Assembly: GCF_014490485.1 (NCBI RefSeq)
Contig: NZ_JACTVA010000023.1
Span: 1 to 64,000, forward strand
From: Teichococcus aerophilus
GTDB taxonomy: Bacteria; Pseudomonadota; Alphaproteobacteria; Acetobacterales; Acetobacteraceae
Reading direction: 5' to 3'
DNA length: 64,000 nucleotides
Shown: one piece after another, positions 1 through 64,000 of the stretch
Numbering within the stretch: the stretch's first letter is position 1
Layout: each line of letters opens with the position of its first letter
The notes under the pieces: generated by a model
Told to the model about the DNA's origin: nothing
Seen by the model: only the letters and a program-made list of their open reading frames with translations
The model's database searches: none
Position numbers and translations under genes: made by a program

Positions 1-31
1 CGCCAGGCCAACGGCGCCGCCGGCGGTGCCA

Positions 32-3000
32 TCAGCCCCGCCCGGCCACGGCCTTGCCGGCCCGGCCAGCGGCCGGCGCGGCGCCGGGCGGACGGCCGCC
101 GAAGACCGTGACATACACCGTCGGCAGGAACACCAGCGTCAGCGCCGTCGCCACCAGCAGGCCACCCATGATGGCGAAGGCCATCGGGCCCCAGAACACC
201 GTGGGGGCGATCGGGATCATGCCAAGCACCGTGGAAATCGCCGTCAGCATCATCGGCCGGATGCGGGAGCTGCTGGCGGCCACGACGGCATCCCAGACAT
301 TCATCCCTTCCGCCCGGTCGGCCTCGATCTGCACGATGAGGATGACGGCGTTCTTCGCGATCATGCCCAGCAGCGCCAGGATGCCGAGGATGGCGACGAA
401 GCCCAGCGGCTGGCGGAACAGCAGCAGCGCCGCCACCACGCCGATCAGCCCCAGCGGCAGCACGCCCACCACCAGTGCCAGCCGGCGGAAGCTCTGCAGC
501 TGGAACATCAGCACGGTCAGCATGATCAGCAGCATCGCCGGCACCACCGCGGCCACCGAGGCCTGGGATTCCGCGCTTTCCTCGGCGATGCCGCCAACCT
601 CGATCGCGTAGTCCGGCGGCAGGGTGGCGGTCAGCGCCGCGATGCCGGGCTGTAGTTCCGCCACCACGGCGGCAGGCAGCACCCCGGGCACCACGTCGGC
701 CAGCACCGTCAGCGTCGGCACCCGGTCCCGCCGCCAGATCAGCGGATATTCCTGTTCATAGTCCACCGTCGCCAGCTGGCTGAGCGCCACGGTGCGGCCA
801 TTGGGCAGCGGCACCTGCAAGGAGCGCACGGTGGAGAGCGAGATGCGCTGATCCGGCGTGGCGCGGGCAATGACGCTGATCAGGTAGATGTCGTCCCGCA
901 CCTGCGTCACCGGAATGCCGCTGACCGCCGCGTTCAGCACCGTGGCCACCGCCTGGGAGGACAGCCCGAGCTGCCGCGCCTGATCCTGGTCCACCCGGAT
1001 GCGGACCTGCCGCGCCGGCTCCATCCAGTCGAAGTTCAGGTGCCGGGCGCCAGCGCTGGTCGAGACGGTCTGCGCCAGCCGCAGCGCGATCTGCCGCACT
1101 TGCTCGATATCCGGGCCGCTGACGCGGTACTGCAACGGCCAGCCGACCGGCGGCCCCAGTTCCAGCGGATAGACGCGGGAGACGGCGCTAGGGAAATCCT
1201 CCGCCAGCAGCTTTTCCAGCCTCACCTGAAGGCGGTCCCGCGCCGCCAGGTCGCGCGCGATCAGCACGGTCTGGGTGAAGAACGGATTGGCCAGCTGCAC
1301 GTTCAGCGGCAGGTAGAAGCGGATGGCACCGCGCCCGACATAGGTGCTCCAGCGCTCGATATCCGCGTCCTGCGCCAGGATTTTGTCGAAGCGCTCGGCC
1401 AGCGCCTCGCTGGCATGGATGGATGCGCCTTGCGGCAAGGTCAGGTCCACCACCAGCTCATGCCGGTCCGATGCCGGGAAGAACTGCTGCGGCACGAAGC
1501 GGACGGCGAGGACGGAGAGCACGAAGGCCGCGATGGTAACGGCGATGGTGATCCACCGCGCACGCATCGCTGCCAGTAGCAGCCGCGTGTACACCCGTAG
1601 CACGATGCCCGGCTTCTCCACCTCCCCCGCAGGGCGCGGCTTCGGCGCCTTCAGGATGCTCATGCCGATGACCGGCGCGAAGATCACCGCGACGAACCAG
1701 GACACGATGAGCGAGATGGCGACCACGGCGAAGATGGAGAAGGTGTATTCGCCCGCGCCGCTCTTGGCGAAGCCGATCGGCACGAACCCGGCGATGGTGA
1801 CCAGCGTGCCCGTCAGCATCGGCGCGGCGAGGGAGCGGTAGGCGAAGGTCGCTGCCTCCTGCTTGGTATCGCCGGCACCGAGGCGGCGGATCATCGCATC
1901 CACCGTGGTCATCGCGTCATCCACCAGCAGCGTCAGCGCGATGATCAGCGCGCCGAGCGAGATGCGCTGCAAATCGATGCCCGCCGCCGACATGATCGGG
2001 AAGACGATGGCCAGCGTCAGCGGGATGGAGAGCGCGACGACGGAGCCCGGCCGCACGCCCAGGCTGACGAAGCTGGCCACGAGAATGATCAGGATGGCCT
2101 GCCACAGCGAGGTCATGAAGTCATTGATGGCGTCGTCCACCGTCGCCGCCTGGTCCGCGACCAGGGTGGGCTCGATGCCCAGCGGCAACCCGGCGGTGAT
2201 GCGCGCCATCTCCGCCTTGACGTTGCGCCCCAGTGCCAGGATGTCGCCGGCATCGCGCATGGCGATGGCCAGGCCGATGGCGGGCTTGCCGTTGACGCGG
2301 AACATCGGCTGCGGCGGATCGGAATAGACGCGGCGCACATCGGCAATGTCGCTCAGCCGGATGATGCGGTCGCCAATGGCGAAGTTGACCGCCAGCAGGT
2401 CCTGCTCCGACGTAAAGGCACCAGAGACGCGCAGCGACAGCCGCTCCTCATCCGTCTGCACGATGCCGGCGGAGCGGACGGCGTTCTGCGCCTGCAGGCT
2501 GGCGATCAGCGCACCGTAGTTCAGCCCCAGCCCGGCCATCCGCTCGGTCGAGAACTCGATGACGATCTGCTCGTCCTGCGCGCCGAGGATCTCGATCTTG
2601 GAGACGTCCGGCACCCGCAACAGGCGGGAGCGTGCCGCCTCCACCTGGTCGCGCAACTCACGGTGCGTGAAGCCGTCGGCGGTAAAGCCGTAGATGATGC
2701 CGAAGGTCGCGCCGAAATCGTCGTTGAAGCCGGGGCCGACGATGCCGGCCGGCAGGGTGGAGCGCATATCGGCCACCCGCTTGCGCACCTCATACCACAT
2801 GTCGGGCACGATGGCAGGCGGGGTGGAACCCTTCAGGTTGACGAAGATGGTGGTGACGCCAGGGCTGGTGAAGCTGCGCAGGCTGTCGACATTCGGCGTT
2901 TCCTGCAGCGTGCGCTCCAGCCGCTCGGTCACCTGCAACAGCGTCTCGTCCAGCGTCGCGCCCGGCCAGGCGGCCTGCACCACCATGCTGCGGAAGGTGA

Positions 3001-3127
3001 AGGCCGGGTCCTCGTTGCGGCCCAGCGTCAGGAACGCGATCGCGCCGGCGAGCACCGCCGCCAGCATGAAATACAGGATCAGCGACCGCCGACGGATCGA
3101 CCAGTCGGACAGATTTGGCCCGATCAT
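32..3127 (-). CDS. RND efflux pump inner-membrane permease (AcrB/MexB-like)
   Basis: The product is a 1031-aa proton-driven resistance-nodulation-division transporter of the inner membrane, expected to export drugs, metals or small organics through a tripartite channel. A first transmembrane segment lies near residues 14-36, and the fourth-helix motif LVDDAM carries the paired aspartates D403/D404 used for proton relay. A lysine follows in LGMIAKNAV near the C-terminus, where AcrB-type pumps carry their relay lysine. The length is normal for the family. I place the start at the ATG overlapping the adaptor gene's stop codon by 4 bp (ATGA at 3124-3127); a longer frame upstream only shadows the adaptor. 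No outer-membrane channel gene is visible. The substrate is unknown. Confidence 0.93.
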   Translation of the reverse strand: MIGPNLSDWSIRRRSLILYFMLAAVLAGAIAFLTLGRNEDPAFTFRSMVVQAAWPGATLDETLLQVTERLERTLQETPNVDSLRSFTSPGVTTIFVNLKGSTPPAIVPDMWYEVRKRVADMRSTLPAGIVGPGFNDDFGATFGIIYGFTADGFTHRELRDQVEAARSRLLRVPDVSKIEILGAQDEQIVIEFSTERMAGLGLNYGALIASLQAQNAVRSAGIVQTDEERLSLRVSGAFTSEQDLLAVNFAIGDRIIRLSDIADVRRVYSDPPQPMFRVNGKPAIGLAIAMRDAGDILALGRNVKAEMARITAGLPLGIEPTLVADQAATVDDAINDFMTSLWQAILIILVASFVSLGVRPGSVVALSIPLTLAIVFPIMSAAGIDLQRISLGALIIALTLLVDDAMTTVDAMIRRLGAGDTKQEAATFAYRSLAAPMLTGTLVTIAGFVPIGFAKSGAGEYTFSIFAVVAISLIVSWFVAVIFAPVIGMSILKAPKPRPAGEVEKPGIVLRVYTRLLLAAMRARWITIAVTIAAFVLSVLAVRFVPQQFFPASDRHELVVDLTLPQGASIHASEALAERFDKILAQDADIERWSTYVGRGAIRFYLPLNVQLANPFFTQTVLIARDLAARDRLQVRLEKLLAEDFPSAVSRVYPLELGPPVGWPLQYRVSGPDIEQVRQIALRLAQTVSTSAGARHLNFDWMEPARQVRIRVDQDQARQLGLSSQAVATVLNAAVSGIPVTQVRDDIYLISVIARATPDQRISLSTVRSLQVPLPNGRTVALSQLATVDYEQEYPLIWRRDRVPTLTVLADVVPGVLPAAVVAELQPGIAALTATLPPDYAIEVGGIAEESAESQASVAAVVPAMLLIMLTVLMFQLQSFRRLALVVGVLPLGLIGVVAALLLFRQPLGFVAILGILALLGMIAKNAVILIVQIEADRAEGMNVWDAVVAASSSRIRPMMLTAISTVLGMIPIAPTVFWGPMAFAIMGGLLVATALTLVFLPTVYVTVFGGRPPGAAPAAGRAGKAVAGRG

Positions 3128-4227
3128 GGCGTGGCGCCGAGCAGGCGGACCTTCTGCCCCGGCCGTAAGGCCTGGACCCCCGCCGTCACCACGATGTCGC
3201 CCGTGGTCAGCCCCTGCCCGATCAGCACCCGGCCCGGATCGAAGCGAACCACCTCCACCGGGCGGAGCGAGACCGTCTGCGTCGCCGCGTCGACGATCCA
3301 CACCGCCGGCTCCCGCTCGCCCCGGGTCAGCGCCGTGGCCGGCACCTCGATGCCCGGGCCGCCATGCACCCATAGCCGGCCGGTGACGGTGGAGCCCAGC
3401 CGCATCGCCGGCGGCGGATCGATCAGCCCGACCCGCACCTGGAAGGTGCCGGTCACGGCATCCGCCTGCGGCGCCACTTCCCGCACCCGCCCCTGCGCGA
3501 CGACAGCCGGCTCCATGGTCAGCGAGACCTCGATACGCGGCTCCGCCGGCGCCAGGTTCTTGATCTGCGCCGGCACGTCGAAGACGGCGTCGCGGCCTTC
3601 CTGGCGGGCAATCTGCACCACCATGCGGCCGGCCTGCACCACCTCGCCGGGCTCGACGCCGCGCGCGGTGATGATGCCGGGCGCATCGGCGCGCAGCTCG
3701 GTATAGCCCAGCCGCAACTGCGCGTTGCTCAGTTGCGCCTGCATGGAATCGGCCTGGGATTCGGCGGTGCGCAGCGTCCGCGTCGCCTCGTCGTAGCGGA
3801 CGCGGGTGGTGAAGCCGCTGCGCAGCAGGTCCCGCTGGCGGCCATAATTGTTACGCGCCTCGACCAGCGCGCTTTGCGCCGCAACGACGGCGGCGCGCGC
3901 GGCGCGCACGCCGTTCTCCTCGTTCTCGCGGTCCAGCCGCGCAATCAGCTGGTCGGCCACCACCCGGTCGCCGACATTCACCGCGCGCTCCACCACCCGG
4001 CCATCGATGCGGAAGGCCAGGTTCACCTGGGTCTCGGCCTGCACCGTACCGGAGAGCGCGATCACCTCGCCCGTCGGCCGCTGCTCCACCGTCACCACGC
4101 GCACAGGCCGCGCCTCGGGTGCCGCAGGTGGCGGCGCGCCATCGCACCCTGCCAGCAGCAGCATCGAGAAGCCAGCAGCCAGGGCCAGGCGGGAAGGCGT
4201 GGCGGCAACTCGCCGGTGATCCATCAT
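3124..4227 (-). CDS. RND efflux periplasmic adaptor (membrane fusion protein)
   Basis: This is a 367-aa HlyD/AcrA-type adaptor that links the adjacent RND permease to an outer-membrane channel. The N-terminus has a hydrophobic stretch ending in the lipobox LLAGC, so it is probably a lipoprotein. A biotinyl-lipoyl-like half (AFRIDGRVVERAVNVGD), a helical hairpin (roughly residues 95-165) and a second lipoyl half (ADAPGIITARGVEPGEVV) follow in the usual order. The start at 4227 (ATGATG) is chosen because it puts the signal at the N-terminus; a GTG/ATG further upstream adds a non-signal extension. It is the first gene of a two-gene operon and overlaps the permease by 4 bp. Confidence 0.9.
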   Translation of the reverse strand: MMDHRRVAATPSRLALAAGFSMLLLAGCDGAPPPAAPEARPVRVVTVEQRPTGEVIALSGTVQAETQVNLAFRIDGRVVERAVNVGDRVVADQLIARLDRENEENGVRAARAAVVAAQSALVEARNNYGRQRDLLRSGFTTRVRYDEATRTLRTAESQADSMQAQLSNAQLRLGYTELRADAPGIITARGVEPGEVVQAGRMVVQIARQEGRDAVFDVPAQIKNLAPAEPRIEVSLTMEPAVVAQGRVREVAPQADAVTGTFQVRVGLIDPPPAMRLGSTVTGRLWVHGGPGIEVPATALTRGEREPAVWIVDAATQTVSLRPVEVVRFDPGRVLIGQGLTTGDIVVTAGVQALRPGQKVRLLGATP

Positions 4228-4564
4228 TCGGTTCCCATCAAGGCCCACGACGCACTCCAGGAGGCTGCAGGCGGACAACGCTCAATCCAAAGACATTCAG
4301 AATTCTGGGACATTGCCTGGCCACGCCCGCTCCAGGCGAGGACCTGCACCGTGAAGCGGCCGTGGGCGGAGCCGGCGCGGACATCCGGCCAGCCCGATGC
4401 CGGTCGTTGCCGCGCATTCCTTCCCCGCTTCCACCGGCATGCCGTTCCATCACGCGGATCGATCGCCGGAACGCCTTGCGGAAGCAGCGCATTATCCCGC
4501 TGTGCACCATCGCTCGGCCATCTGCGGGTCGTCCCATCATTGTGCGCAGCGTCCCAAAGCGGGG
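4228..4564. other. Intergenic region upstream of the efflux operon
   Basis: No gene is seen in these 337 bases. It should carry the promoter of the efflux operon (minus strand) and the 3' end of the AraC transcript. The only structure noticed is a perfect 10-bp palindrome CAGAATTCTG at 4298-4307, about 70 bp upstream of the adaptor start, which could be a regulator site but is short enough to be chance. Confidence 0.4.
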
Positions 4565-5647
4565 TCAGATCAGCAGTTGGCGTAGCATCCCACCGCTATC
4601 ATCCCCATGCCGCGCCCCTTCACGCGGGCCGGTGGTGCGCATCACCCGGCCGCATAGTCCCGCCGCCCGCACGTCGCTGGGGCGGCAGCCGAATTCGGCC
4701 CGGAACGCCCGCCCGAAGGTAGAGGCATCGGAGAATCCGAACTCCTCGGCGATCGAGGCGATGGACTGGCGCTTCTGCGGGTCTGACAACGCCGAATGAA
4801 TTTCCGCCAGGCGCTGGGACTGGATGTAGCGGGCAACGCCGCCGCTGGATTCGAACAACCTGTAGAGATGGGAGCGGGAAATGCCCGCCAGCCGGCACAG
4901 TTTCTTCGGTCCCAGCGTCGGCGATTTCAGGTGGGTATCGATGATCTGCCGGATGCGCTCCAGCCGCATGTCCTCCAGCCGTGCCGTCGGCTGCGCGGCC
5001 GCGCCGCCGCCATGGCCGATGCAGGCGGCGATCATGGCGTGGGTCGCCTCCTGCACCGCCACCACGTCCGCCTCCGTCATCGACGGCAGGCGGCGCTCCA
5101 GCGAAAGCAGGTAATCGCGGAACAGAACGGAAAGCGGCGTCTCGATCGGCGCATTGCGCATGCTGTCCAGCGCTGGCGCCAGGTCGCGCAGGACATCGCG
5201 CGGTACGAACAGGCTCAGCCACTCGCAATCGGACCGCTCGCCCTCAAAGGCTTCGGCCAGGGAGACGTGGAACATCTGCCCGGGCAGCACCGTGAAGGCG
5301 GTGTCGTCGCTGCGGTGCCGCATGGAGCCTTTCAGCAGGAAGACGATCACCCAGTGGTCGGCCTCGTTCCGCCTCGCCTGCACACGCGGACGGACGCTGA
5401 CACCGGCCGGAATGATGACGTGGCTCAAAGCCATGTTGCCGATGGTCCACAGCACATTCGTCGCCTGGAAGCCCTGCAGCGTGTCCCGCACGCCCTGCAG
5501 GCCCAGCACCGTGCCGCTACGGTCGTGCCAGAACTGGAACTGCTCCCCCACCCGCGCGGCCTCCGCCGGCAACGGCCGTGGACAGAGCGCGCCGGGCTTT
5601 TCCGTGCCGTCCTGGATCGCCTGGCTCAACCTCGCAGAGCTCGCCAT
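4565..5647 (-). CDS. AraC-family transcriptional regulator
   Basis: This 360-aa protein has a cupin-like ligand-binding half (about residues 50-200, with WVIVFLLKGSMRHR and VLPGQMFHVSLAE) and a C-terminal double helix-turn-helix of AraC type (about 235-335, with CRLAGISRSHLYRLFESSGG and IASIAEEFGFSDASTFGRAF). The layout resembles AraC_binding_2 regulators such as FeaR. The last 30 residues are a less conserved tail. It lies upstream of the efflux operon in the same orientation, separated by 337 bp, and is back to back with the glutaminase operon, so either could be its target. The inducer is unknown. Confidence 0.88.
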   Translation of the reverse strand: MASSARLSQAIQDGTEKPGALCPRPLPAEAARVGEQFQFWHDRSGTVLGLQGVRDTLQGFQATNVLWTIGNMALSHVIIPAGVSVRPRVQARRNEADHWVIVFLLKGSMRHRSDDTAFTVLPGQMFHVSLAEAFEGERSDCEWLSLFVPRDVLRDLAPALDSMRNAPIETPLSVLFRDYLLSLERRLPSMTEADVVAVQEATHAMIAACIGHGGGAAAQPTARLEDMRLERIRQIIDTHLKSPTLGPKKLCRLAGISRSHLYRLFESSGGVARYIQSQRLAEIHSALSDPQKRQSIASIAEEFGFSDASTFGRAFRAEFGCRPSDVRAAGLCGRVMRTTGPREGARHGDDSGGMLRQLLI

Positions 5648-6002
5648 GCTGCACCTATAATGGCTACGTTCTAGCTTGTCCTACCATCCGTTACGGGACC
5701 GGTTCCACCAAGCGGAAAGGCCTGGATACGCCCAGCAATCGGCACACGAGTTCGCGAGGCGAAATTGGGACCGGGCGCCCATCATCGGGACGCAGCGCAT
5801 ATCTCCCCGTGTGGCCGCTATCGCTATCTTAACCACAGAGAAGCGCTCGTTTCGATTGCAATCTGTTGACGTAACAGGGAGCGGCCGGGCGCGTGGCCTC
5901 CCTCGCCGCGACGCGGGCGGCTTCCCGCCAGCACACAGGCGTCGTGGCGCGGCGCCAGTCCTGACCTGAACCTCCAACCAGCGACTGCCAAGGAGGCACC
6001 GA
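5648..6002. other. Divergent promoter region between the AraC regulator and glutaminase
   Basis: No gene is seen in these 355 bases, which must hold promoters for both directions. A small inverted repeat CTGTT-GACGT-AACAG lies at 5863-5877 and overlaps a TTGACG hexamer (5866-5871) that could be a -35 element for the glutaminase transcript, although no good -10 follows at the right distance. A strong Shine-Dalgarno AAGGAGG at 5990-5996 precedes the glutaminase ATG. Confidence 0.4.
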
Positions 6003-7007
6003 ATGTACAATCGCCTGCATGCGGACGAAGCGCTGGGGCCGGCCGAGATCTCCACCGGCCACCTGCCTTCCGCCGAGATGGTGACGTCGCTGGTGCAGGA
6101 AGCGCATGAACGCTACCGCACGGTCACGGACGGCAAGGTGGCGGACTATATTCCGGCACTGGCCGCGGTGCCGGCGGACCTGTTCGGCCTCTGTGTCGTC
6201 AGCGTCGGTGGCCATGTGTTCTCGGCGGGAGACATCACGCGGGAATTCTCCATCCAGAGCATCTCCAAGCCCTTCGTCTTCGCCCTGGTCTGCCAGGCAC
6301 TGGGTGGTGGGCAGGCGCGGCAGAAGGTCGGCGTCAACAACACCGGCCTGCCCTTCAACTCGGTCATGGCGATCGAGCTGAACCAGGATCGCACCATGAA
6401 CCCGATGGTGAATGCCGGCGCCATCGCCACCACCAGCCTGGCGCCGGGCGATACGGCGGACGCCCAGTGGCGCTTCATCCACGAGGGCCTGTCGAGCTTC
6501 GCCGGGCGGGAGCTGACCATGGACCAGGAAGTCTATGAGTCCGAGGCCGCGACCAACCAGCGCAACCAGGGCATCGCCCGCCTGCTGCAGAGCTACGGAC
6601 GCATGTACAGCGATCCGCTGCAGGCGACCGACGTCTATACGAAGCAATGCTCGCTCAATATCACCGTCAAGGATCTGGCGGTGATGGGCGCGACGCTGGC
6701 CGATGGCGGCGTCAACCCGATCACCCGGGAACGCGTGGTCGATGCGGATCGCTGCAAGCGCGTCCTCGCCGTGCTGGCCACCGCCGGGCTGTACGAGCAG
6801 TCAGGCGACTGGCTGTACGAGGTCGGCCTGCCGGGCAAAAGCGGCGTCAGCGGCGGGCTGGTGACCATTTCCCCCGGCAAGGGCGGCCTCGGCACCTTCG
6901 CGCCGCCGCTGGATGCCGCTGGCAACAGCGTGCGCGGCCAGCTGGCGACCAAGTTCCTCTCCGAGCGCCTCGGCCTCAACCTGTTCGCCTCGAAGCCCGA
7001 GGCCTGA
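6003..7007 (+). CDS. glsA: Glutaminase
   Basis: The enzyme hydrolyses glutamine to glutamate and ammonia in the cytoplasm. The 334-aa product has the serine-dependent glutaminase fold: the S-x-x-K motif SISK (S86, K89) after FSIQ, then KVGVNNTGLPFNS, NPMVNAGAIATTS, and the C-terminal glycine-rich GKSGVSGGLVTISPGKGGLG that closes the active site. The length is slightly above the usual 305-310 aa because of N-terminal residues. A strong AAGGAGG ribosome site fixes the start. It heads a same-strand run with an exporter and an asparaginase, which suggests a unit for deamidating imported amides. Confidence in the enzyme name is high; the in vivo role is inferred. Confidence 0.95.
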   Translation: MYNRLHADEALGPAEISTGHLPSAEMVTSLVQEAHERYRTVTDGKVADYIPALAAVPADLFGLCVVSVGGHVFSAGDITREFSIQSISKPFVFALVCQALGGGQARQKVGVNNTGLPFNSVMAIELNQDRTMNPMVNAGAIATTSLAPGDTADAQWRFIHEGLSSFAGRELTMDQEVYESEAATNQRNQGIARLLQSYGRMYSDPLQATDVYTKQCSLNITVKDLAVMGATLADGGVNPITRERVVDADRCKRVLAVLATAGLYEQSGDWLYEVGLPGKSGVSGGLVTISPGKGGLGTFAPPLDAAGNSVRGQLATKFLSERLGLNLFASKPEA

Positions 7008-7063
7008 GGCAGGCGGCGCCGCATGACCCCACACCAGACACGCAACCAGAAAGAGAGCCGGTC

Positions 7064-8713
7064 ATGACAACCACGGCCATTCCCTCCCTGACGGAGGAAC
7101 AGGCTGGCTGGGCGCCGATGATCGCCATCGCGCTCGGCCAGGCCCTCATGTCGTTCAACGTCGCCTCGCTGCCGGTGGCGCTGAGCGGCATGGTCGCCAG
7201 CTTCAACGTGCCGCCGACGACGGTGGCGACGGGCATCGTCATGTACTCGCTGGCGGTGGCCGGCCTTGTCATGCTCGGCGCCAAGCTGACGCAACGCTTC
7301 GGCGCGCTGCGGGTGTTCCGCGTCGTCGTCGCCGTGTTCGGCGTCGCGCAGGTGCTGATGACGTTCAGCCCCACTGCGACCACCATGCTGATCGCGCAGG
7401 GCCTCAGCGGTGCGGCGGGCGCGGCGCTGGTGCCATCGCTGGTGGCGCTGATCGCGCATAACTACAGCGGCAAGCAGCAGGCCACGGCGCTCGGCGCGCT
7501 CGGCTCGGCGCGTGCCGCGGCGGGCGTGCTGGCCTTCCTCATCGGCGGCGTGCTTGGCACCTTCATCGGCTGGCGGCCCGCCTTCGGCATCCTCATCGTG
7601 ATGTCCGGCGTGGTGTTCATGCTCAGCTTCCGCCTGAAGCCGGATGCAGGCCGGCCGGACGTGCAGATCGACATCGTCGGCGTGGTGCTGGCGGCGCTGG
7701 CCATCATCATGATCAGCTTCGGCTTCAACAACCTGAACCGCTGGGGCCTCGGCATCGCCACGCCGGGCGCGCCGTTCAACCTGTTCGGCCTTTCTCCCGC
7801 GCCGGTGATGATCGTCCTCGGCATCGTCATCATGCAGGCCTTCCTGATGTGGACGCGCAAGCGCCAGGAAGCCGGCAAGACCCCGCTGCTGGACCTGCGC
7901 GTCATCGACTCGCCGTATGAGCGCGCGGCGGTCTACGCCATGTTCACCGTGGTGGCGCTGGAAGCGGCGCTGAACTTCTCCGTACCGCTCTACATCCAGA
8001 TCGTGCAGGGCCGCACGCCGCTGGCCAGCGCCATCGCGATGATGCCGTTCAACCTGTCCGTGTTCTTCTCGGCCATGCTGATCGTCCGGTTCTACGACAA
8101 GCTCTCCCCGCGCATGATCGGCCAGATCGGCTTCAGCCTGTGCACCATCGCGCTGATCTGGCTGTCCTGGGTCGTCCGCAATGACTGGAGCGAGATCCCC
8201 GTCCTGTTCGGCCTCGTCGTCTTTGGCATCGGCCAGGGCTCGCTGGTCACGCTGCTGTTCAACGTGCTGGTCACCGCCTCGCCGAAGGAACTGGCGGGCG
8301 ATGTCGGCTCGCTGCGCGGCACCACCGGCAACCTGGCGGCCGCTGTCGGCACCGCGGTCGCCGGGGCGCTGCTGGTCGGCCTGCTGAGCGCCGGCATCTT
8401 CAGCAGCCTCGCCTCCAACCCGGTCATCCCGCCCTACATCCAGAGCCAGGTGAACCTGGACAGCGTGAACTTCGTCAGCAACGACCGCCTCTACGCCGCC
8501 CTGCAACAGACGACGGCGACGCCGGTGCAGGTGGAGGAGGCGATGCGCATCAACACCGAAGCCCGCCTGCGCGCGCTGAAGATCGGCCTGCTGATCATGG
8601 CCGGGCTGGCGCTGGTGGCCATCCTGCCCGCCAGCCGCCTGCCGGGTTACAAGCCGGGTGAGCTGCCCGATCCGTCACCGGTCCCGGGCACGGTAGCACC
8701 GAGGACGACATGA
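7064..8713 (+). CDS. MFS transporter, DHA2 (EmrB/QacA-like) family
   Basis: This is a 549-aa polytopic membrane protein with about 14 predicted transmembrane segments, the count typical of the drug:H+ antiporter-2 branch. It contains a long non-polar first helix (MIAIALGQALMSFNVASLPV) and the loop TQRFGALRVFRVV, equivalent to the MFS motif A region. The start is the ATG at 7064; a longer frame begins inside the glutaminase gene and is a shadow. It is 56 bp behind glsA and overlaps the asparaginase gene by 4 bp (ATGA), so the three are probably co-transcribed. That context hints at export or exchange of an amino acid or amide, but no substrate can be read from the sequence. Confidence 0.9.
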   Translation: MTTTAIPSLTEEQAGWAPMIAIALGQALMSFNVASLPVALSGMVASFNVPPTTVATGIVMYSLAVAGLVMLGAKLTQRFGALRVFRVVVAVFGVAQVLMTFSPTATTMLIAQGLSGAAGAALVPSLVALIAHNYSGKQQATALGALGSARAAAGVLAFLIGGVLGTFIGWRPAFGILIVMSGVVFMLSFRLKPDAGRPDVQIDIVGVVLAALAIIMISFGFNNLNRWGLGIATPGAPFNLFGLSPAPVMIVLGIVIMQAFLMWTRKRQEAGKTPLLDLRVIDSPYERAAVYAMFTVVALEAALNFSVPLYIQIVQGRTPLASAIAMMPFNLSVFFSAMLIVRFYDKLSPRMIGQIGFSLCTIALIWLSWVVRNDWSEIPVLFGLVVFGIGQGSLVTLLFNVLVTASPKELAGDVGSLRGTTGNLAAAVGTAVAGALLVGLLSAGIFSSLASNPVIPPYIQSQVNLDSVNFVSNDRLYAALQQTTATPVQVEEAMRINTEARLRALKIGLLIMAGLALVAILPASRLPGYKPGELPDPSPVPGTVAPRTT

Positions 8714-9693
8714 CCAAGCCACGCCTTCTGTTCCTCTCGCTCGGCGGGACCATCACCATGGTCCAGGGCACGGGGAGCGGCATCACGCCACAGCTGGGGG
8801 CGGCCGAACTGGTCGCCTCCGTCCCCGCCCTGGCGGGGGTGGCGGAGATCGAGATGGAATCGCCCTTCCGCCTCGCCAGCCCGTCGCTCGATCCGGCCAA
8901 TCTGGTCGAGGTCGCGCGGCGGATCGAGGCCGGCTTCGCCGCTGGCTGCGACGGCGCGGTGGTGATCCAGGGCACCGACACCATCGAGGAATCCGCCTTC
9001 CTGCTCGACCTGCTGGTGGGTGGGGAGAAGCCGGTGGTGGTGACGGGCGCCATGCGCGGCGCCGACGCGCCGGGCGCCGACGGCCCGGCCAACCTGCTGG
9101 CGGCGGCGCAGGTGGCGGCCTCCACCGCCGCGCGCGGCCTGGGCACATTGGTAGTGTTGAACGACACCATCCATGCCGCCCGCTGGGTGCAGAAGGCGCA
9201 TACCGCGCTGCCATCCGCCTTCGCCTCCCCCATGGCCGGGCCGATCGGCGTGGTGGCGGAAGGCCGCGCGCGGATCTTCACCCGCCTGGCCCGCATGCCG
9301 ACGCTCTCCACCGCTCAGGACACCCCGGCGCCCGTCGCGCTGCTGACCTGGGCGATGGGGGAGGATGGCCGCCTGCTGCCCGCCCTGCCCGGCCTTGGCT
9401 ATGCCGGGCTGGTGGTGGCCGGAATGGGGGCCGGGCACGTGCCGGCCGGCGTGGCGCCGCTGTTGGGCGACCTCGCCAAACAGATGCCGGTGGTGCTGGC
9501 CAGCCGCTGCACGACGGGCCCGGTCTTCACCGCCACCTACGGCTATCCGGGCGCCGAGATCGACCTGATCGGGCGGGGCCTGATTCCCGCCGGCACGCTG
9601 GGCCCGCTGAAGGCCCGGCTGTTGCTTGGGTTGCACCTGCGCGGCGCGCCGGACCGCGCGGGCCTGGTGGAAGCCTTCTCCGCCTACCACTGA
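8710..9693 (+). CDS. Asparaginase / asparaginase-family amidohydrolase
   Basis: The predicted reaction is asparagine to aspartate plus ammonia. The 327-aa protein carries both threonine motifs of the bacterial asparaginase family: GGTIT (residues 12-16) and GTDT within VIQGTDTIEES (88-91). The conserved VVTGAMRGADAPGADGPAN follows, with K in VQKAHTALPSAF. No signal peptide is present, so it should be cytoplasmic. Translation is coupled to the exporter upstream (4-bp overlap). With glutaminase two genes earlier, this makes an amide-deamidating cluster. Glutaminase-asparaginase activity on both amides is possible and cannot be excluded from sequence. Confidence 0.9.
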   Translation: MTKPRLLFLSLGGTITMVQGTGSGITPQLGAAELVASVPALAGVAEIEMESPFRLASPSLDPANLVEVARRIEAGFAAGCDGAVVIQGTDTIEESAFLLDLLVGGEKPVVVTGAMRGADAPGADGPANLLAAAQVAASTAARGLGTLVVLNDTIHAARWVQKAHTALPSAFASPMAGPIGVVAEGRARIFTRLARMPTLSTAQDTPAPVALLTWAMGEDGRLLPALPGLGYAGLVVAGMGAGHVPAGVAPLLGDLAKQMPVVLASRCTTGPVFTATYGYPGAEIDLIGRGLIPAGTLGPLKARLLLGLHLRGAPDRAGLVEAFSAYH

Positions 9694-9740
9694 CAACCGG
9701 CGGCAGCGCCCCTGGCGACGCCGCCCCGAAAGGAGCCACC

Positions 9741-10250
9741 ATGTCCGACCTTCTGGTCATTTCCTTCCCCACCGAGGCCCAGGCCGAGGACGTGCGGAAG
9801 AAGCTGCTGGGGATGCAGAAGGAGTACCTGATCGAGCTCGGTGACGCCGTGGTCGCCGTCAAGCAGCCCGATGGGCATGTGAAGCTCAACCAGCTGCTGC
9901 AGCCGGTTGCCGCCGGCGCTGTCTCCGGTGCCCTGTGGGGCACGCTGATCGGCATGCTGGTGCTGATGCCGTTTGCCGGCGCCGCACTCGGCGCGGCCTC
10001 CGGCGCACTGCGCGGCAAGCTGCTCGATGTCGGCATCGAGGATGATTTCATGAAGGAAGCCGCCGCCTCGCTGCATTCGGGCAACGCGGCCTTGTTCCTG
10101 CTCATCCGCAAGATGACGACGGACAAGGTGGTCGCCGAGTTGCGCGGCAGCGGCGGCACCATCCTCCGCAGTTCCTTCGACGAGACGAAGGAAGCCACGC
10201 TGCGGGACGCGCTGGCCGATGTGGAAGCGGCGCGCCCCGCGCTGGCCTGA
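9741..10250 (+). CDS. DUF1269 family membrane-associated protein
   Basis: This 169-aa protein opens with the DUF1269 pattern (MSDLLVISFPTEAQAEDV), then has a glycine- and alanine-rich hydrophobic hairpin (about residues 55-90, GALWGTLIGMLVLMPFAGAALGAASGAL) and a C-terminal alpha/beta part. Proteins of this family are widespread, membrane-associated and without an assigned function, often with stress-related links. The AAAGGAG ribosome site fits the start. It follows the asparaginase gene by 47 bp, so it may share its transcript. An inverted-repeat element begins 24 bp after its stop and probably ends transcription. Confidence 0.85.
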   Translation: MSDLLVISFPTEAQAEDVRKKLLGMQKEYLIELGDAVVAVKQPDGHVKLNQLLQPVAAGAVSGALWGTLIGMLVLMPFAGAALGAASGALRGKLLDVGIEDDFMKEAAASLHSGNAALFLLIRKMTTDKVVAELRGSGGTILRSSFDETKEATLRDALADVEAARPALA

Positions 10251-10273
10251 GCATCTTCGCGCGGCTTGGCGGT

Positions 10274-10457
10274 GAAGGCCGGGGAAGGAATTCCCCGGAC
10301 CCCTTCTTTTCTGTCTGCAGTGTTGGGTAGGGCGGGCTGAGATGTGGCCGCCTTGATGCGCCGCAGGCTCATGCCTCCAGCGAACGAGCCCACCAGCCCT
10401 GAAGCCAAACTCCTAAAAAGAAGATGGGGGTCCGGGGGAATTCCTTCCCCCGGCTTT
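10274..10457. repeat. Inverted-repeat element, copy 1
   Basis: The left arm (10274-10310) and right arm (about 10415-10457) are inverted copies of one sequence. Each arm folds by itself as CCGGGGAA-GGAA-TTCCCCGG followed by a run rich in T. The interior carries a degenerate hairpin around GCCGCAGGCTCATGCCTCCAGC. The element occupies most of the 399-bp gap between the DUF1269 gene and the small secreted protein. The rest of the gap (10458-10649) shows nothing recognisable except the ribosome site TTGAGGA of the next gene. Confidence 0.8.
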
Positions 10458-10649
10458 CCTTCCGTCAATCGCACCCCGCAAGAACGGCCCAGCTCCACCC
10501 AGACATCATGACAGCCATGTCATCCGCCAGGCCGATACCCGACATCACCAATGCGACGTTCCCCTCAGGCAAGACGAGGCCCATATCGGCTTCAACGGCG
10601 AGCGACACTCGCCACCCGATATGATCTAAACGCTTGAGGATTAACGGTT

Positions 10650-10973
10650 ATGAACGCTATTCGCACGCTGCTTTCCGCCCTTGTCATCGCCGGCGCCGCC
10701 GGTGCCGCCCAGGCGCAGGAGCCTTTCCAGGTCACCAGCCAGGGTGAGAACTTCGCCGTGGAGTACGCGCCGGGTTACACCGGCAACATCGTTGGCGGCG
10801 GTGAGGTCGTCCGGACGACGACCGGCAAGAACCCCCGCGTGGTCTATGCCGACCCCAATGTCTCGCAGAGCGTCGGCATCCCCAGCTTCACCGGCGGCAG
10901 CCAGGGCAACGTGGTCTACACCGCCCCGGCCGCGACCCCGTCCCTGATGGCCGGCGGCAGCAACCAGGGCTGA
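10650..10973 (+). CDS. Small secreted protein of unknown function
   Basis: This 107-aa product has a clear Sec signal peptide (MNAIRTLLSALVIAGAAGAAQA, cleavage likely after AQA near residue 22), giving an exported mature protein of about 85 residues. The mature part is polar, rich in glycine, valine, threonine and serine, with no cysteine and no motif I recognise. It is preceded by the ribosome site TTGAGGAT. It stands alone, bounded by the inverted-repeat element upstream and a hairpin shared with the convergent monooxygenase gene. Codon use resembles the neighbours, so it is probably a real gene. Confidence 0.75.
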   Translation: MNAIRTLLSALVIAGAAGAAQAQEPFQVTSQGENFAVEYAPGYTGNIVGGGEVVRTTTGKNPRVVYADPNVSQSVGIPSFTGGSQGNVVYTAPAATPSLMAGGSNQG

Positions 10974-11014
10974 ACCGCAGCACTGCCTACCGCAGACCTG
11001 ATGGTTTCGTGACG

Positions 11015-11037
11015 CGCCGCCGGCTCAACCGGCGGCG
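11015..11037. terminator. Bidirectional hairpin terminator
   Basis: CGCCGCCGG (11015-11023), loop CTCAA, CCGGCGGCG (11029-11037) is a perfect 9-bp stem between two convergent genes. It overlaps the stop codon of the monooxygenase gene. No long T-run follows, so it is terminator-like rather than textbook. Confidence 0.55.
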
Positions 11038-12401
11038 TTCGCGTGTTCGGCCACCTGCCGATGCGCCGCCGCCGGGTGCGGCGGCGCCAGCAGCGGGCCG
11101 GCACCGAACAGCTTCTCCCGATACGTGCCCGGGGCATAGGCGCGCTTGTACACGCCACGTTCCTGCAGGATCGGCACGACCAGCTCAATCACATCCTCCA
11201 GGCACTCCGGCGCCACGGTGCGGGAGAGGTTGAAGCCGTCGACATCGGCATCCGTCACCCAGCCCATCAACGCATCCGCCACCTGCTCGGCGGAGCCGAC
11301 GATCGGTGGCTGCCGGCTGCCCAGGACGAACTGGTCGATCAGCTTGCGCTTGGTCCAGGTCGGGCCCGCCTGCCGGGCCATGGCGTCCACGTTGGACTGG
11401 ATAGCCTGGGTCGGGCCGGCCTGCACCGGCTCGTCCATGCCATAGCGGGCGAAGTCGATGCCCAGCGAGGCGGAGGCATGCGCCAGCGCGCCCTCCACGC
11501 TGGCGTGGCGGCGGTAATCCTCCAGCTTGTCGCGCGCCTCGGCCTCGGTGCGGCCGACGACGAGTGTGGCGCCCACCATGATGCAGAGCGGCCGCGCCGC
11601 CGCCTGCCGGCGCAGATCGGCCACCAGGGCAGCGACGCCGGGCTTCGGCCCGCCATTGACGAAGACGCATTCGGCATGGCGCGCAGCGAAGCGCCGGCCG
11701 CGGTCCGACGCCCCGGCCTGGAACAGCACCGGGGTCCGCTGCGGCGAGGGTTCCACCAGATGGATGGCGTCCAGCCGGTACTGCGGCCCCTCATGCCGCA
11801 CGCGGCGGATGCGGGCGGGGTCGGCATAGGCGCCCATGGCGGCGCCGGCGGCGCACGCATCGTCGGCCCAGCTGCCTTCCCACAGCGCGTAGACCAGTTC
11901 CATGTACTCGTCAGCCAGGTCGTAGCGATCGTCATGCGCCATCTGCGCCGCCAGGCCCATGGCGCGCGCCGCACTGTCCAGATACCCGGTGACGATGTTC
12001 CAGCCGGCACGCCCGCCGGTCAGGTGGTCCAGCGTCGAGACGCGGCGGGCGAACAGGTAGGGTGTCTCGTAAGCCAGGTTGCAGGTAATGCCGAAGCCCA
12101 GATGCTGCGTGGCGGCGGCCATGGCGGGCACCAGCAGCATCGGGTCCAGCAACGGCACCTGCGCCGCTTCGCGGATGGCGGCGTCGGGGCTGTTGCCGTA
12201 GACGTCGTACACGCCGAGCACATCGGCCAGGAACAAGCCGTCGAACAAGCCGCGCTCCAGCGTGCGGGCCATGCCGGTCCAGTATTCCAGCGTGTTGTAT
12301 TGCGTCGCCTGGTCGCGCGGGTGGCGCCACAGACCCTGCTGGATATGCCCGACGCAGGCCATGTCGAAGGCATTGAGGCGGATTTCGCGAAGATTGGTCA
12401 C
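11025..12401 (-). CDS. LLM-class flavin monooxygenase (NtaA/SnaA/DszA type)
   Basis: This 458-aa protein belongs to the luciferase-like flavin monooxygenases that use reduced FMN to oxidise organosulfur, nitrilotriacetate-like or similar substrates. Family signatures include the N-terminal WRHPRDQATQYNTLEYWTGM, GLFDGLFLADVLGVYDVY, STLDHLTGGRAGWNIVTGY and FQAGASDRGRRFAARHAECVF. The start is a GTG whose GTGA overlaps the stop of the small upstream gene, implying translational coupling. No flavin reductase gene is adjacent. The XRE-cupin regulator is divergent 280 bp away and is the likely controller. The substrate cannot be named. Confidence 0.88.
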   Translation of the reverse strand: MTNLREIRLNAFDMACVGHIQQGLWRHPRDQATQYNTLEYWTGMARTLERGLFDGLFLADVLGVYDVYGNSPDAAIREAAQVPLLDPMLLVPAMAAATQHLGFGITCNLAYETPYLFARRVSTLDHLTGGRAGWNIVTGYLDSAARAMGLAAQMAHDDRYDLADEYMELVYALWEGSWADDACAAGAAMGAYADPARIRRVRHEGPQYRLDAIHLVEPSPQRTPVLFQAGASDRGRRFAARHAECVFVNGGPKPGVAALVADLRRQAAARPLCIMVGATLVVGRTEAEARDKLEDYRRHASVEGALAHASASLGIDFARYGMDEPVQAGPTQAIQSNVDAMARQAGPTWTKRKLIDQFVLGSRQPPIVGSAEQVADALMGWVTDADVDGFNLSRTVAPECLEDVIELVVPILQERGVYKRAYAPGTYREKLFGAGPLLAPPHPAAAHRQVAEHANAAG

Positions 12402-12625
12402 AGGTAGCGGCCCCGTTCCAGGATTTCCAACGTGTAGGCTTTGTAGGTCATGCCCAGTTCCTCGGCCCGCGCCAGCCGGCGCAGGGCGATCTCGCGCGGC
12501 GGCGTCTTCCAGGCCTTCTTGTGCGCCTTGCGCCAGGTGAAGTGGGCCCAGCTCGTCGCATGGTCGGGCGCGTCCTGCAGCGGCGGGCCGCCATTGTGGC
12601 CAAGGGCGGGGGGCCGATCCATCAT
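12398..12625 (-). CDS. Small conserved LGHNGGPPL-motif protein
   Basis: This is a 75-aa protein beginning MMDRPPALGHNGGPPL, a motif I know from many short alphaproteobacterial proteins without a function. The remainder is basic and helical (WAHFTWRKAHKKAWK, then RRLARAEELGMTYKAYTLEI). A GAAGGAG ribosome site directly upstream supports the start at 12625 rather than the longer frame. Its stop codon overlaps the GTG start of the flavin monooxygenase gene (12398-12401), so the two are translated together. It may assist or regulate the monooxygenase, but this is inferred only from the coupling. Confidence 0.75.
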   Translation of the reverse strand: MMDRPPALGHNGGPPLQDAPDHATSWAHFTWRKAHKKAWKTPPREIALRRLARAEELGMTYKAYTLEILERGRYL

Positions 12626-12671
12626 AGGCGGGACTCCTTCACGGCGAGCTGCTAGAACATGGCCACATCCA

Positions 12672-12697
12672 CTATCGTAGAACAATGACTACTATAC
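12672..12697. promoter_or_regulatory. Inverted repeat over the XRE regulator start codon
   Basis: TATCGTAG (12673-12680) and CTACTATA (12689-12696) form an inverted repeat with one mismatch and an 8-bp spacer that contains the ATG of the regulator at 12685. It sits in the 59-bp divergent gap shared with the small LGHNGGPPL gene, a suitable place for an operator that controls both directions. Confidence 0.45.
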
Positions 12698-13281
12698 AAG
12701 ACGATTCGGCCCAGGATCTCACCCTGCTCCTTGCCACCCGCCTCCGGGTGGAGCGGGAGGCGCGTGGCTGGTCGATCGCCGACCTCGCCACCCGCTCCGG
12801 CGTCTCCCGCGCCATGATCAGCAAGGTGGAACGGGGCGAGGCTAGCCCGACGGCGGCGCTGCTGGGGCGACTGGCGGCAGCCTTCGGCCTGACCCTCTCC
12901 ACCCTGCTGGCCCGGGCCGAGCACGATGCCACGCGCGGTGGCCGCGTGGCGCGCCAGGCCGAGCAGAAGCTGTGGCGGGACCCGGCCTCCGGCTATCTGC
13001 GCCGCGCCGTCACCCCGCCCGGCGCGGCGCTGGAGCTGATACAGGTAGAGCTGCCACCGAAGGCGAAGGTGGCCTACCCGGCCGCCACCTATGTGGACTG
13101 GGAACACACCATCTGGGTGCTGGAAGGCCATTTGCGCTTCCACGAGGGTCCCGCCCGCCACAACCTGGACGCTGGTGATTGCCTGGCGCTCGGCCAGCCG
13201 CAGGATTGTGCGTTCGAGAACATGACCGATAATCCCTGCATCTATCTCGTTGCCCTCGCGCGTCGGCAACCGCCGCGATAG
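12685..13281 (+). CDS. XRE-family regulator with C-terminal cupin domain
   Basis: This 198-aa protein has an N-terminal XRE helix-turn-helix (about residues 15-70, RLRVEREARGWSIADLATRS and SRAMISKVERGEASPTAALL) and a C-terminal cupin barrel (about 110-190, YVDWEHTIWVLEGHLRFHEG). This architecture is typical of regulators that sense a small ligand. It diverges from the small protein and flavin monooxygenase pair with only 59 bp between starts, so it most likely regulates them and itself. No ribosome site precedes the ATG and an inverted repeat straddles it, so the transcript may be leaderless. A start further in would damage the helix-turn-helix. Confidence 0.88.
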   Translation: MTTIQDDSAQDLTLLLATRLRVEREARGWSIADLATRSGVSRAMISKVERGEASPTAALLGRLAAAFGLTLSTLLARAEHDATRGGRVARQAEQKLWRDPASGYLRRAVTPPGAALELIQVELPPKAKVAYPAATYVDWEHTIWVLEGHLRFHEGPARHNLDAGDCLALGQPQDCAFENMTDNPCIYLVALARRQPPR

Positions 13282-13332
13282 CCAGATGGCGCGATCGGTG
13301 TAGACTTCGCGCCGAACCTGGAGTTGAACGCG

Positions 13333-14487
13333 ATGGCGCCGCCGAAATCTCTTCCCACGCAGCACATGCCGGATGGAGGGGAGTTCCTGCTGCTGCCGCC
13401 AACGCTGCAACCGCATGCCTATGCGAATGTGGACCGCATGTTCGCCACCCGTACCATTGCCCGCGGCGCCGCCGCCTCCCCCCTGCCCCGCGGTGCCGAG
13501 ATCTCGCCGCGCTACGAGAGCGATGGCCAACAACGCGGCGTGGAGGACTACTTCCACCGCGCCTGCGTCGCCGGCCTGTTGGTGATCAAGCGCGGCGAGG
13601 TAGTGCTGGAACGCTACGGGTTGGGCTTGCGGGAGGAGACGCGCTGGTCCTCCATGTCCATGGTCAAGTCGCTGACCTCCACCCTGGTCGGCGCCGCGCT
13701 GCGCGATGGCAGCATCGGCAGCCTGGAGGACCCGGTTTCCGCCTACGTGCCGGCGGTCCGCGGCTCCGCCTATGATGCCGTCTCCATCCGCCACCTCATC
13801 ACCATGTCCTCCGGCGTGGCGTGGAGCGAGGACTACACGGACCGGCAATCGCATGTGAACCAGTACAGCCGCTCCCTCGGCGCCCGTGTCCCGGGTGGTG
13901 TGCTGGACCTGCTGCGCGGGCTGCAGGCGGAGCATCCGCCGGGTACGCAGTTCCGCTACAACACCGGCGACACCTATCTGCTCGGTTGCCTGCTGACGGC
14001 GGCGACCGGCGAGACCCTGGCCAGCTATATGAGCCGCCGCATCTGGGCAAAGCTGGGCATGGAGTTCGATGCCTACTACACGCTGGAATCCGAAGGCGGC
14101 CAGGAAATCGGCGGCAGCCGCGCCGGCATGGCGCTGCGCGATTTCGGCCGGTTCGGGCAATTCATCCTCGCCGGCGGCCACATCGGCGACGATGCCATCC
14201 TGCCCGGGAACTGGGTACAGGATGCCGCGCGCCCGGCCTTCACGCTCGACCCATCGCAGAATTCCTATGGCGCGACCGGCTATGGCTATAGCTGGTGGCT
14301 GGATGAGAGCGGAGCGATGGTGGCCGTCGGCTTCGCCGGGCAGTCGCTGTTCATTCATCCGGCCGAGGAGCTGGTCATCGTCACCCTGTCCTGCCAGCCG
14401 CAGCCACCCTACGCAGCCGCCTACGGCGTCGACATGAAAGCGGAACGCAAGGCCTTCCAGCACGCGGTGGTCGCCGCAGCGCATTGA
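13333..14487 (+). CDS. Serine hydrolase of the class C beta-lactamase family (NylB-like)
   Basis: This 384-aa protein has the S-x-x-K catalytic motif (S109, K112 within WSSMSMVKSLTS) and a Tyr motif in FRYNTGDTYLLG (Y209). The positions and the SMSMVKS and SEDYTD context resemble 6-aminohexanoate-dimer hydrolase (NylB) more than true AmpC beta-lactamases. There is no signal peptide, so a cytoplasmic amide or ester hydrolase is likelier than a periplasmic beta-lactamase. The ATG at 13333 is chosen because GGAG lies 9 bases upstream; a TTG at 13324 is in frame. It follows the XRE regulator by 51 bp on the same strand. The substrate is not predicted. Confidence 0.85.
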   Translation: MAPPKSLPTQHMPDGGEFLLLPPTLQPHAYANVDRMFATRTIARGAAASPLPRGAEISPRYESDGQQRGVEDYFHRACVAGLLVIKRGEVVLERYGLGLREETRWSSMSMVKSLTSTLVGAALRDGSIGSLEDPVSAYVPAVRGSAYDAVSIRHLITMSSGVAWSEDYTDRQSHVNQYSRSLGARVPGGVLDLLRGLQAEHPPGTQFRYNTGDTYLLGCLLTAATGETLASYMSRRIWAKLGMEFDAYYTLESEGGQEIGGSRAGMALRDFGRFGQFILAGGHIGDDAILPGNWVQDAARPAFTLDPSQNSYGATGYGYSWWLDESGAMVAVGFAGQSLFIHPAEELVIVTLSCQPQPPYAAAYGVDMKAERKAFQHAVVAAAH

Positions 14488-14588
14488 GGCAGGGCTTCTG
14501 AAATGACAGTGGGACGACTTTGCTGACGATGGATTTACCGGCTTGCCTGCGACAGCGTTAGGACGGATCGGCATTCAGGTGGACGCAG

Positions 14589-14809
14589 GAAGGCCGGGGA
14601 AGGAATTCCCCGGACCCCTTCTTTTCTTTCTGTCAGTCCTCAGGACTTGATTGTGGAAGCGTCATACCCACAGGACTGGCCATGGTCGCGCCTGGCGTTC
14701 ATGGCCGGCCAGCACTGGACAGTTCGGACCACAATCCGCCAGTCCCCAAACCCCACGCCAACTGATAGAAAAAAGATGGGGTTTCAGGCGAATTCTTTCC
14801 CCTGACCTT
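14589..14809. repeat. Inverted-repeat element, copy 2
   Basis: The left arm from 14589 is intact (CCGGGGAAGGAATTCCCCGG, then ACCCCTTCTTTT). The right arm near 14768-14809 is a diverged inverted copy starting with AAAAAAGATGGGG. The interior shares the CACGCCAACT stretch before the right arm with other copies, but is otherwise diverged. It lies between the convergent hydrolase (+) and dcp (-) genes, each arm next to a gene end. The rest of the 426-bp gap holds the second repeat type (14845-14904). Confidence 0.75.
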
Positions 14810-14844
14810 CCCTTATCGCCTCCACCTCGAACCTTTCCAAATAG

Positions 14845-14904
14845 GTTCCCAAAGGCCTCGGAACTTTGGCGGAGAGAGTCTGAGAGGAACAGCAACCCTC
14901 TCGA
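14845..14904. repeat. Double-hairpin repeat, degenerate copy
   Basis: CCAAAGGCCTCGGAACTTTGG, then a GAGAGAGTCTGAGAG spacer, then a weak hairpin ending in CCCTCTC, matches the better copy at 19503-19560 along its whole length with several mismatches. It lies just past the 3' end of dcp. Confidence 0.7.
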
Positions 14905-14913
14905 GAACCACCA

Positions 14914-16941
14914 TCAAGCCGGCGCCAGCCCACGCCCCCGCAGCAGCGCCGTCGTGCTCGGCGCGCGGCCACGGAAGGCGACGTAGAGGGCCATCGGGTC
15001 CCGCGTATCGCCAGCGCCCAACAGCGTCTTCAGCCGGGCGGCGGTCGCGGCGTCGAACGGGTCGCCGGCTTCCTTGAAGGTCTCGAAGCCATCCGCGTCC
15101 AGCACTTCGGACCAGAGGTAGGAGTAGTAGGCCGCCGCGTAGCCGCCGCTGGCGAACAGGTGCTGGAAATGCGCCGGGCGATGCCGGATGCCGATTTCCG
15201 CCGGCATGCCGATCTCGTCCAGGAATGCCGCCTCGAAGGCCGCGATGTCGATGGTTTCCGGCGCAGGATGACGGTGCAGCGCCAGGTCGATCAGAGCGGA
15301 GGCCGCGTACTCCACCGTGGCGAAGCCCTGGTTGAAGGTGCGGGCTTCCAGCAGCCGTTCCACCAGCGCGGCCGGAACCGCCTCGCCGGTCTCGTGATGC
15401 AGGGCGTAGCGGTGCAGCGTCTCCGGCAACGCGACCCAGTGTTCGTAGATCTGCGAGGGCAGCTCGACGAAATCGCGCCGGACCGAGGTGCCGGACTGGG
15501 ACGGGTAACGCACGCGGCTCAGCAGCCCATGCAGGGCGTGGCCGAACTCGTGGAACAACGTCTCCGCATCGTCGAAGCTCAGCAGCGTCGGTGCCGAGCG
15601 GGCGAAGTTGTTGTTGTTGACGATGATGGGGGAGACGGCCTCGTCCAGCGCCTCCTGGTCCCGGTAGCTGCTCATCCACGCGCCGGAGCGCTTGTCCGCG
15701 CGGGCGTAGTTGTCGGCCAGGAAGATGCCGACATGGCCCTCCGCGTCGCGGACTTCGTAGCCGCGCACATCCGCGTTGTAGACCGGCAGGTCCGGCAGTG
15801 GGGTGAAGCTCAGGCCGAAGAGGCGCCCGGCGGTATCGAAGGCCGCGCGCTGGATGTTCTCCAGCTGGAAGTAGGCCTTCAGCTCGGCCTCATCCAACGC
15901 GTAGTCGGCACGGCGCACCTTCTCGGCATAGTAGCGCCAGTCCCAGGGGGCCAGGGCGCCGGTAAAGCCCTCGGCGCGGGCCACGGCCAGCAGGCGGTTG
16001 CGCTCCTCCGCCGCGCGGCGCTTCGCGGGTTCCCACACCTCGGCTAGCAGCGCCTCGGCGGCGGCGGGAGTGCCGGCCATGCTGTCGGCCAGGCGGAAGG
16101 TGGCGAAGTCCGGGTAGGCCAGCAGCCGCGCCCGCTCCGCCCGCAGGGCCAGAATCTCCGGGATCAGGGGGCGGTTGTCGTGCGCGCCGGCATGGGCGCC
16201 GCGCGCGATCCAGGCGGCATAGGCCACTTCCCGCAGGTCCCGGCGGCTGGAGAAGGTCAGGAACGGCTCGATCAGGGAGCGGGAGAGCGTGACGGCGTAA
16301 TCCCTCAGCCCACGCTCGGCTGCGGCCTGGGCGGCGCCAGCGCGGACGAATTCCGGCAGGCCGTCGAGGTCAGCCTCCGTCAGCGGCAGGTGCCAGGCCT
16401 TCTCGTCATGCAGGACGTTCTGGCCGAAGGCGGTGTGCAGGCTGGCCAGCCGCTCGGAGATCGCGGTCATGCGCGCCTGCTCGGCCGGCGGCAGCGCGGC
16501 GCCGCTGCGGATGAAGCCCAGATGGGTGCGCTCAAGCAGCCGCATCTGGTCCTCCTCCAACCCCAGGCTGTCACGCTGCTCGTAAAGGGCGGCCACCCGG
16601 CGGAACACCGCGGCATCCAGCGCCACGCGCATGCCGTGCTGCGCCAAGGTGGGGGACAATTCGCGGTCCAGCGCTTCCAGCGCCGCGCCGCCCTGGCTGA
16701 CCACCAGGTTGCCGAACACGCTGCCCACCCGGGTCAGGGCGCGGCCGCTGCGCTGCAGGGCCTCGATGGTGTTGGCGAAGCCGGGCGCGGCGGGGTCGGT
16801 GCCGATGGCGGCGATCTCGGCCAGATGCTCCGCCATGGCGTGGGCGAAGGCGGGCACGAAATGGCCGGGCTCGATCTCGGCAAAAGGCGGCACGCCGAAG
16901 GGCGTCGACCAGGGGGCGAGGAGAGGATTGCGGTCGGTCAT
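14914..16941 (-). CDS. dcp: Peptidyl-dipeptidase Dcp (M3 metallopeptidase)
   Basis: The enzyme removes C-terminal dipeptides from peptides in the cytoplasm or periplasm. The 675-aa protein matches the length of E. coli Dcp. It carries the zinc motif HEFGH (residues 464-468, in LFHEFGHALHGLLSRV), followed by the FVELPSQIYEHW segment that supplies the third zinc ligand and substrate residues. NPLLAPWSTPFGVPPF at the N-terminus is typical of Dcp and oligopeptidase A relatives. The start is set at 16941, where family homology begins; an in-frame extension to 17070 has no such sequence. No signal peptide is visible. It is a single gene with a convergent neighbour downstream. Confidence 0.93.
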   Translation of the reverse strand: MTDRNPLLAPWSTPFGVPPFAEIEPGHFVPAFAHAMAEHLAEIAAIGTDPAAPGFANTIEALQRSGRALTRVGSVFGNLVVSQGGAALEALDRELSPTLAQHGMRVALDAAVFRRVAALYEQRDSLGLEEDQMRLLERTHLGFIRSGAALPPAEQARMTAISERLASLHTAFGQNVLHDEKAWHLPLTEADLDGLPEFVRAGAAQAAAERGLRDYAVTLSRSLIEPFLTFSSRRDLREVAYAAWIARGAHAGAHDNRPLIPEILALRAERARLLAYPDFATFRLADSMAGTPAAAEALLAEVWEPAKRRAAEERNRLLAVARAEGFTGALAPWDWRYYAEKVRRADYALDEAELKAYFQLENIQRAAFDTAGRLFGLSFTPLPDLPVYNADVRGYEVRDAEGHVGIFLADNYARADKRSGAWMSSYRDQEALDEAVSPIIVNNNNFARSAPTLLSFDDAETLFHEFGHALHGLLSRVRYPSQSGTSVRRDFVELPSQIYEHWVALPETLHRYALHHETGEAVPAALVERLLEARTFNQGFATVEYAASALIDLALHRHPAPETIDIAAFEAAFLDEIGMPAEIGIRHRPAHFQHLFASGGYAAAYYSYLWSEVLDADGFETFKEAGDPFDAATAARLKTLLGAGDTRDPMALYVAFRGRAPSTTALLRGRGLAPA

Positions 16942-17181
16942 CCCAGGATCGGCGCAGATGCGGGCGGCCGGGTCAAGCGCCCGTATCCACCCTTGCCACC
17001 GGCCCCGATCCAGGCCAGCTTTCGCCGACTGTCGCGCCCGGTTATCCGCGGGATTCCGGGGGACGGCCACTCAAGAAAACGCACGGCCCAAGGCTGGCGG
17101 GAAACGGATCGAGAAAGGTGAAGCCATGCCGGCCCCGGCCCCCTGGCATCATGCCGCCTTCGCCTTCACGCGGATGGACGG

Positions 17182-17853
17182 ATGAATTACGTCTTTGAAT
17201 TCGGGCAGGTCTTCGCTGCCTGGGATGAATTGCTGGCGGGCGCGCTGCGCACGCTCTGGCTCTCGGCCGCGTCCATGGCCATCGGCCTGGTCGTCGCCAT
17301 CGCCGGTGCGCTGGGCAAGACCAGCGGGCCGCGCTGGCTGCGTTGGGTGATCGACGCCTATATCGAGCTGATCCGCAACACGCCGTTCCTGATCCAGATC
17401 TTCATGGTGTTCTTCGGCCTGCCGGCAATCGGCATCCGGCTGGAGGCGGACCAGGCGGCGCTGCTCGCGCTGGTCATCAATGTCGGCGCCTATGGGATCG
17501 AGATCATCCGTGCCGGCATCGAAAGCATCCAGAAGGGGCAGATCGAGGCCGGCAAGGCGCTCGGGCTGCATCCGCTGCAGATCTTCCGCCACATCGTGCT
17601 GAAGCCGGCGCTGCAGGCGATCTATCCGTCCCTGACCAGCCAGTTCATCCTGCTGATGCTGAATTCCAGCGTCTGCTCCGCCATCGCGGCCAGCGAGCTG
17701 ACGGCGGCAGCCAACGACATCCAGGCGCGCAACTTCCGCAGCTTCGAGGTCTATTTCGTCGTCACCGGCATGTATTTTGTTTTGTCCCTGATGTTCTGGG
17801 GCATCTTCGCCTGGGTTGAGCGCACGTTCCTGCGCCAGCCGGCCACGCGCTGA
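17182..17853 (+). CDS. Polar amino acid ABC transporter permease (HisM/GlnP type), first subunit
   Basis: This is a 223-aa inner-membrane permease with about five membrane spans. The EAA loop is present as EAGKALGLHPLQIFRHIVLKPAL, and the segment AYIELIRNTPFLIQIFMVFFGLP is characteristic of HisM/HisQ/GlnP permeases. It is the first gene of a permease-permease-binding protein operon (11 bp to the next gene). The likely cargo is a polar amino acid or opine. There is no ATP-binding gene beside it, which is unusual for this class. Confidence 0.9.
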   Translation: MNYVFEFGQVFAAWDELLAGALRTLWLSAASMAIGLVVAIAGALGKTSGPRWLRWVIDAYIELIRNTPFLIQIFMVFFGLPAIGIRLEADQAALLALVINVGAYGIEIIRAGIESIQKGQIEAGKALGLHPLQIFRHIVLKPALQAIYPSLTSQFILLMLNSSVCSAIAASELTAAANDIQARNFRSFEVYFVVTGMYFVLSLMFWGIFAWVERTFLRQPATR

Positions 17854-17863
17854 GGAACCCGAC

Positions 17864-18514
17864 ATGCGCAGCCTCGGCCCGAATGAAATCTGGTTCATAC
17901 TTCTGGCGGTCCGCTGGACACTTCTGCTCTCCATCGCCGCCTTCGCCGGCGGCACCGTCGGCGGCCTGTTGATCGCGTTGATGCGCACCAGCCGCTTCAA
18001 GGGGCTGCGCTGGGCCGCCATTGCCTACATCAAGCTGTTCCAGGGCACGCCGCTGCTGATGCAGCTGGTCCTGGCCTTCTTTGTCCCCGGTATCTTCGGC
18101 ATCGATGTCGACCCCTGGGGCGCCGCGGCACTCGGCCTTTCCCTGCACGCCAGCGCCTTCCTCGGCGAGATCTGGCGCGGATGCATCGAGGTAGTGCCGA
18201 AGGGGCAGTGGGAGGCCTCCTCCGCCCTCGGCCTGCGCTACTGGAACCAGATGCGCCACATCGTCGTGCCGCAGGCCTTCCGCATCGCCATCCCGCCCAC
18301 GGTCGGCTTCCTTGTGCAGTTGATCAAGGCGACCTCGCTGGCTTCCATCATCGGCTTCGTGGAGCTGACGCGGGCGGCGCAGGTCATCAACAACGCCGTC
18401 TTCCAGCCCTTCACCATCTTCGGGCTGGTGGCGCTCACCTACTTCATCGTCTGCTGGCCGCTCTCGCTCTACAGCCGGCGAATGGAACAAAAACTCGCTC
18501 TCGCGACACGCTGA
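17864..18514 (+). CDS. Polar amino acid ABC transporter permease, second subunit
   Basis: This 216-aa permease is paralogous to the preceding one, with AYIKLFQGTPLLMQLVLAFF and the EAA-like loop GQWEASSALGLRYWNQMRHIVVPQA. Together they should form the heterodimeric channel. I start it at 17864, preceded by GAGGAA; a longer frame overlapping the previous gene is less likely. The binding-protein gene follows after 29 bp. Confidence 0.9.
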   Translation: MRSLGPNEIWFILLAVRWTLLLSIAAFAGGTVGGLLIALMRTSRFKGLRWAAIAYIKLFQGTPLLMQLVLAFFVPGIFGIDVDPWGAAALGLSLHASAFLGEIWRGCIEVVPKGQWEASSALGLRYWNQMRHIVVPQAFRIAIPPTVGFLVQLIKATSLASIIGFVELTRAAQVINNAVFQPFTIFGLVALTYFIVCWPLSLYSRRMEQKLALATR

Positions 18515-18543
18515 GCAGCGCAACACAACGAGGAACACGGACC

Positions 18544-19371
18544 ATGATCCTTTCGCACCCGATCCGCCGCCGCAGCCTGGGCGGCTTGCTGGCCCTGGGC
18601 GGCGCCGCCACCCTGATGCCGGGCCTGACGCGCGCCGCCAAGGCGGCGACGCCGGACGAGATCAAGAAGCGCGGCCACATCATGGTCGGCGTGCTGACGG
18701 ACTATCCGCCCTTCGGCGGCATCGACTCCTCGCAGAACCCTGCCGGCTACGACGTGGATGTCGCCCGGCTGGCGGCGCAGGCGCTGGGTGTCGAGCTGCG
18801 GCTGGTGCCTGTTACCGGCCCCAACCGCATCCCGTTCCTGCTGACCAACAAGGTGGACATGCTGATCGCCACCTTCGGCATCACCGAGGAACGCGCCAAG
18901 CAGGTGCTGTTCTCCAACCCCTACAGCGCGCTGACGACCTACATCCTGGCGCCGAAGTCGCTGGCGATCCGTACGCCGGAGGACCTGAAGGGCATCCGCG
19001 TCGGCGTGGCGCGCGCCAGCACGCAGGACATCGCCGTCTCCGCCATCGCCCCGCGCGAAATACGCCTGATGCGGTTCGATGACGACGCGACCGTCACCCA
19101 GTCCCTGATCTCCGGCCAGACCCAGGCCATCGGCGCCAGCAACACCATCCTGGCGCAGCTGACGGCCAACTACGCCCAGCTGCAGATCGAGCCGAAATTC
19201 ACCCTGCGCGCCCAGGCCAACGGCATGGCCTTCCGCAAGCAGGACGAAGCGCTGCGCGACTGGTCCAACACCTTCATCAAGACCATCACCGACAATGGCG
19301 AGCTGGGTAAGATCCACCAGCGCTGGTTCAACGTCGCCATGGACCCGCTGCCGCCCATGCCGCAGTTCTAA
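18544..19371 (+). CDS. Polar amino acid ABC transporter substrate-binding protein
   Basis: This 275-aa protein is a family 3 periplasmic binding protein. The N-terminus has the arginine-rich, twin-arginine-like leader IRRRSLGGLLALGGAATLMPG, so export may use Tat. The mature part begins near TPDEIKKRGHIMVGVLTDYPPFG and contains NPAGYDVDVARLAAQ, NKVDMLIATFGITEERAKQV and the terminal IHQRWFNVAM typical of the family. It closes the permease operon, and a hairpin at 19383-19406 follows. Ligand identity is open. Confidence 0.9.
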   Translation: MILSHPIRRRSLGGLLALGGAATLMPGLTRAAKAATPDEIKKRGHIMVGVLTDYPPFGGIDSSQNPAGYDVDVARLAAQALGVELRLVPVTGPNRIPFLLTNKVDMLIATFGITEERAKQVLFSNPYSALTTYILAPKSLAIRTPEDLKGIRVGVARASTQDIAVSAIAPREIRLMRFDDDATVTQSLISGQTQAIGASNTILAQLTANYAQLQIEPKFTLRAQANGMAFRKQDEALRDWSNTFIKTITDNGELGKIHQRWFNVAMDPLPPMPQF

Positions 19372-19382
19372 ACTTGCCGCAG

Positions 19383-19406
19383 GATCGAGGGCGCCCGCCC
19401 TCGATC
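19383..19406 (+). terminator. Hairpin terminator after the amino acid ABC operon
   Basis: GATCGAGGGC (19383-19392), loop GCCC, GCCCTCGATC (19397-19406) is a perfect 10-bp stem 11 bases after the binding-protein stop codon. Only two T follow. Confidence 0.55.
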
Positions 19407-19502
19407 TTCGGCGTGGCATCAGCGCCGCGTGCATCCTTAATCTTTACAATCAACAGACTATAGGGCGATCTCTACCCACCTCGTGATCACCCCACGGGTG
19501 GG

Positions 19503-19560
19503 TTTCCAAAGGCCTCAGGCCTTTGGCGGGGAGAGTTTGAGAGGGGCAGCGCCCCTCTCA
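19503..19560. repeat. Double-hairpin repeat, well-preserved copy
   Basis: The first hairpin is CCAAAGGCC-TCA-GGCCTTTGG (19506-19526) and the second is GAGAGGGGC-AGC-GCCCCTCTC (19539-19559), both perfect. The second hairpin contains the stop codon of the ROK gene (19558-19560). It is the same repeat as at 14845-14904 and resembles a REP-like intergenic unit that may also end transcription. Confidence 0.8.
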
Positions 19561-20817
19561 ATCCGCTGACGGCGCGGTCGTATCCTCGCCCGAAGGGCCC
19601 TGACCCGGACCGCGCAGCATGTGCTCCAGTGCCCGCACCATCAATGGCCCTGCCGCGCCGGCAATGCCACGTGCGGCCGGCATCGGCTCGTTGCACAGCA
19701 CTGGCATGGGCAGGCCGCTGATGGAGCCCGCCGCGCGGAACAGCGCTTCCACATGCGCCCACAACGCCGCGTTGGCCAATAGCGGGCTGTTGATGACGAT
19801 GCGGGCGGGAAACAGGATCAGGCTGAGATTGGCCATGGCCCGCACCATGTGGTGCGCGGCAACGCGGATGTCCGGCAAGGCCAGGAGGTCGAGGCGAGGC
19901 AGTTGCAGCAGCAATTCGTCCTCATCCTCGCTCAACTCCGGCCAGCGATGCCGCAACGCGGGCAGCATGGCCCATAGCGCCGCCGAGGTTTCCAGGCAGC
20001 CAGAGCGCCCGCAATCGCACCGCCGCTCCTCCAGCCCTTCGAGGCGCCAGTGGCCGATCTCGCCGAACGGCCCGGCGCCGACGCCGAACGGCTCACCGCC
20101 CTTGCCATAGGCCATGCCGATGCCCCAGCCCCAGTGCAGCAGCACCACAGCCTCCGCATAGGCAGCCGGATCAGCCAAGGCGCGGCTGCGGAACTCGGCA
20201 TCCAGCTGCCGCACCACGTCGACAGGGCCGGCCACCGGGGCGATGGCCGCTGCGATGTCGAAATCGCGCATGCGCGGCCAGCGGGAGGCGATCAGCCAGC
20301 GCGGCCCGTCAACGATGCCGGAGACGGAGGCTACCGTGCCGGCATGCAGCATCCCGGGTGGTGCCTGCGCCGCCAAGCGGCCTGCCAGCCCGGCCAGCGC
20401 CGCGCCGATCGCCTCGTTATCCGCGTCCTGTGAAACCGGCAGCATTTCCCGCGCCACCACCGAACCGTCCAGCCCCAGCAGCACGCCGATGAAGGCACGG
20501 CTAGCCGCGTGGATAACGGAGACGCCCAACCGATGCGGGTTGAGCGCCAGCGTGGCGGCAGGCCGGCCACGCCCCTGCTTTTCCCCCGAGGCCTCGACCA
20601 GCAGCCGCCGCTCCAGCAACGCCGCCACGGCGCGGGACGCGGTGGTGGAGCGCAGGCCCAGCCGTTCGACCAACTCGGGGCGGGAACGGACTCCGGCCGC
20701 GACCATCCGCAGCACCCGTGCGCGGTCCCTCTCGGGCGCTTCCGAGAAATGAGCCTCATCTGGCATGGCCAGTAGCGCCAGGGCCTGTTCCAACGGCGGG
20801 GTATTTATGAACGGCAT
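19558..20817 (-). CDS. ROK-family transcriptional regulator (NagC-like)
   Basis: This 419-aa protein has an N-terminal winged helix (about residues 30-90, RSRPELVERLGLRSTTASRAVAALLERR) and a ROK sugar-binding domain. The zinc-binding signature is complete: H256 in FGEIGH, then CDCGRSGCLE with C267, C269 and C274. It diverges from nagB by 95 bp, so it probably represses amino-sugar genes, as NagC and Mlc do. The final codon and stop lie inside a repeat hairpin. The extended acidic loop around LSEDEDELLLQL is not typical and may be lineage-specific. Confidence 0.9.
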   Translation of the reverse strand: MPFINTPPLEQALALLAMPDEAHFSEAPERDRARVLRMVAAGVRSRPELVERLGLRSTTASRAVAALLERRLLVEASGEKQGRGRPAATLALNPHRLGVSVIHAASRAFIGVLLGLDGSVVAREMLPVSQDADNEAIGAALAGLAGRLAAQAPPGMLHAGTVASVSGIVDGPRWLIASRWPRMRDFDIAAAIAPVAGPVDVVRQLDAEFRSRALADPAAYAEAVVLLHWGWGIGMAYGKGGEPFGVGAGPFGEIGHWRLEGLEERRCDCGRSGCLETSAALWAMLPALRHRWPELSEDEDELLLQLPRLDLLALPDIRVAAHHMVRAMANLSLILFPARIVINSPLLANAALWAHVEALFRAAGSISGLPMPVLCNEPMPAARGIAGAAGPLMVRALEHMLRGPGQGPSGEDTTAPSAD

Positions 20818-20838
20818 CTTTCAGAATCACGTTGCAAC
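20818..20838. promoter_or_regulatory. Motif shared with two other promoters (TTTCAGAAT..CGTTGC)
   Basis: TTTCAGAAT, then CA, then CGTTGC directly precedes the ROK start codon. It matches the 43692-43712 motif at most positions. It also overlaps the perfect palindrome CGTTGCAACG (20830-20839), so it may instead be the ROK operator. Confidence 0.35.
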
Positions 20839-20912
20839 GAATGCGAAAGAGTTGTGTAGGATGCGGAAACGCCTGCGACAGACGGCGGCTGGGTATAGGA
20901 TAGGTCTATAGC

Positions 20913-21668
20913 ATGATTGATGTTCGGATAACGGCTGATGCAGCCAGCATGGGCGCTGCCGCTGCCGCCCTGGGGGCGGAGGCCATCCGCGATGCGATCG
21001 CCACCCATGGCGAGGCGTGCATCATCGTCGCCACGGGTGCCAGCCAGTTCACCGTCCTGCAGAACCTGGTGGCTCAGCCGGATATCGACTGGAGCTGCGT
21101 GACCGCCTTCCACCTGGATGAGTATGTCGGCCTGCCGGAGAGCCACCCGGCCAGTTTCCGCCGCTATCTGCGGGAGCGCTTCCTGGCGCCGCTGCACAAC
21201 GCGCCCCGCTTCATCGACGTGGACGGCACGGCGCCTGACCCGGTGGCGGAGACGCGGCGGCTGGGTGCGCTGATCGCGGAGCGGCGCATCGACCTGTGCT
21301 TCGCCGGCATTGGGGAGAACTGCCACTTGGCCTTTAACGACCCCCCGGCCGATTTCGACGCGACCGAGCCCTATATCGTGGTGGAGCTGGATGAAGCCTG
21401 CCGCCGCCAGCAGCACGGCGAGGGTTGGTTCGAGAGCCTGGAGGCGGTGCCACGCCAGGCGATTTCAATGAGCATCCCGCAGATCCTGCGCAGCCGCCGC
21501 ATCATCCTCTCCGTGCCGGACCAGCGGAAAGCCGCCGCCGTGCGCGATGCGCTGGAGGGGCCGGTGACCCCACTGCACCCTGCCTCCGTGCTGCAGGGGC
21601 ACGCCGATACCGTGCTGTTCCTCGACCCGCCCGCTGCATCCCTGCTGCGCGGGACGCAAGCGGCATGA
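20913..21668 (+). CDS. nagB: Glucosamine-6-phosphate deaminase
   Basis: The predicted reaction is glucosamine-6-phosphate to fructose-6-phosphate plus ammonia. The 251-aa protein shows [12 protein letters not shown] (phosphate loop), FHLDEYVG (D69, E70) and [13 protein letters not shown]. The last motif belongs to the GENGH subgroup of NagB-like proteins; relative to E. coli NagB the triad positions D141 and E148 read N and D, while the histidine is kept. It is translationally coupled to nagA (ATGA overlap at 21665-21668) and divergent from a ROK regulator, which supports the amino-sugar role. A related deaminase specificity remains possible. Confidence 0.85.
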
Positions 21669-22735
21669 AGTCGGCCGGCCTGGTCGATCTGCAGGTCAAC
21701 GGCTTCGCGGGCGTCGACTTCAATGCCGGGGATACACCCGGTGCCTTTGCCGGCGGGTGCATGGAACAGGCGCTGGAGGCCATATTGGCCACCGGCGTCA
21801 CAACCCTGCTGCCCACCGTGATCACCGCCACGCCGGACCAGCTGGAAGCGCGGCTGGTGGCGCTGGACGCCGCCCTGGCCGCCACGCCGTTGGGCGCGCT
21901 GATGTGCCCGGGCTTCCACCTGGAAGGCCCGTTCCTCAACCCGGCCAGCGGCTATGCCGGCTGCCATCCCGCCGAAGCCATGACCACGCCGGATTACGCG
22001 CTGGTGGAACGGCTGGAGCGCCGGCTCAGCCGCCCGATCCTGCTGCTGACCCTGGCGCCGGAACTGCCGGGGGCGCAGGAGTGCATCCGCCGCGCCAAGG
22101 CCGCCGGCAAGCTGGTGGCCATCGGCCACAGCGCAGCCAATTTCGCCCAGATCGCCGAGGCAGCGACGAACGGTGCCCGCCTTTCCACCCATCTCGGCAA
22201 CGGACTGCCGCAGATCCTGCACAAGCTGGATAATGCCATCTTCGCCCAGTTGGCGGAGGACCGGCTGGCCGCCGGGCTGATTGCCGATGGCATCCATCTG
22301 CACCCCGCCGCGCTGAAGGTGCTGATCCGCGCCAAGGGCAAGGGCGCGCTGCTGGTGACGGACGCGGTGGCCGCCGCCGCCGCACCGCCCGGCCGCTATC
22401 CGTTCGCCGGCATGGTGGTGGAACGCGTAGCCGACGGCACAGTACGGCTGCCGGACGGCATCACCCTTGCCGGCTCCTCGCTGTGCCTGGATACAGCGGT
22501 GCGCAACCTCGTTGCCTGGAACATCGCCGATGCGGCCCTGGCGCTGGAAATGGCCTCCACCCGCCCCGCCGCCCTGCTGGCCCCTGCCCTGGCAGCCCAC
22601 GGCCTCAGCCTTCCCAGCGCCGAGTTGCAGTGGTCGGACAGCCTGGCCCTGCGCCAGCTCCGGCTGGGCCCGCTGGTGCGTGACTACGCCGCCACCTTCA
22701 ACGCCCCTCGCATGGAGAATGATCATGCCGTTTGA
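21665..22735 (+). CDS. nagA: N-acetylglucosamine-6-phosphate deacetylase, short form
   Basis: The enzyme deacetylates GlcNAc-6-phosphate before NagB acts. The 356-aa sequence keeps the catalytic core: DLQVNGFAG at the barrel entry, HLEGPFLN (metal glutamate), [23 protein letters not shown] and the proton-accepting aspartate in LLVTDAV. It begins only about 7 residues before DLQVNG, where E. coli NagA has roughly 50 residues of beta-sandwich, and it lacks the usual C-terminal GxIAPGxxADL strand block. So it looks like a barrel-only enzyme. No upstream in-frame sequence restores the missing part. Overlaps both neighbours, so it is co-translated with nagB and the binding-protein gene. Confidence 0.85.
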
Positions 22736-23912
22736 CCGGATCTCGCTGAACCGTCGCGCCGTGATGGGCGGGCTGGCTGCCGCGGCGCTGGGGGGGACCG
22801 CCGCGCGCGCGGCGATGCCCGCCATGCCCACCGCACCCGTCACGCTCAACCTGATGGATGTGGGCGGCGCGTTGGCACTGATGCAGCAGGCCTTCGAGGA
22901 TTACCGCACGGCCAACCCGCAGCTCCTCTCCCGCATCAACTTCGTCAAGGCGCCGGCGCCGGAGCTGGCGGGCAAGCTACGCGCCCAGCAGCGGGCCAAC
23001 CGCGCCGATATCGACCTGGTGCTGACCGGCAGCGACGGCCTGGCCGCTGGCCTGAACTTCGACCTGTGGCAGCGCATCATGCCGGACTACGCCGAGAAAT
23101 TCCCCAACATCGAGGCGAACTACGAACCGGCCGCGCTGGCGCTGCACAACGCCCAGGGCCAGGGCTTCGGCGTGGTGATGAACTATTACCCCTCCGGCCC
23201 CCTGCTGGAATACGCGCCGGACCGCGTGCCGCAGGCGCCCGGCAGCGCCGAGGACCTGCTGGAATGGGCCCGTGCCCACCCCAACCGCTTCATGTACGCC
23301 CGGCCCAGCAATTCCGGCCCCGGCCGCACCTTCATGATGGGCCTGCCCTACATCCTGGGCGATGCCGACCCGCGCGACCCGGTGAAGGGCTGGGACAAGA
23401 CCTGGGCCTATCTGGAAGAACTCGGCAAATACATCGAGTACTACCCGGCAGGCACCGGCGCGACGATGAAGGAATTCGGCCAGGGCACGCGGGACATCAT
23501 CGTCACCACCACCGGCTGGGACATCAACCCGCGTGCCCTGGGCATCGTGCCGAAGGATGCGCGCATCGCCACGCTGCGGAACTTCCGCTGGATCTCGGAC
23601 GCCTTCTTCATGTGCGTGCCGAAGGGCCTGCCGGAGGAACGCCTGGCGGTGGTGCTGGACATCATGGCCTTCGTGCTACAACCGAAGATGCAGGCTTATT
23701 CCTACGACGAAGGCTACCTCTACCCCGGCCCGGCAGTGCGGAACGTCCCGCTCTCCCTCGCGCCGCAGCGCAGCCAGGACGTCATCGCCGAATTCGGCCG
23801 GCCGGAATACGCCGCGCTGATCGCCGACAACCCGATCGAACTGCCGTTGAAGCCCGACCAGATGGTGCTGGCCTTCCGCCAGTGGGACGAACGCGTCGGC
23901 GCCAAGAAGTAA
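22725..23912 (+). CDS. ABC transporter extracellular solute-binding protein
   Basis: This 395-aa exported protein has a twin-arginine-like leader (LNRRAVMGGLAAAALGG) and a family 1-like binding-protein fold (FEDYRTANPQLLSRINFVKA, GFGVVMNYYPSGPLLEYAP, WDINPRALGIVPKDA, YDEGYLYPGPAVRNVPL). The start at 22725 lies 11 bp inside nagA and has GGAG at 22714-22717. The nagBA context suggests an amino sugar or oligosaccharide cargo, but the sequence is equally compatible with polyamine-like or carboxylate ligands. No permease or ATPase gene follows; an inverted-repeat element does. Confidence 0.85.
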   Translation: MPFDRISLNRRAVMGGLAAAALGGTAARAAMPAMPTAPVTLNLMDVGGALALMQQAFEDYRTANPQLLSRINFVKAPAPELAGKLRAQQRANRADIDLVLTGSDGLAAGLNFDLWQRIMPDYAEKFPNIEANYEPAALALHNAQGQGFGVVMNYYPSGPLLEYAPDRVPQAPGSAEDLLEWARAHPNRFMYARPSNSGPGRTFMMGLPYILGDADPRDPVKGWDKTWAYLEELGKYIEYYPAGTGATMKEFGQGTRDIIVTTTGWDINPRALGIVPKDARIATLRNFRWISDAFFMCVPKGLPEERLAVVLDIMAFVLQPKMQAYSYDEGYLYPGPAVRNVPLSLAPQRSQDVIAEFGRPEYAALIADNPIELPLKPDQMVLAFRQWDERVGAKK

Positions 23913-23980
23913 GGCCACTCGGTTTCCGGCTTGGTGTTGCGAGGCTCTCATTTCTTCGGAGCCTTGCCTTCTTGGGAAGA

Positions 23981-24218
23981 GAAGGCCGGGGAAGGAATTC
24001 CCCGGGCCCCTTCTTTTTCGAGTTATTCTGGTGTGGCCGTCGAATCGATGGCCTTGAGGGACGGCTGGGTGCGCCGGAGGTCCTAGACCTCCGGCGAATG
24101 ACGGTTCAGCCCTGTTGGACCATTTCAAATATCATCAAAGCGCCCGCTCTCAGTCCTGCAGCGCCACGCCAAACTTGCAGAAAAAAGAAGGGGTCCGGGG
24201 AATACTTTCCCCGGCCTT
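23981..24218. repeat. Inverted-repeat element, copy 3 (full length)
   Basis: Both arms are intact (23981-24020 and about 24178-24218). The interior has a perfect hairpin GCCGGAGGTC-CTA-GACCTCCGGC (within 24070-24102) and aligns over nearly its whole length with copy 6 at 48321-48566, including CCGCTCTCAGTCCTG and CGCCAAACTTGCAGAAAAAA. It fills most of the 338-bp gap between two convergent genes; nothing else is seen there. Confidence 0.85.
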
Positions 24219-24250
24219 TACCCCTCCCACCCCGCGAGCATCGGCCCGCG

Positions 24251-25747
24251 TCAGGCCGTGAACTCCGCCGGCCCGCCATACGGGTAGTAGTCGCCCAGCC
24301 GGAGGTTCTCGTAGCGCAGCCCATCCAGTCGCACCGTGCCCAGGAAGGGCTCGTCCGGCTCCACCAGCAGGATGGTTGGCGCGAAGCCGCTGTCGTCGAA
24401 ACCGCGGCGGAAATGCACGCGGGACTTGATGGCAATGACATCGAACTCATCGGGCGTGAAGCCGAGTGCCCAGAGCTCGGAAGTCTCGATGATCTGCGCC
24501 AGGTAGGGACTGAGCACCAGGATGTTGCCGTCACCGAAGCGGATGCAGGCCCAGCTCTGCCCGCCGCCCATGGCGCGCGCGGTGGTGCTGGGCACGATGG
24601 CGTGCACGGTGCCGGTGATGCGTACCGGCGCGCCGGCGGATTCATCGGCCAGGCCGCCAATCTCCATGTCGAAGGCATCGCCCGGCTGGGCGCCTTGCGC
24701 CACCAGGGCTTCCAGCGCCTTCGGGTCCGCCACGGTGCAGACCAGCGTGCGGCGCAGCTTCTGCTCCAGGATCTCGCGCAGCAGCCAGGTGGCGAAGCCG
24801 GACCGGTCGCTATGGTCGGCCAGGACGACGGGCGTACGTCCCTCCTCCACCGCCTGGCGGGCCAGCGCCACCCCGGCACCGATGCGGTGGATCTGCGCCG
24901 CGCCAAGCAGCTCCGCGCGACGGCGCCAGATGGTCATGGCCATGTCGCTGGCGACGGCCTCGGCCAGCTCCGGCTTGCCGTTGGTCAGCACCTGCACGGC
25001 CATGCCGGCATCGGGCACGTCGCTCCAGGGAAAGCCGAAATACACGTTCACGAACAGGTCGGGCTCCCGCGCCTCCCAGGTCAGCGCGCGCTGGATCAGG
25101 TCGGACCAGGGCGAAGCGCCGATCCATTGCAGCACGGTGGGGGAGATGACGGGCACCTTGCGCGTGACATGCGCCGGCTTGAAGTCACCGCGGATGGTGC
25201 GCACCAGCATGCGCGCGGCGCGCTGGCCTTGCAGGTGCATGTCGTAATGCGGGTAGTACTTCACCGCGAAGGCCATGTCGGCGTGGCGGAGGAACTCTTC
25301 GTCCTCATTGCCATGCGGGTCGAAGGTGGCGGCGATGGGAATGCCGGTCCCAACGACGTCCCGCACGCGCCGGGCGATGTCGGCTTCCGGGCGCATCACG
25401 CCGCGCACCGCCATGGCGCCGTGTAACGCAAGATAGATGCCGTCGAACGGCCCTTCCCGCCGCAGCCCTTCCAGCATGGTGCCGAGCAGGGTCTCGTACG
25501 CCTCCTGCGTTACCCAGCCGGAACCGGAGCCGGTCTTGGGCCAGAGCGGCGACTCGATGCCGACGAGTTCGACGCCGTCGAATTCCCGCGCCACCTGCAC
25601 GAAGCCGCCAATATAGCCCTTGGGGTCGCTGGCCAGCAGGGCCTCGCCAGCGGCAGGCGAGCCAGGATAACGGAAGTCCTCGAGCGTCGTGTCGTAGGAC
25701 AGGAACGTCACCGTCTCGTGCATGAATTGCAGTACCGCGATCCGCAT
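24251..25747 (-). CDS. M81 family metallopeptidase (MlrC-like)
   Basis: This 498-aa protein is of the microcystinase C (MlrC) family, putative zinc enzymes that cleave small linear peptides. The family pattern is clear: MRIAVLQFMHETVTF at the start, DGIYLALHGAM, AATFDPHGNEDEEF, AVKYYPHYDMHLQGQRA, VVLADHSDRSGFATW and the C-terminal VIAIKSRVHFRRGF. Conserved histidines and aspartates for metal binding are present. GGGAG precedes the chosen ATG at 25747. It is a single gene with no export signal. In heterotrophic alphaproteobacteria, members usually sit near peptide transporters; here peptide binding-protein and GGT genes are a few kb away. Confidence 0.9.
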   Translation of the reverse strand: MRIAVLQFMHETVTFLSYDTTLEDFRYPGSPAAGEALLASDPKGYIGGFVQVAREFDGVELVGIESPLWPKTGSGSGWVTQEAYETLLGTMLEGLRREGPFDGIYLALHGAMAVRGVMRPEADIARRVRDVVGTGIPIAATFDPHGNEDEEFLRHADMAFAVKYYPHYDMHLQGQRAARMLVRTIRGDFKPAHVTRKVPVISPTVLQWIGASPWSDLIQRALTWEAREPDLFVNVYFGFPWSDVPDAGMAVQVLTNGKPELAEAVASDMAMTIWRRRAELLGAAQIHRIGAGVALARQAVEEGRTPVVLADHSDRSGFATWLLREILEQKLRRTLVCTVADPKALEALVAQGAQPGDAFDMEIGGLADESAGAPVRITGTVHAIVPSTTARAMGGGQSWACIRFGDGNILVLSPYLAQIIETSELWALGFTPDEFDVIAIKSRVHFRRGFDDSGFAPTILLVEPDEPFLGTVRLDGLRYENLRLGDYYPYGGPAEFTA

Positions 25748-25836
25748 CACTACTCCCTCGTGCCGCTGCGAGGCGTGAGCATAGACCCGCGGTAGGGCTA
25801 CGGCGACCCGGTGTGGCATTCTTTGGAGCGGCGGAG

Positions 25837-25880
25837 GAAGGCCGGGGAAGGAATTCCCCGGACCCCATCTTTTTTCTACG
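25837..25880. repeat. Inverted-repeat element, solitary left arm (copy 4)
   Basis: This is the intact arm CCGGGGAAGGAATTCCCCGG, then ACCCCATCTTTTTT. Sequence after it (to about 25970) still resembles the element interior, with a degenerate central hairpin near 25947-25975. No right arm is present before the next gene. The copy is truncated, apparently where the IS-like remnant begins. The whole 25748-26196 gap (449 bp) holds only this arm, the interior remnant and the IS-like fragment. Confidence 0.7.
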
Positions 25881-25984
25881 AGTTAGGGTTTGGGTGGGGC
25901 GAGTAAGGCGGCGGCTGAGCGATGGTCAGCGTAAAGCGGGTTCGCTGCTACGGAGGTTTGAGGCCTCACCGGCCCTGGCCCGAC

Positions 25985-26160
25985 GTCCGGCCAAGCGAAG
26001 CTCCGTCGAAGCCGATAAAGGATATCGAACAAGCCAGGAGTTTTGCGCACGTCGCAAAACCCAGAGGCGAGCCAACAGTGGAACCTCGCCGCAACCGGCA
26101 GGAGCCAGAACGAAAAGATGCCAGGAGGAACCGTTCCCTCCTGGCAGCCTTGCCGTCAAC
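25985..26160 (+). pseudogene. Possible decayed IS5-family transposase fragment
   Basis: One frame reads ADKGYRTS at 26011-26034. A second frame, shifted by one, reads EPRRNRQEPERKD at about 26081-26119. In IS5/IS427-type transposases an ADKGYD motif is followed some 20-25 residues later by a P-(R/K)-R-N-R-x-x-P-x-x-x-D block, which is the spacing seen here after one frameshift. No other transposase domain, terminal repeat or complete frame is seen. It lies between the M81 and OYE genes, next to the broken repeat arm. The call rests on motif spacing only. Confidence 0.4.
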
Positions 26161-26196
26161 CGCCGTCAGGCAGGAACAAAAGCCCCGCCCCAGGCT

Positions 26197-27297
<1,101 letters not shown>

Positions 27298-27402
27298 GCG
27301 ATATCCTGGTAGCGAAAATGGGGAGGCCGATTTCTAGATCAGCCGTTATAAAAATGGGTAAGGGCTATCGCCAAGCCTGTCAAGAATTCTATATTGTCTG
27401 GT

Positions 27403-28026
27403 ATGGAATGTTCGCCCCCCCGCCGTGGCCGCCCGCCCAGCTTCGATCGGGAGACCGCCCTGCACCGCGCCATGGAGGTATTTTGGGCCGTCGGCTACGA
27501 CGCCGCGACGCTATCCCAGCTGAAGGAAGCCATGGGCGGCCTGTGCTCGCCCAGCCTCTACGCCGCCTTCGGCTCCAAGGAGCAATTGTTCCGGGAGGCG
27601 CTGGACCTCTACCAGGGCAGTGTCTGCCGCTGGGCCTCGGTGGCGTTGGCGAACGAAGATACGCGGGAGGCGATTGCCGGCCTGCTGCGGCAAGCCGCCT
27701 TGCAGTACAGCATGCCGGACCAGCCCCGCGGCTGCATGCTGGACCTGGCCACCTTCAACTTCGCCCCCGCCAGCGCGCCGATCCGGGACCTGCTGCGCGA
27801 GCGGCGCCATCTGGGCGAGGCCGCGCTGCGCGCCAGGCTGGAACTCGGCATCACCCGGGGTCACCTGCCCCAGGGCACCGGCACGGCGGCGATGGCCGGC
27901 TTCTACCGCACCGTCCTGGTCGGCCTCTCCATCCAGGCGCAGGACGGCGCGTCACGGGAACGGCTGCTGGCCATCGCCGACGGAGCGATGTTCGCCTGGG
28001 ACGGCTGGCTGCGCGCCGCCGCCTGA
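27403..28026 (+). CDS. TetR/AcrR-family transcriptional regulator
   Basis: This 207-aa protein starts MECSPPRRGRPPSFDRETALHRAM, with the N-terminal helix-turn-helix about residues 10-55 (TLSQLKEAMGGLCSPSLYAAFGSKEQLF). The C-terminal ligand domain has PRGCMLDLATFNF, as in regulators of the YcdC/Bm3R1-like branch. The ATG at 27403 is preferred to an in-frame TTG at 27394. It is divergent from the old yellow enzyme and most likely represses it; the operator should be in 27298-27402, where I found no convincing palindrome. A Bug binding protein gene follows on the same strand. Confidence 0.9.
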   Translation: MECSPPRRGRPPSFDRETALHRAMEVFWAVGYDAATLSQLKEAMGGLCSPSLYAAFGSKEQLFREALDLYQGSVCRWASVALANEDTREAIAGLLRQAALQYSMPDQPRGCMLDLATFNFAPASAPIRDLLRERRHLGEAALRARLELGITRGHLPQGTGTAAMAGFYRTVLVGLSIQAQDGASRERLLAIADGAMFAWDGWLRAAA

Positions 28027-28111
28027 GCGCGCGACACGTCCGGTTCACCACGGCTTGTGCCCTACGCAGCAAAGTCGTTTCCTGCCCCGTAGGACAGGAA
28101 GGAATCGGACC

Positions 28112-29101
28112 ATGGGAACACCCGGGCTTACACGGCGCGCCGCACTGCGCCTCGGCGCGCTGGCGCTGCCCGGCGCCGCCTGGGCCCCGCGGGCCTCGGC
28201 GCAGTCCTGGCCCAACCGGCCCGTGCGCATCGTGGTTCCCTATGCCGCCGGCGGCGCCACGGACACCATGGCCCGCATGGTGGCGGAACGGCTGACGCGC
28301 CGCCTTGGGCAGAATGTTATCGTCGAGAACCGCGCGGGCGCGGGCGGTGCCATCGGCGCCCAGGCCGTGGTGCAGGCGGAGCGCGACGGGCACACGCTGC
28401 TATTCTCCGGCGGCTCCCTGTTCGCCGCGGTACCGCTGATGCAGCGCCTGTCCTTCGATCCGGCGAAGGACCTGCAAGGCGTCAGCATCGTCGGCGTCAA
28501 CGGCGTTGTCATGGTCGCGTCGCCCGGCTTTGGCCCGAACAGCCCGGCCGAGGTCATCGCCTGGGCCAAGGCCAATCCAGGCAAGCTCAATTGCGCGGCG
28601 GCGGGCAACGGTACCTCCAGCCACATCGCAGGCGTCATTTTCCAGGAACGCGCTGGGCTGGACATGGTGATCGTGCCCTATGCCGGTGCCGCGGCGGCGA
28701 ACTCGGATGTCATCGCCGGGCGGGTGCATATCCACTTCGGCTCGGTGGCCGACCTGCTGCCCTATGCCGGAACCGGCTCCATGAAGCTGCTGGCCATCAC
28801 CAGCCGGGAACGCATCCCGCAGGCACCGGACCTGCCGGTGATGACCGACACGATCCCCGGCCTGGTCTACGAAGCCTGGAATGGGCTGATCGCCCCCAGC
28901 GGCGTGCCGGCGCCGGTCATCGCACTGCTCTCCCGCCACGTGATGGAGATCGCGCGGGAGCCGGATTTCGTGCAGCGCCTCGGCCTGCTCGGCATCCAGT
29001 CTACCGGCAGCACGGTGCAGCAGGTGGAGGAGATGCTGGCCTATGAAAGGCCGCTCTACGCCGCCGCAATCCGTGCGGCCGGCCTGGGCTTCGCGCCCTG
29101 A
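28112..29101 (+). CDS. Bug/TctC-family tripartite tricarboxylate binding protein
   Basis: This 329-aa secreted binding protein is of the Bug family that serves TctAB-type transporters or signalling. It has a twin-arginine-like leader (GLTRRAALRLGALALPGAAW), then SWPNRPVRIVVPYAAGGATDTMAR, VENRAGAGGAIG, FQERAGLDMVIVPYAGAAAAN and PSGVPAPVIALLSRHV. GGAAGGA precedes the ATG. No TctA or TctB genes are adjacent, which is normal for the many orphan Bug proteins in beta- and alphaproteobacteria. The ligand, usually a carboxylate, is unknown. Confidence 0.92.
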   Translation: MGTPGLTRRAALRLGALALPGAAWAPRASAQSWPNRPVRIVVPYAAGGATDTMARMVAERLTRRLGQNVIVENRAGAGGAIGAQAVVQAERDGHTLLFSGGSLFAAVPLMQRLSFDPAKDLQGVSIVGVNGVVMVASPGFGPNSPAEVIAWAKANPGKLNCAAAGNGTSSHIAGVIFQERAGLDMVIVPYAGAAAANSDVIAGRVHIHFGSVADLLPYAGTGSMKLLAITSRERIPQAPDLPVMTDTIPGLVYEAWNGLIAPSGVPAPVIALLSRHVMEIAREPDFVQRLGLLGIQSTGSTVQQVEEMLAYERPLYAAAIRAAGLGFAP

Positions 29102-29106
29102 TCCTC

Positions 29107-29138
29107 GCGCACCGGGCCGCAGCAACGGCCCGGTGCGC
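29107..29138. terminator. Bidirectional hairpin terminator
   Basis: GCGCACCGGGCC (29107-29118), loop GCAGCAAC, GGCCCGGTGCGC (29127-29138) is a perfect 12-bp stem in the 44-bp gap between two convergent stop codons. Confidence 0.75.
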
Positions 29139-29145
29139 AGGACCC

Positions 29146-30744
29146 TCAGGTCATCTTCATATTCCAGAAGACGATCAGCTGGTGCGCCACCACGTCCTTC
29201 ACGCTGTCCCGGTGCGCGGAGACGACCTTGTAGGAACCGAGTGGAATGGCGAAGACATCGTCATAGGCCAGGCGCTGCATCTGCTCGACCAGCTGCATCT
29301 GCTTGCCCTGGTCCGGCTCCAGCGCAAAGGCGTCGCGCAGCTTCTCCATCTCGGCGCTTTCGGCCCAGCCGACATAGCCACGCCGGCCGCGCCCATCGAC
29401 GTTGAGGTTGATGATGGGGCTCATCAGGTCCAGGTCGCTCCAGATACCCCAGGCGATGCTCCAGCCGCCTTCGGCGATCGGCGCCGGGCGGGCGCGGCGG
29501 GCCAGCAGGCTGTTCCAGTCCATGCTGTCCACCTGCACGTTCATGCCGATGCTCTTCAATAGCTGCTCCGTCACCGGCGCCAGCGCGCTGCCCGAGGCAA
29601 GGTCGGCCGGATGCAGGATCACCACCTTCTCGCCGTTATAGCCGCCTTCCTTCAGAAGCTGGCGCGCACGGTCGAGATTCTGCCCGGCGGGCGCGCCGAC
29701 ATCGGTGGCGTAGGGGGAGGCGCAGGTGAAGAAGGCCTTGCAGGGCTGGGTTAGGCTGTCATCGCCGACCTGCGCCGCCAGGTAGTCCGGCTGGCTGACC
29801 GCATTCAGCACGGCCTGGCGGACCAGCTTGTTGTCGAACGGCGCATTCAGCCAGTTCAGCCGCATCAGCAGCGAGTTGCCGATGCCGCGCGGCCGCAGCA
29901 CCACGCGCCGGTCGCGCTTAAGCAGTTCCATCATCTCGGCGGAGACATTCTCCATCACCTGGATCTCGCCGGTCTGCAGGGCGCTGGCGGCCGTCTGCAC
30001 GTCCGAGATCTCCAGCCATTCCAGCCGGTCGAAATGCACCACCTTACCGCCGGCCAGGCCGCTGGCGGGTTCCTGCCGCGGCACGTAGCCCTCGAACTTC
30101 TCGTACACCACACGGTCGCCGGAACGGTACTCGCCTGCAATGAAGCGGAACGGGCCGGAGCCAACCACTTCGGTGATGCGCTGGTCCTCTGGGATCTGCA
30201 CCAGCCGCGCCGGCAGGATGAACGGCACCGGGCCGCCCGGCTTGCCCAGCGTCTCCAGCACCAGCCCGTAGGGATGCTTCAACACCAGGCGGAAGCTCTG
30301 CGCGTCCACCGCCTCCAGCGTCTGGGTGGCGTTCATCAGCCGGGTGCCCATCAGGTCCCGCTTCCACCACCGCGTCAGGGAGGCAACGCAATCGGCGGCG
30401 GTGACCGGCGCGCCATCGTGGAACACCAGCCCCGGGCGCAGGCGGAACGTGTAGGTCAGCTTGTCGTCGGAGAGCGTCCAGTCCCGCACCATCTGCGGCT
30501 GCGGCCGCATCTGGTCATCCATGGCGAACAGCGTGTCGTAGACCAGGTAGCCATGGTTGCGGGTGATGTAGGCGGTGGTGGCGTAGGGGTCCAGCACGCC
30601 CAGCGTCGCATGCATCACCGCCTTCAGCGTGCGCTTCTGGCCCGTACCCTGTGCCTGGGCGCGCGGCAGCGGCGCCACGGCCGCCGTCGCCATCCCGGCC
30701 AGGGTGGTCTGCATGATGCCGCGTCGTGTGCTGAGCAAAGTCAT
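29146..30744 (-). CDS. Peptide/nickel-type ABC substrate-binding protein (SBP family 5), orphan
   Basis: This 532-aa exported binding protein has a leader STRRGIMQTTLAGMATAAVAPL. Family 5 features are TRNHGYLVYDTLFAMDDQMR, LTYTFRLRPGLVFHDGAPV, VVGSGPFRFIAGEY and the final HQLIVFWNMKMT. It is clearly paralogous to the proteins at 42055-43641 and 49957-51597. The start at 30744 follows AGGACC; upstream in-frame sequence is not protein-like. It lies 46 bp downstream of the gamma-glutamyltransferase gene on the same strand, so both may be co-transcribed, suggesting gamma-glutamyl compounds or peptides as cargo. No permease genes are adjacent. Confidence 0.9.
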   Translation of the reverse strand: MTLLSTRRGIMQTTLAGMATAAVAPLPRAQAQGTGQKRTLKAVMHATLGVLDPYATTAYITRNHGYLVYDTLFAMDDQMRPQPQMVRDWTLSDDKLTYTFRLRPGLVFHDGAPVTAADCVASLTRWWKRDLMGTRLMNATQTLEAVDAQSFRLVLKHPYGLVLETLGKPGGPVPFILPARLVQIPEDQRITEVVGSGPFRFIAGEYRSGDRVVYEKFEGYVPRQEPASGLAGGKVVHFDRLEWLEISDVQTAASALQTGEIQVMENVSAEMMELLKRDRRVVLRPRGIGNSLLMRLNWLNAPFDNKLVRQAVLNAVSQPDYLAAQVGDDSLTQPCKAFFTCASPYATDVGAPAGQNLDRARQLLKEGGYNGEKVVILHPADLASGSALAPVTEQLLKSIGMNVQVDSMDWNSLLARRARPAPIAEGGWSIAWGIWSDLDLMSPIINLNVDGRGRRGYVGWAESAEMEKLRDAFALEPDQGKQMQLVEQMQRLAYDDVFAIPLGSYKVVSAHRDSVKDVVAHQLIVFWNMKMT

Positions 30745-30790
30745 GGTCCTGTTCTCCGGGATGTTGGGACGTTCGGGTAGGCAGTCGCAG

Positions 30791-32500
30791 TCAGGCCGGC
30801 TTGCCGCGCCGCGGGTCCGGCCAGAAGGAAGTGCCCTCGCGGGCCAGCCCGCCGCCCAGGCCCATGGCCACGCCATCGGCACGCCAGCAGGCGGCACCGG
30901 TCATGGCCGTGCCGTCGAAGCCGATGGCGCCCATGCCGCCGGCCACATGGTCCACCGGCGTTACGTCATGGCCCTTCTCGCGCAGCGCCTCATGCACCGC
31001 CGATGCGAAGCCGCGCTCCACCTCCGCATCATGGCCGTGGGTGAAGACGCGCGGCGCTTCCACCGCTTCCTGCAAACCCATGCCGTGATCGACCACGTTG
31101 AGCACGAACTGGAACACCGCCGAGGGAATGCGGTGCGCGCCTGGCAGCCCGACGGCGAACGCCGGCCGGCCCTCGCGATAGCCGATCATCGCCGAGATGC
31201 CGCTGGTGATCCGTTTGCCCGGCTGCAAGGACAGCGCATGCCCCGGATGCGGGTCGAACAGATACATGTAGTTGTTGGGAATGATGCCGGTGCCGGGGAT
31301 CATGATCCGCGCGCCGAACAGGCTGTTGATCGTCTGGGTCGAGGTGACGATGTTGCCGGCGCCATCGGCGATGGTGACATGGGTGGTATTGGCGGATTCC
31401 ACGCTCAGTACACGCGACGTGAAGTCATGGCTGCGCGCCGGGTCGATCTCGGGCCGGCGCTCGTCGCCATAGGCCTTGGAGATCAGGCGCTCCACCGGCA
31501 CCGTCACGAAGGCCGGGTCCGCCGTGGCGGCGCGCCGGTCGGCGGCGGCGATCTTCAGCGCCTCCAGCACCAGGTGCAGCGTATCCGCCGTGCCGAAGCC
31601 GCTGGCGCGGATGTCGAAGCCTTCCATCAGGTTCAGCATCTGCAGCACATGCACGCCGCCGGAACAGGGCGGCGGCGGCCCGACCAGTTCCACGCCGCGA
31701 TAGGTGCCGCGAACCGGCGCCCGCTCCACCGTGCGGTAGCCGGCGAGATCCGCCGCCGCGATGGTGGAACCCTTCGAGGCGAGGTACGCCGCAACCCTCT
31801 CGCCCAACGCACCGCCATACAGCCAATCCGGGCCATGCTGCGCCAGGCCCCGCAGGGTGTTGGCATAGTCCGGCATCCGCAGCCAGTCCCCGGCGCGCAA
31901 TGGCTGGCCGCCGGGCAGGAACAGGGCGGCGATCGTCTCATCCAGCTCCAGGTCCATCGCCGTCTCGGCGATGCAGGATGCCAGGTAGGGTGTCACCTTG
32001 AAGCCGTTGCCGGCGTGACGGATGGCCGGCTCCAGCACCGCCGCCAAGGGCAGCGTACCGAAACGCTCCAGCGCCTCGCACCACCCTTTCAGCGTGCCCG
32101 GCACGGCCACGGCCGAAGCACCGCGCCGGTTGGCCCGCCCCGCCGTCTCCATGTAATCGGGCCAGGTGTCGGCCACCGGGGTGTACATGTCCGGCCGCGC
32201 CGCCGCCGGCGCGGTGGAGAGGCTGTCGATCACCACCTCCCGCCCATCCGCCAGCCGGATGACGGCCACGCCCCCGCCGAAGAAGCCGACCATCATCGGC
32301 TCCACCACCGTCAGGGTAAACAGCGCCGCGACCGTGGCATCGATGGCGTTGCCCCCCATCGCCATCATCTCCATCGCCGCCGCCGAAGCGAGAGGATGGT
32401 TCGTCACCGCCATGCCACGCTCCGCCGTTACCGGCGTCTTCTCGGTGGCAAAGACGCTGCCTGCGCGGCTGCGCCAATCGTGCGAGGGAGTCTGGGTCAT
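30791..32500 (-). CDS. ggt: Gamma-glutamyltransferase family protein
   Basis: The family are self-cleaving Ntn hydrolases that transfer or hydrolyse gamma-glutamyl groups, for example from glutathione. The 569-aa precursor has the cleavage site SANTTHVTIAD, with T372 as the predicted nucleophile of the small subunit. It also has FFGGGVAVIRLADG, PPCSGGVHVLQMLNLME and the terminal GGLAREGTSFWPDPRRGKPA. No signal peptide is present, unlike classical E. coli Ggt, so a cytoplasmic site is likely. I chose the ATG at 32500, 9 bases after AGGA. The downstream neighbour is an orphan peptide binding protein. Other acylases of this superfamily (cephalosporin acylase-like) remain possible. Confidence 0.88.
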   Translation of the reverse strand: MTQTPSHDWRSRAGSVFATEKTPVTAERGMAVTNHPLASAAAMEMMAMGGNAIDATVAALFTLTVVEPMMVGFFGGGVAVIRLADGREVVIDSLSTAPAAARPDMYTPVADTWPDYMETAGRANRRGASAVAVPGTLKGWCEALERFGTLPLAAVLEPAIRHAGNGFKVTPYLASCIAETAMDLELDETIAALFLPGGQPLRAGDWLRMPDYANTLRGLAQHGPDWLYGGALGERVAAYLASKGSTIAAADLAGYRTVERAPVRGTYRGVELVGPPPPCSGGVHVLQMLNLMEGFDIRASGFGTADTLHLVLEALKIAAADRRAATADPAFVTVPVERLISKAYGDERRPEIDPARSHDFTSRVLSVESANTTHVTIADGAGNIVTSTQTINSLFGARIMIPGTGIIPNNYMYLFDPHPGHALSLQPGKRITSGISAMIGYREGRPAFAVGLPGAHRIPSAVFQFVLNVVDHGMGLQEAVEAPRVFTHGHDAEVERGFASAVHEALREKGHDVTPVDHVAGGMGAIGFDGTAMTGAACWRADGVAMGLGGGLAREGTSFWPDPRRGKPA

Positions 32501-32635
32501 GCGCGCATCCTGCATCCGGGGCTGCACGAGTATTCATGCGCTCAGCTGGATCGGTCCAATACGCACTTCGCGGTATTTCGATCATTTGGACGTCTAGGTT
32601 GGGGAGCGGTTCGCTCTGGCGACGAGGACAGAAGA

Positions 32636-33002
32636 GAAGGCCGGGGAAAGAATTCCCCCCATCTTTCTTTTACGAGTTTTATGTTGGGCTTCGTTGAACG
32701 GGCGATCTGTGAAGATAAGGCGGAATACTCAAGATATTGTCAATAAATATACAATATTTTTGAAATATATCATATGTAAATATCTATCGGTCAGGAGGAA
32801 TCCGATTATATTTAACAATAATATTAAATATTATCATGACGATTACTTATCGCGCCAGCCCTGGCAGTACAGCCGGCATTCGGCAACATCAAGGACAGCT
32901 TCAGCGGCAGGCAGCCGCCTCCCCGGCACCAACCTCGCCAGTTCAAGCCCACCCAGACTCGAAGAAAAAAGATGGGGTCCGGGGAATTCCTTCCCCGGCC
33001 GT
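32636..33002. repeat. Inverted-repeat element, copy 5, interrupted by an AT-rich insert
   Basis: The left arm (32636-32680) is partly degraded (AAAGAATTCCCCCC). The right arm (about 32963-33002) is intact and inverted. The interior is longer than in other copies and contains a strongly AT-rich block at about 32711-32855. The element fills most of the 550-bp gap between the gamma-glutamyltransferase start and the LysR stop; the remaining 32501-32635 should carry the gamma-glutamyltransferase promoter. Confidence 0.75.
32711..32855. other. AT-rich island
   Basis: This run of about 145 bases is dominated by A and T (for example AATATTTTTGAAATATATCA and TTTAACAATAATATTAAATA), in sharp contrast to all surrounding DNA. 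It contains several short A/T palindromes and a Shine-Dalgarno-like AGGAGGAAT at 32792-32800, with no open frame of convincing protein character. It could be a small insertion of foreign origin or a promoter/nucleoid-protein binding region. Confidence 0.6.
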
Positions 33003-33050
33003 CCCGCACATTGAAGCTTCAGCCGGCGGACCGGGCCGCCTGCGCCGAGC

Positions 33051-33980
33051 CTACCCCGGCCCCACCCGGAACCCCCGCGCATGCTGCGTGAAGTTGCGCG
33101 CGGCGGGCGAGGGCTCGGTACGCCGGTAGCCCAGGGCCAGTTCCGCCACGATGGCCGGCCCGGCGACCGCGCGGTAGACGATGCCCGGCAATTGGATGCA
33201 GCGGACCGATTGCGGCACCAGCGCGACACCCAGTCCCACGGCCACCATGCTGGCGATGGTGACGAAATCCTGCCCTTGCGGACCGAGAAGCGGGTGGAAG
33301 CCAGCGGCCTGGCAAGCCTTCACGGTGTGCCGGTGGAAGCTGACGCCGGTGCCGTGCCGCGGCGTGATGAAGGTATCCGCCGCCAACGCCGCCAGTTCCA
33401 CGCTCTCGGCCTCGGCCAGGGCGTGGGTGTCCGGCAAGGCCAGCAAGACGCCTTCCTGCAACAGGGGAAAGCTGGTGATGCCGACCGGCAGGCTGACGGG
33501 CGGGCGGATGAAGCCGATATCCAGCCGGTCCTCGGCCAGGGCTTCCAATTGCCGCTGCATTTCCATCTCGGTGATCTGCAGCTCCACCTCCGGGTGGGCG
33601 CGGCGGAAACTGCCGACCAGGGAGGTCAGGATGCCGGTATAGGCGGCGGAGGCGACGTAGCCGATGGCGATGCGCCCGACTTCCCCCCGCCCGGCGCGCT
33701 GGGCGGCGACCAGGGCGGTATCGGCCTGCGCCAGGGTCTTGCGGGCTTCCACCAGGAACAGTTCCCCCGCCAGGGTGAGGCTGACGGTGCGGCGGGAGCG
33801 ATCGAACAACAGGGTGCCGACGATCTCCTCCAACGTGCGGATCTGCTGGCTGAGGCCGGGCTGGGCGATCCGCAGCCGCTCGGCGGCGCGGCCGTAATTC
33901 AGCTCTTCGGCCACTGCCAGGAAGTAACGCAGGTGCCGGAGCTCGAGATTGCCGCGCGAAGGGCGTCGTCCACCAGTCAT
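33051..33980 (-). CDS. LysR-family transcriptional regulator
   Basis: This 309-aa regulator has an N-terminal winged helix (LELRHLRYFLAVAEELNYGR, AERLRIAQPGLSQQIRTLEE) and a two-lobed effector domain (GRIAIGYVASAAYTGILTSL, RLDIGFIRPPVSLPVG, MVAVGLGVALVPQSV). The sequence resembles the CatM/BenM-like branch. The start is placed at 33980, about 14 residues before the helix-turn-helix. It diverges from the molybdoenzyme, CoA-transferase, MaoC and CitE operon by 97 bp and is the obvious activator candidate for it; the arrangement mirrors RipR/ripABC in enteric bacteria. Confidence 0.9.
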   Translation of the reverse strand: MTGGRRPSRGNLELRHLRYFLAVAEELNYGRAAERLRIAQPGLSQQIRTLEEIVGTLLFDRSRRTVSLTLAGELFLVEARKTLAQADTALVAAQRAGRGEVGRIAIGYVASAAYTGILTSLVGSFRRAHPEVELQITEMEMQRQLEALAEDRLDIGFIRPPVSLPVGITSFPLLQEGVLLALPDTHALAEAESVELAALAADTFITPRHGTGVSFHRHTVKACQAAGFHPLLGPQGQDFVTIASMVAVGLGVALVPQSVRCIQLPGIVYRAVAGPAIVAELALGYRRTEPSPAARNFTQHARGFRVGPG

Positions 33981-34077
33981 CGTGTCGATCCAGAACTCCA
34001 GCTTATTGAGAATGGCCGCAAGGCATATTGGACTGCTTGCATGCCCGGCTGCAATCTCCATGGCCGGAGGATCTCGC

Positions 34078-36384
34078 ATGCCCGACCAGCCCCTGCCCGC
34101 CGGACCGCAGCCCCACAGCGCGCATTGGGGGGCTTTCTCCGCGCAATGGGACGGAAAGCAGCTGGCGGTGACGCCGCATCCGGCGGACCCGGCACCCTCC
34201 CCCATCCTTGGCAACTTCACCGACACACTGCGCCATAAGGCGCGCATCCTGCGCCCGGCGGTCCGGCGCGGCTGGCTGGAACGCGGCCCAGGCCCGACCA
34301 ACCGGCGCGGACGCGAGGATTTCGTCGCCCCGCCCTGGGACGAGGTGCTGGACCGTCTGGCCGCCGAGCTGACCCGGGTGAAGGCGCAGCACGGGCCGCA
34401 GGCGGTATATGGCGGCTCCTATGGCTGGTCCTCCGCCGGGCGCTTCCACCATGCGCAGAGCCAGATCCACCGGTTCATGAACGTGGCGCTGGGCGGCTAC
34501 GTCCGTTCGGTCAACAGCTACAGCGCCGGCGCATCGCAGGTGATCCTGCCACATGTCATGGGCTCGCTGGAGACGCTGTTCCGCCGCAACGTCACCTGGG
34601 CGCAGATCGAGCAGCATACCGATATCATCCTGTGCTTCGGCGGCATGGCACTGAAGAATTCCATGATCGCCAGCGGCGGTGTCAGCCGGCATCTGGAACC
34701 GGACGCCATCCGCCGCGCCCGCGCGCGCGGCACGCAGTTCGTGCTGGTCGGCCCGATCAGGGATGACCTGCCACCGCAGGCGGAGGCTGAGTGGCTGCCC
34801 GCCGCTGTCGGCACCGATGTCGCGCTGATGCTGGCACTATGCCACACACTGGCGGTGGAAGGGCTGCACGACACCGGCTTCCTGGCCACCCACACCACCG
34901 GCTACGCGGTGTTCGAGCGCTACCTGATGGGCCAGGACGATGGCCAAGCGAAAGATGCCGCCTGGGCCGCCTCCCTCTGCGGCATCCCGGCGGAGACCAT
35001 CACCGGCCTGGCCCGACGGCTGGCGGCGGGGCGCAGCCTGATCACCGTGGCGCATGGGCTGCAGCGCGCCGAGTTCGGCGAGCAGCCGATCTGGGCCTCG
35101 GCGGTGCTGGCAGCGATGCTAGGGCAGATCGGCCTACCGGGCGGCGGCTACAGCTACGCGCTGGGCGCCATGGGCCATTATGGCCGCCAGGTGAATGCCG
35201 TACCGATCCCGACGATGCCGCAGGGCACCAACGGCGTGCGCGATTTTATCCCGGTCGCGCGCATCGCCGACATGCTGCTGAACCCCGGTGCGCCTTTCGA
35301 ATACAATGGCCAGCACCTGACCTATCCTGAGATCAAGCTGGTCTATTGGGCCGGCGGCAATCCGTTCCACCACCACCAGGACCTTAACCGGCTGCGCGAG
35401 GCCTTCGCGCGGGTGGACACGCTGGTGGTGCAGGACAATGCCTGGACCGCCTCCGCCCGCCACGCCGACATCGTGCTACCGGCCACCATGACGCTGGAGC
35501 GTGACGATATCGGCGCCGCGGCCACCGACCCGCTGCTGGTGGCCATGCGCGCCGCCGCGCCGCCGGCAGGCGAGGCACGGGATGACTTCGCCATCTTCGC
35601 CGGGCTGGCCGCCCGCATGGGCGTGGAGCACGCCTTCACCGAAGGCCGCGATGCCGCGCAGTGGCTGCGTCACCTCTACCGGCGCACCCAGGACGCGCTG
35701 GCGGCACGCGGGCTTGAGGCACCGGATTTCGCCACCTTCTGGGCCCACGGCGAGATCACGCTCCCCTCCGAGCCCGATGACGGCGGCCCGCTGCGCGCCT
35801 TCCGCACCGACCCTGCCGCACATCCGTTGCAGACGCCGAGCGGCCGGATCGAAATCGCCTCCGAGGCCGTCGCCGGCTTCGGCTATGCGGATTGCCCCGG
35901 CCATCCCGCCTGGCTGCCAAGCACCGAGCAACCGGATGCGCGCCATCCGCTGCGCCTGATCGCCAACCAGCCGGCCACACGGCTGCACAGCCAGTTGGAT
36001 TTCGGCGCCTACAGCCAGTCCGGCAAGCGCGCCGGGCGGGAAGTGGTGCGGCTGCACCCGGAGGACGCCGCGCAACGCGGCATCGCGGAGGGCGACGTCG
36101 TCCGCATCTTCAACGATCGCGGCGCCTGCCTGGCCGCGGTGTGCCTCTCCGACGCCATGGCGCCCGGCGTCATCCACCTGCCGACCGGCGCCTGGTACGA
36201 CCCGGAGCCGGACCCCGGGGCGCAACCACTCTGCCGCCATGGAAACCCCAATGTGCTGACTCGCGACCTCGGCACCTCCCGCCTCGCCCAGGGTAGTTGC
36301 GGCCAGACCACGGTGGCGCAGGTGGCGCGGTATGAGAGCACGCCGCCGCCCGTCGGCGCCCATATGCCGCCGGCAGGCGCCTGA
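34078..36384 (+). CDS. Molybdopterin oxidoreductase, BisC/TorA-like
   Basis: This 768-aa DMSO-reductase family enzyme binds bis-MGD molybdenum. It has no Tat signal and no N-terminal iron-sulfur cysteine motif, which together with the size point to cytoplasmic biotin sulfoxide/methionine sulfoxide reductases of the BisC type. The metal-ligand region reads YGGSYGWSSAGRFHHAQSQI, with serine as expected. GGNPFHHHQDLNRLREAF and the C-terminal dinucleotide domain (RLIANQPATRLHSQLDFG, HPEDAAQRGIAEGDVVRIFN) are present. GGAGGAT precedes the ATG. It leads an operon with CoA-ester genes only 3 bp behind it, a context in which a sulfoxide reductase is unexpected. Confidence 0.88.
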   Translation: MPDQPLPAGPQPHSAHWGAFSAQWDGKQLAVTPHPADPAPSPILGNFTDTLRHKARILRPAVRRGWLERGPGPTNRRGREDFVAPPWDEVLDRLAAELTRVKAQHGPQAVYGGSYGWSSAGRFHHAQSQIHRFMNVALGGYVRSVNSYSAGASQVILPHVMGSLETLFRRNVTWAQIEQHTDIILCFGGMALKNSMIASGGVSRHLEPDAIRRARARGTQFVLVGPIRDDLPPQAEAEWLPAAVGTDVALMLALCHTLAVEGLHDTGFLATHTTGYAVFERYLMGQDDGQAKDAAWAASLCGIPAETITGLARRLAAGRSLITVAHGLQRAEFGEQPIWASAVLAAMLGQIGLPGGGYSYALGAMGHYGRQVNAVPIPTMPQGTNGVRDFIPVARIADMLLNPGAPFEYNGQHLTYPEIKLVYWAGGNPFHHHQDLNRLREAFARVDTLVVQDNAWTASARHADIVLPATMTLERDDIGAAATDPLLVAMRAAAPPAGEARDDFAIFAGLAARMGVEHAFTEGRDAAQWLRHLYRRTQDALAARGLEAPDFATFWAHGEITLPSEPDDGGPLRAFRTDPAAHPLQTPSGRIEIASEAVAGFGYADCPGHPAWLPSTEQPDARHPLRLIANQPATRLHSQLDFGAYSQSGKRAGREVVRLHPEDAAQRGIAEGDVVRIFNDRGACLAAVCLSDAMAPGVIHLPTGAWYDPEPDPGAQPLCRHGNPNVLTRDLGTSRLAQGSCGQTTVAQVARYESTPPPVGAHMPPAGA

Positions 36385-36387
36385 GCG

Positions 36388-37605
36388 ATGGGACCGCTGG
36401 AAGGCGTGCGGGTGTTGGACCTTACCTCGGTGGTGATGGGGCCGTACGCGACCTCGATCCTTGGCGACATGGGCGCCGACGTGATCAAGGTGGAAAGCCC
36501 GCAGGGCGACATCATCCGCCAGGTCGGCCCCAGCCGCAGCGGCGAGATGGGCGGCATGTTCCTGCACGCCAACCGCAGCAAGCGCGGCATCGTCGTCGAC
36601 CTCAAGGCCCCCGGCGGGCGGGAGGTGCTGCTGCGGCTGGCCGAAGGCGTGGACGTGCTGATCCACAATATCCGGCCGCAGGCCATGGCACGGCTGGGCC
36701 TGGGGTACGAGGACGTGGCGGCGGTCAATCCGCGCATCGTCTATCTCGGCGCCGTCGGCTTCGGTCAGGACGGGCCCTATGCGGCGCGCCCCGCCTATGA
36801 CGACCTGATGCAGGGCATTGCCGGCATCCCGGCTCTGATGGCGGAAAGCGGCGATGGTGTGCCGCGCTACGTGCCGGTCAACATCGCCGACCGCGTGGTG
36901 GGGCTGCACGCCGTCACCGCCGTGCTGGGCGCGTTGCGGCACCGGGACCGCACCGGCGAGGGCCAGCGCATCGACCTGCCGATGTTCGAGACGATGGCGG
37001 GCTTCGTCCTCGGCGACCATCTCGGCGGCCTCAGCCACGAGCCGCCGCTGGATGGCGGTGGCTACCCGAGGCTACTGACGCCGCACCGCCGCCCCTACCG
37101 CACCGCCGACGGCTTTCTCTGCGTGCTGATCTACAACGACCGGCACTGGCAGTCCTTCCTGCGCGCGGTAGAGCGAGAGGACCTGCTGGCCGACCCGCGC
37201 TTCGCCAGTCATGGCAGCCGCACCCGGCATATCGACGCCATTTATGCCGAGGCCGCCCGCCTGTTCACCACCCGCACGACCGAGGCGTGGATCACGCTGC
37301 TGGATGCGGCGGACATTCCCTACACCCCCATGCACGACCTGCCCGGCCTGCTGGCGGACCCGCATCTCAACGCCGTCGGCTTCTTCCAGCAGCAGCAGCA
37401 TCCAGCCGAGGGCACGGTGCGCTCCATGAAGATCGCCGCCACCTGGAGTGCGAGCCAGCCGGAGCCCTCCCGCCTCGCGCCCCTGCTTGGGCAGCACACA
37501 CGGGAAGTGCTGGCCGAGGCCGGCTACGCCCAGGCCGAGATCGACCGCCTGGCGGAAGCCGGCGCCATCCAGCAACACGCCGACATCGCAACAACGGCGG
37601 AGTGA
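36388..37605 (+). CDS. CaiB/BaiF family (class III) CoA-transferase
   Basis: This 405-aa protein transfers CoA between carboxylic acids. It shows LEGVRVLDLTSVVMGPYATS, LGDMGADVIKVESPQGD, FLHANRSKRGIVVDLK and YDDLMQGIAGIPALM, which carries the catalytic aspartate. It follows the molybdoenzyme by 3 bp and precedes MaoC and CitE genes by 10 bp. This order suggests activation of a dicarboxylate (itaconate, mesaconate or citramalate type) to its CoA ester for hydration and cleavage. The donor is probably succinyl-CoA or acetyl-CoA, inferred from the family. Confidence 0.9.
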   Translation: MGPLEGVRVLDLTSVVMGPYATSILGDMGADVIKVESPQGDIIRQVGPSRSGEMGGMFLHANRSKRGIVVDLKAPGGREVLLRLAEGVDVLIHNIRPQAMARLGLGYEDVAAVNPRIVYLGAVGFGQDGPYAARPAYDDLMQGIAGIPALMAESGDGVPRYVPVNIADRVVGLHAVTAVLGALRHRDRTGEGQRIDLPMFETMAGFVLGDHLGGLSHEPPLDGGGYPRLLTPHRRPYRTADGFLCVLIYNDRHWQSFLRAVEREDLLADPRFASHGSRTRHIDAIYAEAARLFTTRTTEAWITLLDAADIPYTPMHDLPGLLADPHLNAVGFFQQQQHPAEGTVRSMKIAATWSASQPEPSRLAPLLGQHTREVLAEAGYAQAEIDRLAEAGAIQQHADIATTAE

Positions 37606-37615
37606 GGAGCCAGCC

Positions 37616-38071
37616 ATGCCAGGATTGTACTTCGAGGATTTCGAGCCCGGGCGCGTGATCGACGCCGAGTGGCGCCGCACGGTGACCGAGGCGGACAACG
37701 TGCTGTTCAGCGGCATGACCATGAATGTCGCCCGGCTGCACCTGGATGCCGAATACATGAAGGGCACCGAGTTCGGCCGCCCGCTGGTGAACTCGCTGTT
37801 CACCCTGGGGCTGATGATCGGCATGAGCGTGCACAACACCACCAACGGCACCGCCATCGCCAATCTGGGCATGAACGACGTGCGCTTCCCCGCCCCCGTC
37901 TTCGCCGGGGATACGCTGCGGGTGCTGACCACGGTGAAGGAGGCACGCGCCAGCCGCTCCCGCGCCGATGCCGGCATCGTCACGCTGCTGCACCAGGCCT
38001 TCAACCAGGCGGATGCACTGGTGGCGACCTGCGAGCGGGCCGCGCTCGTCAGCCGGAGGCCGGCGGCATGA
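37616..38071 (+). CDS. MaoC-family hydratase (mesaconyl/itaconyl-CoA hydratase-like)
   Basis: This 151-aa single hot-dog fold protein has FEDFEPGRVIDAEWRRTVTE, the hydratase segment HLDAEYMKGTEFGRPLVNSL and FPAPVFAGDTLRVLT. The pattern TEADNVLFSGMTMN is common in the group next to CitE-like lyases. GAGGAG precedes the ATG at 37616, and its stop overlaps the CitE start by 4 bp. It would hydrate an unsaturated C5 acyl-CoA such as mesaconyl- or itaconyl-CoA to a malyl- or citramalyl-CoA. Substrate assignment is inferred from context. Confidence 0.87.
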   Translation: MPGLYFEDFEPGRVIDAEWRRTVTEADNVLFSGMTMNVARLHLDAEYMKGTEFGRPLVNSLFTLGLMIGMSVHNTTNGTAIANLGMNDVRFPAPVFAGDTLRVLTTVKEARASRSRADAGIVTLLHQAFNQADALVATCERAALVSRRPAA

Positions 38072-38922
38072 AGCTCCGCAGCCTGCTGTTCGCGCCGGCC
38101 GACCAGCCGCGCAAAATGGAGAAGGCGCTGGCCAGCACCGCCGACGCCGTGGTGCTGGACCTGGAGGACGCCGTCGGGCCCAGCGCCAAGGACGGCGCCC
38201 GCGCCGGCCTTGCGGGCCTGCTGCCGGCCCAGCGGCGCCCCGGCATCGTGGTGCGCGTCAACGCACGCGGCACGCCATGGTACCTGCACGACCTGGCCGC
38301 CGCCGTTGCCCTGCGTCCAGCGGCGGTCATGTTGCCGAAATGCACCGGCCCCGCCGACCTGCAGGCGCTGGACCACCACCTGGAAGCGCTGGAGGCGGCG
38401 GCCGGGCTGCCGCACGGAGGCATCGGCGTGCTGGCGCTGGCGACCGAGACGGCGGCCTCCCTGCACCACCTCGATTACCGGGGCGTGACCCCGCGCCTAC
38501 GGGCGCTGTGCTTCGGGGCGGAGGATCTCTCGGCCGAACTCGGCGTACTGCCGCGCGATACCGGGGGTGGCTATGCCGCACCGGCCATCCAGGCCCGTGG
38601 CGCCATGCTGCTGGCCGCGACCGCTGCCGGGGTGCCGGCGCTGGATACCCCCTTCCCCGACCCGCGCGACGAAGCCGGGCTGCTGCGGGAGACTCAGGCA
38701 GCGGCGCGCGACGGCTTCAGCGGCAAGATGTGCATCCACCCGGCGCAGCTCGCCCCGGTCAATGCCGCCTTCACGCCGGATGCGGCGCAGCTCGCCTGGG
38801 CCCGCGCCGTGCGGGATGCCTTTGCCCGGCAGCCCGAGGCCGGCGTGCTCTCGCTCGACGGGCGGATGGTGGAGCGGATGCATCTGCGCCTGGCCCAGCG
38901 GTTGCTGGCCGGGGCCGACTGA
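38068..38922 (+). CDS. CitE-like CoA-ester lyase (HpcH/HpaI superfamily)
   Basis: This 284-aa TIM-barrel lyase begins MKLRSLLFAPADQPRKMEKA and carries ADAVVLDLEDAVGP, IVVRVNARGTPWY, AVMLPKCTGPADL and LATETAASL, then DLSAELGV and SGKMCIHPAQL. These are the phosphate/CoA and Mg-binding features of citramalyl-CoA, malyl-CoA or CitE-type lyases. It is coupled to MaoC and closes the operon before a strong hairpin (38926-38957). The predicted reaction is cleavage of a 3-hydroxyacyl-CoA dicarboxylate, for example citramalyl-CoA to pyruvate and acetyl-CoA. Confidence 0.88.
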   Translation: MKLRSLLFAPADQPRKMEKALASTADAVVLDLEDAVGPSAKDGARAGLAGLLPAQRRPGIVVRVNARGTPWYLHDLAAAVALRPAAVMLPKCTGPADLQALDHHLEALEAAAGLPHGGIGVLALATETAASLHHLDYRGVTPRLRALCFGAEDLSAELGVLPRDTGGGYAAPAIQARGAMLLAATAAGVPALDTPFPDPRDEAGLLRETQAAARDGFSGKMCIHPAQLAPVNAAFTPDAAQLAWARAVRDAFARQPEAGVLSLDGRMVERMHLRLAQRLLAGAD

Positions 38923-38925
38923 CGG

Positions 38926-38957
38926 AGGCGGCATTGCCGCGCCGGGCAACGCCGCCT
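38926..38957 (+). terminator. Hairpin terminator after the CoA-transferase/MaoC/CitE operon
   Basis: AGGCGGC, A, TTGCC, loop GCGCCG, GGCAA, C, GCCGCCT forms a 12-bp stem with one internal mismatch, 4 bases after the CitE stop codon. Confidence 0.6.
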
Positions 38958-39013
38958 GCATGGAGATGTCATCGTCGCGGTGGGATCGCGTTGGCGGCGC
39001 CTGTGGTAGAGCC

Positions 39014-40240
39014 ATGCCGATGCAGCACCCCGATTCCGCCCCGCCCCGCCGCCCGGCAGGCTCGCCCTGGGAAGTCTTTTTGGCCTTCCTGAAGCTGGGC
39101 CTGACCTCCTTTGGCGGACCCGTCGCGCATCTCGGCTATTTCCGGGCCGAGTTCGTCGAACGGCGCCGCTGGCTGAGCGAGCAAGCCTTCGCCGAGCTGG
39201 TCGGCCTGTGCCAGTTCCTACCTGGACCGGCCTCCAGCAAGGCGGGCTTCGCGCTCGGTCTGTTGCGGGGTGGCAAGCTGGGCGCGGTGGCGGCCTGGGC
39301 CGGCTTCACCCTGCCTTCGGCCCTGGCGATGCTGCTCTTCGCCCGTGGGGCGGCGGACCTCGCCGCCTCACCGCTGGGGGCTGGCCTGCTGCACGGGTTG
39401 AAGTTGGTGGCGGTGGCCATCGTCGCCCAAGCGGTCTGGGGCATGGCCCGGGCGCTGTGCCCGGACCGGGTGCGGGCGGGCATCGCACTGGCCTCGCTGG
39501 CGGTGGTCACGCTGCTCCCCGTCTCGGCCGGGCAGGTGGCGGCCATCGTCCTTGGCGCCGTGGCCGGCTGGTGGCTGTGCCGGGACAGCGCGCCCGCCGC
39601 CCCGGCCGAGTGGCTGGCGGTGCCGTTCTCCCGCAAGGCGGGGCTGTTGTGCCTGGCGCTGTTCGGCCTCCTGCTGGTGCTGCCGCCGCTGCTGGCCGGG
39701 GAGGCCGGCGCGCTGGCGATGTTCGATGCCTTCTACCGCGCCGGCGCGCTGGTCTTCGGCGGCGGCCATGTGGTGCTGCCGCTGCTGCGGGATGGCGTGG
39801 TGGCACCCGGCTGGCTCTCGGACGATATTTTCCTGGCCGGCTATGGCGCGGCACAGGCCATGCCGGGGCCGCTCTTCACCTTCGCCGCTTTCCTTGGCGC
39901 CAGCATCCAGCCGGCAGGCGCGGGGGTACCGGCCGCCGCCCTGGCGCTGGTGGCGGTGTTCCTGCCGGGGTTGCTGCTGTTGCTGGGCGTGCTGCCCTTC
40001 TGGGCCGCGCTGCGCGCCCGCCCCGCGGCGCAGGCCGGCATGCGCGGCATCAATGCCGCCGTGGTCGGGCTGCTGGGCGCCGCGCTCTACGCGCCGGTCT
40101 GGACCAGCGCCGTGCTGCGGCCGCTGGATTTCCTGCTGGTTGCCGCGGGCTTCCTGCTGTTGACGGTCTGGCGCGTCTCGCCACTCTGGATCGTCGTGTT
40201 TGGCGCCACGGCCGGACTGGGCATCGCCGTGCTCGGCTGA
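39014..40240 (+). CDS. chrA: Chromate transporter (CHR family)
   Basis: This 408-aa inner-membrane protein is built from two homologous halves. The N-terminal half has FLKLGLTSFGGPVAHLGYFR and CQFLPGPASSKAGFALG, and the C-terminal half has FYRAGALVFGGGHVVLPLL and AQAMPGPLFTFAAFLG. That duplicated FGG and PGP pattern is diagnostic for long-chain ChrA proteins, which export chromate. No chrB regulator is present. It lies 91 bp after the CitE gene, beyond a hairpin, and 51 bp before an IclR gene on the same strand. The start could also be the second ATG two codons later. Confidence 0.92.
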   Translation: MPMQHPDSAPPRRPAGSPWEVFLAFLKLGLTSFGGPVAHLGYFRAEFVERRRWLSEQAFAELVGLCQFLPGPASSKAGFALGLLRGGKLGAVAAWAGFTLPSALAMLLFARGAADLAASPLGAGLLHGLKLVAVAIVAQAVWGMARALCPDRVRAGIALASLAVVTLLPVSAGQVAAIVLGAVAGWWLCRDSAPAAPAEWLAVPFSRKAGLLCLALFGLLLVLPPLLAGEAGALAMFDAFYRAGALVFGGGHVVLPLLRDGVVAPGWLSDDIFLAGYGAAQAMPGPLFTFAAFLGASIQPAGAGVPAAALALVAVFLPGLLLLLGVLPFWAALRARPAAQAGMRGINAAVVGLLGAALYAPVWTSAVLRPLDFLLVAAGFLLLTVWRVSPLWIVVFGATAGLGIAVLG

Positions 40241-40291
40241 ATTCGCCAACGGCCCTTGATGGCGCTGCCATCCAGGCGATAGACCTGTGGC

Positions 40292-41047
40292 ATGACACGC
40301 AAGCCAAGGGCCGTCCCCGCGCTGGAAGGCGTCGCCTCCGCCGAGCGGACGCTGGCCCTGCTCAGTGCCTTCCGCAAGGGCGATGCCACGCTGACCCTGG
40401 CGGAGCTCTCCGCCCGCACCGGGTTGGTGAAAAGCACCATCATGCGCCTGGCGGTGTCACTGGAAGCCTTCGGCTATCTCTCCCGCACCGGTGATGGCGA
40501 ATACCGGCTGGAGGCGGAGCTGCTGCGCCTCGGCATGATCTACCAGCAATCCTTCCGGCTGGAGGCGCATGTAATGCCGGTGCTGGAAAAGCTGGTGGAA
40601 AAGACAGGCGAAAGCGCGTCCTTCTACATCCGGCGGGACGAGCAGCGCCTGTGCCTGTTCCGCGCCGATTCGCCGCACCGGTTGCGCCTGCATGTCCGCC
40701 AGGGCGACCTGCTGCCGATGGACAGTTCTGCCATCGCGCAGGTGCTGAGACTGTTCACCACGGTGCCGCTGCCGGCGGAGGCCGCGATGCTGGACTTCCC
40801 GCTCTATACCGGCGGGGTCAGCGATCCGCATGTCGCCGGCATGGCCTCGCCGGTCTTCGGGCCGGACGCGCAATTCGCCGGCGCGCTGACCCTGGCGGGC
40901 CCGCTGGCGCGGCTGACGGAAGAGACCGGCCGCAACATCGCGCCGCTGCTGCGGGATGCGGCCACCGCCCTCACCCGCAGCCTGGGCGGCCGCATGCCGG
41001 AGATTCCGACACCGCCGCCCACCGCCGCGCCACGCAAGCCACGTTGA
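40292..41047 (+). CDS. IclR-family transcriptional regulator
   Basis: This 251-aa regulator has an N-terminal winged helix (EGVASAERTLALLSAFRKGD, LAELSARTGLVKSTIMRLAV) and a GAF-like effector domain (VEKTGESASFYIRRDEQRLC, GGVSDPHVAGMASPVFGPDA). It lies between chrA and a convergent oxidoreductase/peptide-binding-protein operon. Candidate targets are that operon and the RraA-type aldolase gene at 45175, which share an upstream motif. The effector is unknown. Confidence 0.9.
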   Translation: MTRKPRAVPALEGVASAERTLALLSAFRKGDATLTLAELSARTGLVKSTIMRLAVSLEAFGYLSRTGDGEYRLEAELLRLGMIYQQSFRLEAHVMPVLEKLVEKTGESASFYIRRDEQRLCLFRADSPHRLRLHVRQGDLLPMDSSAIAQVLRLFTTVPLPAEAAMLDFPLYTGGVSDPHVAGMASPVFGPDAQFAGALTLAGPLARLTEETGRNIAPLLRDAATALTRSLGGRMPEIPTPPPTAAPRKPR

Positions 41048-41078
41048 GGCCGGCGCGCATTTTCTTCCGGTTTACGCG

Positions 41079-41112
41079 ATCACGCTCCCCGGCTTTCGCC
41101 AGGAAGCGTGAT
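41079..41112. terminator. Bidirectional hairpin terminator
   Basis: ATCACGCT (41079-41086) pairs with AGCGTGAT (41105-41112), and the stem continues inward with two mismatches to a GGC-TTTC-GCC tip. It lies between the convergent IclR and oxidoreductase genes. Confidence 0.65.
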
Positions 41113-41149
41113 TCGGCGTTCTGCAGATTTTAGCGCAGGTATTCCAGCT

Positions 41150-42058
41150 TCACGCGACTTCGGCCGGCTCCATCCGTGCCTCGATCGCCACCAGTGCCTC
41201 CTCCAGCGTCGCCGGCACCTTGCCGCCGAAATGCTCCTTCAGCCCCAGCGCCTCGACCCATTGCAACCGCGCCGCGGTGGAGCGGCTCATGATCGGCTCG
41301 ATGCCGACATCGGCCAGCGCCTCGGCTGCCATGCCGGCTTCCTCGGACCGGCGGCGGGCATGAATGACGCCGGTGGTCAGCAAGCCCGCCGCGAAATCCT
41401 CGAACGGGCGCGACAGCGTCTTGGCGGCGGAGGCCAGGACGACGTCCTCCAGCCCGTAGCGGCGCGCGCCCAGCAGCATCTCGCCCGTCAGCGCCTCGAT
41501 CCCCTTGATCAACACCGAGCGCAGGATCTTGATGGCCGAGGCGGTGCCAAGCTTCTCGCCCACCGCGTCGATCTTCATGCCCCAAGGCACCAGCGCATCG
41601 CGCACCGCTTCCGCCGCCGGGCCGCTGGCCAGGATCGGCAGCGCTAGCCCATCTTTCGGCGTGCCGACGATGGAACCATCGGCCAGGATGGCGCCGCTGC
41701 CGGCCAAAGCCGCCGCCATCGCCTGCTTCACCTTCGGCGTGGCGGAAGCGATGTCGATGAACAGGTGCCGCGCGGAGAGATGCGGCGCGAAGGCCTGCGC
41801 GCTGGCCACCGAGGCGGAGCCGGGCGTGACGCCGATGATGACCTGCGCCCGTTCCGCCAACTCGGCCGGGCTGCGCACCAGCGTCACGCCGGCCGCCTTG
41901 GCGCGGCTCTGGATCAGGCTAGCATAGGGCCCGTCGAAGGCGCCGGTGTCATAGCTGAGAACCTGCTCAACCCCGCGGTCCCGCAGGCCCGCGCCCAGCG
42001 TGCTGCCGATCTCGCCATAGCCGATGAACCCGATGCTGATCTGCTGCGCCGTCATCAT
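41150..42058 (-). CDS. NAD(P)-dependent oxidoreductase (beta-hydroxyacid dehydrogenase / DUF1932 type)
   Basis: This 302-aa protein has an N-terminal Rossmann fold with GFIGYGEIGSTLG, the loop VIIGVTPGSASVASAQ, and a C-terminal helical domain of the DUF1932 type (KILRSVLIKGIEALTGEMLL, ADVGIEPIMSRSTAARLQWV). It resembles phosphogluconate/hydroxyisobutyrate dehydrogenase relatives. The lysine in SAIKILRSVLIKG occupies the catalytic region. The ATGATG start overlaps the stop of the upstream peptide binding protein by 4 bp, so they form a tight pair: uptake of a compound and its oxidation. The substrate is not identifiable. Confidence 0.85.
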   Translation of the reverse strand: MMTAQQISIGFIGYGEIGSTLGAGLRDRGVEQVLSYDTGAFDGPYASLIQSRAKAAGVTLVRSPAELAERAQVIIGVTPGSASVASAQAFAPHLSARHLFIDIASATPKVKQAMAAALAGSGAILADGSIVGTPKDGLALPILASGPAAEAVRDALVPWGMKIDAVGEKLGTASAIKILRSVLIKGIEALTGEMLLGARRYGLEDVVLASAAKTLSRPFEDFAAGLLTTGVIHARRRSEEAGMAAEALADVGIEPIMSRSTAARLQWVEALGLKEHFGGKVPATLEEALVAIEARMEPAEVA

Positions 42059-43641
42059 ACTCTCCGCACGTTCCAGAATTTCACGAAGCCATCGAGCACG
42101 CCGTCGATGGTGCGGCGCCAGGCCATGGGCTGGAAGATCTGCCCGGTGGGGATGAAGGTCGCATCCCGCCAGGCCTGGGCCTGCATCTGCTCGGCCAGCT
42201 TCTTCTGCGCGGCCGGGTCCTGCTCCTCCATCCACGCATCGCGCAGCCGCTCGGCCTCCGTGCTGGTCGGCCAGCCGTACCAGCCCTGCAGCCCATTGGC
42301 GCGCGCCACGCTGGTGACCGCCGGGTCCAGGATGTTCAGGCCGGAGACCATGGAGGGGAAGACGCTCCAGCCGCCCTTCTCCACCGGCTCACGCGAGTTG
42401 CGGCGCTGGAACAGCGTGCCGGTATCCATCGCCTGGATATCGACGTTCAGGCCGATGCGGCGGAACAGGTCCATGCCCAGCTGGCCCAGCGGTGCGCTGA
42501 CCGGGTGATCCATCGGCAGCATGAATGCCACCTTCTCGCCCTTGTAGCCGGAGGCCGCGATCTCCTGCTTGGCGCGCTCGATATCCGTCTTGCCGAACAG
42601 TTCGTCGAAGCCGACATCGTTGGCCATCGGCGTACCCGGGCAGAACATGCCGAGCTTGACGTGCCAGGTATCGGGGTCGGAGCTGTAGGACTGCATGAAT
42701 TCCGCCTGGTCCACCGCGCGCAGCACGGCGCGGCGTAGCGCCACGTTGTCGAATGGCGGCTGGATGCAGTTGAAGCGCAGGATCGGCGTCAGCCCCTGGC
42801 GGTCCTTCACCTCGACGCGCAGCTGGCGGTGCCGCCGCAGCATCTGAACGAGGTCCGGCGACGGGGTTTCCCACCAATCCACCTCGCCCACCTGCAGCGC
42901 GTTGGCGGCGGCGGAGACGTCCGGCATGGTGGTCCATTCCACCCGCTCGAAATGCGCCACCTTCGGGCCGGCGGTGCCGCCCGGCGTGCCGTCGCCGCGC
43001 GGCACGTAACCGTCGAAGCGCGCATAGGCGGCGCGGGCGCCGGCCATGTGCTGGTCCGGCAGCCAGCGGAACGGGCCGCTGCCCACCATCTCCGTCACCT
43101 GCCTGGTAGATTCCGTCTTGGCCAGCCGCTCCGGCATGATGGCGCACATGCTGGGCGAGGCCTTGGCCAGCGCCGCCGGCAATAGCGGGAAGCTGCGGTT
43201 CAGGCGGAAGCGGATGGTCTTGTCGTCCGGCGCGTCCAGCTCATCCGTCGCCACCATCAGCGCCTGGCCGAAGGAATCGCGGGAAGCCCAACGGCGGATG
43301 CTGGCGACGCAATCCCTGGCGGTGACGGCGCTGCCATCGTGGAAGCGCAGGCCGTCCCGCAATGTCAGCCGCCACAGCCTTCCATCATTCTCGATGACGT
43401 GGCCCTGCACCATCTGTGGCTGTGGCTGGAAATTGGCGTCCAGGCCATAAAGCGTATCGAACACCATGAAGGCGTGGTTGCGCGTCGGCGTCGCCGTGGT
43501 CGCCACCGGGTCGAGCAGCGAGAGATCGACGAAGGGCACGAAGCGGAGGACGCTCTCCGTCTGCGCACGGGCGAGGCTCGGCATGGCGAGGGGCGCGAGG
43601 GCGGCGGCGGAGACCCCACCCAGAAAGTGGCGACGTTGCAT
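42055..43641 (-). CDS. Peptide-type ABC substrate-binding protein (SBP family 5), orphan
   Basis: This 528-aa exported protein begins MQRRHFLGGVSAAALAPLAMP, with a Tat-like leader. It has PTRNHAFMVFDTLYGLDANF, RLTLRDGLRFHDGSAV, EMVGSGPFRWLPDQH and the final LDGFVKFWNVRRV, closely matching the proteins at 29146 and 49957. It is translationally coupled to an NAD-oxidoreductase. No permease or ATPase genes are nearby, so it must share a transporter encoded elsewhere or have another role. A conserved motif at 43692-43712 lies 51 bp upstream of its start. Confidence 0.9.
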   Translation of the reverse strand: MQRRHFLGGVSAAALAPLAMPSLARAQTESVLRFVPFVDLSLLDPVATTATPTRNHAFMVFDTLYGLDANFQPQPQMVQGHVIENDGRLWRLTLRDGLRFHDGSAVTARDCVASIRRWASRDSFGQALMVATDELDAPDDKTIRFRLNRSFPLLPAALAKASPSMCAIMPERLAKTESTRQVTEMVGSGPFRWLPDQHMAGARAAYARFDGYVPRGDGTPGGTAGPKVAHFERVEWTTMPDVSAAANALQVGEVDWWETPSPDLVQMLRRHRQLRVEVKDRQGLTPILRFNCIQPPFDNVALRRAVLRAVDQAEFMQSYSSDPDTWHVKLGMFCPGTPMANDVGFDELFGKTDIERAKQEIAASGYKGEKVAFMLPMDHPVSAPLGQLGMDLFRRIGLNVDIQAMDTGTLFQRRNSREPVEKGGWSVFPSMVSGLNILDPAVTSVARANGLQGWYGWPTSTEAERLRDAWMEEQDPAAQKKLAEQMQAQAWRDATFIPTGQIFQPMAWRRTIDGVLDGFVKFWNVRRV

Positions 43642-44090
43642 GGTGGGCTGGTTCCTCCTGCAGCGCCCTCTGCCGGGGCGTCTGACTGGTCATTTCAGAA
43701 TGACGTTGCGTTTTTAACCTGGATGGTTGGGACCAGCCCTGTCAAGTGTCCGTTGGGTCCAGACTAGGCCTGGGCTGCACGCCTATGGGCGGCCGGTGCG
43801 CGGGTACAGGCCAGTTCTCACGGCAAAGCCGGCCCAGATTCCGCTCGCGCCAGAGCACAGACCAACTTCGCCGCTGCTTATTCACCGGCGCCGGGCTTAG
43901 CGAGCGCCCGGGTACCGCGTTGGCAAGTATCGAAGGTTCGTGCCGGCGCCTCGGTTCATCGCCCGGTCATGTCCCGATGATCCCGACCGTGTGATCGCCA
44001 ATGACGGATGCTTGTGATGACTGATCCGCCAGCAGTCCCATTGCTGCCATGATTGAGCGCTTCAACGATCGTATCGATGGAGAGCACAGG
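43642..44090. other. Intergenic region upstream of the oxidoreductase/binding-protein operon
   Basis: These 449 bases hold no convincing gene. The part nearest 43641 carries the promoter of the binding-protein gene and the conserved motif at 43692-43712. The remainder, to the small membrane protein, shows no repeat, hairpin or coding signal that I could support. Confidence 0.4.
43692..43712. promoter_or_regulatory. Candidate regulator site (ATTTCAGAATG..CGTTGCGTT)
   Basis: ATTTCAGAATG, A, CGTTGCGTT lies 51 bp upstream of the binding-protein start. 17 of 21 positions match the site at 45087-45107 upstream of the RraA-type gene. The first half is a loose palindrome (CATT....AATG), as seen in IclR-type sites. 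The nearby IclR gene is the simplest candidate, but this is not shown. Confidence 0.45.
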
Positions 44091-44423
44091 ATGGACATCG
44101 AGCGGGACGCGATCGGCTGGCGGCAGATCCTGGTCGGTTACGGGCTGGTGGCACTGATCTTCGGCGGGATGGGGGCGGCGCTGCTGTCCACCCAGGCAGC
44201 CCAGAGCGGGGCGGATTTCGAAATGGCAGCCGCCGGCGTCGTCGTCGCGATCATCGTTCTGGACATGGTGTTCCGGCGGGCGCTGACGCGGGCATTCGTG
44301 TGGCTCGGGCTGTCGCCGATGGCGGAGTTCCGGCTGAAGGTCTGCTCGGTGTTCCTGTTATGCCTGCTCTCCCTCGCTGCCTGCGCGCTGGGCGTCGCCG
44401 TCAGCATGAGGATCAATGCATGA
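44091..44423 (+). CDS. Small membrane protein of unknown function
   Basis: This 110-aa protein has about three hydrophobic segments (ILVGYGLVALIFGGMGAALL, MAAAGVVVAIIVLDMVF, and VCSVFLLCLLSLAACALGVA). I recognise no family. The ATG at 44091 is favoured because GGAGAG precedes it by 6 bases; a frame opening at 44049 lacks a ribosome site. Its stop overlaps the start of the next membrane-protein gene (ATGA at 44420-44423), so the two are translated together. Confidence 0.7.
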   Translation: MDIERDAIGWRQILVGYGLVALIFGGMGAALLSTQAAQSGADFEMAAAGVVVAIIVLDMVFRRALTRAFVWLGLSPMAEFRLKVCSVFLLCLLSLAACALGVAVSMRINA

Positions 44424-45004
44424 ATGCCGGGCGCGCAGCGGACGCGACATTCACCGCCTATTCGTCCCGGTTGCAGCTGTTGGTGGTGACGGCGGGAGTG
44501 CTGCCACTCGTCGTCATCGGCGCGGTGTCCCTGCCGCTGCTACCGGGGGCGCCGCTGGCGGCGCGGTTGATCGGGCTGGTTATCCTGGCGCCGTTGCTGA
44601 CCTGGCTGGCGATCAATGTCCGCCTCGTCTTCTTCCGTAAGCCGATTATCGAAGTCGATGGCGAAGGGCTACTGTGGCGCCGATGGTCCCGCAAGCGGAT
44701 CGGCTGGGATGCCGTGCAGCGCTGGCAGGCGAAGCGGCATATGGGCATTGCGTTCGTGACCCTGTGGCTGCACCAGCCATCGGAGTATCGGTCCACCACG
44801 ATCCACCGCCTTCTGGCGCCGGCGAACAAGTGGCTCGGCATGGGTGACGTGACCCTGAACGCGGGCGGCACCAACCGCAGCTTCGAGGAGCTGGCGGCGG
44901 CCATCGGCCGCTACGCGCCGCCGCCCGAGCTGCCGGAAGACCCGCGGCTGGCGCGGCGTCTGCTGGCGGCGCGGGAGAAGCGCGGGCGGGCCGCGGGAAG
45001 CTGA
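44420..45004 (+). CDS. Membrane-anchored protein with PH-like domain, unknown function
   Basis: This 194-aa protein has two N-terminal membrane spans (about residues 18-70). A soluble domain follows with KPIIEVDGEGLLWRRWSRKRIGW and a later helix (RSFEELAAAIGRYAPP). This layout resembles the STM3941/PH-like bacterial membrane proteins, in which the I-x-V-D-x-x-G-L and I-x-W strands are typical. It is co-translated with the preceding small membrane protein. No function can be assigned. Confidence 0.7.
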   Translation: MNAGRAADATFTAYSSRLQLLVVTAGVLPLVVIGAVSLPLLPGAPLAARLIGLVILAPLLTWLAINVRLVFFRKPIIEVDGEGLLWRRWSRKRIGWDAVQRWQAKRHMGIAFVTLWLHQPSEYRSTTIHRLLAPANKWLGMGDVTLNAGGTNRSFEELAAAIGRYAPPPELPEDPRLARRLLAAREKRGRAAGS

Positions 45005-45086
45005 AGCCAACGGGCAGCGTCCCGCCTGGCCGACGGGCGCCCGGCCCCAGGCCCTGCCCAGGCGCATCGGTCCAGGGCGGTCAGCC

Positions 45087-45107
45087 ATTTTGAAATGCCG
45101 TTGCGTT
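45087..45107. promoter_or_regulatory. Candidate regulator site upstream of the RraA-type gene
   Basis: ATTTTGAAATG, C, CGTTGCGTT matches the site at 43692-43712 in 17 of 21 positions. It includes the near-palindrome CATTTTGAAATG. It lies 67 bp before the RraA-type start codon. Confidence 0.45.
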
Positions 45108-45174
45108 CCCTCCCGCTCCGCGCAATCCTGCCGCCTCGCGGCCAGGATCGGCCGCTGCCGAGCAGGAGGAACGA

Positions 45175-45849
45175 ATGGGTACAGGCTTCAGGATCTTGCC
45201 GCGCCAGCGCGCCGCCAGCGCCGAGTGGGTGGAGCGGTTCCGCCCGCTGCCCGTGGCCAATGTCAGCGACGTCATGGCCCGCATCACCGCCGCCGGCCCG
45301 CGGCTGCGGCCGATGCACCGTGGCGGCGGCATGGTCGGCCCGGCCCTGACGGTCAAGACGCGCCCTGGCGACAACCTGATGATCCATAAAGCGCTGTCCC
45401 TCGCCGGGCCCGGCGATGTCATCGTCGTCGATGGCGGCGGCGACCTGACCAACGCCCTGATCGGCGAGCTGATGGTGGCGCAGATGGTCAAGCGCCGCGT
45501 CGGCGGCATTGTGCTGAACGGCGCCATCCGGGACTGCGCCACGCTACGGGAGCAGGACTTCCCGGTCTATGCCGCCGGCGTCACGCATCGCGGCCCCTAC
45601 AAGGACGGCCCCGGCGAGATCAATGTGCCAATCGCCATCGACGGCATGGTCATCGCGCCCGGCGACCTCATCCTGGGCGATGATGACGGCCTGCTCTGCG
45701 TGCCGTTCGACGAGATGGAAGCGATCCACGCCGCCGCCGCCGCCAAGCACGCGGCGGAGGTGAAGATGATCGCCGATATCGAGGCCGGCACGAACGATAC
45801 CAGCTGGGTCGATGCGGCTCTGCGCCGCCTGGGCTGCGAGGGTCTGTAG
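45175..45849 (+). CDS. RraA-family protein (HMG/CHA aldolase-like)
   Basis: This 224-aa protein of the RraA fold includes class II pyruvate aldolases acting on 4-hydroxy-4-methyl-2-oxoglutarate or 4-carboxy-4-hydroxy-2-oxoadipate, and oxaloacetate decarboxylases. Visible motifs are VANVSDVMARITAAG, VVDGGGDLTNALIGELM (acidic site), GIVLNGAIRDCATLREQDFP (arginine and aspartate for pyruvate and metal) and LILGDDDGLLCVP. AGGAGGAA precedes the ATG. A role at the end of an aromatic or dicarboxylate pathway is plausible, and pobA lies 3 kb away. It is not the RNase E regulator by context. Confidence 0.88.
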   Translation: MGTGFRILPRQRAASAEWVERFRPLPVANVSDVMARITAAGPRLRPMHRGGGMVGPALTVKTRPGDNLMIHKALSLAGPGDVIVVDGGGDLTNALIGELMVAQMVKRRVGGIVLNGAIRDCATLREQDFPVYAAGVTHRGPYKDGPGEINVPIAIDGMVIAPGDLILGDDDGLLCVPFDEMEAIHAAAAAKHAAEVKMIADIEAGTNDTSWVDAALRRLGCEGL

Positions 45850-45875
45850 CCACCGCGCCGATCCAGCCCGCGCCG

Positions 45876-45895
45876 CCGGAGGTCTTGGCCTCCGG
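45876..45895 (+). terminator. Hairpin after the RraA-type gene
   Basis: CCGGAGG, loop TCTTGG, CCTCCGG gives a perfect 7-bp stem 26 bp after the stop codon. It has no T-run. Confidence 0.45.
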
Positions 45896-46020
45896 TGGCC
45901 TATCCCTGCCCGGCCCCGCCGTGCTTCCAGCGTCGGGCAGGGTCCGCGATCCCCGGCGTGCGATTTCCGGTCCCAGCCTGTATCCTGCCTGCGACGTCCT
46001 TCCCCCGAGGCATTGCGAGC

Positions 46021-47049
46021 ATGAGCATGACCACGAAGCGCCTGGGCTTTTTCTCCCGCGTCCTGGACCAGACCGGTCCGGCCGAGCGCTATCGCCTGCT
46101 GACCGAGCAGATCCTGCATGCCGAACGGCTGGGCTTCGATGCCGCCTGGATCGCCCAGCACCATTTCGACTCCGAGGAAGGCGGGCTGCCGGCGCCGCTG
46201 GTCTACCTCGCCTCGCTGGCGGCCCGCACCAGCCGCATCCGCCTCGGCACTGGTATCATCACCCTGAGCCTGGAGAACGCGCTACGGGTGGCCGAGGATA
46301 CCGCCGTGTTGGACCTGCTGAGCGAAGGCCGGCTGGAAATCGGCCTCGGCTCCGGTGGCTCCGCCGCCGCCTATACCGCCTTCGGGCTGGAGAGCAGCGC
46401 GCGCGGCGCCATCTATGGCGAGAAGCTGGACCTGTTGCTGCGCGCCTGGCGTGGCGATCCGCTGGAAGGCGGCGCCCGTCTCTACCCCACCGCGCCCCGG
46501 CTGCATGAGCGCCTGTGGCAGGCCACCTTTTCCGTCGCCGGCGGCATCCGCGCCGGCCAGGCGGGGGATGGGCTAATGCTCTCCCGCACCCAGCCGAAGC
46601 CGGACGGCGCCACGCTGTGGGACGTGCAGAACCCCATCATTGACGCCTATCTGCACGAGTTGCCCTCCGGCGCCACGCCGCGCATCCTCGGCTCCCGCAG
46701 CCTGTTCGTCGCCGATGACCGGCAGGAGGCGCTGCGGCTGACGGAAATCGGCCTGGAACGCGCCGCCGCCCGCGCGCGCAGCATCGGCCAGCACTACCCC
46801 ACCGGCAGCCTGGCCGAGCTCATGGCCATCAACGACATGCATGTCGGCACGCCGGACGAGGTGATCGCCAGCCTCTCCGCCGACACCGCGCTGGCCAGGG
46901 CCACCGATTTGGTGTTCCAGGTGCATTCGGCCGACCCGCCGCACCCCTACATCCTGCGCTCGATCGAGCTGCTGGCCACCCGCGTCGCCCCGGCCCTGGG
47001 CTGGGCGCCCCCGGTGCCCGCACGGTCCCGCGCCGCCGCGACCGCCTGA
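46021..47049 (+). CDS. LLM-class flavin monooxygenase (KPN_01858-like)
   Basis: This 342-aa luciferase-like FMN-dependent monooxygenase has RLGFFSRVLDQTGPAERYRL, AERLGFDAAWIAQHHFDSEE, RIRLGTGIITLSLENALRVA and LLSEGRLEIGLGSGG. Its order with a CMD-domain protein and an alkylhydroperoxidase-domain protein matches a trio I know from Klebsiella and Agrobacterium (families named after KPN_01858, Avi_7170 and Avi_7169), whose pathway is unassigned. Spacing to the next gene is 37 bp. No flavin reductase is adjacent. The substrate is unknown. Confidence 0.88.
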   Translation: MSMTTKRLGFFSRVLDQTGPAERYRLLTEQILHAERLGFDAAWIAQHHFDSEEGGLPAPLVYLASLAARTSRIRLGTGIITLSLENALRVAEDTAVLDLLSEGRLEIGLGSGGSAAAYTAFGLESSARGAIYGEKLDLLLRAWRGDPLEGGARLYPTAPRLHERLWQATFSVAGGIRAGQAGDGLMLSRTQPKPDGATLWDVQNPIIDAYLHELPSGATPRILGSRSLFVADDRQEALRLTEIGLERAAARARSIGQHYPTGSLAELMAINDMHVGTPDEVIASLSADTALARATDLVFQVHSADPPHPYILRSIELLATRVAPALGWAPPVPARSRAAATA

Positions 47050-47086
47050 GCTCTCCCTCACCACGCCCACCACAGGATACCGCCTG

Positions 47087-47698
47087 ATGGCCTCCACGCC
47101 TGACGTCATCGACCTGCTGGCCGGCATCACGCCCGGCTCGGCGCTTGATACCATCCGTGCCGCACGACAGCAGGCACGGGACAATGCCCAGGCCAGCTAC
47201 CTGGCCCTGTTCGAGCCAGTCGATACCGCAGAGGCCTCGTTGCAGGAGCGCTTCGCCGTCGCCTGCTTCGTCGCCGGCCTGCACGCCCAGGCACCGGAGA
47301 CCACCTTCTATCGGGATGGCCTGGCCAAGGTGGCGCGGGACCCGTCCCTCCCCGACGCCATCGATGCTGAAATCACGCGGGGGCAAGCCGAAGGCCCGAC
47401 CGGCCATTTCCCTGCCGGCCCGCTCAGCGCCGAGGACAGCGAGGGTACCGCCTACCGCATCCCGGACGATTCTCGCGCCAGGCTGGGCAACCGCCTGGCC
47501 GCGGCGCTGGAGCATGCCCACATGCTGGTCATCCACCCACGCGATGCCAGCGCCGACGCCTTGCAGGCGCTGCTTTCGGCCGGCTGGTCAGCCACCGGCA
47601 TCGTCACCCTCTCCCAGCTCGTCGCCTTCCTCACCTTCCAGCTCCGCGTCATCCACGGTCTGCGCATCATGGCGAAGACCGCGCCCCACAGCGCTTGA
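47087..47698 (+). CDS. CMD-domain protein (Avi_7170-like)
   Basis: This 203-aa protein is of the carboxymuconolactone decarboxylase-like fold. Its sequence (VIDLLAGITPGSALDTIRAA, LQERFAVACFVAGLH, GWSATGIVTLSQLVAFLTFQ) fits the CMD subgroup found between a flavin monooxygenase and a peroxidase-domain protein. It has no cysteine pair, so it is unlikely to be a peroxidase itself. It may be a structural or binding partner of the next protein. Confidence 0.8.
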   Translation: MASTPDVIDLLAGITPGSALDTIRAARQQARDNAQASYLALFEPVDTAEASLQERFAVACFVAGLHAQAPETTFYRDGLAKVARDPSLPDAIDAEITRGQAEGPTGHFPAGPLSAEDSEGTAYRIPDDSRARLGNRLAAALEHAHMLVIHPRDASADALQALLSAGWSATGIVTLSQLVAFLTFQLRVIHGLRIMAKTAPHSA

Positions 47699-47714
47699 AG
47701 CAGGAGAGACCACG

Positions 47715-48311
47715 ATGACCGACACAATCGTCGTCCAGCACGCCGAGAACCCGCCGCTGGTCTTCACCCAGGCGCAACTGGACTGGCTGCCCTGGCTGGA
47801 ACCCCTCGCCGAGACCGACCTGACCGAGCGCCATTGGGACGGGCTGGTGGACAAGGCGCGCGCCAAATCCCCCTACTTCATGTTGCTGGCCCGCGACCCC
47901 GACATCCTTGGCGCCCGCACCAAGACCGACAAGGACATCTTCTACAACACCAAGGACGGCCTGCCGCGACCGGAGCGGGAGTTAGCCGCGACCGCGGCCT
48001 CCCGCTTCAACGGCTGCATCTACTGCGCCTCCGTCCATGCCCGCTTCACCACGCAATTCTCCAAGCGCGAAGGGGACGTGCAGCGGCTGCTGGATGAAGG
48101 CGTCACCGTCACCATCGATCCGCGCTGGGACGCCATCATCGCCGCCTCCGTCGCCCTGACGAAGACACCAACAGTCTTTGGCGAAGCCGAAATCACCCGC
48201 CTGCGCGAAGCCGGCCTCAGTGAACTGGAAATCTCCGACGTCATCCATGGCGCCGCTTTCTTCAACTGGGCGAACCGCCTGATGCTATCGATTGGCGAAC
48301 CCTCGCTTTGA
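47715..48311 (+). CDS. Alkylhydroperoxidase-domain protein (AhpD-like, Avi_7169-like)
   Basis: This 198-aa AhpD-fold protein has the redox-active C-x-x-C motif CIYC in FNGCIYCASVHARFT, followed by the histidine expected for the proton relay. The C-terminal VIHGAAFFNWANRLMLSIGE is typical for the family. It follows the CMD gene by 16 bp and is the last of the trio; an inverted-repeat element follows within 10 bases. It probably removes peroxide or disulfide by-products of the flavin monooxygenase, inferred from context. Confidence 0.87.
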   Translation: MTDTIVVQHAENPPLVFTQAQLDWLPWLEPLAETDLTERHWDGLVDKARAKSPYFMLLARDPDILGARTKTDKDIFYNTKDGLPRPERELAATAASRFNGCIYCASVHARFTTQFSKREGDVQRLLDEGVTVTIDPRWDAIIAASVALTKTPTVFGEAEITRLREAGLSELEISDVIHGAAFFNWANRLMLSIGEPSL

Positions 48312-48320
48312 GGGCCGGAG

Positions 48321-48566
48321 AAAGGCCGGGGAAGGAATTCCCCGGACCCCTTCTTTTCTTTTTTCGAGTTTTGGTCATGGCTGCTGAATGGATGGTCCCT
48401 GAGAGACGGCAGGGTGCGCAGGAGGTCTAGGACCTCCGGCGACTGACGGTTAAGCCCTCGCGGCTCATTTTTAATATCATCAAGCAGCGTCCGCTCTCAG
48501 TCCTGAGGCGCAACGCCAAACTTGCAGAAAAAAGAAGGGGCCTGGGGAATTCATTCCCCAGCCTTC
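48321..48566. repeat. Inverted-repeat element, copy 6 (full length)
   Basis: Left arm (48321-48362) and right arm (about 48525-48566) are both intact. The interior aligns with copy 3 (23981-24218), including a GGAGGTCTAGGACCTCC palindrome and CGCCAAACTTGCAGAAAAAA. It lies in the 310-bp gap between two convergent genes, each arm next to a gene end; nothing else is seen in the gap. Confidence 0.85.
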
Positions 48567-48621
48567 CCTCTGCCCTGCCCAGCAAAGCGCTCCCCAAACC
48601 TCACCAAACAAACCGCGCAGT

Positions 48622-49929
<1,308 letters not shown>

Positions 49930-49956
49930 TCACCGTTGAATCGAGGGGCTTTCACC

Positions 49957-51597
49957 ATGCGTATTTCCCTGCCCGGGCGTATCTCCCTGCCCGGCCGGCG
50001 CGGCCTGTCGCGGCTCGCTGCCGCTGCCACGCTGGGCGCCGCCATCGGCACCACCCTGGCGGCCGCCCCCGCCGCCGCCCAGGCGCCGGCCCCCAACCAG
50101 ACCCTGCGCGTGGTGCTGATCAACGACCTGACGGCCATCGACCCCGTGCTGTCCCAGGCCGCCTTCGTGCGCAACCATGGCTTCTTCGTCTACGACCAGC
50201 TCTTCGCCTTCGACAGTGAGGGCAAGGCGAAGCCGCAGATGGTGGACAGCTACACCGCCTCCCCGGACGGCCTGCGCTACAGCTTCACGCTGCGCGACGG
50301 CCTGGCCTTCCATGACGGCCAGCCGGTGCGGGCGGCGGATGCGGTGGCCTCCATCAAGCGCTGGGCGCAGCGCGATATCGTCGGCCGCGCCCTGGCCGCC
50401 GCCACGGCCTCGATGGACGTGGTGGACGACAAGACCTTCACCCTCACCCTCTCCCGCCCCTTCGCCCTGGTGCTGGAGGCGCTGGCACGCCCCACCGGCA
50501 GCGCGCTGTTCGTGATGCCGGAGCGCGTGGCCAACACGCCGGCGAACGTCGCCATCACCGACCCGACCGGTTCCGGCCCCTTCACCTTCAGCACCAGCGA
50601 CTGGCGGGCCGGCGACCGCGCCATCTACCGCCGCAACCCCGCCTACCGCCCGCGGGCCGAGGCCCCGGACGGGCTCGCCGGCGGCAAGGTGGTGAAGGTG
50701 GGCACGGTGGAATGGCTGGCGATGCCGGACCCGGCCACCGCCGCCGCCGCGCTGCAGAACGGTGAGATCGACTTCATCGAGCAGCCTACGCCGGATGTGG
50801 TGCCGACGCTGGAGCGCAACCGCCAGGTGCGGACGATGGCGTACAACCCGGTCGGCTTCCAGGTCTGGCTGCGGCTGAACCATACCCAGCCGCCCTTCAA
50901 TGACCCGCGCGCACGGCAGGCGCTGCTGCATATCATCAACCAGCAGGACGTGCTGGACGGGATGGGCGTGCGGCCTTCCGAGCAGATCGCGAACTGCCCG
51001 GCCTTCTTCTTCTGCGGCACGCCGCTGGAAAGCCGCGCCGGTGCCACCGGGCTCGGCGCGCCGAACCTGGACCAGGCGCGGGCCCTGCTGCGCGAGGCCG
51101 GCTATAACGGCGCCAAGGTGGTGTTCCTCAACGCCTCGGACAGCCCGCTGAACAACGCCTCCACCCTGGTGATGGCCGATGCCATGCAGCGCGCCGGGCT
51201 GAACATGGACGTGCCCTCGATGGACTGGGGCACGGTAACCCAGCGCCGCAACCGGCGGGAGGCGCCGGAGGCTGGCGGCTGGAACCTCTTCGTCACCGTG
51301 GCGAACGTGCTGGACGGGCAGAACCCGCTGACCAACCAGTACCTGGCCAGCACGGGCGATGCCGCGCCGGCCGGCTGGCCGAAGGACGAGCAGCTGGAAG
51401 CCCTGCGCCGCGCCTGGTGGGAGGAGAGCGACCCGGCCAAGCGCCAGGTCATCCTGGACCAGGTGCAGGCCCGCGCCTTCCAGGTACTGCCCTATATCCC
51501 GGCCGCGCAGTTCCGTACGCTGTCCGCCTATCGCAGCAATATCGAGGGCCTGCGGCCGACCACCGTGCCGGTGTTCTGGAACGTCGAGAAGAAGTAG
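49957..51597 (+). CDS. Peptide-type ABC substrate-binding protein (SBP family 5), orphan
   Basis: This 546-aa exported binding protein has an unusual leader in which RISLPGR occurs twice in tandem before RRGLSRLAAAATLGAAIG. The mature part has FVRNHGFFVYDQLFAFDSEG, SFTLRDGLAFHDGQPV, DPTGSGPFTFSTSDW and the terminal TVPVFWNVEKK, making it a paralogue of the 29146 and 42055 proteins. The start at 49957 follows GAGGGG. Two hairpins (51606-51628 and 51661-51695) follow. No permease or ATPase is adjacent. It is divergent from pobA, so an aromatic-acid link is possible but unproven. Confidence 0.9.
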   Translation: MRISLPGRISLPGRRGLSRLAAAATLGAAIGTTLAAAPAAAQAPAPNQTLRVVLINDLTAIDPVLSQAAFVRNHGFFVYDQLFAFDSEGKAKPQMVDSYTASPDGLRYSFTLRDGLAFHDGQPVRAADAVASIKRWAQRDIVGRALAAATASMDVVDDKTFTLTLSRPFALVLEALARPTGSALFVMPERVANTPANVAITDPTGSGPFTFSTSDWRAGDRAIYRRNPAYRPRAEAPDGLAGGKVVKVGTVEWLAMPDPATAAAALQNGEIDFIEQPTPDVVPTLERNRQVRTMAYNPVGFQVWLRLNHTQPPFNDPRARQALLHIINQQDVLDGMGVRPSEQIANCPAFFFCGTPLESRAGATGLGAPNLDQARALLREAGYNGAKVVFLNASDSPLNNASTLVMADAMQRAGLNMDVPSMDWGTVTQRRNRREAPEAGGWNLFVTVANVLDGQNPLTNQYLASTGDAAPAGWPKDEQLEALRRAWWEESDPAKRQVILDQVQARAFQVLPYIPAAQFRTLSAYRSNIEGLRPTTVPVFWNVEKK

Positions 51598-51605
51598 CCG
51601 CTGGC

Positions 51606-51628
51606 GGCCTGGGGACGTCCCCCAGGCC
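51606..51628 (+). terminator. Hairpin after the orphan binding-protein gene
   Basis: GGCCTGGGG, loop ACGTC, CCCCAGGCC is a perfect 9-bp stem 8 bases after the stop codon. Confidence 0.6.
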
Positions 51629-51660
51629 TGACTGGCCGGCCGATCGGCCTGGAAATGAGG

Positions 51661-51695
51661 AAGCGCGCCGGAGGCATAGCCCCCGGCGCGCTTTT
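51661..51695 (+). terminator. Intrinsic terminator
   Basis: AAGCGCGCCGG (51661-51671) pairs with CCGGCGCGCTT (51683-51693), with an extra GG/CC pair inside and TTTTC after it. This is the most textbook terminator in the window. It can serve the binding-protein gene (+) and, read backwards, the convergent mhqD-like gene. Confidence 0.8.
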
Positions 51696-51753
51696 CGTCC
51701 CAGAGCACCGCAAGGACTCGCGGCCGTGGCCGCCCGGGCGGTGCCGCGGAGGT

Positions 51754-52377
51754 TCAGGCCAACCCGGCCAGCCAGTTCTTGCTCAGCGCCACATCCATCT
51801 GCGTCAGGCCATGGCCGGCAGGGAGTTCCTTCTGCGTCACCGTGGCACCGCCGGCCCGCAGTTGCTCCGCCAGCAATTGGCTGGAGGCAGGCGGGATGAT
51901 CGGGTCCGCTACGCCGGAGAGCATCAGCACCGGCTTCCCGCCCAAGGCCACCTCCGGGGGCTGCCGCAGCGGCGGCATGGCGCGCAGCAGCACGGCGCCG
52001 GCCAGCGCCTCCGGCCGCAGCAGCAGCAGCGCCGCCGCGATATTGGCGCCGTTGGAGAAGCCGAGCGCCACCGGGGCCGGCAGGCGGTATTGCTGCCGCG
52101 CAGCGGTGATGAAGTCGGCCAGTTCATGGGCCCGGCGGCGCACATCGTCCTCGTCGAACACGCCCTCCGCCATACGGCGGAAGAAGCGCGGCATGCCGTT
52201 CTCCAGCACTTGGCCGCGGGGCGAGAGCAGCGCGGCGCCCGGCGCCACAGCCTGGCCCAGCGGCAGCAGGTCGTTCTCGTCCCCACCGGTGCCGTGCAGC
52301 AGCAGCAGCGGCGGCAGGGCGGCGTCCCGTGCGGGTTCGAAGCGGTGGATGAAGGCCAGGTCTTCGGTCGTCGTCAT
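51754..52377 (-). CDS. mhqD: Alpha/beta hydrolase (phospholipase/carboxylesterase, MhqD-like)
   Basis: This 207-aa serine hydrolase has LLLLHGTGGDENDLLPLG (oxyanion region), the nucleophile elbow GFSNGAN, the aspartate in SGVADPIIPP and the histidine in PAGHGLTQMD. It is the second gene after an MhqO-like ring-cleavage dioxygenase, the same pairing as MhqO/MhqD in Bacillus, which protect against quinones. It probably hydrolyses a ring-cleavage product or an ester. The gap to the upstream gene is 57 bp. The symbol is used by analogy and a general carboxylesterase role is possible. Confidence 0.82.
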   Translation of the reverse strand: MTTTEDLAFIHRFEPARDAALPPLLLLHGTGGDENDLLPLGQAVAPGAALLSPRGQVLENGMPRFFRRMAEGVFDEDDVRRRAHELADFITAARQQYRLPAPVALGFSNGANIAAALLLLRPEALAGAVLLRAMPPLRQPPEVALGGKPVLMLSGVADPIIPPASSQLLAEQLRAGGATVTQKELPAGHGLTQMDVALSKNWLAGLA

Positions 52378-52434
52378 GGGATCTCTCCTTCGCGCCCCGC
52401 CGCCTCGTCGGGCAGCGGGGCCGGGAATGGAAGG

Positions 52435-53358
52435 TCAGGCCAGCTCGGGCAGCGTCGCCTTGATGCTGTCGCGGTGCCGCTCCAGGAAGTCCGGCAGCTT
52501 CAGCGCCTGGCCCAGCGTCTCGGACGGCTCATCCACCGCGAAGCCGGGGATATCGGTCGCGATTTCGAACAGCACGTGGCCCGGCTCCCGGAAGTAGACG
52601 GAGCGGAAGTAGTTCCGGTCCTTCTGCTCCGTGGTTTCGATGCCGTGGTTGGCGGCCAGCTTGCGCACCATCTCGGCCTCCGCCGCATCATCGGCAGCGC
52701 GGAAGGCCAGGTGGTGCACCGAACCGCGCCCCAGCCGCGCCGGCAGGAAGCCACCGACACCCCGCAGGTCGACGATGCCGCCCACCTTGGTGCCGGGCGC
52801 CTGGTAGCGGATGGTACCGTCTTCCCGCGCCGCCTCGGCGAAGCCGAAGATGTCCGAGAGGATGGCGCCGGTAGCCTCCGTCTTGTCCAGCATCAGGCTG
52901 ACGCCGTGAAAGCCGCGCAGGGCGAACTCGGCGGGGATCTCGCCATTATCCCAGGCGGGCTCGGCCTCGACGCCGGGCAGGCCGACCAGGGCCAGGCGCA
53001 TGCCGTCCGGGTCCTTGAAGGTCAGCACGGTCTCGCCGAAGCGCTGCACCCGGTCCACGCCATAAGCGGTCAAGCGCTGCATCCAGTAGCCGATCGCACC
53101 CTGCGGGATGCGGAAGCTCGTCTCCTGCAACTCGCCGGCGCCGGCACGGCCGGGCGCGGCGTTCTCCCAGGGGAAGAAGGTGAGGATGGTGCCCGGGCTG
53201 CCGGCGGCGTCGCCGTAATACAGGTGGTAGGCGCCGGGATCGTCGAAATTGACCGTCTTCTTCACCAGACGCAGCCCGAGGGTGCGGGTGTAGAAGTCGA
53301 GGTTCCGCCGGGCGCTGCCGGCGATGGCGGTCACATGATGGATGCCGTTCTGGGTCAT
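52435..53358 (-). CDS. mhqO: VOC-family ring-cleaving dioxygenase (MhqO-like)
   Basis: This 307-aa protein has two glyoxalase-like (VOC) repeats. The first starts NGIHHVTAIAGSARRNLDFY, with KKTVNFDDPGAYHLYYGD, and the second contains LGRGSVHHLAFRAADDAAEA and FREPGHVLFEIATDIPGFAV. H and E residues in these segments are the expected Fe(II) ligands. It matches YdfO/YkcA/MhqO-type hydroquinone dioxygenases in length and motifs. I start it at 53358, after GGAGACC; a long upstream frame is not family sequence. A perfect palindrome at 53447-53462 lies in its promoter, so an unseen regulator is likely. Confidence 0.87.
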   Translation of the reverse strand: MTQNGIHHVTAIAGSARRNLDFYTRTLGLRLVKKTVNFDDPGAYHLYYGDAAGSPGTILTFFPWENAAPGRAGAGELQETSFRIPQGAIGYWMQRLTAYGVDRVQRFGETVLTFKDPDGMRLALVGLPGVEAEPAWDNGEIPAEFALRGFHGVSLMLDKTEATGAILSDIFGFAEAAREDGTIRYQAPGTKVGGIVDLRGVGGFLPARLGRGSVHHLAFRAADDAAEAEMVRKLAANHGIETTEQKDRNYFRSVYFREPGHVLFEIATDIPGFAVDEPSETLGQALKLPDFLERHRDSIKATLPELA

Positions 53359-53446
53359 GGTCTCGGTCTCCTGTGATGCGCCGGTGGGGCGCTCTTGTCT
53401 GAACACAGCAAATAGGCAAACTGCACACGGAAGATAGCGAAAACCG

Positions 53447-53462
53447 ATTGCATAAATGCAAT
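53447..53462. promoter_or_regulatory. Perfect palindrome upstream of mhqO (ATTGCAT-AA-ATGCAAT)
   Basis: Two perfect 7-bp half-sites flank an AA centre, 89 bp upstream of the dioxygenase start; a further GCATTGCAA lies at 53467-53475. The size and symmetry fit a MarR- or TetR-type dimer site; in Bacillus the corresponding genes are controlled by the MarR-type MhqR. No such regulator gene is in the window. Confidence 0.55.
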
Positions 53463-53723
53463 CGACGCATTGCAAGCAGGTGCGGTGGCCGATAGACCAC
53501 CGCAGTTCCTGCGGAACGGAAGCCAGGACCGGCGCACGCAGCCTACCGCAAAGACGAGATGAACCCGGCTTGGCTTGGAAGAGTATGGCGCTTGCCCGGC
53601 CGTGCTGAACGTCGGTCTGCTCCTGCGCTGCGCCGCAGGACGGCCCTCTCCAACCCATCGCTACCACCGTTCGCTGGATGCAGCGCGCAGGCTCGATACG
53701 CAGAACCCTCCCTTGACGCATCT

Positions 53724-53739
53724 ATTAGAACGTTCCATT
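53724..53739. promoter_or_regulatory. LacI-type operator 1, upstream of the LacI gene
   Basis: ATTAGAACGTTCCATT matches the consensus ATTGGAACGTTCCAAT at 14 of 16 positions and is centred on AACGTT. It lies 29 bp before the regulator's ATG and just downstream of a TTGACG hexamer, in the position for autorepression. Confidence 0.75.
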
Positions 53740-53767
53740 GTCGGCGTCGGAAACCCAGACCTGAACG

Positions 53768-54778
53768 ATGCAACGTGTTAGAATCAAGGATGTCGCGCGC
53801 GAGGCAGGTGTAGCCCTGTCCACGGCCGCGTTGGCGCTGCGGGATGATTCGCGGCTTCGCGAGGAAACCCGCCGTGTGGTGCGCGAGGCCGCCGCCAGGC
53901 TTGGCTATGTGTATGACCGCTCGGCCGCCATGATGCGCTCCGGCAAGTCCCACACCATCGGCCTGCTGGTCTGCGAGATCACCAACCCCTTCTACGCGGA
54001 GCTGACCGCCGGCATCGAGGAAGCGCTCGACGCCGCCGGCTACGTGACGATGCTGGCCAACACAGCAGAATCACCGACGCGGCAGCGCCGCATGCTGGAA
54101 CGCTTCCGGGAACAGCCGGTCGATGGCGTCATCATGATGCCGGCCTCCGGCACGCCCCCGGGCCTCATCGACGAGCTGGAACACTGGGGCCTGCCGCATG
54201 CCACGGTGGTGCGCGGCTTCCGCCGCGGGGCGCATGCGGGCCCGGACAACCGTGCGGGCACGAAGATCGCGACCGAACATCTGCTGCGGCTGGGGCATCG
54301 GCGAATCGCCTTCCTCGGCGGTGCGGCAAAGAACTCCGTCAGCACCGGCAGGCTTGAAGGCTATTCCCGCGCCATGGCCAAGGCGGGGCTGACGCCGCAG
54401 CATCTCTCCTGCCCCACCGAGATCGGCGTCGCCGCCGCGCTGGCGCAGGCGCTGCCGCTCAGTGGCCCGACCGCGCTGGTCTGCTTCAACGATTCCGTCG
54501 CCTTCGGCGCCACGCTGGGCCTGTTGCGCGGCGGCCGCCTGCCGGGCCGCGACGTGGCATTGACGGGCTTCGACGACGTCCGGGAAGCCGCGGTGTGGTA
54601 TCCGCGGCTCACCAGCGTCGGCGTCTCCTTGAAGGCATTGGGGCAGGCGGCGGCGCGGGTGCTGCTGCAACGCATCACCAATCCTGACAGCCCGCCGCAG
54701 CGGGAAATCCTGCGGCCCTCGCTCGTCATCCGTGAATCCTGCGGCGCATCCAGGATGGAGAATATGCGGATCGCGTAA
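53768..54778 (+). CDS. LacI-family transcriptional regulator
   Basis: This 336-aa repressor has the N-terminal LacI helix-turn-helix and hinge (RIKDVAREAGVALSTAALAL at 5-24, then REETRRVVREAAARLGYVY). A periplasmic-binding-like effector domain follows (SHTIGLLVCEITNPFYAELT, GHRRIAFLGGAAKNSVSTGR, GRDVALTGFDDVREAAVWYP). No clear ribosome site precedes the ATG. It is the first gene of the catabolic unit. Four copies of a 16-bp palindrome in this unit's promoters are typical LacI operators, so I infer it controls all these genes and itself. The effector is unknown, probably the transported compound or a derivative. Confidence 0.93.
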   Translation: MQRVRIKDVAREAGVALSTAALALRDDSRLREETRRVVREAAARLGYVYDRSAAMMRSGKSHTIGLLVCEITNPFYAELTAGIEEALDAAGYVTMLANTAESPTRQRRMLERFREQPVDGVIMMPASGTPPGLIDELEHWGLPHATVVRGFRRGAHAGPDNRAGTKIATEHLLRLGHRRIAFLGGAAKNSVSTGRLEGYSRAMAKAGLTPQHLSCPTEIGVAAALAQALPLSGPTALVCFNDSVAFGATLGLLRGGRLPGRDVALTGFDDVREAAVWYPRLTSVGVSLKALGQAAARVLLQRITNPDSPPQREILRPSLVIRESCGASRMENMRIA

Positions 54779-54832
54779 GTCTGCCGTGCCTTGCCTGTCC
54801 AAGAAGAAGTAAAGAATCGGGAGAAACATCCG

Positions 54833-55984
54833 GTGCCAGACACCAACATGCCGGCTGGCGTGTCGGAGTGGCATGTCGCCCTGCGCGACGCCGCCCGCCG
54901 CTTCGCCGATGACGAGATCGCCCCCCTCGCCGTCGAGCTCGATGAGACGGAGCAATATCCGGCGGAGCTGTACCGGAAGCTGGCCGAGGCCGGTTTGTTC
55001 GGCATCAGCGTACCCGAGGAACTGGGCGGCGCCGGCGCCGACGTCCTTGCCTATGCGATGGTGATGGAGGAACTTTCGCGCGGCTACGCCTCCGTCGCCG
55101 ACCAGGTCGGGCTGGTGGAGCTGCTGGGCACGCTGCTGACCCGCCATGGCACCCCGTCGCAGCAGGAGCGCTATCTGCGCCCGCTGCTGAAGGCCGAGCT
55201 GCGCTGCGCCTATGCGCTGACGGAGGCCGAGGCGGGCTCCGACCTCGCCGGGCTGAAGACGCGTGCGCGCCGCACGGCGGATGGCTGGGTGCTGGATGGC
55301 GCCAAGCTGTGGATCCACAACGCACCCGTCGCCGATTTCGCCGCCGTACTGGCCCGCACGGACCCGGAGGCCGGGCATCGCGGCATGTCGATCCTGCTGG
55401 TGGATCTGAACAGCCCCGGCGTGACGCGCGACCGCAAAGAACACAAGATGGGCCAGCGCGCCTCGCAGGTCGGCGGGCTGCGCTTCGACAACGTACAGGT
55501 GCCGGCCGACGCGCTGCTGGGCGAGGAGGGGCGCGGCTTCCACATGATGATGTCGGTGCTCGACAAGGGCCGCGTCGGCATCGGCGCGCTGGCACTCGGC
55601 ATCCTGCAGGCGGCACTCGAGGACAGCATCGATTACGCCAAGCAGCGCCGGCAATTTGGCCAGGCCATCGGCGACTTCCAGGCGGTGCAGTGGATGATCG
55701 CCGACATGGCGAAGGATGCGCATGCGGCGCGGTTGATGATTCTGCACGCTGCGCAAATGCTGGATGGCGGCGGCCGCGCCACGTTGGAAGCCAGCATGGC
55801 GAAGTGCTTCGCTTCGGACGCCGCCGTTAGCCGCACCGCCGATGCGGTACAGATCCATGGCGGCTCCGGCTACATCCGTGGCGTGCGGGTGGAGCGGCTG
55901 TTCCGGGACGCCAAGATCACGCAGATCTACGAGGGCACCAACCAGATCCAACGCATGATCATGGCGCGGAGCCTGTTGGCATGA
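54833..55984 (+). CDS. Acyl-CoA dehydrogenase
   Basis: This 383-aa FAD enzyme performs alpha,beta-dehydrogenation of an acyl-CoA. Domains run in the usual order: an N-terminal helical domain, a middle beta domain with CAYALTEAEAGSDLAGLKTR and KLWIHNAPVADF, and a C-terminal helical domain with YAKQRRQFGQAIGDFQAVQW. IYEGTNQIQRMIMARSLL at the end holds the conserved glutamate and FAD-contact residues. I favour a GTG start at 54833, 9 bases after GGGAG; an ATG at 54848 is also possible. It overlaps the SDR gene by 4 bp. It is the first catabolic gene after lacI, so it likely acts on the imported acid once activated to a CoA ester. No CoA ligase is in view. Confidence 0.92.
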   Translation: MPDTNMPAGVSEWHVALRDAARRFADDEIAPLAVELDETEQYPAELYRKLAEAGLFGISVPEELGGAGADVLAYAMVMEELSRGYASVADQVGLVELLGTLLTRHGTPSQQERYLRPLLKAELRCAYALTEAEAGSDLAGLKTRARRTADGWVLDGAKLWIHNAPVADFAAVLARTDPEAGHRGMSILLVDLNSPGVTRDRKEHKMGQRASQVGGLRFDNVQVPADALLGEEGRGFHMMMSVLDKGRVGIGALALGILQAALEDSIDYAKQRRQFGQAIGDFQAVQWMIADMAKDAHAARLMILHAAQMLDGGGRATLEASMAKCFASDAAVSRTADAVQIHGGSGYIRGVRVERLFRDAKITQIYEGTNQIQRMIMARSLLA

Positions 55985-56757
55985 GCGGCTTGTCCGGACA
56001 CCGCCCGGTGGCGCTGGTCACCGGTGGCCGGCGCGGCATCGGCCGTGCCGCCTGCGTCGCCCTGGCCGGGCGGGGCTTCGACATCCTGATCGCCGACATC
56101 GCGGAGGATGGCGCGGCGGAGACGGCGGCCGAAGTGCGTGCGGCCGGTGGCGAATGCGCGTTCCGCCAGCTGGACATCGCCGACCAGGCCAGCCACACGA
56201 CGTTCGTGGAGGATGCCTGGAGCCTGACAGGCGGCATCGACTGCCTGGTCAACAATGCCGGCGTCGGCGCCCTGAAGCGCGGCGACCTGCTGGACGTCAC
56301 GCCGGAATCCTGGGACCGCGCCATGGGCGTCAATGCCCGTGGCAGCTTCTTCCTCACCCAGGCAGTGGCACGCCGGATGGTGGCGGGGGATGCGTCGGGG
56401 CCGCGCAGCATCGTCTTCGTCTCCTCCGCCAATGCGGTGCTGGCCTCGCCGGACCGCGGCGAATACTGCGCCTCCAAAGCCGCCATCTCCATGCTGGTGA
56501 AGGTCTTCGCGCTGCGGCTGGCGGAGCACGGCATCGCCGTGCACGAGGTCCGCCCCGGCGTCATCCGTACCGACCTGACCGCCCCGGTGGCTGAGGCCTA
56601 TACACGCCGCATCGCGGACGGGCTCTCACCGATCCGCCGCTGGGGCGAAGCCGAGGATATCGGCCGCGCCATCGCCATGCTGGCAGCGGGCGACCTGCCC
56701 TTCAGCACCGGCGACGCCCTGCATATCGATGGCGGCCTGCATCTCGGCCGGTTGTAA
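55981..56757 (+). CDS. Short-chain dehydrogenase/reductase (SDR, 3-oxoacyl reductase-like)
   Basis: This 258-aa NAD(P)-dependent oxidoreductase has the TGGRRGIG cofactor motif, LVNNAGVGAL, the serine in VFVSSANAVLAS and the catalytic YCASK. DALHIDGGLHLGRL closes the fold. It is coupled to the acyl-CoA dehydrogenase gene by ATGA overlap. In a beta-oxidation-like sequence it would oxidise a 3-hydroxyacyl-CoA to the 3-oxo compound. Annotation pipelines will probably call it FabG-like; a fatty acid synthesis role is unlikely here. Confidence 0.9.
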   Translation: MSGLSGHRPVALVTGGRRGIGRAACVALAGRGFDILIADIAEDGAAETAAEVRAAGGECAFRQLDIADQASHTTFVEDAWSLTGGIDCLVNNAGVGALKRGDLLDVTPESWDRAMGVNARGSFFLTQAVARRMVAGDASGPRSIVFVSSANAVLASPDRGEYCASKAAISMLVKVFALRLAEHGIAVHEVRPGVIRTDLTAPVAEAYTRRIADGLSPIRRWGEAEDIGRAIAMLAAGDLPFSTGDALHIDGGLHLGRL

Positions 56758-56780
56758 CGCCCCTCCCGCAAGGAAGCACC

Positions 56781-57242
56781 ATGCCCGATACACGCTTGCA
56801 CTTCGAGGACGTCGAAGTGGGGATGCGCTGGCAGACCAGCGGCGTCCAGGTCACCGAAGCGCATCTCTTCGCCTTTGCCGGCCTGTCCGGTGACTTTTAC
56901 GAAATCCATGTGGATGACGAATACGCCCGCGCCCAGGGCTATCCCGGCCGCATCGCCCACGGCCTGCTCGGGCTGGCCATGGCGGACGGGTTGAAGAACC
57001 GGGCGGAGACCCGGCTGGCCGCCATCGTCTCCCTCGGCTGGCGTTGGCGCTTTACCGGGCCGATCTTCATCGGCGACCGGTTGCAGGCGGAGATCCACAT
57101 CACCCAGCTGCGGCCGACCCGGCATGCCGAGCGTGGCATCGTCACCCTGGCTTTCGCTCTGCGCAACCAGCGGGACGAAACGGTGCAAGAGGGCGAGAAC
57201 GATATGATGATCCATCGCCGGCTGGCCAGGGCGGCTGAATAG
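56781..57242 (+). CDS. MaoC-family (R)-specific enoyl-CoA hydratase-like
   Basis: This 153-aa hot-dog protein has the hydratase-2 type catalytic stretch (AFAGLSGDFYEIHVDDEYAR, with Asp and His) and YPGRIAHGLLGLAMADG. AAGGAAG precedes the ATG. It follows the SDR gene by 23 bp and completes the run of acyl-CoA dehydrogenase, SDR and hydratase. It is only distantly similar to the MaoC at 37616 and belongs to a different subgroup. Confidence 0.88.
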   Translation: MPDTRLHFEDVEVGMRWQTSGVQVTEAHLFAFAGLSGDFYEIHVDDEYARAQGYPGRIAHGLLGLAMADGLKNRAETRLAAIVSLGWRWRFTGPIFIGDRLQAEIHITQLRPTRHAERGIVTLAFALRNQRDETVQEGENDMMIHRRLARAAE

Positions 57243-57303
57243 CAGAGGCCGGGAGGGCTGCGGCACCGGCCACCGCATTTCTCTGTCGTCGTACAACGGA
57301 ATA

Positions 57304-57319
57304 ATTGGAACGTTCCGAT
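57304..57319. promoter_or_regulatory. LacI-type operator 2, upstream of the binding-protein gene
   Basis: ATTGGAACGTTCCGAT matches the consensus ATTGGAACGTTCCAAT at 15 of 16 positions and lies 37 bp before the start codon at 57356. It suggests a separate promoter for the binding-protein gene under the same repressor. Confidence 0.8.
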
Positions 57320-57355
57320 GTTGCTGATATCGTCCTCCCTGTGGAGGAAACAAAC

Positions 57356-58969
57356 ATGACCATTATGGCGATAAGCCGTCGTGACCTGACACGCCTGCTG
57401 GCGGGTGGCGCCGCCGCGCTCGCACCCCTGGGCCATATCGCGGCACAAGCCCAGAGCCGGCGCGACACTCTGGTGATCGGCCTGGACACCAGCGACACGG
57501 TGACCTTCGACCCGGTGCGCCAGGCGCAATACACACCGCCCATGACTCTCGCTGCGTGCTACGACACGCTGATGACCTTCGCGCCTGGGGACTACATCAA
57601 TCCCCGCCCGCTGCTGGCGACGAAGTGGGAACGGCGCCCGGGCGGCAATGGTTGGCGCTTCACCCTGCGCCAGGGCGTCAAGTTCGCCAGTGGCGCGCCG
57701 CTGACGGCGGAGGACGTCAAGTTCAGCTTCGACCGGCTGATCGGCATGAAGGAACAGACGCAGGTCTACATCAAGTCGGTGGACCGGGCGGAAGTGGTGG
57801 ACGACCACACGGTCGACCTGATCATGAACGCGCCCAACGCGCCGATCCTGCCTATCCTCTGCAATCCCGCCTGCGCCATCATGGAGAAAGCCGCCCTGCT
57901 CAAGAACGGCGCCGTCGGCGGCCCGGATGCGCGGGAGCAGGATAAGGCGACCGACTGGCTCAACGGCAACAGCGCCGGCAGCGGCCCGTTCCGCCTCGTC
58001 CGCTGGGAACGCAATTCGCAGATCATGCTGCAGCGCAACCCGAATTACTGGGGCACGCCCTCGCCGTTCGAGCGCGTCGTGATCCGCCACCTGTCGGACA
58101 GCGCCGCGCAGCTGCTGGCGGTCCGCCGTGGCGACGTGCATGCCGCCTTCAACCTGATCCCCGAGCACATCGCGGCGCTGCAGGCCGAAGCCAGCGTGCG
58201 CATCGACAAGCTGCCCAGCCTCGACCACGTCTACATGGCGGTGACCGAGAACCCGGCGGCCAACCCGGCGCTGGCGAAGAAGGAAGCCCGCCACGCCATC
58301 GGCCATGCCATTGACTATGACGGCATCCTGAACGGCCTGCTGGGCGGCGCCGCCACCCGCGCGGCGCACTTCCTGCCGATCGGCGTCACTGGCAGCACGC
58401 CGGAAGTCGCCAAGGAAGTCGCGTTCCAGACCAACCTGGACAAGGCCAGGCAGCTGCTGCAATCCGCCGGCCTGGCTGATGGGTTCGAGATGGAGATCGC
58501 CTACGGCAATGCCGCCGTGGCCGGCGTGTCCTACCAGGTGCTGGCGCAGAAGATCCAGGCGGATCTCGGCCGCGTCGGCATCCGGGTGCGGCTGAACCCG
58601 ATGGACCAGGTGAACCTGCGCACCACCTACACCACCGGCAAGATGCAGGGCGGCGTGCTGACCTTCTGGAACCCGCCCGCCGTTTCCAACGACCTCTGGG
58701 CCTCGGCGGTGGTCGAGCGCGTGGCGAAGCGCGTCGGCTGGGACGTGCCGGCGGACATGACCGCCCTGGTCAAGCGCGCATCGGAAAGCCAGAACCAGGA
58801 TGAAGCCGCCTCGCTGTGGATCGAGTGGCAGAAGCGTGTGGTGGACCAAGCCAACCACTTCATCCTGTTCCAGCCGACCTACCAGATCGGTGTCCGCAAG
58901 ACGATCAAGGACTTCCCGCTGACGGCCGCCGGCTGGCAGCTGGACATGGGCGCCGTCACCCTGGCTTGA
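57356..58969 (+). CDS. Peptide/nickel-type ABC substrate-binding protein (SBP family 5)
   Basis: This 537-aa exported protein has a twin-arginine-like leader (SRRDLTRLLAGGAAALAPLG) and family 5 motifs: QAQYTPPMTLAACYDTLMTF, RFTLRQGVKFASGAPLTAED, GSGPFRLVRWERNSQIMLQR and ARHAIGHAIDYDGILNGLLG. GGAGGAAA precedes the ATG at 57356. Unlike the three orphan paralogues, it has permease and ATPase genes nearby (60941 onward), separated by two minus-strand genes. All share the operator palindrome, so it is most likely the receptor for that transporter. Confidence 0.92.
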   Translation: MTIMAISRRDLTRLLAGGAAALAPLGHIAAQAQSRRDTLVIGLDTSDTVTFDPVRQAQYTPPMTLAACYDTLMTFAPGDYINPRPLLATKWERRPGGNGWRFTLRQGVKFASGAPLTAEDVKFSFDRLIGMKEQTQVYIKSVDRAEVVDDHTVDLIMNAPNAPILPILCNPACAIMEKAALLKNGAVGGPDAREQDKATDWLNGNSAGSGPFRLVRWERNSQIMLQRNPNYWGTPSPFERVVIRHLSDSAAQLLAVRRGDVHAAFNLIPEHIAALQAEASVRIDKLPSLDHVYMAVTENPAANPALAKKEARHAIGHAIDYDGILNGLLGGAATRAAHFLPIGVTGSTPEVAKEVAFQTNLDKARQLLQSAGLADGFEMEIAYGNAAVAGVSYQVLAQKIQADLGRVGIRVRLNPMDQVNLRTTYTTGKMQGGVLTFWNPPAVSNDLWASAVVERVAKRVGWDVPADMTALVKRASESQNQDEAASLWIEWQKRVVDQANHFILFQPTYQIGVRKTIKDFPLTAAGWQLDMGAVTLA

Positions 58970-58974
58970 AGCCT

Positions 58975-59000
58975 GTCCGCTGCATAACCGTGCAGCGGAC
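58975..59000. terminator. Bidirectional hairpin terminator
   Basis: GTCCGCTGCA, loop TAACCG, TGCAGCGGAC is a perfect 10-bp stem in the 89-bp gap between the convergent binding-protein and hydroxyacid dehydrogenase genes. Confidence 0.7.
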
Positions 59001-59058
59001 ATCCTCTCAGTTCTCCAGGGCCGCGTGATCGTCCCCCGGTTGCTTCAACTTGAGGCGG

Positions 59059-60036
59059 TCACGCTTTCAGCAGGCGCTTCAAGCGGTGGGCAGCTTCGGC
59101 GTTCACCGCCCCCTCGGGCATCTGGCCCGCCGCCAGGGCGGCGATCTGCCGCACCGTGTCCATCGCCTGGTGCTCCGTCGCCGTCGGCGTCAGGCCGCCA
59201 ATATGCGGCGTAGCGATGACGTCTCGCCTTCTGGCCAGGCTTGGCGGCGGCATCTGGTCCGGCGCCATGCCGACATCCAGCGCCGCGCCGGCCAGGTGGC
59301 CGGAATCCAGCGCCTCCTCCAGCGCCGCCTCATGCACCAACTGCCCACGGGAAAGATTGACCAGGAAGCTGCCGCGCTTCATCTGCGCGAACCGCGCCGC
59401 ATTTAACAGCTTGTCCGTCTCCGGCGTCGATGCGGCAAGGCAGACGACGAAGTCCGCCGCGCCCAGCACTTCCTCCAGCGATGCGCTGCCTTCCGGCAGG
59501 CCGGGGTCGTGCACGACGATGCGCATGCCGACGCCGCGCGCCATCTCCGCCAGCCGCCGGGCGATGCGGCCATAGCCAATCAGCCCCAGCGTGCTGGCGC
59601 TCAGCTGGCGGCCCATCGCCGCCTCCGGCACCGTGCCGGCGTGGAACACTTCCGCCGCGCGGGTCATGCCCCGGGCGAGGTCGATCATCATGCCCAGCCC
59701 CAGCTCGGCCACCGCGTCGGTGAAGCCGGGCGTCGCCCGCGTTACCAGCACACCGTGGGCGGAGGCGGCGTCGACATCGATGGTGCTGATATCGACGGCG
59801 CCGCGCAGGAACGCCACCAGGTCCGGCGCATGCGCGAAGGTCTCCGCCGTGCCGGGCGTGGCGCGGAAGGCGACGATGGCCTGGCAACCGGCGGCGGCCT
59901 CGGCCAGCGCCTGGCCCTGCAGTACCTTGCCGCTGGTGTTGCGCACCACCTCGGCCACCTGTTGCAGGGCGGCCAGCGGTCGGTCACCGTAATAGCCGGC
60001 GAAGGCTTCTTCCGTATGGGTCAGGTACACCTTCAC
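59059..60036 (-). CDS. D-2-hydroxyacid dehydrogenase-family protein
   Basis: This 325-aa NAD-dependent protein has the Rossmann motif GLIGYGRIARRLA, the catalytic arginine in LVNLSRGQLVHEAAL and the histidine in ATPHIGGLTP. The position that normally holds the catalytic glutamate (DVFxxEP) reads DVGMAPDQMP, a variant I recognise from a subgroup in alphaproteobacteria, so its substrate may differ from standard lactate or phosphoglycerate dehydrogenases. The start is a GTG overlapping the enoyl-CoA hydratase stop by 4 bp. It is in a two-gene minus-strand operon inside the LacI-regulated unit. Confidence 0.87.
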   Translation of the reverse strand: MKVYLTHTEEAFAGYYGDRPLAALQQVAEVVRNTSGKVLQGQALAEAAAGCQAIVAFRATPGTAETFAHAPDLVAFLRGAVDISTIDVDAASAHGVLVTRATPGFTDAVAELGLGMMIDLARGMTRAAEVFHAGTVPEAAMGRQLSASTLGLIGYGRIARRLAEMARGVGMRIVVHDPGLPEGSASLEEVLGAADFVVCLAASTPETDKLLNAARFAQMKRGSFLVNLSRGQLVHEAALEEALDSGHLAGAALDVGMAPDQMPPPSLARRRDVIATPHIGGLTPTATEHQAMDTVRQIAALAAGQMPEGAVNAEAAHRLKRLLKA

Positions 60037-60800
60037 CGGGAGAACTCCGCCTGCCGCTTCTCGTTGAAGGCACGGATGCCTTCCAGATGGTCGCCCGCGC
60101 TGAAGCACAGCACGTTCATCTCATTCTCATAGGTCAGGCCGGCACTCAGCGGCGTCTCCATCGCGGCGCGCAGCGCGGCCTTGACGGATTGCACCGCCAC
60201 GGTGCTGAAGCCCGCCAAGCGCTGTGCCACAGCACGGGCGCGCGGCAGCAACTCCTCCGCGCTGACCACCTCGTGCACCATGCCGAGCTTCAGGGCCTCC
60301 GCCGCGTCGATCTGCTCGGCCAGCATCAGCAGCCGCGTGGCCGCCGCATGGCCAATCAGGCGGGGCAGCAACTGGGAGGCACCGCCGCCGCCCACCCAGC
60401 CGCGCTGCACTTCAGGAAAACCGATCCGCGTATTGGTGGCGGCGATGCGGATATCGGCGCCCAGCGCCGTCTCCGCCCCGCCGCCCAGCGTCCAGCCCTG
60501 CAGGGCGACGACGACCGGCTTGCGGATCATCCTGACCGCCGCCGCATACTCGATGCGGTTACGGAAATGCCAGGCGGAGGGATAGGCCGCGAGCGCGTTC
60601 AGGTCGCTGCCGGAGCAGAAGGCCTTCTCGCCCGCCCCATGCAGCAGTACGGCGCGGACCTCGTCGTCCTCGTCCACCGCGCGCGCATGGGCGGCGAGCT
60701 GGCGGGCCATCGCGGGCGTCATGGCATTGTGCTTTGCAGCACGGTCCAGCAGCAACTCCGCGATCCCGTCCACGACGGTCAAGCGCACTTCACCCTGCAT
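60033..60800 (-). CDS. Enoyl-CoA hydratase/isomerase family protein (crotonase)
   Basis: This 255-aa crotonase-fold protein has GEKAFCSGSDLNALAAY (oxyanion hole side), ALQGWTLGGGAETALGADIR (second oxyanion strand and first glutamate position) and GFPEVQRGWVGGGGASQLLP (second glutamate position). It hydrates or isomerises an unsaturated acyl-CoA. GGAGGAAA precedes the ATG. Its promoter region carries two LacI-type operators shared with the divergent permease operon, so it belongs to the same regulon. With a MaoC hydratase also present, the two hydratases may act on different intermediates. Confidence 0.9.
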   Translation of the reverse strand: MQGEVRLTVVDGIAELLLDRAAKHNAMTPAMARQLAAHARAVDEDDEVRAVLLHGAGEKAFCSGSDLNALAAYPSAWHFRNRIEYAAAVRMIRKPVVVALQGWTLGGGAETALGADIRIAATNTRIGFPEVQRGWVGGGGASQLLPRLIGHAAATRLLMLAEQIDAAEALKLGMVHEVVSAEELLPRARAVAQRLAGFSTVAVQSVKAALRAAMETPLSAGLTYENEMNVLCFSAGDHLEGIRAFNEKRQAEFSR

Positions 60801-60835
60801 ATGTTTCCTCCCCAGGCCCTCTGCGTGGCCGGCCG

Positions 60836-60851
60836 ATTATAACGTTCCAAT
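60836..60851. promoter_or_regulatory. LacI-type operator 3, divergent promoter region
   Basis: ATTATAACGTTCCAAT matches the consensus at 14 of 16 positions. It lies 36 bp from the enoyl-CoA hydratase start codon and is the hydratase-proximal member of a pair 46 bp apart centre to centre. Confidence 0.75.
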
Positions 60852-60881
60852 AACACGCCGGGGAAGCCCACAAAGGGCTTG

Positions 60882-60897
60882 ATGAGAACGTTCCAAT
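60882..60897. promoter_or_regulatory. LacI-type operator 4, divergent promoter region
   Basis: ATGAGAACGTTCCAAT matches the consensus at 14 of 16 positions. It lies 43 bp before the permease start codon and is the permease-proximal member of the operator pair. Confidence 0.75.
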
Positions 60898-60940
60898 CGG
60901 ACACTACTTCCGGCAACGATAAAGCAGGAGGAACGCGCCG

Positions 60941-61951
60941 ATGTCACGCTACATCGCCAAGCGGCTGCTCGCCGCCGCGGTCATGGCGATCCTGGCCAGC
61001 GCCGTCATTTTCCTGATCGCCAACCTCGTTCCGGGCGATCCGGTGCTGGCGCAGCTGGGCGACATCGCGGCCAGCGACCCGGCGACCGTCGCGCGCTGGC
61101 GCGCGAAGTGGGGCCTGGATCTGCCGCTGTGGGAACGCTACGGCATCTTCCTCGGCGGGCTGGTCCAGGGCGACTTGGGCATGTCCATCGCCACGCGCCG
61201 CCCGGTGCTGGACGATATCATCCAGTACGCGCCGGCGACGCTGGAACTGGCGACCGTCGCCTTCCTGCTGTCGCTCGCCATCGGTATCCCGCTCGGCATC
61301 GCCGCGGCGGTGTGGCGGGATGGCTGGGTAGATTCGCTGGCGCGCGGCCTGTCGCTGCTCGGCGTCTCCGCCCCCACCTTCTGGCTCGCCTTCATCATGC
61401 TCGCCATCTTCTATGGCGGGCTGGAATGGGCGCCCGGCCCGGGGCGGCTGGACCCCATCGCCTTCCCGCCGGAAGGCCCGACCGGCCTGTTCCTGTTCGA
61501 CAGCCTCTGGGCCGGTGACTGGGAGACCTTCACGGATGCCGCGGCGCATCTCGTGCTGCCCTCCATCGTGCTTGCCGCCGCCACGATCGGCCTGATCACC
61601 CGCACCACCCGCGCCGCGATGCTGGACAGCCTGCAACAGGATTACGTCCGCGTCTCCCGCGCCAAGGGCCTGCGCGGCTGGACGGTGGTCATGCGCCACG
61701 CCCTGCCCAACGCCCTGGTGCCGGTGGTGACGCTCGGCGGCCTCGCCTACGCCAACCTGCTGGCCGGCGCGGTGATGACGGAGACGGTCTTCGCCTGGCC
61801 CGGCCTCGGCCGCTACACCTTCCGCTCGGCGGCGGCGCTGGATTTCCCGGCCATCGTCGGCATCACCCTGGTCGTCTCCATCACCTACCTGCTGGTCAAT
61901 CTGGTGGTCGACATGTCCTACGCCATTCTGGACCCGAGGGTGCGTCGATGA
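60941..61951 (+). CDS. Peptide-type ABC transporter permease (DppB-like)
   Basis: This 336-aa inner-membrane protein has the DppB/OppB pattern MSRYIAKRLLAAAVMAILAS, LVPGDPVLAQLG and the EAA loop DYVRVSRAKGLRGWTVVMRH ahead of ALPNALVPVVTLGG. The last span is VVDMSYAILDPRVRR. AGGAGGAA precedes the ATG. It overlaps the DppC-like gene by 4 bp. With the binding protein at 57356 it should import the regulon's substrate. Confidence 0.93.
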   Translation: MSRYIAKRLLAAAVMAILASAVIFLIANLVPGDPVLAQLGDIAASDPATVARWRAKWGLDLPLWERYGIFLGGLVQGDLGMSIATRRPVLDDIIQYAPATLELATVAFLLSLAIGIPLGIAAAVWRDGWVDSLARGLSLLGVSAPTFWLAFIMLAIFYGGLEWAPGPGRLDPIAFPPEGPTGLFLFDSLWAGDWETFTDAAAHLVLPSIVLAAATIGLITRTTRAAMLDSLQQDYVRVSRAKGLRGWTVVMRHALPNALVPVVTLGGLAYANLLAGAVMTETVFAWPGLGRYTFRSAAALDFPAIVGITLVVSITYLLVNLVVDMSYAILDPRVRR

Positions 61952-62820
61952 GCGCGACCACCGCCACGCCGGTCGTGCTGCCGCCGACCCGCTCCCGCCT
62001 GCGCCGCCGCTGGAAGCGCTACGGCCCCGCCTGGATCGGCGGCGCCATCGTCCTGGCCTGGATCCTCGTCGCCATCCTGGCGCCCTGGATCGCGCCGTAT
62101 AAGCCCGACGCGGTGGATGTCACCATCCGCCTGCAGCCGCCCAGCTGGGCGCATTGGATGGGCACGGACACGCTGGGGCGGGACGTCTTCTCCCGCCTGT
62201 TGCACGGGGCGCGCCTGTCGTTGCTGGCGGGCTTCTCCGTCGTGCTGCTCGGCGCGGCGCTCGGCACCGCCATCGGCATCATCGCCGCCTGGGCGCGCGG
62301 TTGGTGGGATGAAGGGCTGATGCGCTTCACCGACCTGGTGCTGTGCTTCCCGCCCATCATTCTGGCGTTGGCCATCGCCGCCGCGCTGGGCATCGGCCCG
62401 GTCAACACCATCCTGGCCATGCTGGTGGTGTGGTGGCCGAAATTCGCCCGCCTCGCCCGCGCCCTGGCGCTGGTGCAGCGCAGCCAGGAATATGTCGAAG
62501 CCGCCACGGTGCTCGGCCTGAAGCCGCGCCGCATCCTGGTGCGGCACATTCTGCCCAATACGCTCGGCCCCTTGGCCGTGCTGGTGACGCTGGATCTCGG
62601 CAACGCCATCCTGACCTTCGCCGGCCTGTCCTTCCTCGGCCTCGGCGTCGTGCCGCCGATCGCGGAATGGGGCTCCATGGTGGCCGAGGGGCGAGAGCTG
62701 ATCGAACAATGGTGGGTCGCGGCCTTCCCGGGCCTGGCCATCCTCACCGTCGTCGTCGGCTTCAATTTCTGCGGCGACGGGCTGCGCGACTGGCTGGACC
62801 CGAAGGGCCGCAGCCGTTGA
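61948..62820 (+). CDS. Peptide-type ABC transporter permease (DppC-like)
   Basis: This 290-aa permease has an N-terminal span (AWIGGAIVLAWILVAILAPW), HWMGTDTLGRDVFSRLLHGA and the EAA loop EYVEAATVLGLKPRRILVRHI, all standard for DppC/OppC. It ends in CGDGLRDWLDPKGRSR. It pairs with the DppB-like protein. The ATPase gene follows; a TTG overlapping its stop is an alternative start for that gene. Confidence 0.93.
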   Translation: MSATTATPVVLPPTRSRLRRRWKRYGPAWIGGAIVLAWILVAILAPWIAPYKPDAVDVTIRLQPPSWAHWMGTDTLGRDVFSRLLHGARLSLLAGFSVVLLGAALGTAIGIIAAWARGWWDEGLMRFTDLVLCFPPIILALAIAAALGIGPVNTILAMLVVWWPKFARLARALALVQRSQEYVEAATVLGLKPRRILVRHILPNTLGPLAVLVTLDLGNAILTFAGLSFLGLGVVPPIAEWGSMVAEGRELIEQWWVAAFPGLAILTVVVGFNFCGDGLRDWLDPKGRSR

Positions 62821-62849
62821 GCCGCCTGCCAGACAAGGACCCGAAGCGG

Positions 62850-64000
62850 ATGGACGGCTTTATCCCGCCCCACGCCCTGCAGCCTGTGCCCGACGTGCCG
62901 GTGCTGGAGGTGAAGGACCTGCACACGGTCTTCATGACCGACAACGGTCCCATCCATGCCGTCGACGGCGTCTCCTTCACCGTCGGACCGGGGGAGACGC
63001 TCGGCATCGTCGGTGAGAGCGGCTCGGGCAAGAGCGTCACCGCCCTGTCGCTGATGCGGCTGCTGGAGGAGCCGGCGCGGATCGTCGGCGGCTCCATCAC
63101 CTTCCAGGGCAAGGACGTGCTGGCCATGTCCCGCAGCGAGCTCGCCGATTGGCGTGGCGACCGCGCGGCGATGGTGTTCCAGGACCCGATGACCGGCCTG
63201 AACCCGGTCATCCGCATCCTGAAGCAGGTGACGGAGCATATCGTCTCCCACGGCCGCATGAAGCCGGCGGCGGCGAGGACGCGCGGCATCGAGCTGCTGC
63301 GCCGCATGGGCGTGGCGGCGCCGGAGCGCGCGGCGGCCTCCTTCCCGCATGAATTCTCCGGCGGCATGCGCCAGCGCGTGATGATGGCCATCGGCGTCGC
63401 CAACGACCCGGCACTGCTGATCGCGGATGAGCCGACCACGGCGCTGGACGTCACCATCCAGGCGCAGATCCTCGACCTGCTGCGCGGGCTGAACGAGGAG
63501 TTCGGTACCGCCATCGTGCTGATCAGCCACGATCTCGGCGTCATCGGCACCGTCTGCCGTCGCGTCGCGGTGATGTATGCCGGCGAGGTGGTGGAGGAAG
63601 CCGTCACCGCCGAGGTGCTGGCCGACCCACGCCACCCCTATGCTTGGGCGCTGGTCAATGCCGTGCCGCGGCTGGATGCGCCCACCGGCGCCCGGCTGAC
63701 CAGCATCGAGGGCACGCCGCCCGACGCGCTGAACCCGCCCAGGGGCTGCCGGTTCGAGCCGCGCTGCCCGTTCAAGATCGCCCGCTGCGCCACGGACCAT
63801 CCGCCGCTGATGGAAGTGGCGCCCGGACGCCGCGCCCGGTGCTGGGTGACGGCCGATGGCCGCAGCCTGCCGCGCCCAACCCTGCCCGCCGCCGCCGAAG
63901 CCGAAATCCCGCTCCTGGCGGAAGCGCCGCTGCTGGAAGCGCGCAACGTCGAGAAGCACTTCGTGCTGCGCCGGCCCTCCTTCATGAAACCGGGCCTGAC
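62850..64000 (+). CDS. Peptide-type ABC transporter ATP-binding protein, probable DppD-DppF fusion (partial)
   Basis: The frame is open to the window edge (383 codons visible). The first ABC domain is complete: VGESGSGKS (Walker A), QDPMTGLNP (Q-loop), FSGGMRQR (signature), LLIADEPTTALD (Walker B) and SHDL (H-loop). The DppD-type C-terminal cysteine cluster (CRFEPRCPFKIARC, later RCW) follows. It does not stop at the usual DppD length of about 330 residues: a linker leads into LLEARNVEKHFVLRR, the typical start of a DppF-type domain. So it is probably a tandem ATPase. I take the ATG at 62850, with AAGGAC upstream; a TTG at 62817 is possible. Confidence 0.9.
   Translation, partial: MDGFIPPHALQPVPDVPVLEVKDLHTVFMTDNGPIHAVDGVSFTVGPGETLGIVGESGSGKSVTALSLMRLLEEPARIVGGSITFQGKDVLAMSRSELADWRGDRAAMVFQDPMTGLNPVIRILKQVTEHIVSHGRMKPAAARTRGIELLRRMGVAAPERAAASFPHEFSGGMRQRVMMAIGVANDPALLIADEPTTALDVTIQAQILDLLRGLNEEFGTAIVLISHDLGVIGTVCRRVAVMYAGEVVEEAVTAEVLADPRHPYAWALVNAVPRLDAPTGARLTSIEGTPPDALNPPRGCRFEPRCPFKIARCATDHPPLMEVAPGRRARCWVTADGRSLPRPTLPAAAEAEIPLLAEAPLLEARNVEKHFVLRRPSFMKPGL

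Follow-up and report, generated by a model that had tools for sequence, protein, structure and literature searches.

The 64 000-nt window (the whole stretch of DNA analysed, positions 1 to 64 000 of Teichococcus aerophilus contig NZ_JACTVA010000023.1) contains four copies of a palindrome, ATTGGAACGTTCCAAT, which, judging from sequence, very probably serve as operators for the LacI-family protein whose gene lies at 53768-54778, a local repressor that would control its own gene as well. The copies start at 53724, 57304, 60836 and 60882 and have two, one, two and two mismatches, respectively; the coordinates reported by an earlier, sequence-only reading of this DNA, as well as its match levels of 14-15 of 16 positions, proved correct (14, 15, 14 and 14). 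The same reading had placed all four palindromes in promoter positions, and the surrounding genes bear this out.

Candidate operator O1 (ATTAGAACGTTCCATT, 53724..53739; the palindromes are given without strand) is located 5′ of the regulator gene (lacI, 336 aa, 53768..54778, plus strand), followed on the same strand by genes of an acyl-CoA dehydrogenase (54833..55984; PF00441, PF02771, PF02770), a short-chain dehydrogenase/reductase of the PRK12745 type (55981..56757; NF009386, 354.5 bits with cut-off 250) and a MaoC-like hydratase (56781..57242; PF01575). O2 (ATTGGAACGTTCCGAT, 57304..57319) is found 5′ of the plus-strand gene of a family 5 extracellular solute-binding protein (57356..58969; PF00496). 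O3 (ATTATAACGTTCCAAT, 60836..60851) precedes the minus-strand gene of an enoyl-CoA hydratase/isomerase (ech, 60033..60800; PF00378), whose end has a 4-base overlap with a D-2-hydroxyacid dehydrogenase-like gene starting with GTG (59059..60036, minus strand; PF02826, PF00389). O4 (ATGAGAACGTTCCAAT, 60882..60897) lies 5′ of a putative permease operon on the plus strand: ABC permease genes of the DppB/OppB type (60941..61951; PF00528, PF19300) and of the DppC/OppC type (61948..62820; PF00528, PF12911), then a fused double ABC ATPase gene (62850..64000; profile match), cut by the window end. Beyond base 64000, the ATPase gene is followed by genes of a CoA-transferase, a second MaoC protein and a DUF993 protein. 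About ten genes had been ascribed to the unit; ten are indeed in the window (the last one cut), but the unit has some 13 genes, three of them past the window. A VOC/esterase gene pair upstream was considered for membership and rejected, the VOC start being 365 bp from O1.

The regulator has an N-terminal LacI helix-turn-helix domain (PF00356, 41.1 bits with cut-off 27) and a periplasmic-binding-protein-like effector domain (PF00532, 110.8 bits; PF13377, 107.6 bits), all three matches being above cut-off. The best NCBIfam models were MalI (227 bits, below the cut-off of 310) and RbsR; solved structures with the best sequence matches were those of a ribose operon repressor, an ancestral LacI factor and PurR. 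All NCBIfam matches fell under the curated cut-offs, and likeness to MalI, RbsR and PurR does not imply orthology. The recognition helix, VALSTAALAL, is common to all eight ortholog proteins; it carries TAAL in place of TVSR, the latter marking a dominant subgroup rather than the LacI family. The hinge residue AA-54, which inserts at the central CG, is hydrophobic, but in 8 of 8 orthologs it is Met instead of the usual Leu, and we count this against our preferred explanation.

All seven same-genus genomes with a close ortholog of the regulator (E below 1e-160) have two to four sites at regulon genes, 20 sites in total at no more than two mismatches, while none of the 10 same-genus genomes without the ortholog has at least two sites: a single weak site was seen in two of them and no site in the other eight. 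Conservation of the palindrome 5′ of the same genes, whose lack in relatives the sequence-only reading had named as evidence against its proposal, was thus seen in seven other genomes, with single-site losses; two perfect 16-mers, both 5′ of lacI in relatives, came from genomes that the sequence-only reading had not seen. In footprints of eight genomes, the operators appear as conserved islands in diverged promoters, with AACGTT in all 29 copies. At O1, TTGAC and the operator are kept in 8 of 8 ortholog promoters (shifted by one base in hellenica); at O2, AACGTTC is kept in 7 of 7 (aestuarii is without the gene); at O3, TATAACGTTC is kept in 8 of 8; at O4, AACGTT is kept in six of eight, having been lost in deserti and 18066, both of which retain O3. 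An even CG-centred palindrome located before the regulator gene and its neighbours, and conserved in relatives, is what one would look for in a local regulon.

One genome, G016, lacks the genes of the solute-binding protein and of the first permease (at E up to 1e-100), and its cluster is split; a perfect palindrome is located before lacI, and two operators are present in the divergent promoter of ech and the CoA-transferase gene. A wider search in the class (385 genomes) added six distant homologs, one passing the operator rule; by the rule used, 33 of the 57 homologs, many of them distant, had no site. G469, from another family within the class, has a LacI gene of 41% identity <3 kb from CoA-transferase and hydratase genes, with two similar sites 5′ of the LacI gene.

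Changes at residue AA-15 of the recognition helix tend to accompany changes at position NT-2 of the operator, an addition to what the earlier reading had noticed: Leu goes with AACGTT and Arg mostly with ATCGAT. Agreement was observed in 23 of the 24 rows with both traits, but these yield only three independent pairs, for which a sign test gave P = 0.25. In an ortholog of 70% identity, five of six half-sites carry the other base. As to exceptions among the Arg proteins, L084 carries A in a single half-site, and in L049 each kind is represented by one site, the two being tied. The ortholog from a MAG was placed inside the Leu group in the tree; a Leu-only clade was not rejected (p-AU 0.13).

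Conservation, together with this co-variation of residue and base, argues for binding of the LacI protein at the four sites. Another LacI-family protein of the same genome could bind them instead, the local lacI gene being merely a target; we consider this unlikely. It is true that a first look gave 29 candidates for the regulator in the same genome (three at E up to 1e-30), and that in G030 a different, non-orthologous LacI-type gene has a near-identical palindrome, TTTGGAACGTTCCAAA, beside it, so that the protein cannot be told from the motif alone. However, the sites track the ortholog, as the genome counts given above indicate; the nearest paralog in the genome (47% identity, C100) has a different operator candidate, TTTAGATCGATCTAAA, found at the paralog locus only; and it is a helix residue of the local protein with which the operator base is associated.

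For the local LacI protein, we infer repression rather than activation, with autoregulation. In absence of ligand, a LacI dimer positioned on core promoters would block RNA polymerase at four predicted transcription units: (i) lacI-acd-sdr-maoC; (ii) sbp; (iii) ech and the hydroxyacid dehydrogenase gene; (iv) permB-permC-ATPase-CoA-transferase-maoC2-DUF993. O1 is situated between TTGACG at 53713 and a possible −10 element, CATTGT, at 53736; the repressor would thus occupy the putative −35/−10 spacer of lacI. The minus-strand end of O3 reads TATAAT, a possible −10 element of ech, which would be covered as well. These −35/−10 assignments were made by eye and from conservation, since none of the three intergenic regions yielded a promoter in a strict sigma-70 consensus scan. 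Dual roles occur among proteins of the LacI family, and activation of some of the four promoters by the LacI protein would be compatible with the sequence; still, we find it quite unlikely, as the locations of O1 and O3 with respect to the putative elements fit occlusion and the distance from site to start codon is 28 bp for lacI, 36 bp for the binding protein gene, 35 bp for the hydratase gene and 43 bp for the permease gene.

The GC content of the window is 68.6%. In dinucleotide shuffles of the window, 0.08 matches were expected at no more than three mismatches versus four seen, and four matches were reached in none of 100 shuffles; as the consensus was derived from the same four sites, independent tests weigh more. 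The whole 5.66 Mb assembly, scanned at no more than two mismatches, had matches in four places, all at the present locus and within 7.2 kb, with 0.17 expected for a genome of equal length and the base composition of the window; frequent matches outside the locus, which would have spoken against the regulon as first proposed, were not found. At no more than three mismatches, five matches were seen (3.2 expected). The fifth place (G000:C133:5921, three mismatches), inside a coding frame that by eye is LysR-type, was rejected as an operator; sites elsewhere thus number none at two mismatches and one, the match just mentioned, at three, as expected of a local regulon.

Site(s) without a close ortholog were present in 10 of the 58 searched genomes. 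A weak match in G007 (inside a frame, TetR-like by eye), as well as two of three matches in G022 and the one in G032, all inside called frames, were rejected; a weak match in G015, near the apparent start of a TPP-enzyme-like frame (by eye), has a possible promoter position; matches were also seen in G021, G041, G051, G055 and G056. Chance or general promoter features could hardly have produced the palindromes: AT-rich promoter stretches of a GC-rich window do yield some palindromes, and there are the 10 genomes just described, but neither accounts for four sites so close together against the genome-wide expectation, nor for 29 copies over eight genomes that all keep AACGTT while the flanks diverge.

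As for function of the proposed LacI regulon, the repressor would be freed by a ligand that enters through the importer or by an early product of this ligand; the substrate would be activated to a CoA thioester and then oxidised. Carbohydrate enzymes with a sugar importer, the signs of a sugar regulon, were not seen in the cluster; with an Opp/Dpp-type importer and CoA-dependent enzymes in their place, the compound is probably not a plain sugar but an organic acid. The enzyme set (CoA-transferase, acyl-CoA dehydrogenase, two MaoC hydratases, enoyl-CoA hydratase, short-chain dehydrogenase/reductase, and the MocA-like and AroE-like dehydrogenases whose genes are found in most relatives) suggests a carboxylic acid substrate, perhaps a hydroxylated ring acid; given the MocA-like and AroE-like genes, a polyol-like substrate is possible. 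Tentatively, and with more doubt than confidence, one may picture a repressor of the LacI family that no longer controls sugar use but governs the CoA-dependent breakdown of a quinate- or shikimate-like hydroxylated ring acid, with all its operators rewritten at a single base pair in each half-site (NT-2; AACGTT versus ATCGAT) along with AA-15 (Leu versus Arg), a natural regulon-wide specificity change between ∼70%-identical orthologs.

The AA-15/NT-2 association agrees with the published family statistics, in which, according to Camas et al. 2010 (PMC2978694), NT-2 correlates with AA-55, AA-15 and AA-5. The proteins from which they derived their code carry TVSR in the recognition helix, whereas the present group has TAAL (orthologs) or TVSL/TASL (kin); at NT-6, T takes the place of G in the sites described here, in part by construction, because the site rule scores T there. 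With two natural orthologs that differ in their operators, the correlation becomes testable outside the TVSR subgroup.

Among the matches listed from open-licence PMC papers, we found none on the present regulon, and the main text of Ravcheev et al. 2014 (RegPrecise; PMC4052901) gave no match for Rhodospirillales, Acetobacter, Roseomonas, CoA, shikimate or quinate. For a catabolic cluster of Roseomonas-like bacteria, the locus offers a regulon that can be put to the test, together with a repressor and its proposed operators. The remark of the sequence-only reading that LacI operators are typically CG-centred palindromes is in line with Ravcheev et al., where an even CG-centred palindrome is typical of the family to which Pfam assigns the neighbouring protein. 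As in the local LacI regulons of RegPrecise, an even 16-bp CG-centred palindrome is found before the regulator's own gene, the operators lie near start codons, and the target genes are adjacent. Unlike the surveyed groups, of which 96% of those with a known pathway belong to carbohydrate metabolism, the targets here are CoA-dependent enzymes, in a family known mainly for sugars; the arrangement as such is ordinary, and it is the choice of genes under its probable control that is unusual.

The palindrome ATTGGAACGTTCCAAT was matched at all four places where the sequence-only reading had put a copy, with 2, 1, 2 and 2 mismatches at 53724 (O1), 57304 (O2), 60836 (O3) and 60882 (O4), respectively; in shuffled windows 0.08 matches would be expected at ≤3 mismatches. 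The promoter positions claimed for these copies held as well, the distances to start codons being 28 bp for O1, ahead of the LacI-family regulator gene lacI (53768-54778, plus strand), 36 bp for O2, ahead of the family 5 solute-binding protein gene, 35 bp for O3, on the minus strand ahead of the enoyl-CoA hydratase gene (ech), and 43 bp for O4, ahead of the first permease gene (permB). When the window's own assembly (5.66 Mb in 140 contigs) was scanned at ≤2 mismatches, only these four places were found, against 0.17 expected from the window's base composition and the assembly length. At ≤3 mismatches we saw five places against 3.2 expected in the same way; the fifth, with 3 mismatches, sits inside a coding frame and was rejected as an operator.

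The same genome encodes a LacI paralog (47%) whose upstream region contains one perfect TTTAGATCGATCTAAA and one weaker copy (L073:5602-5681, i.e. G000:C100:13602-13681), with no other TTTAGATCGATCTAAA in that genome at ≤3 mismatches; the sequence suggests that this locus is perhaps a second LacI unit, confined to a single locus.

Fifty-eight genomes were searched, 17 of the same genus (own genome included) and 41 from outside it. An ortholog of LacI (≥77% identity, or LacI itself) was found in 7 of the 17; all seven carried two to four sites each at ≤2 mismatches, 20 in total, at regulon genes. Among the ten same-genus genomes with no ortholog, eight had no site and two had one each. Outside the genus, 11 further sites were seen in eight genomes with no close ortholog; of four that were inspected, three (G022, two; G032, one) lay inside called frames. 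The G030 site, TTTGGAACGTTCCAAA (L109:5205-5220), has a MocA-like gene on one side and, on the other, a LacI-type gene that is not an ortholog (29% identical); here an almost identical operator candidate goes with another regulator, perhaps through convergence. In another family of the class (L111, G469:C9) a LacI gene of 41% identity is preceded by two similar sites, and genes for a hydratase (35%) and a CoA-transferase (41%) are found no more than 3 kb from it, so the link between LacI and CoA-transferase reaches beyond the genus.

Ortholog loci came from Pseudoroseomonas deserti (G010), P. coralli (G012), P. aestuarii (G016) and Acetobacteraceae AT-5844 (G006), L006-L009, and from Roseomonas sp. 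18066 (G011), Roseomonas sp. E05 (G003) and Plastoroseomonas hellenica (G205), L010-L012; with the window they make eight distinct genomes, to which a metagenome-assembled genome (MAG; L013/G151) is added. In promoter alignments the operators were the longest conserved blocks amid diverged sequence. In lacI promoters, the operator and a TTGAC ahead of it were kept in 8/8 (with a one-base shift in hellenica), O2 in 7/7, O3 with TATAACGTTC in 8/8 and O4 in six of eight, deserti and 18066 having lost O4 while retaining O3; AACGTT is present in all 29 sites of the eight genomes. A scan with promoter consensus gave no match. Seen from the ech strand, the ATTATA of O3 is TATAAT, and this would account for the imperfect palindrome on that side of O3.

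In aestuarii, neither the solute-binding protein nor the first permease had a match at E-values up to 1e-100 (both were found in the other eight of nine genomes searched), and no second permease or ATPase was seen at its two cluster loci. The cluster is split there over two contigs. On one is lacI-acd-sdr-maoC, which has a perfect palindrome; on the other, ech-mocA-aroE and the CoA-transferase gene point away from each other, and two operators lie in the gap. The operators stayed with the regulated genes despite changed neighbours. Taken together, promoter location, restriction within the own genome and conservation bear out the sequence-only reading of the palindromes: the system is very likely a local, autoregulated LacI regulon.

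Pfam domains in the window cluster are LacI, acyl-CoA dehydrogenase, SDR, MaoC, SBP_bac_5, 2-hydroxyacid dehydrogenase, ECH, two permeases and an ABC ATPase. Past base 64000 the permease operon runs on: the fused double ATPase gene is completed there, and genes for a CoA-transferase (PF01144), another MaoC protein and a protein of the DUF993 family come next (L065:2913-6087, on G000:C57 beyond the window); a TetR-type gene that follows was not counted. Thus, the ten or so genes proposed earlier do describe the part in or entering the window, and the whole unit has ~13. Just past these genes the other strand carries an AroE-like gene (43% to the AroE of the relatives); a second cluster downstream (L065:9114-14805) encodes a xylose-isomerase-like TIM barrel, a binding protein, two seemingly MocA-type oxidoreductases and, by eye, an amidohydrolase-like protein. 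Esterase and VOC-family (glyoxalase-like, by eye) genes, at 51754-53358 and divergent from lacI, have no operator nearby; the pair also adjoins lacI in AT-5844 and is ~8 kb off in aestuarii.

The target genes of the unit are unusual for a LacI regulon, and we found no paper on a LacI regulon of this cluster in open-licence PMC texts at the level of listings. AroE-like and MocA-like genes occur in seven of nine ortholog loci, counting the MAG; in six of these they and the binding-protein gene are divergent, and in aestuarii they lie behind ech; the window genome, with no room for them there, and AT-5844 have a 2-hydroxyacid dehydrogenase instead. The CoA-transferase matched FadX best, far below cut-off, and the AroE-like protein matched shikimate dehydrogenase models, below cut-off; the acyl-CoA dehydrogenase was below all equivalog cut-offs, its two best models being acryloyl-CoA reductase and cyclohexane-1-carbonyl-CoA dehydrogenase. 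Our guess at the substrate, a rather doubtful one, is a hydroxylated ring acid that a CoA transfer step would activate.

Residue 17 of the window's LacI we take to be protein position AA-15, from the match of the helix motif and from the PurR sequence. The eight orthologs have Leu at AA-15 and AACGTT sites; the nearer homologs (38-49%) have mostly Arg, and their sites, where found, are mostly TTTAGATCGATCTAAA-like. A site rule blind to operator half-site position NT-2 found a site for 24 of 57 homologs and none for 33 (5 of 1140 shuffled upstream stretches passed its cut-off). In the 24 rows used, from which L049 (a fragment with Arg, for which one site of each kind scored equally) was left out and to which L037 (an ortholog just below cut-off) was added, 12/13 Arg proteins had no A at NT-2 and 11/11 non-Arg proteins had at least one. 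On a tree made without the DNA-binding domain there were at least three residue changes at AA-15 and at least four base changes at NT-2; in three independent pairs, too few for significance (p 0.25), the base never went in the opposite direction and went in the same one in an average of 2.9 pairs out of 3.

The MAG ortholog, 70% identical, has Arg at AA-15. Its sites are TTTAGATCGATCTACT at the lacI promoter, GTTAGAACGATCCAAC at the binding-protein promoter and ATTATATCGATCCAGC at the permease promoter, aligned with O4; T was seen at NT-2 in 5 of 6 MAG half-sites, whereas the eight genomes with Leu had it in 0 of 58. The MAG is 88% complete, and its mocA (L013:3512-4503) and permB (L013:6427-7298) each matched in two frames, by sequencing errors or true breaks. 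Judged from sequence, this could be a natural case of operator change. PMC2978694, whose numbering is used here, has NT-2 correlating with AA-55, AA-15 and AA-5; AA-55 is Arg in all 24 of our rows.
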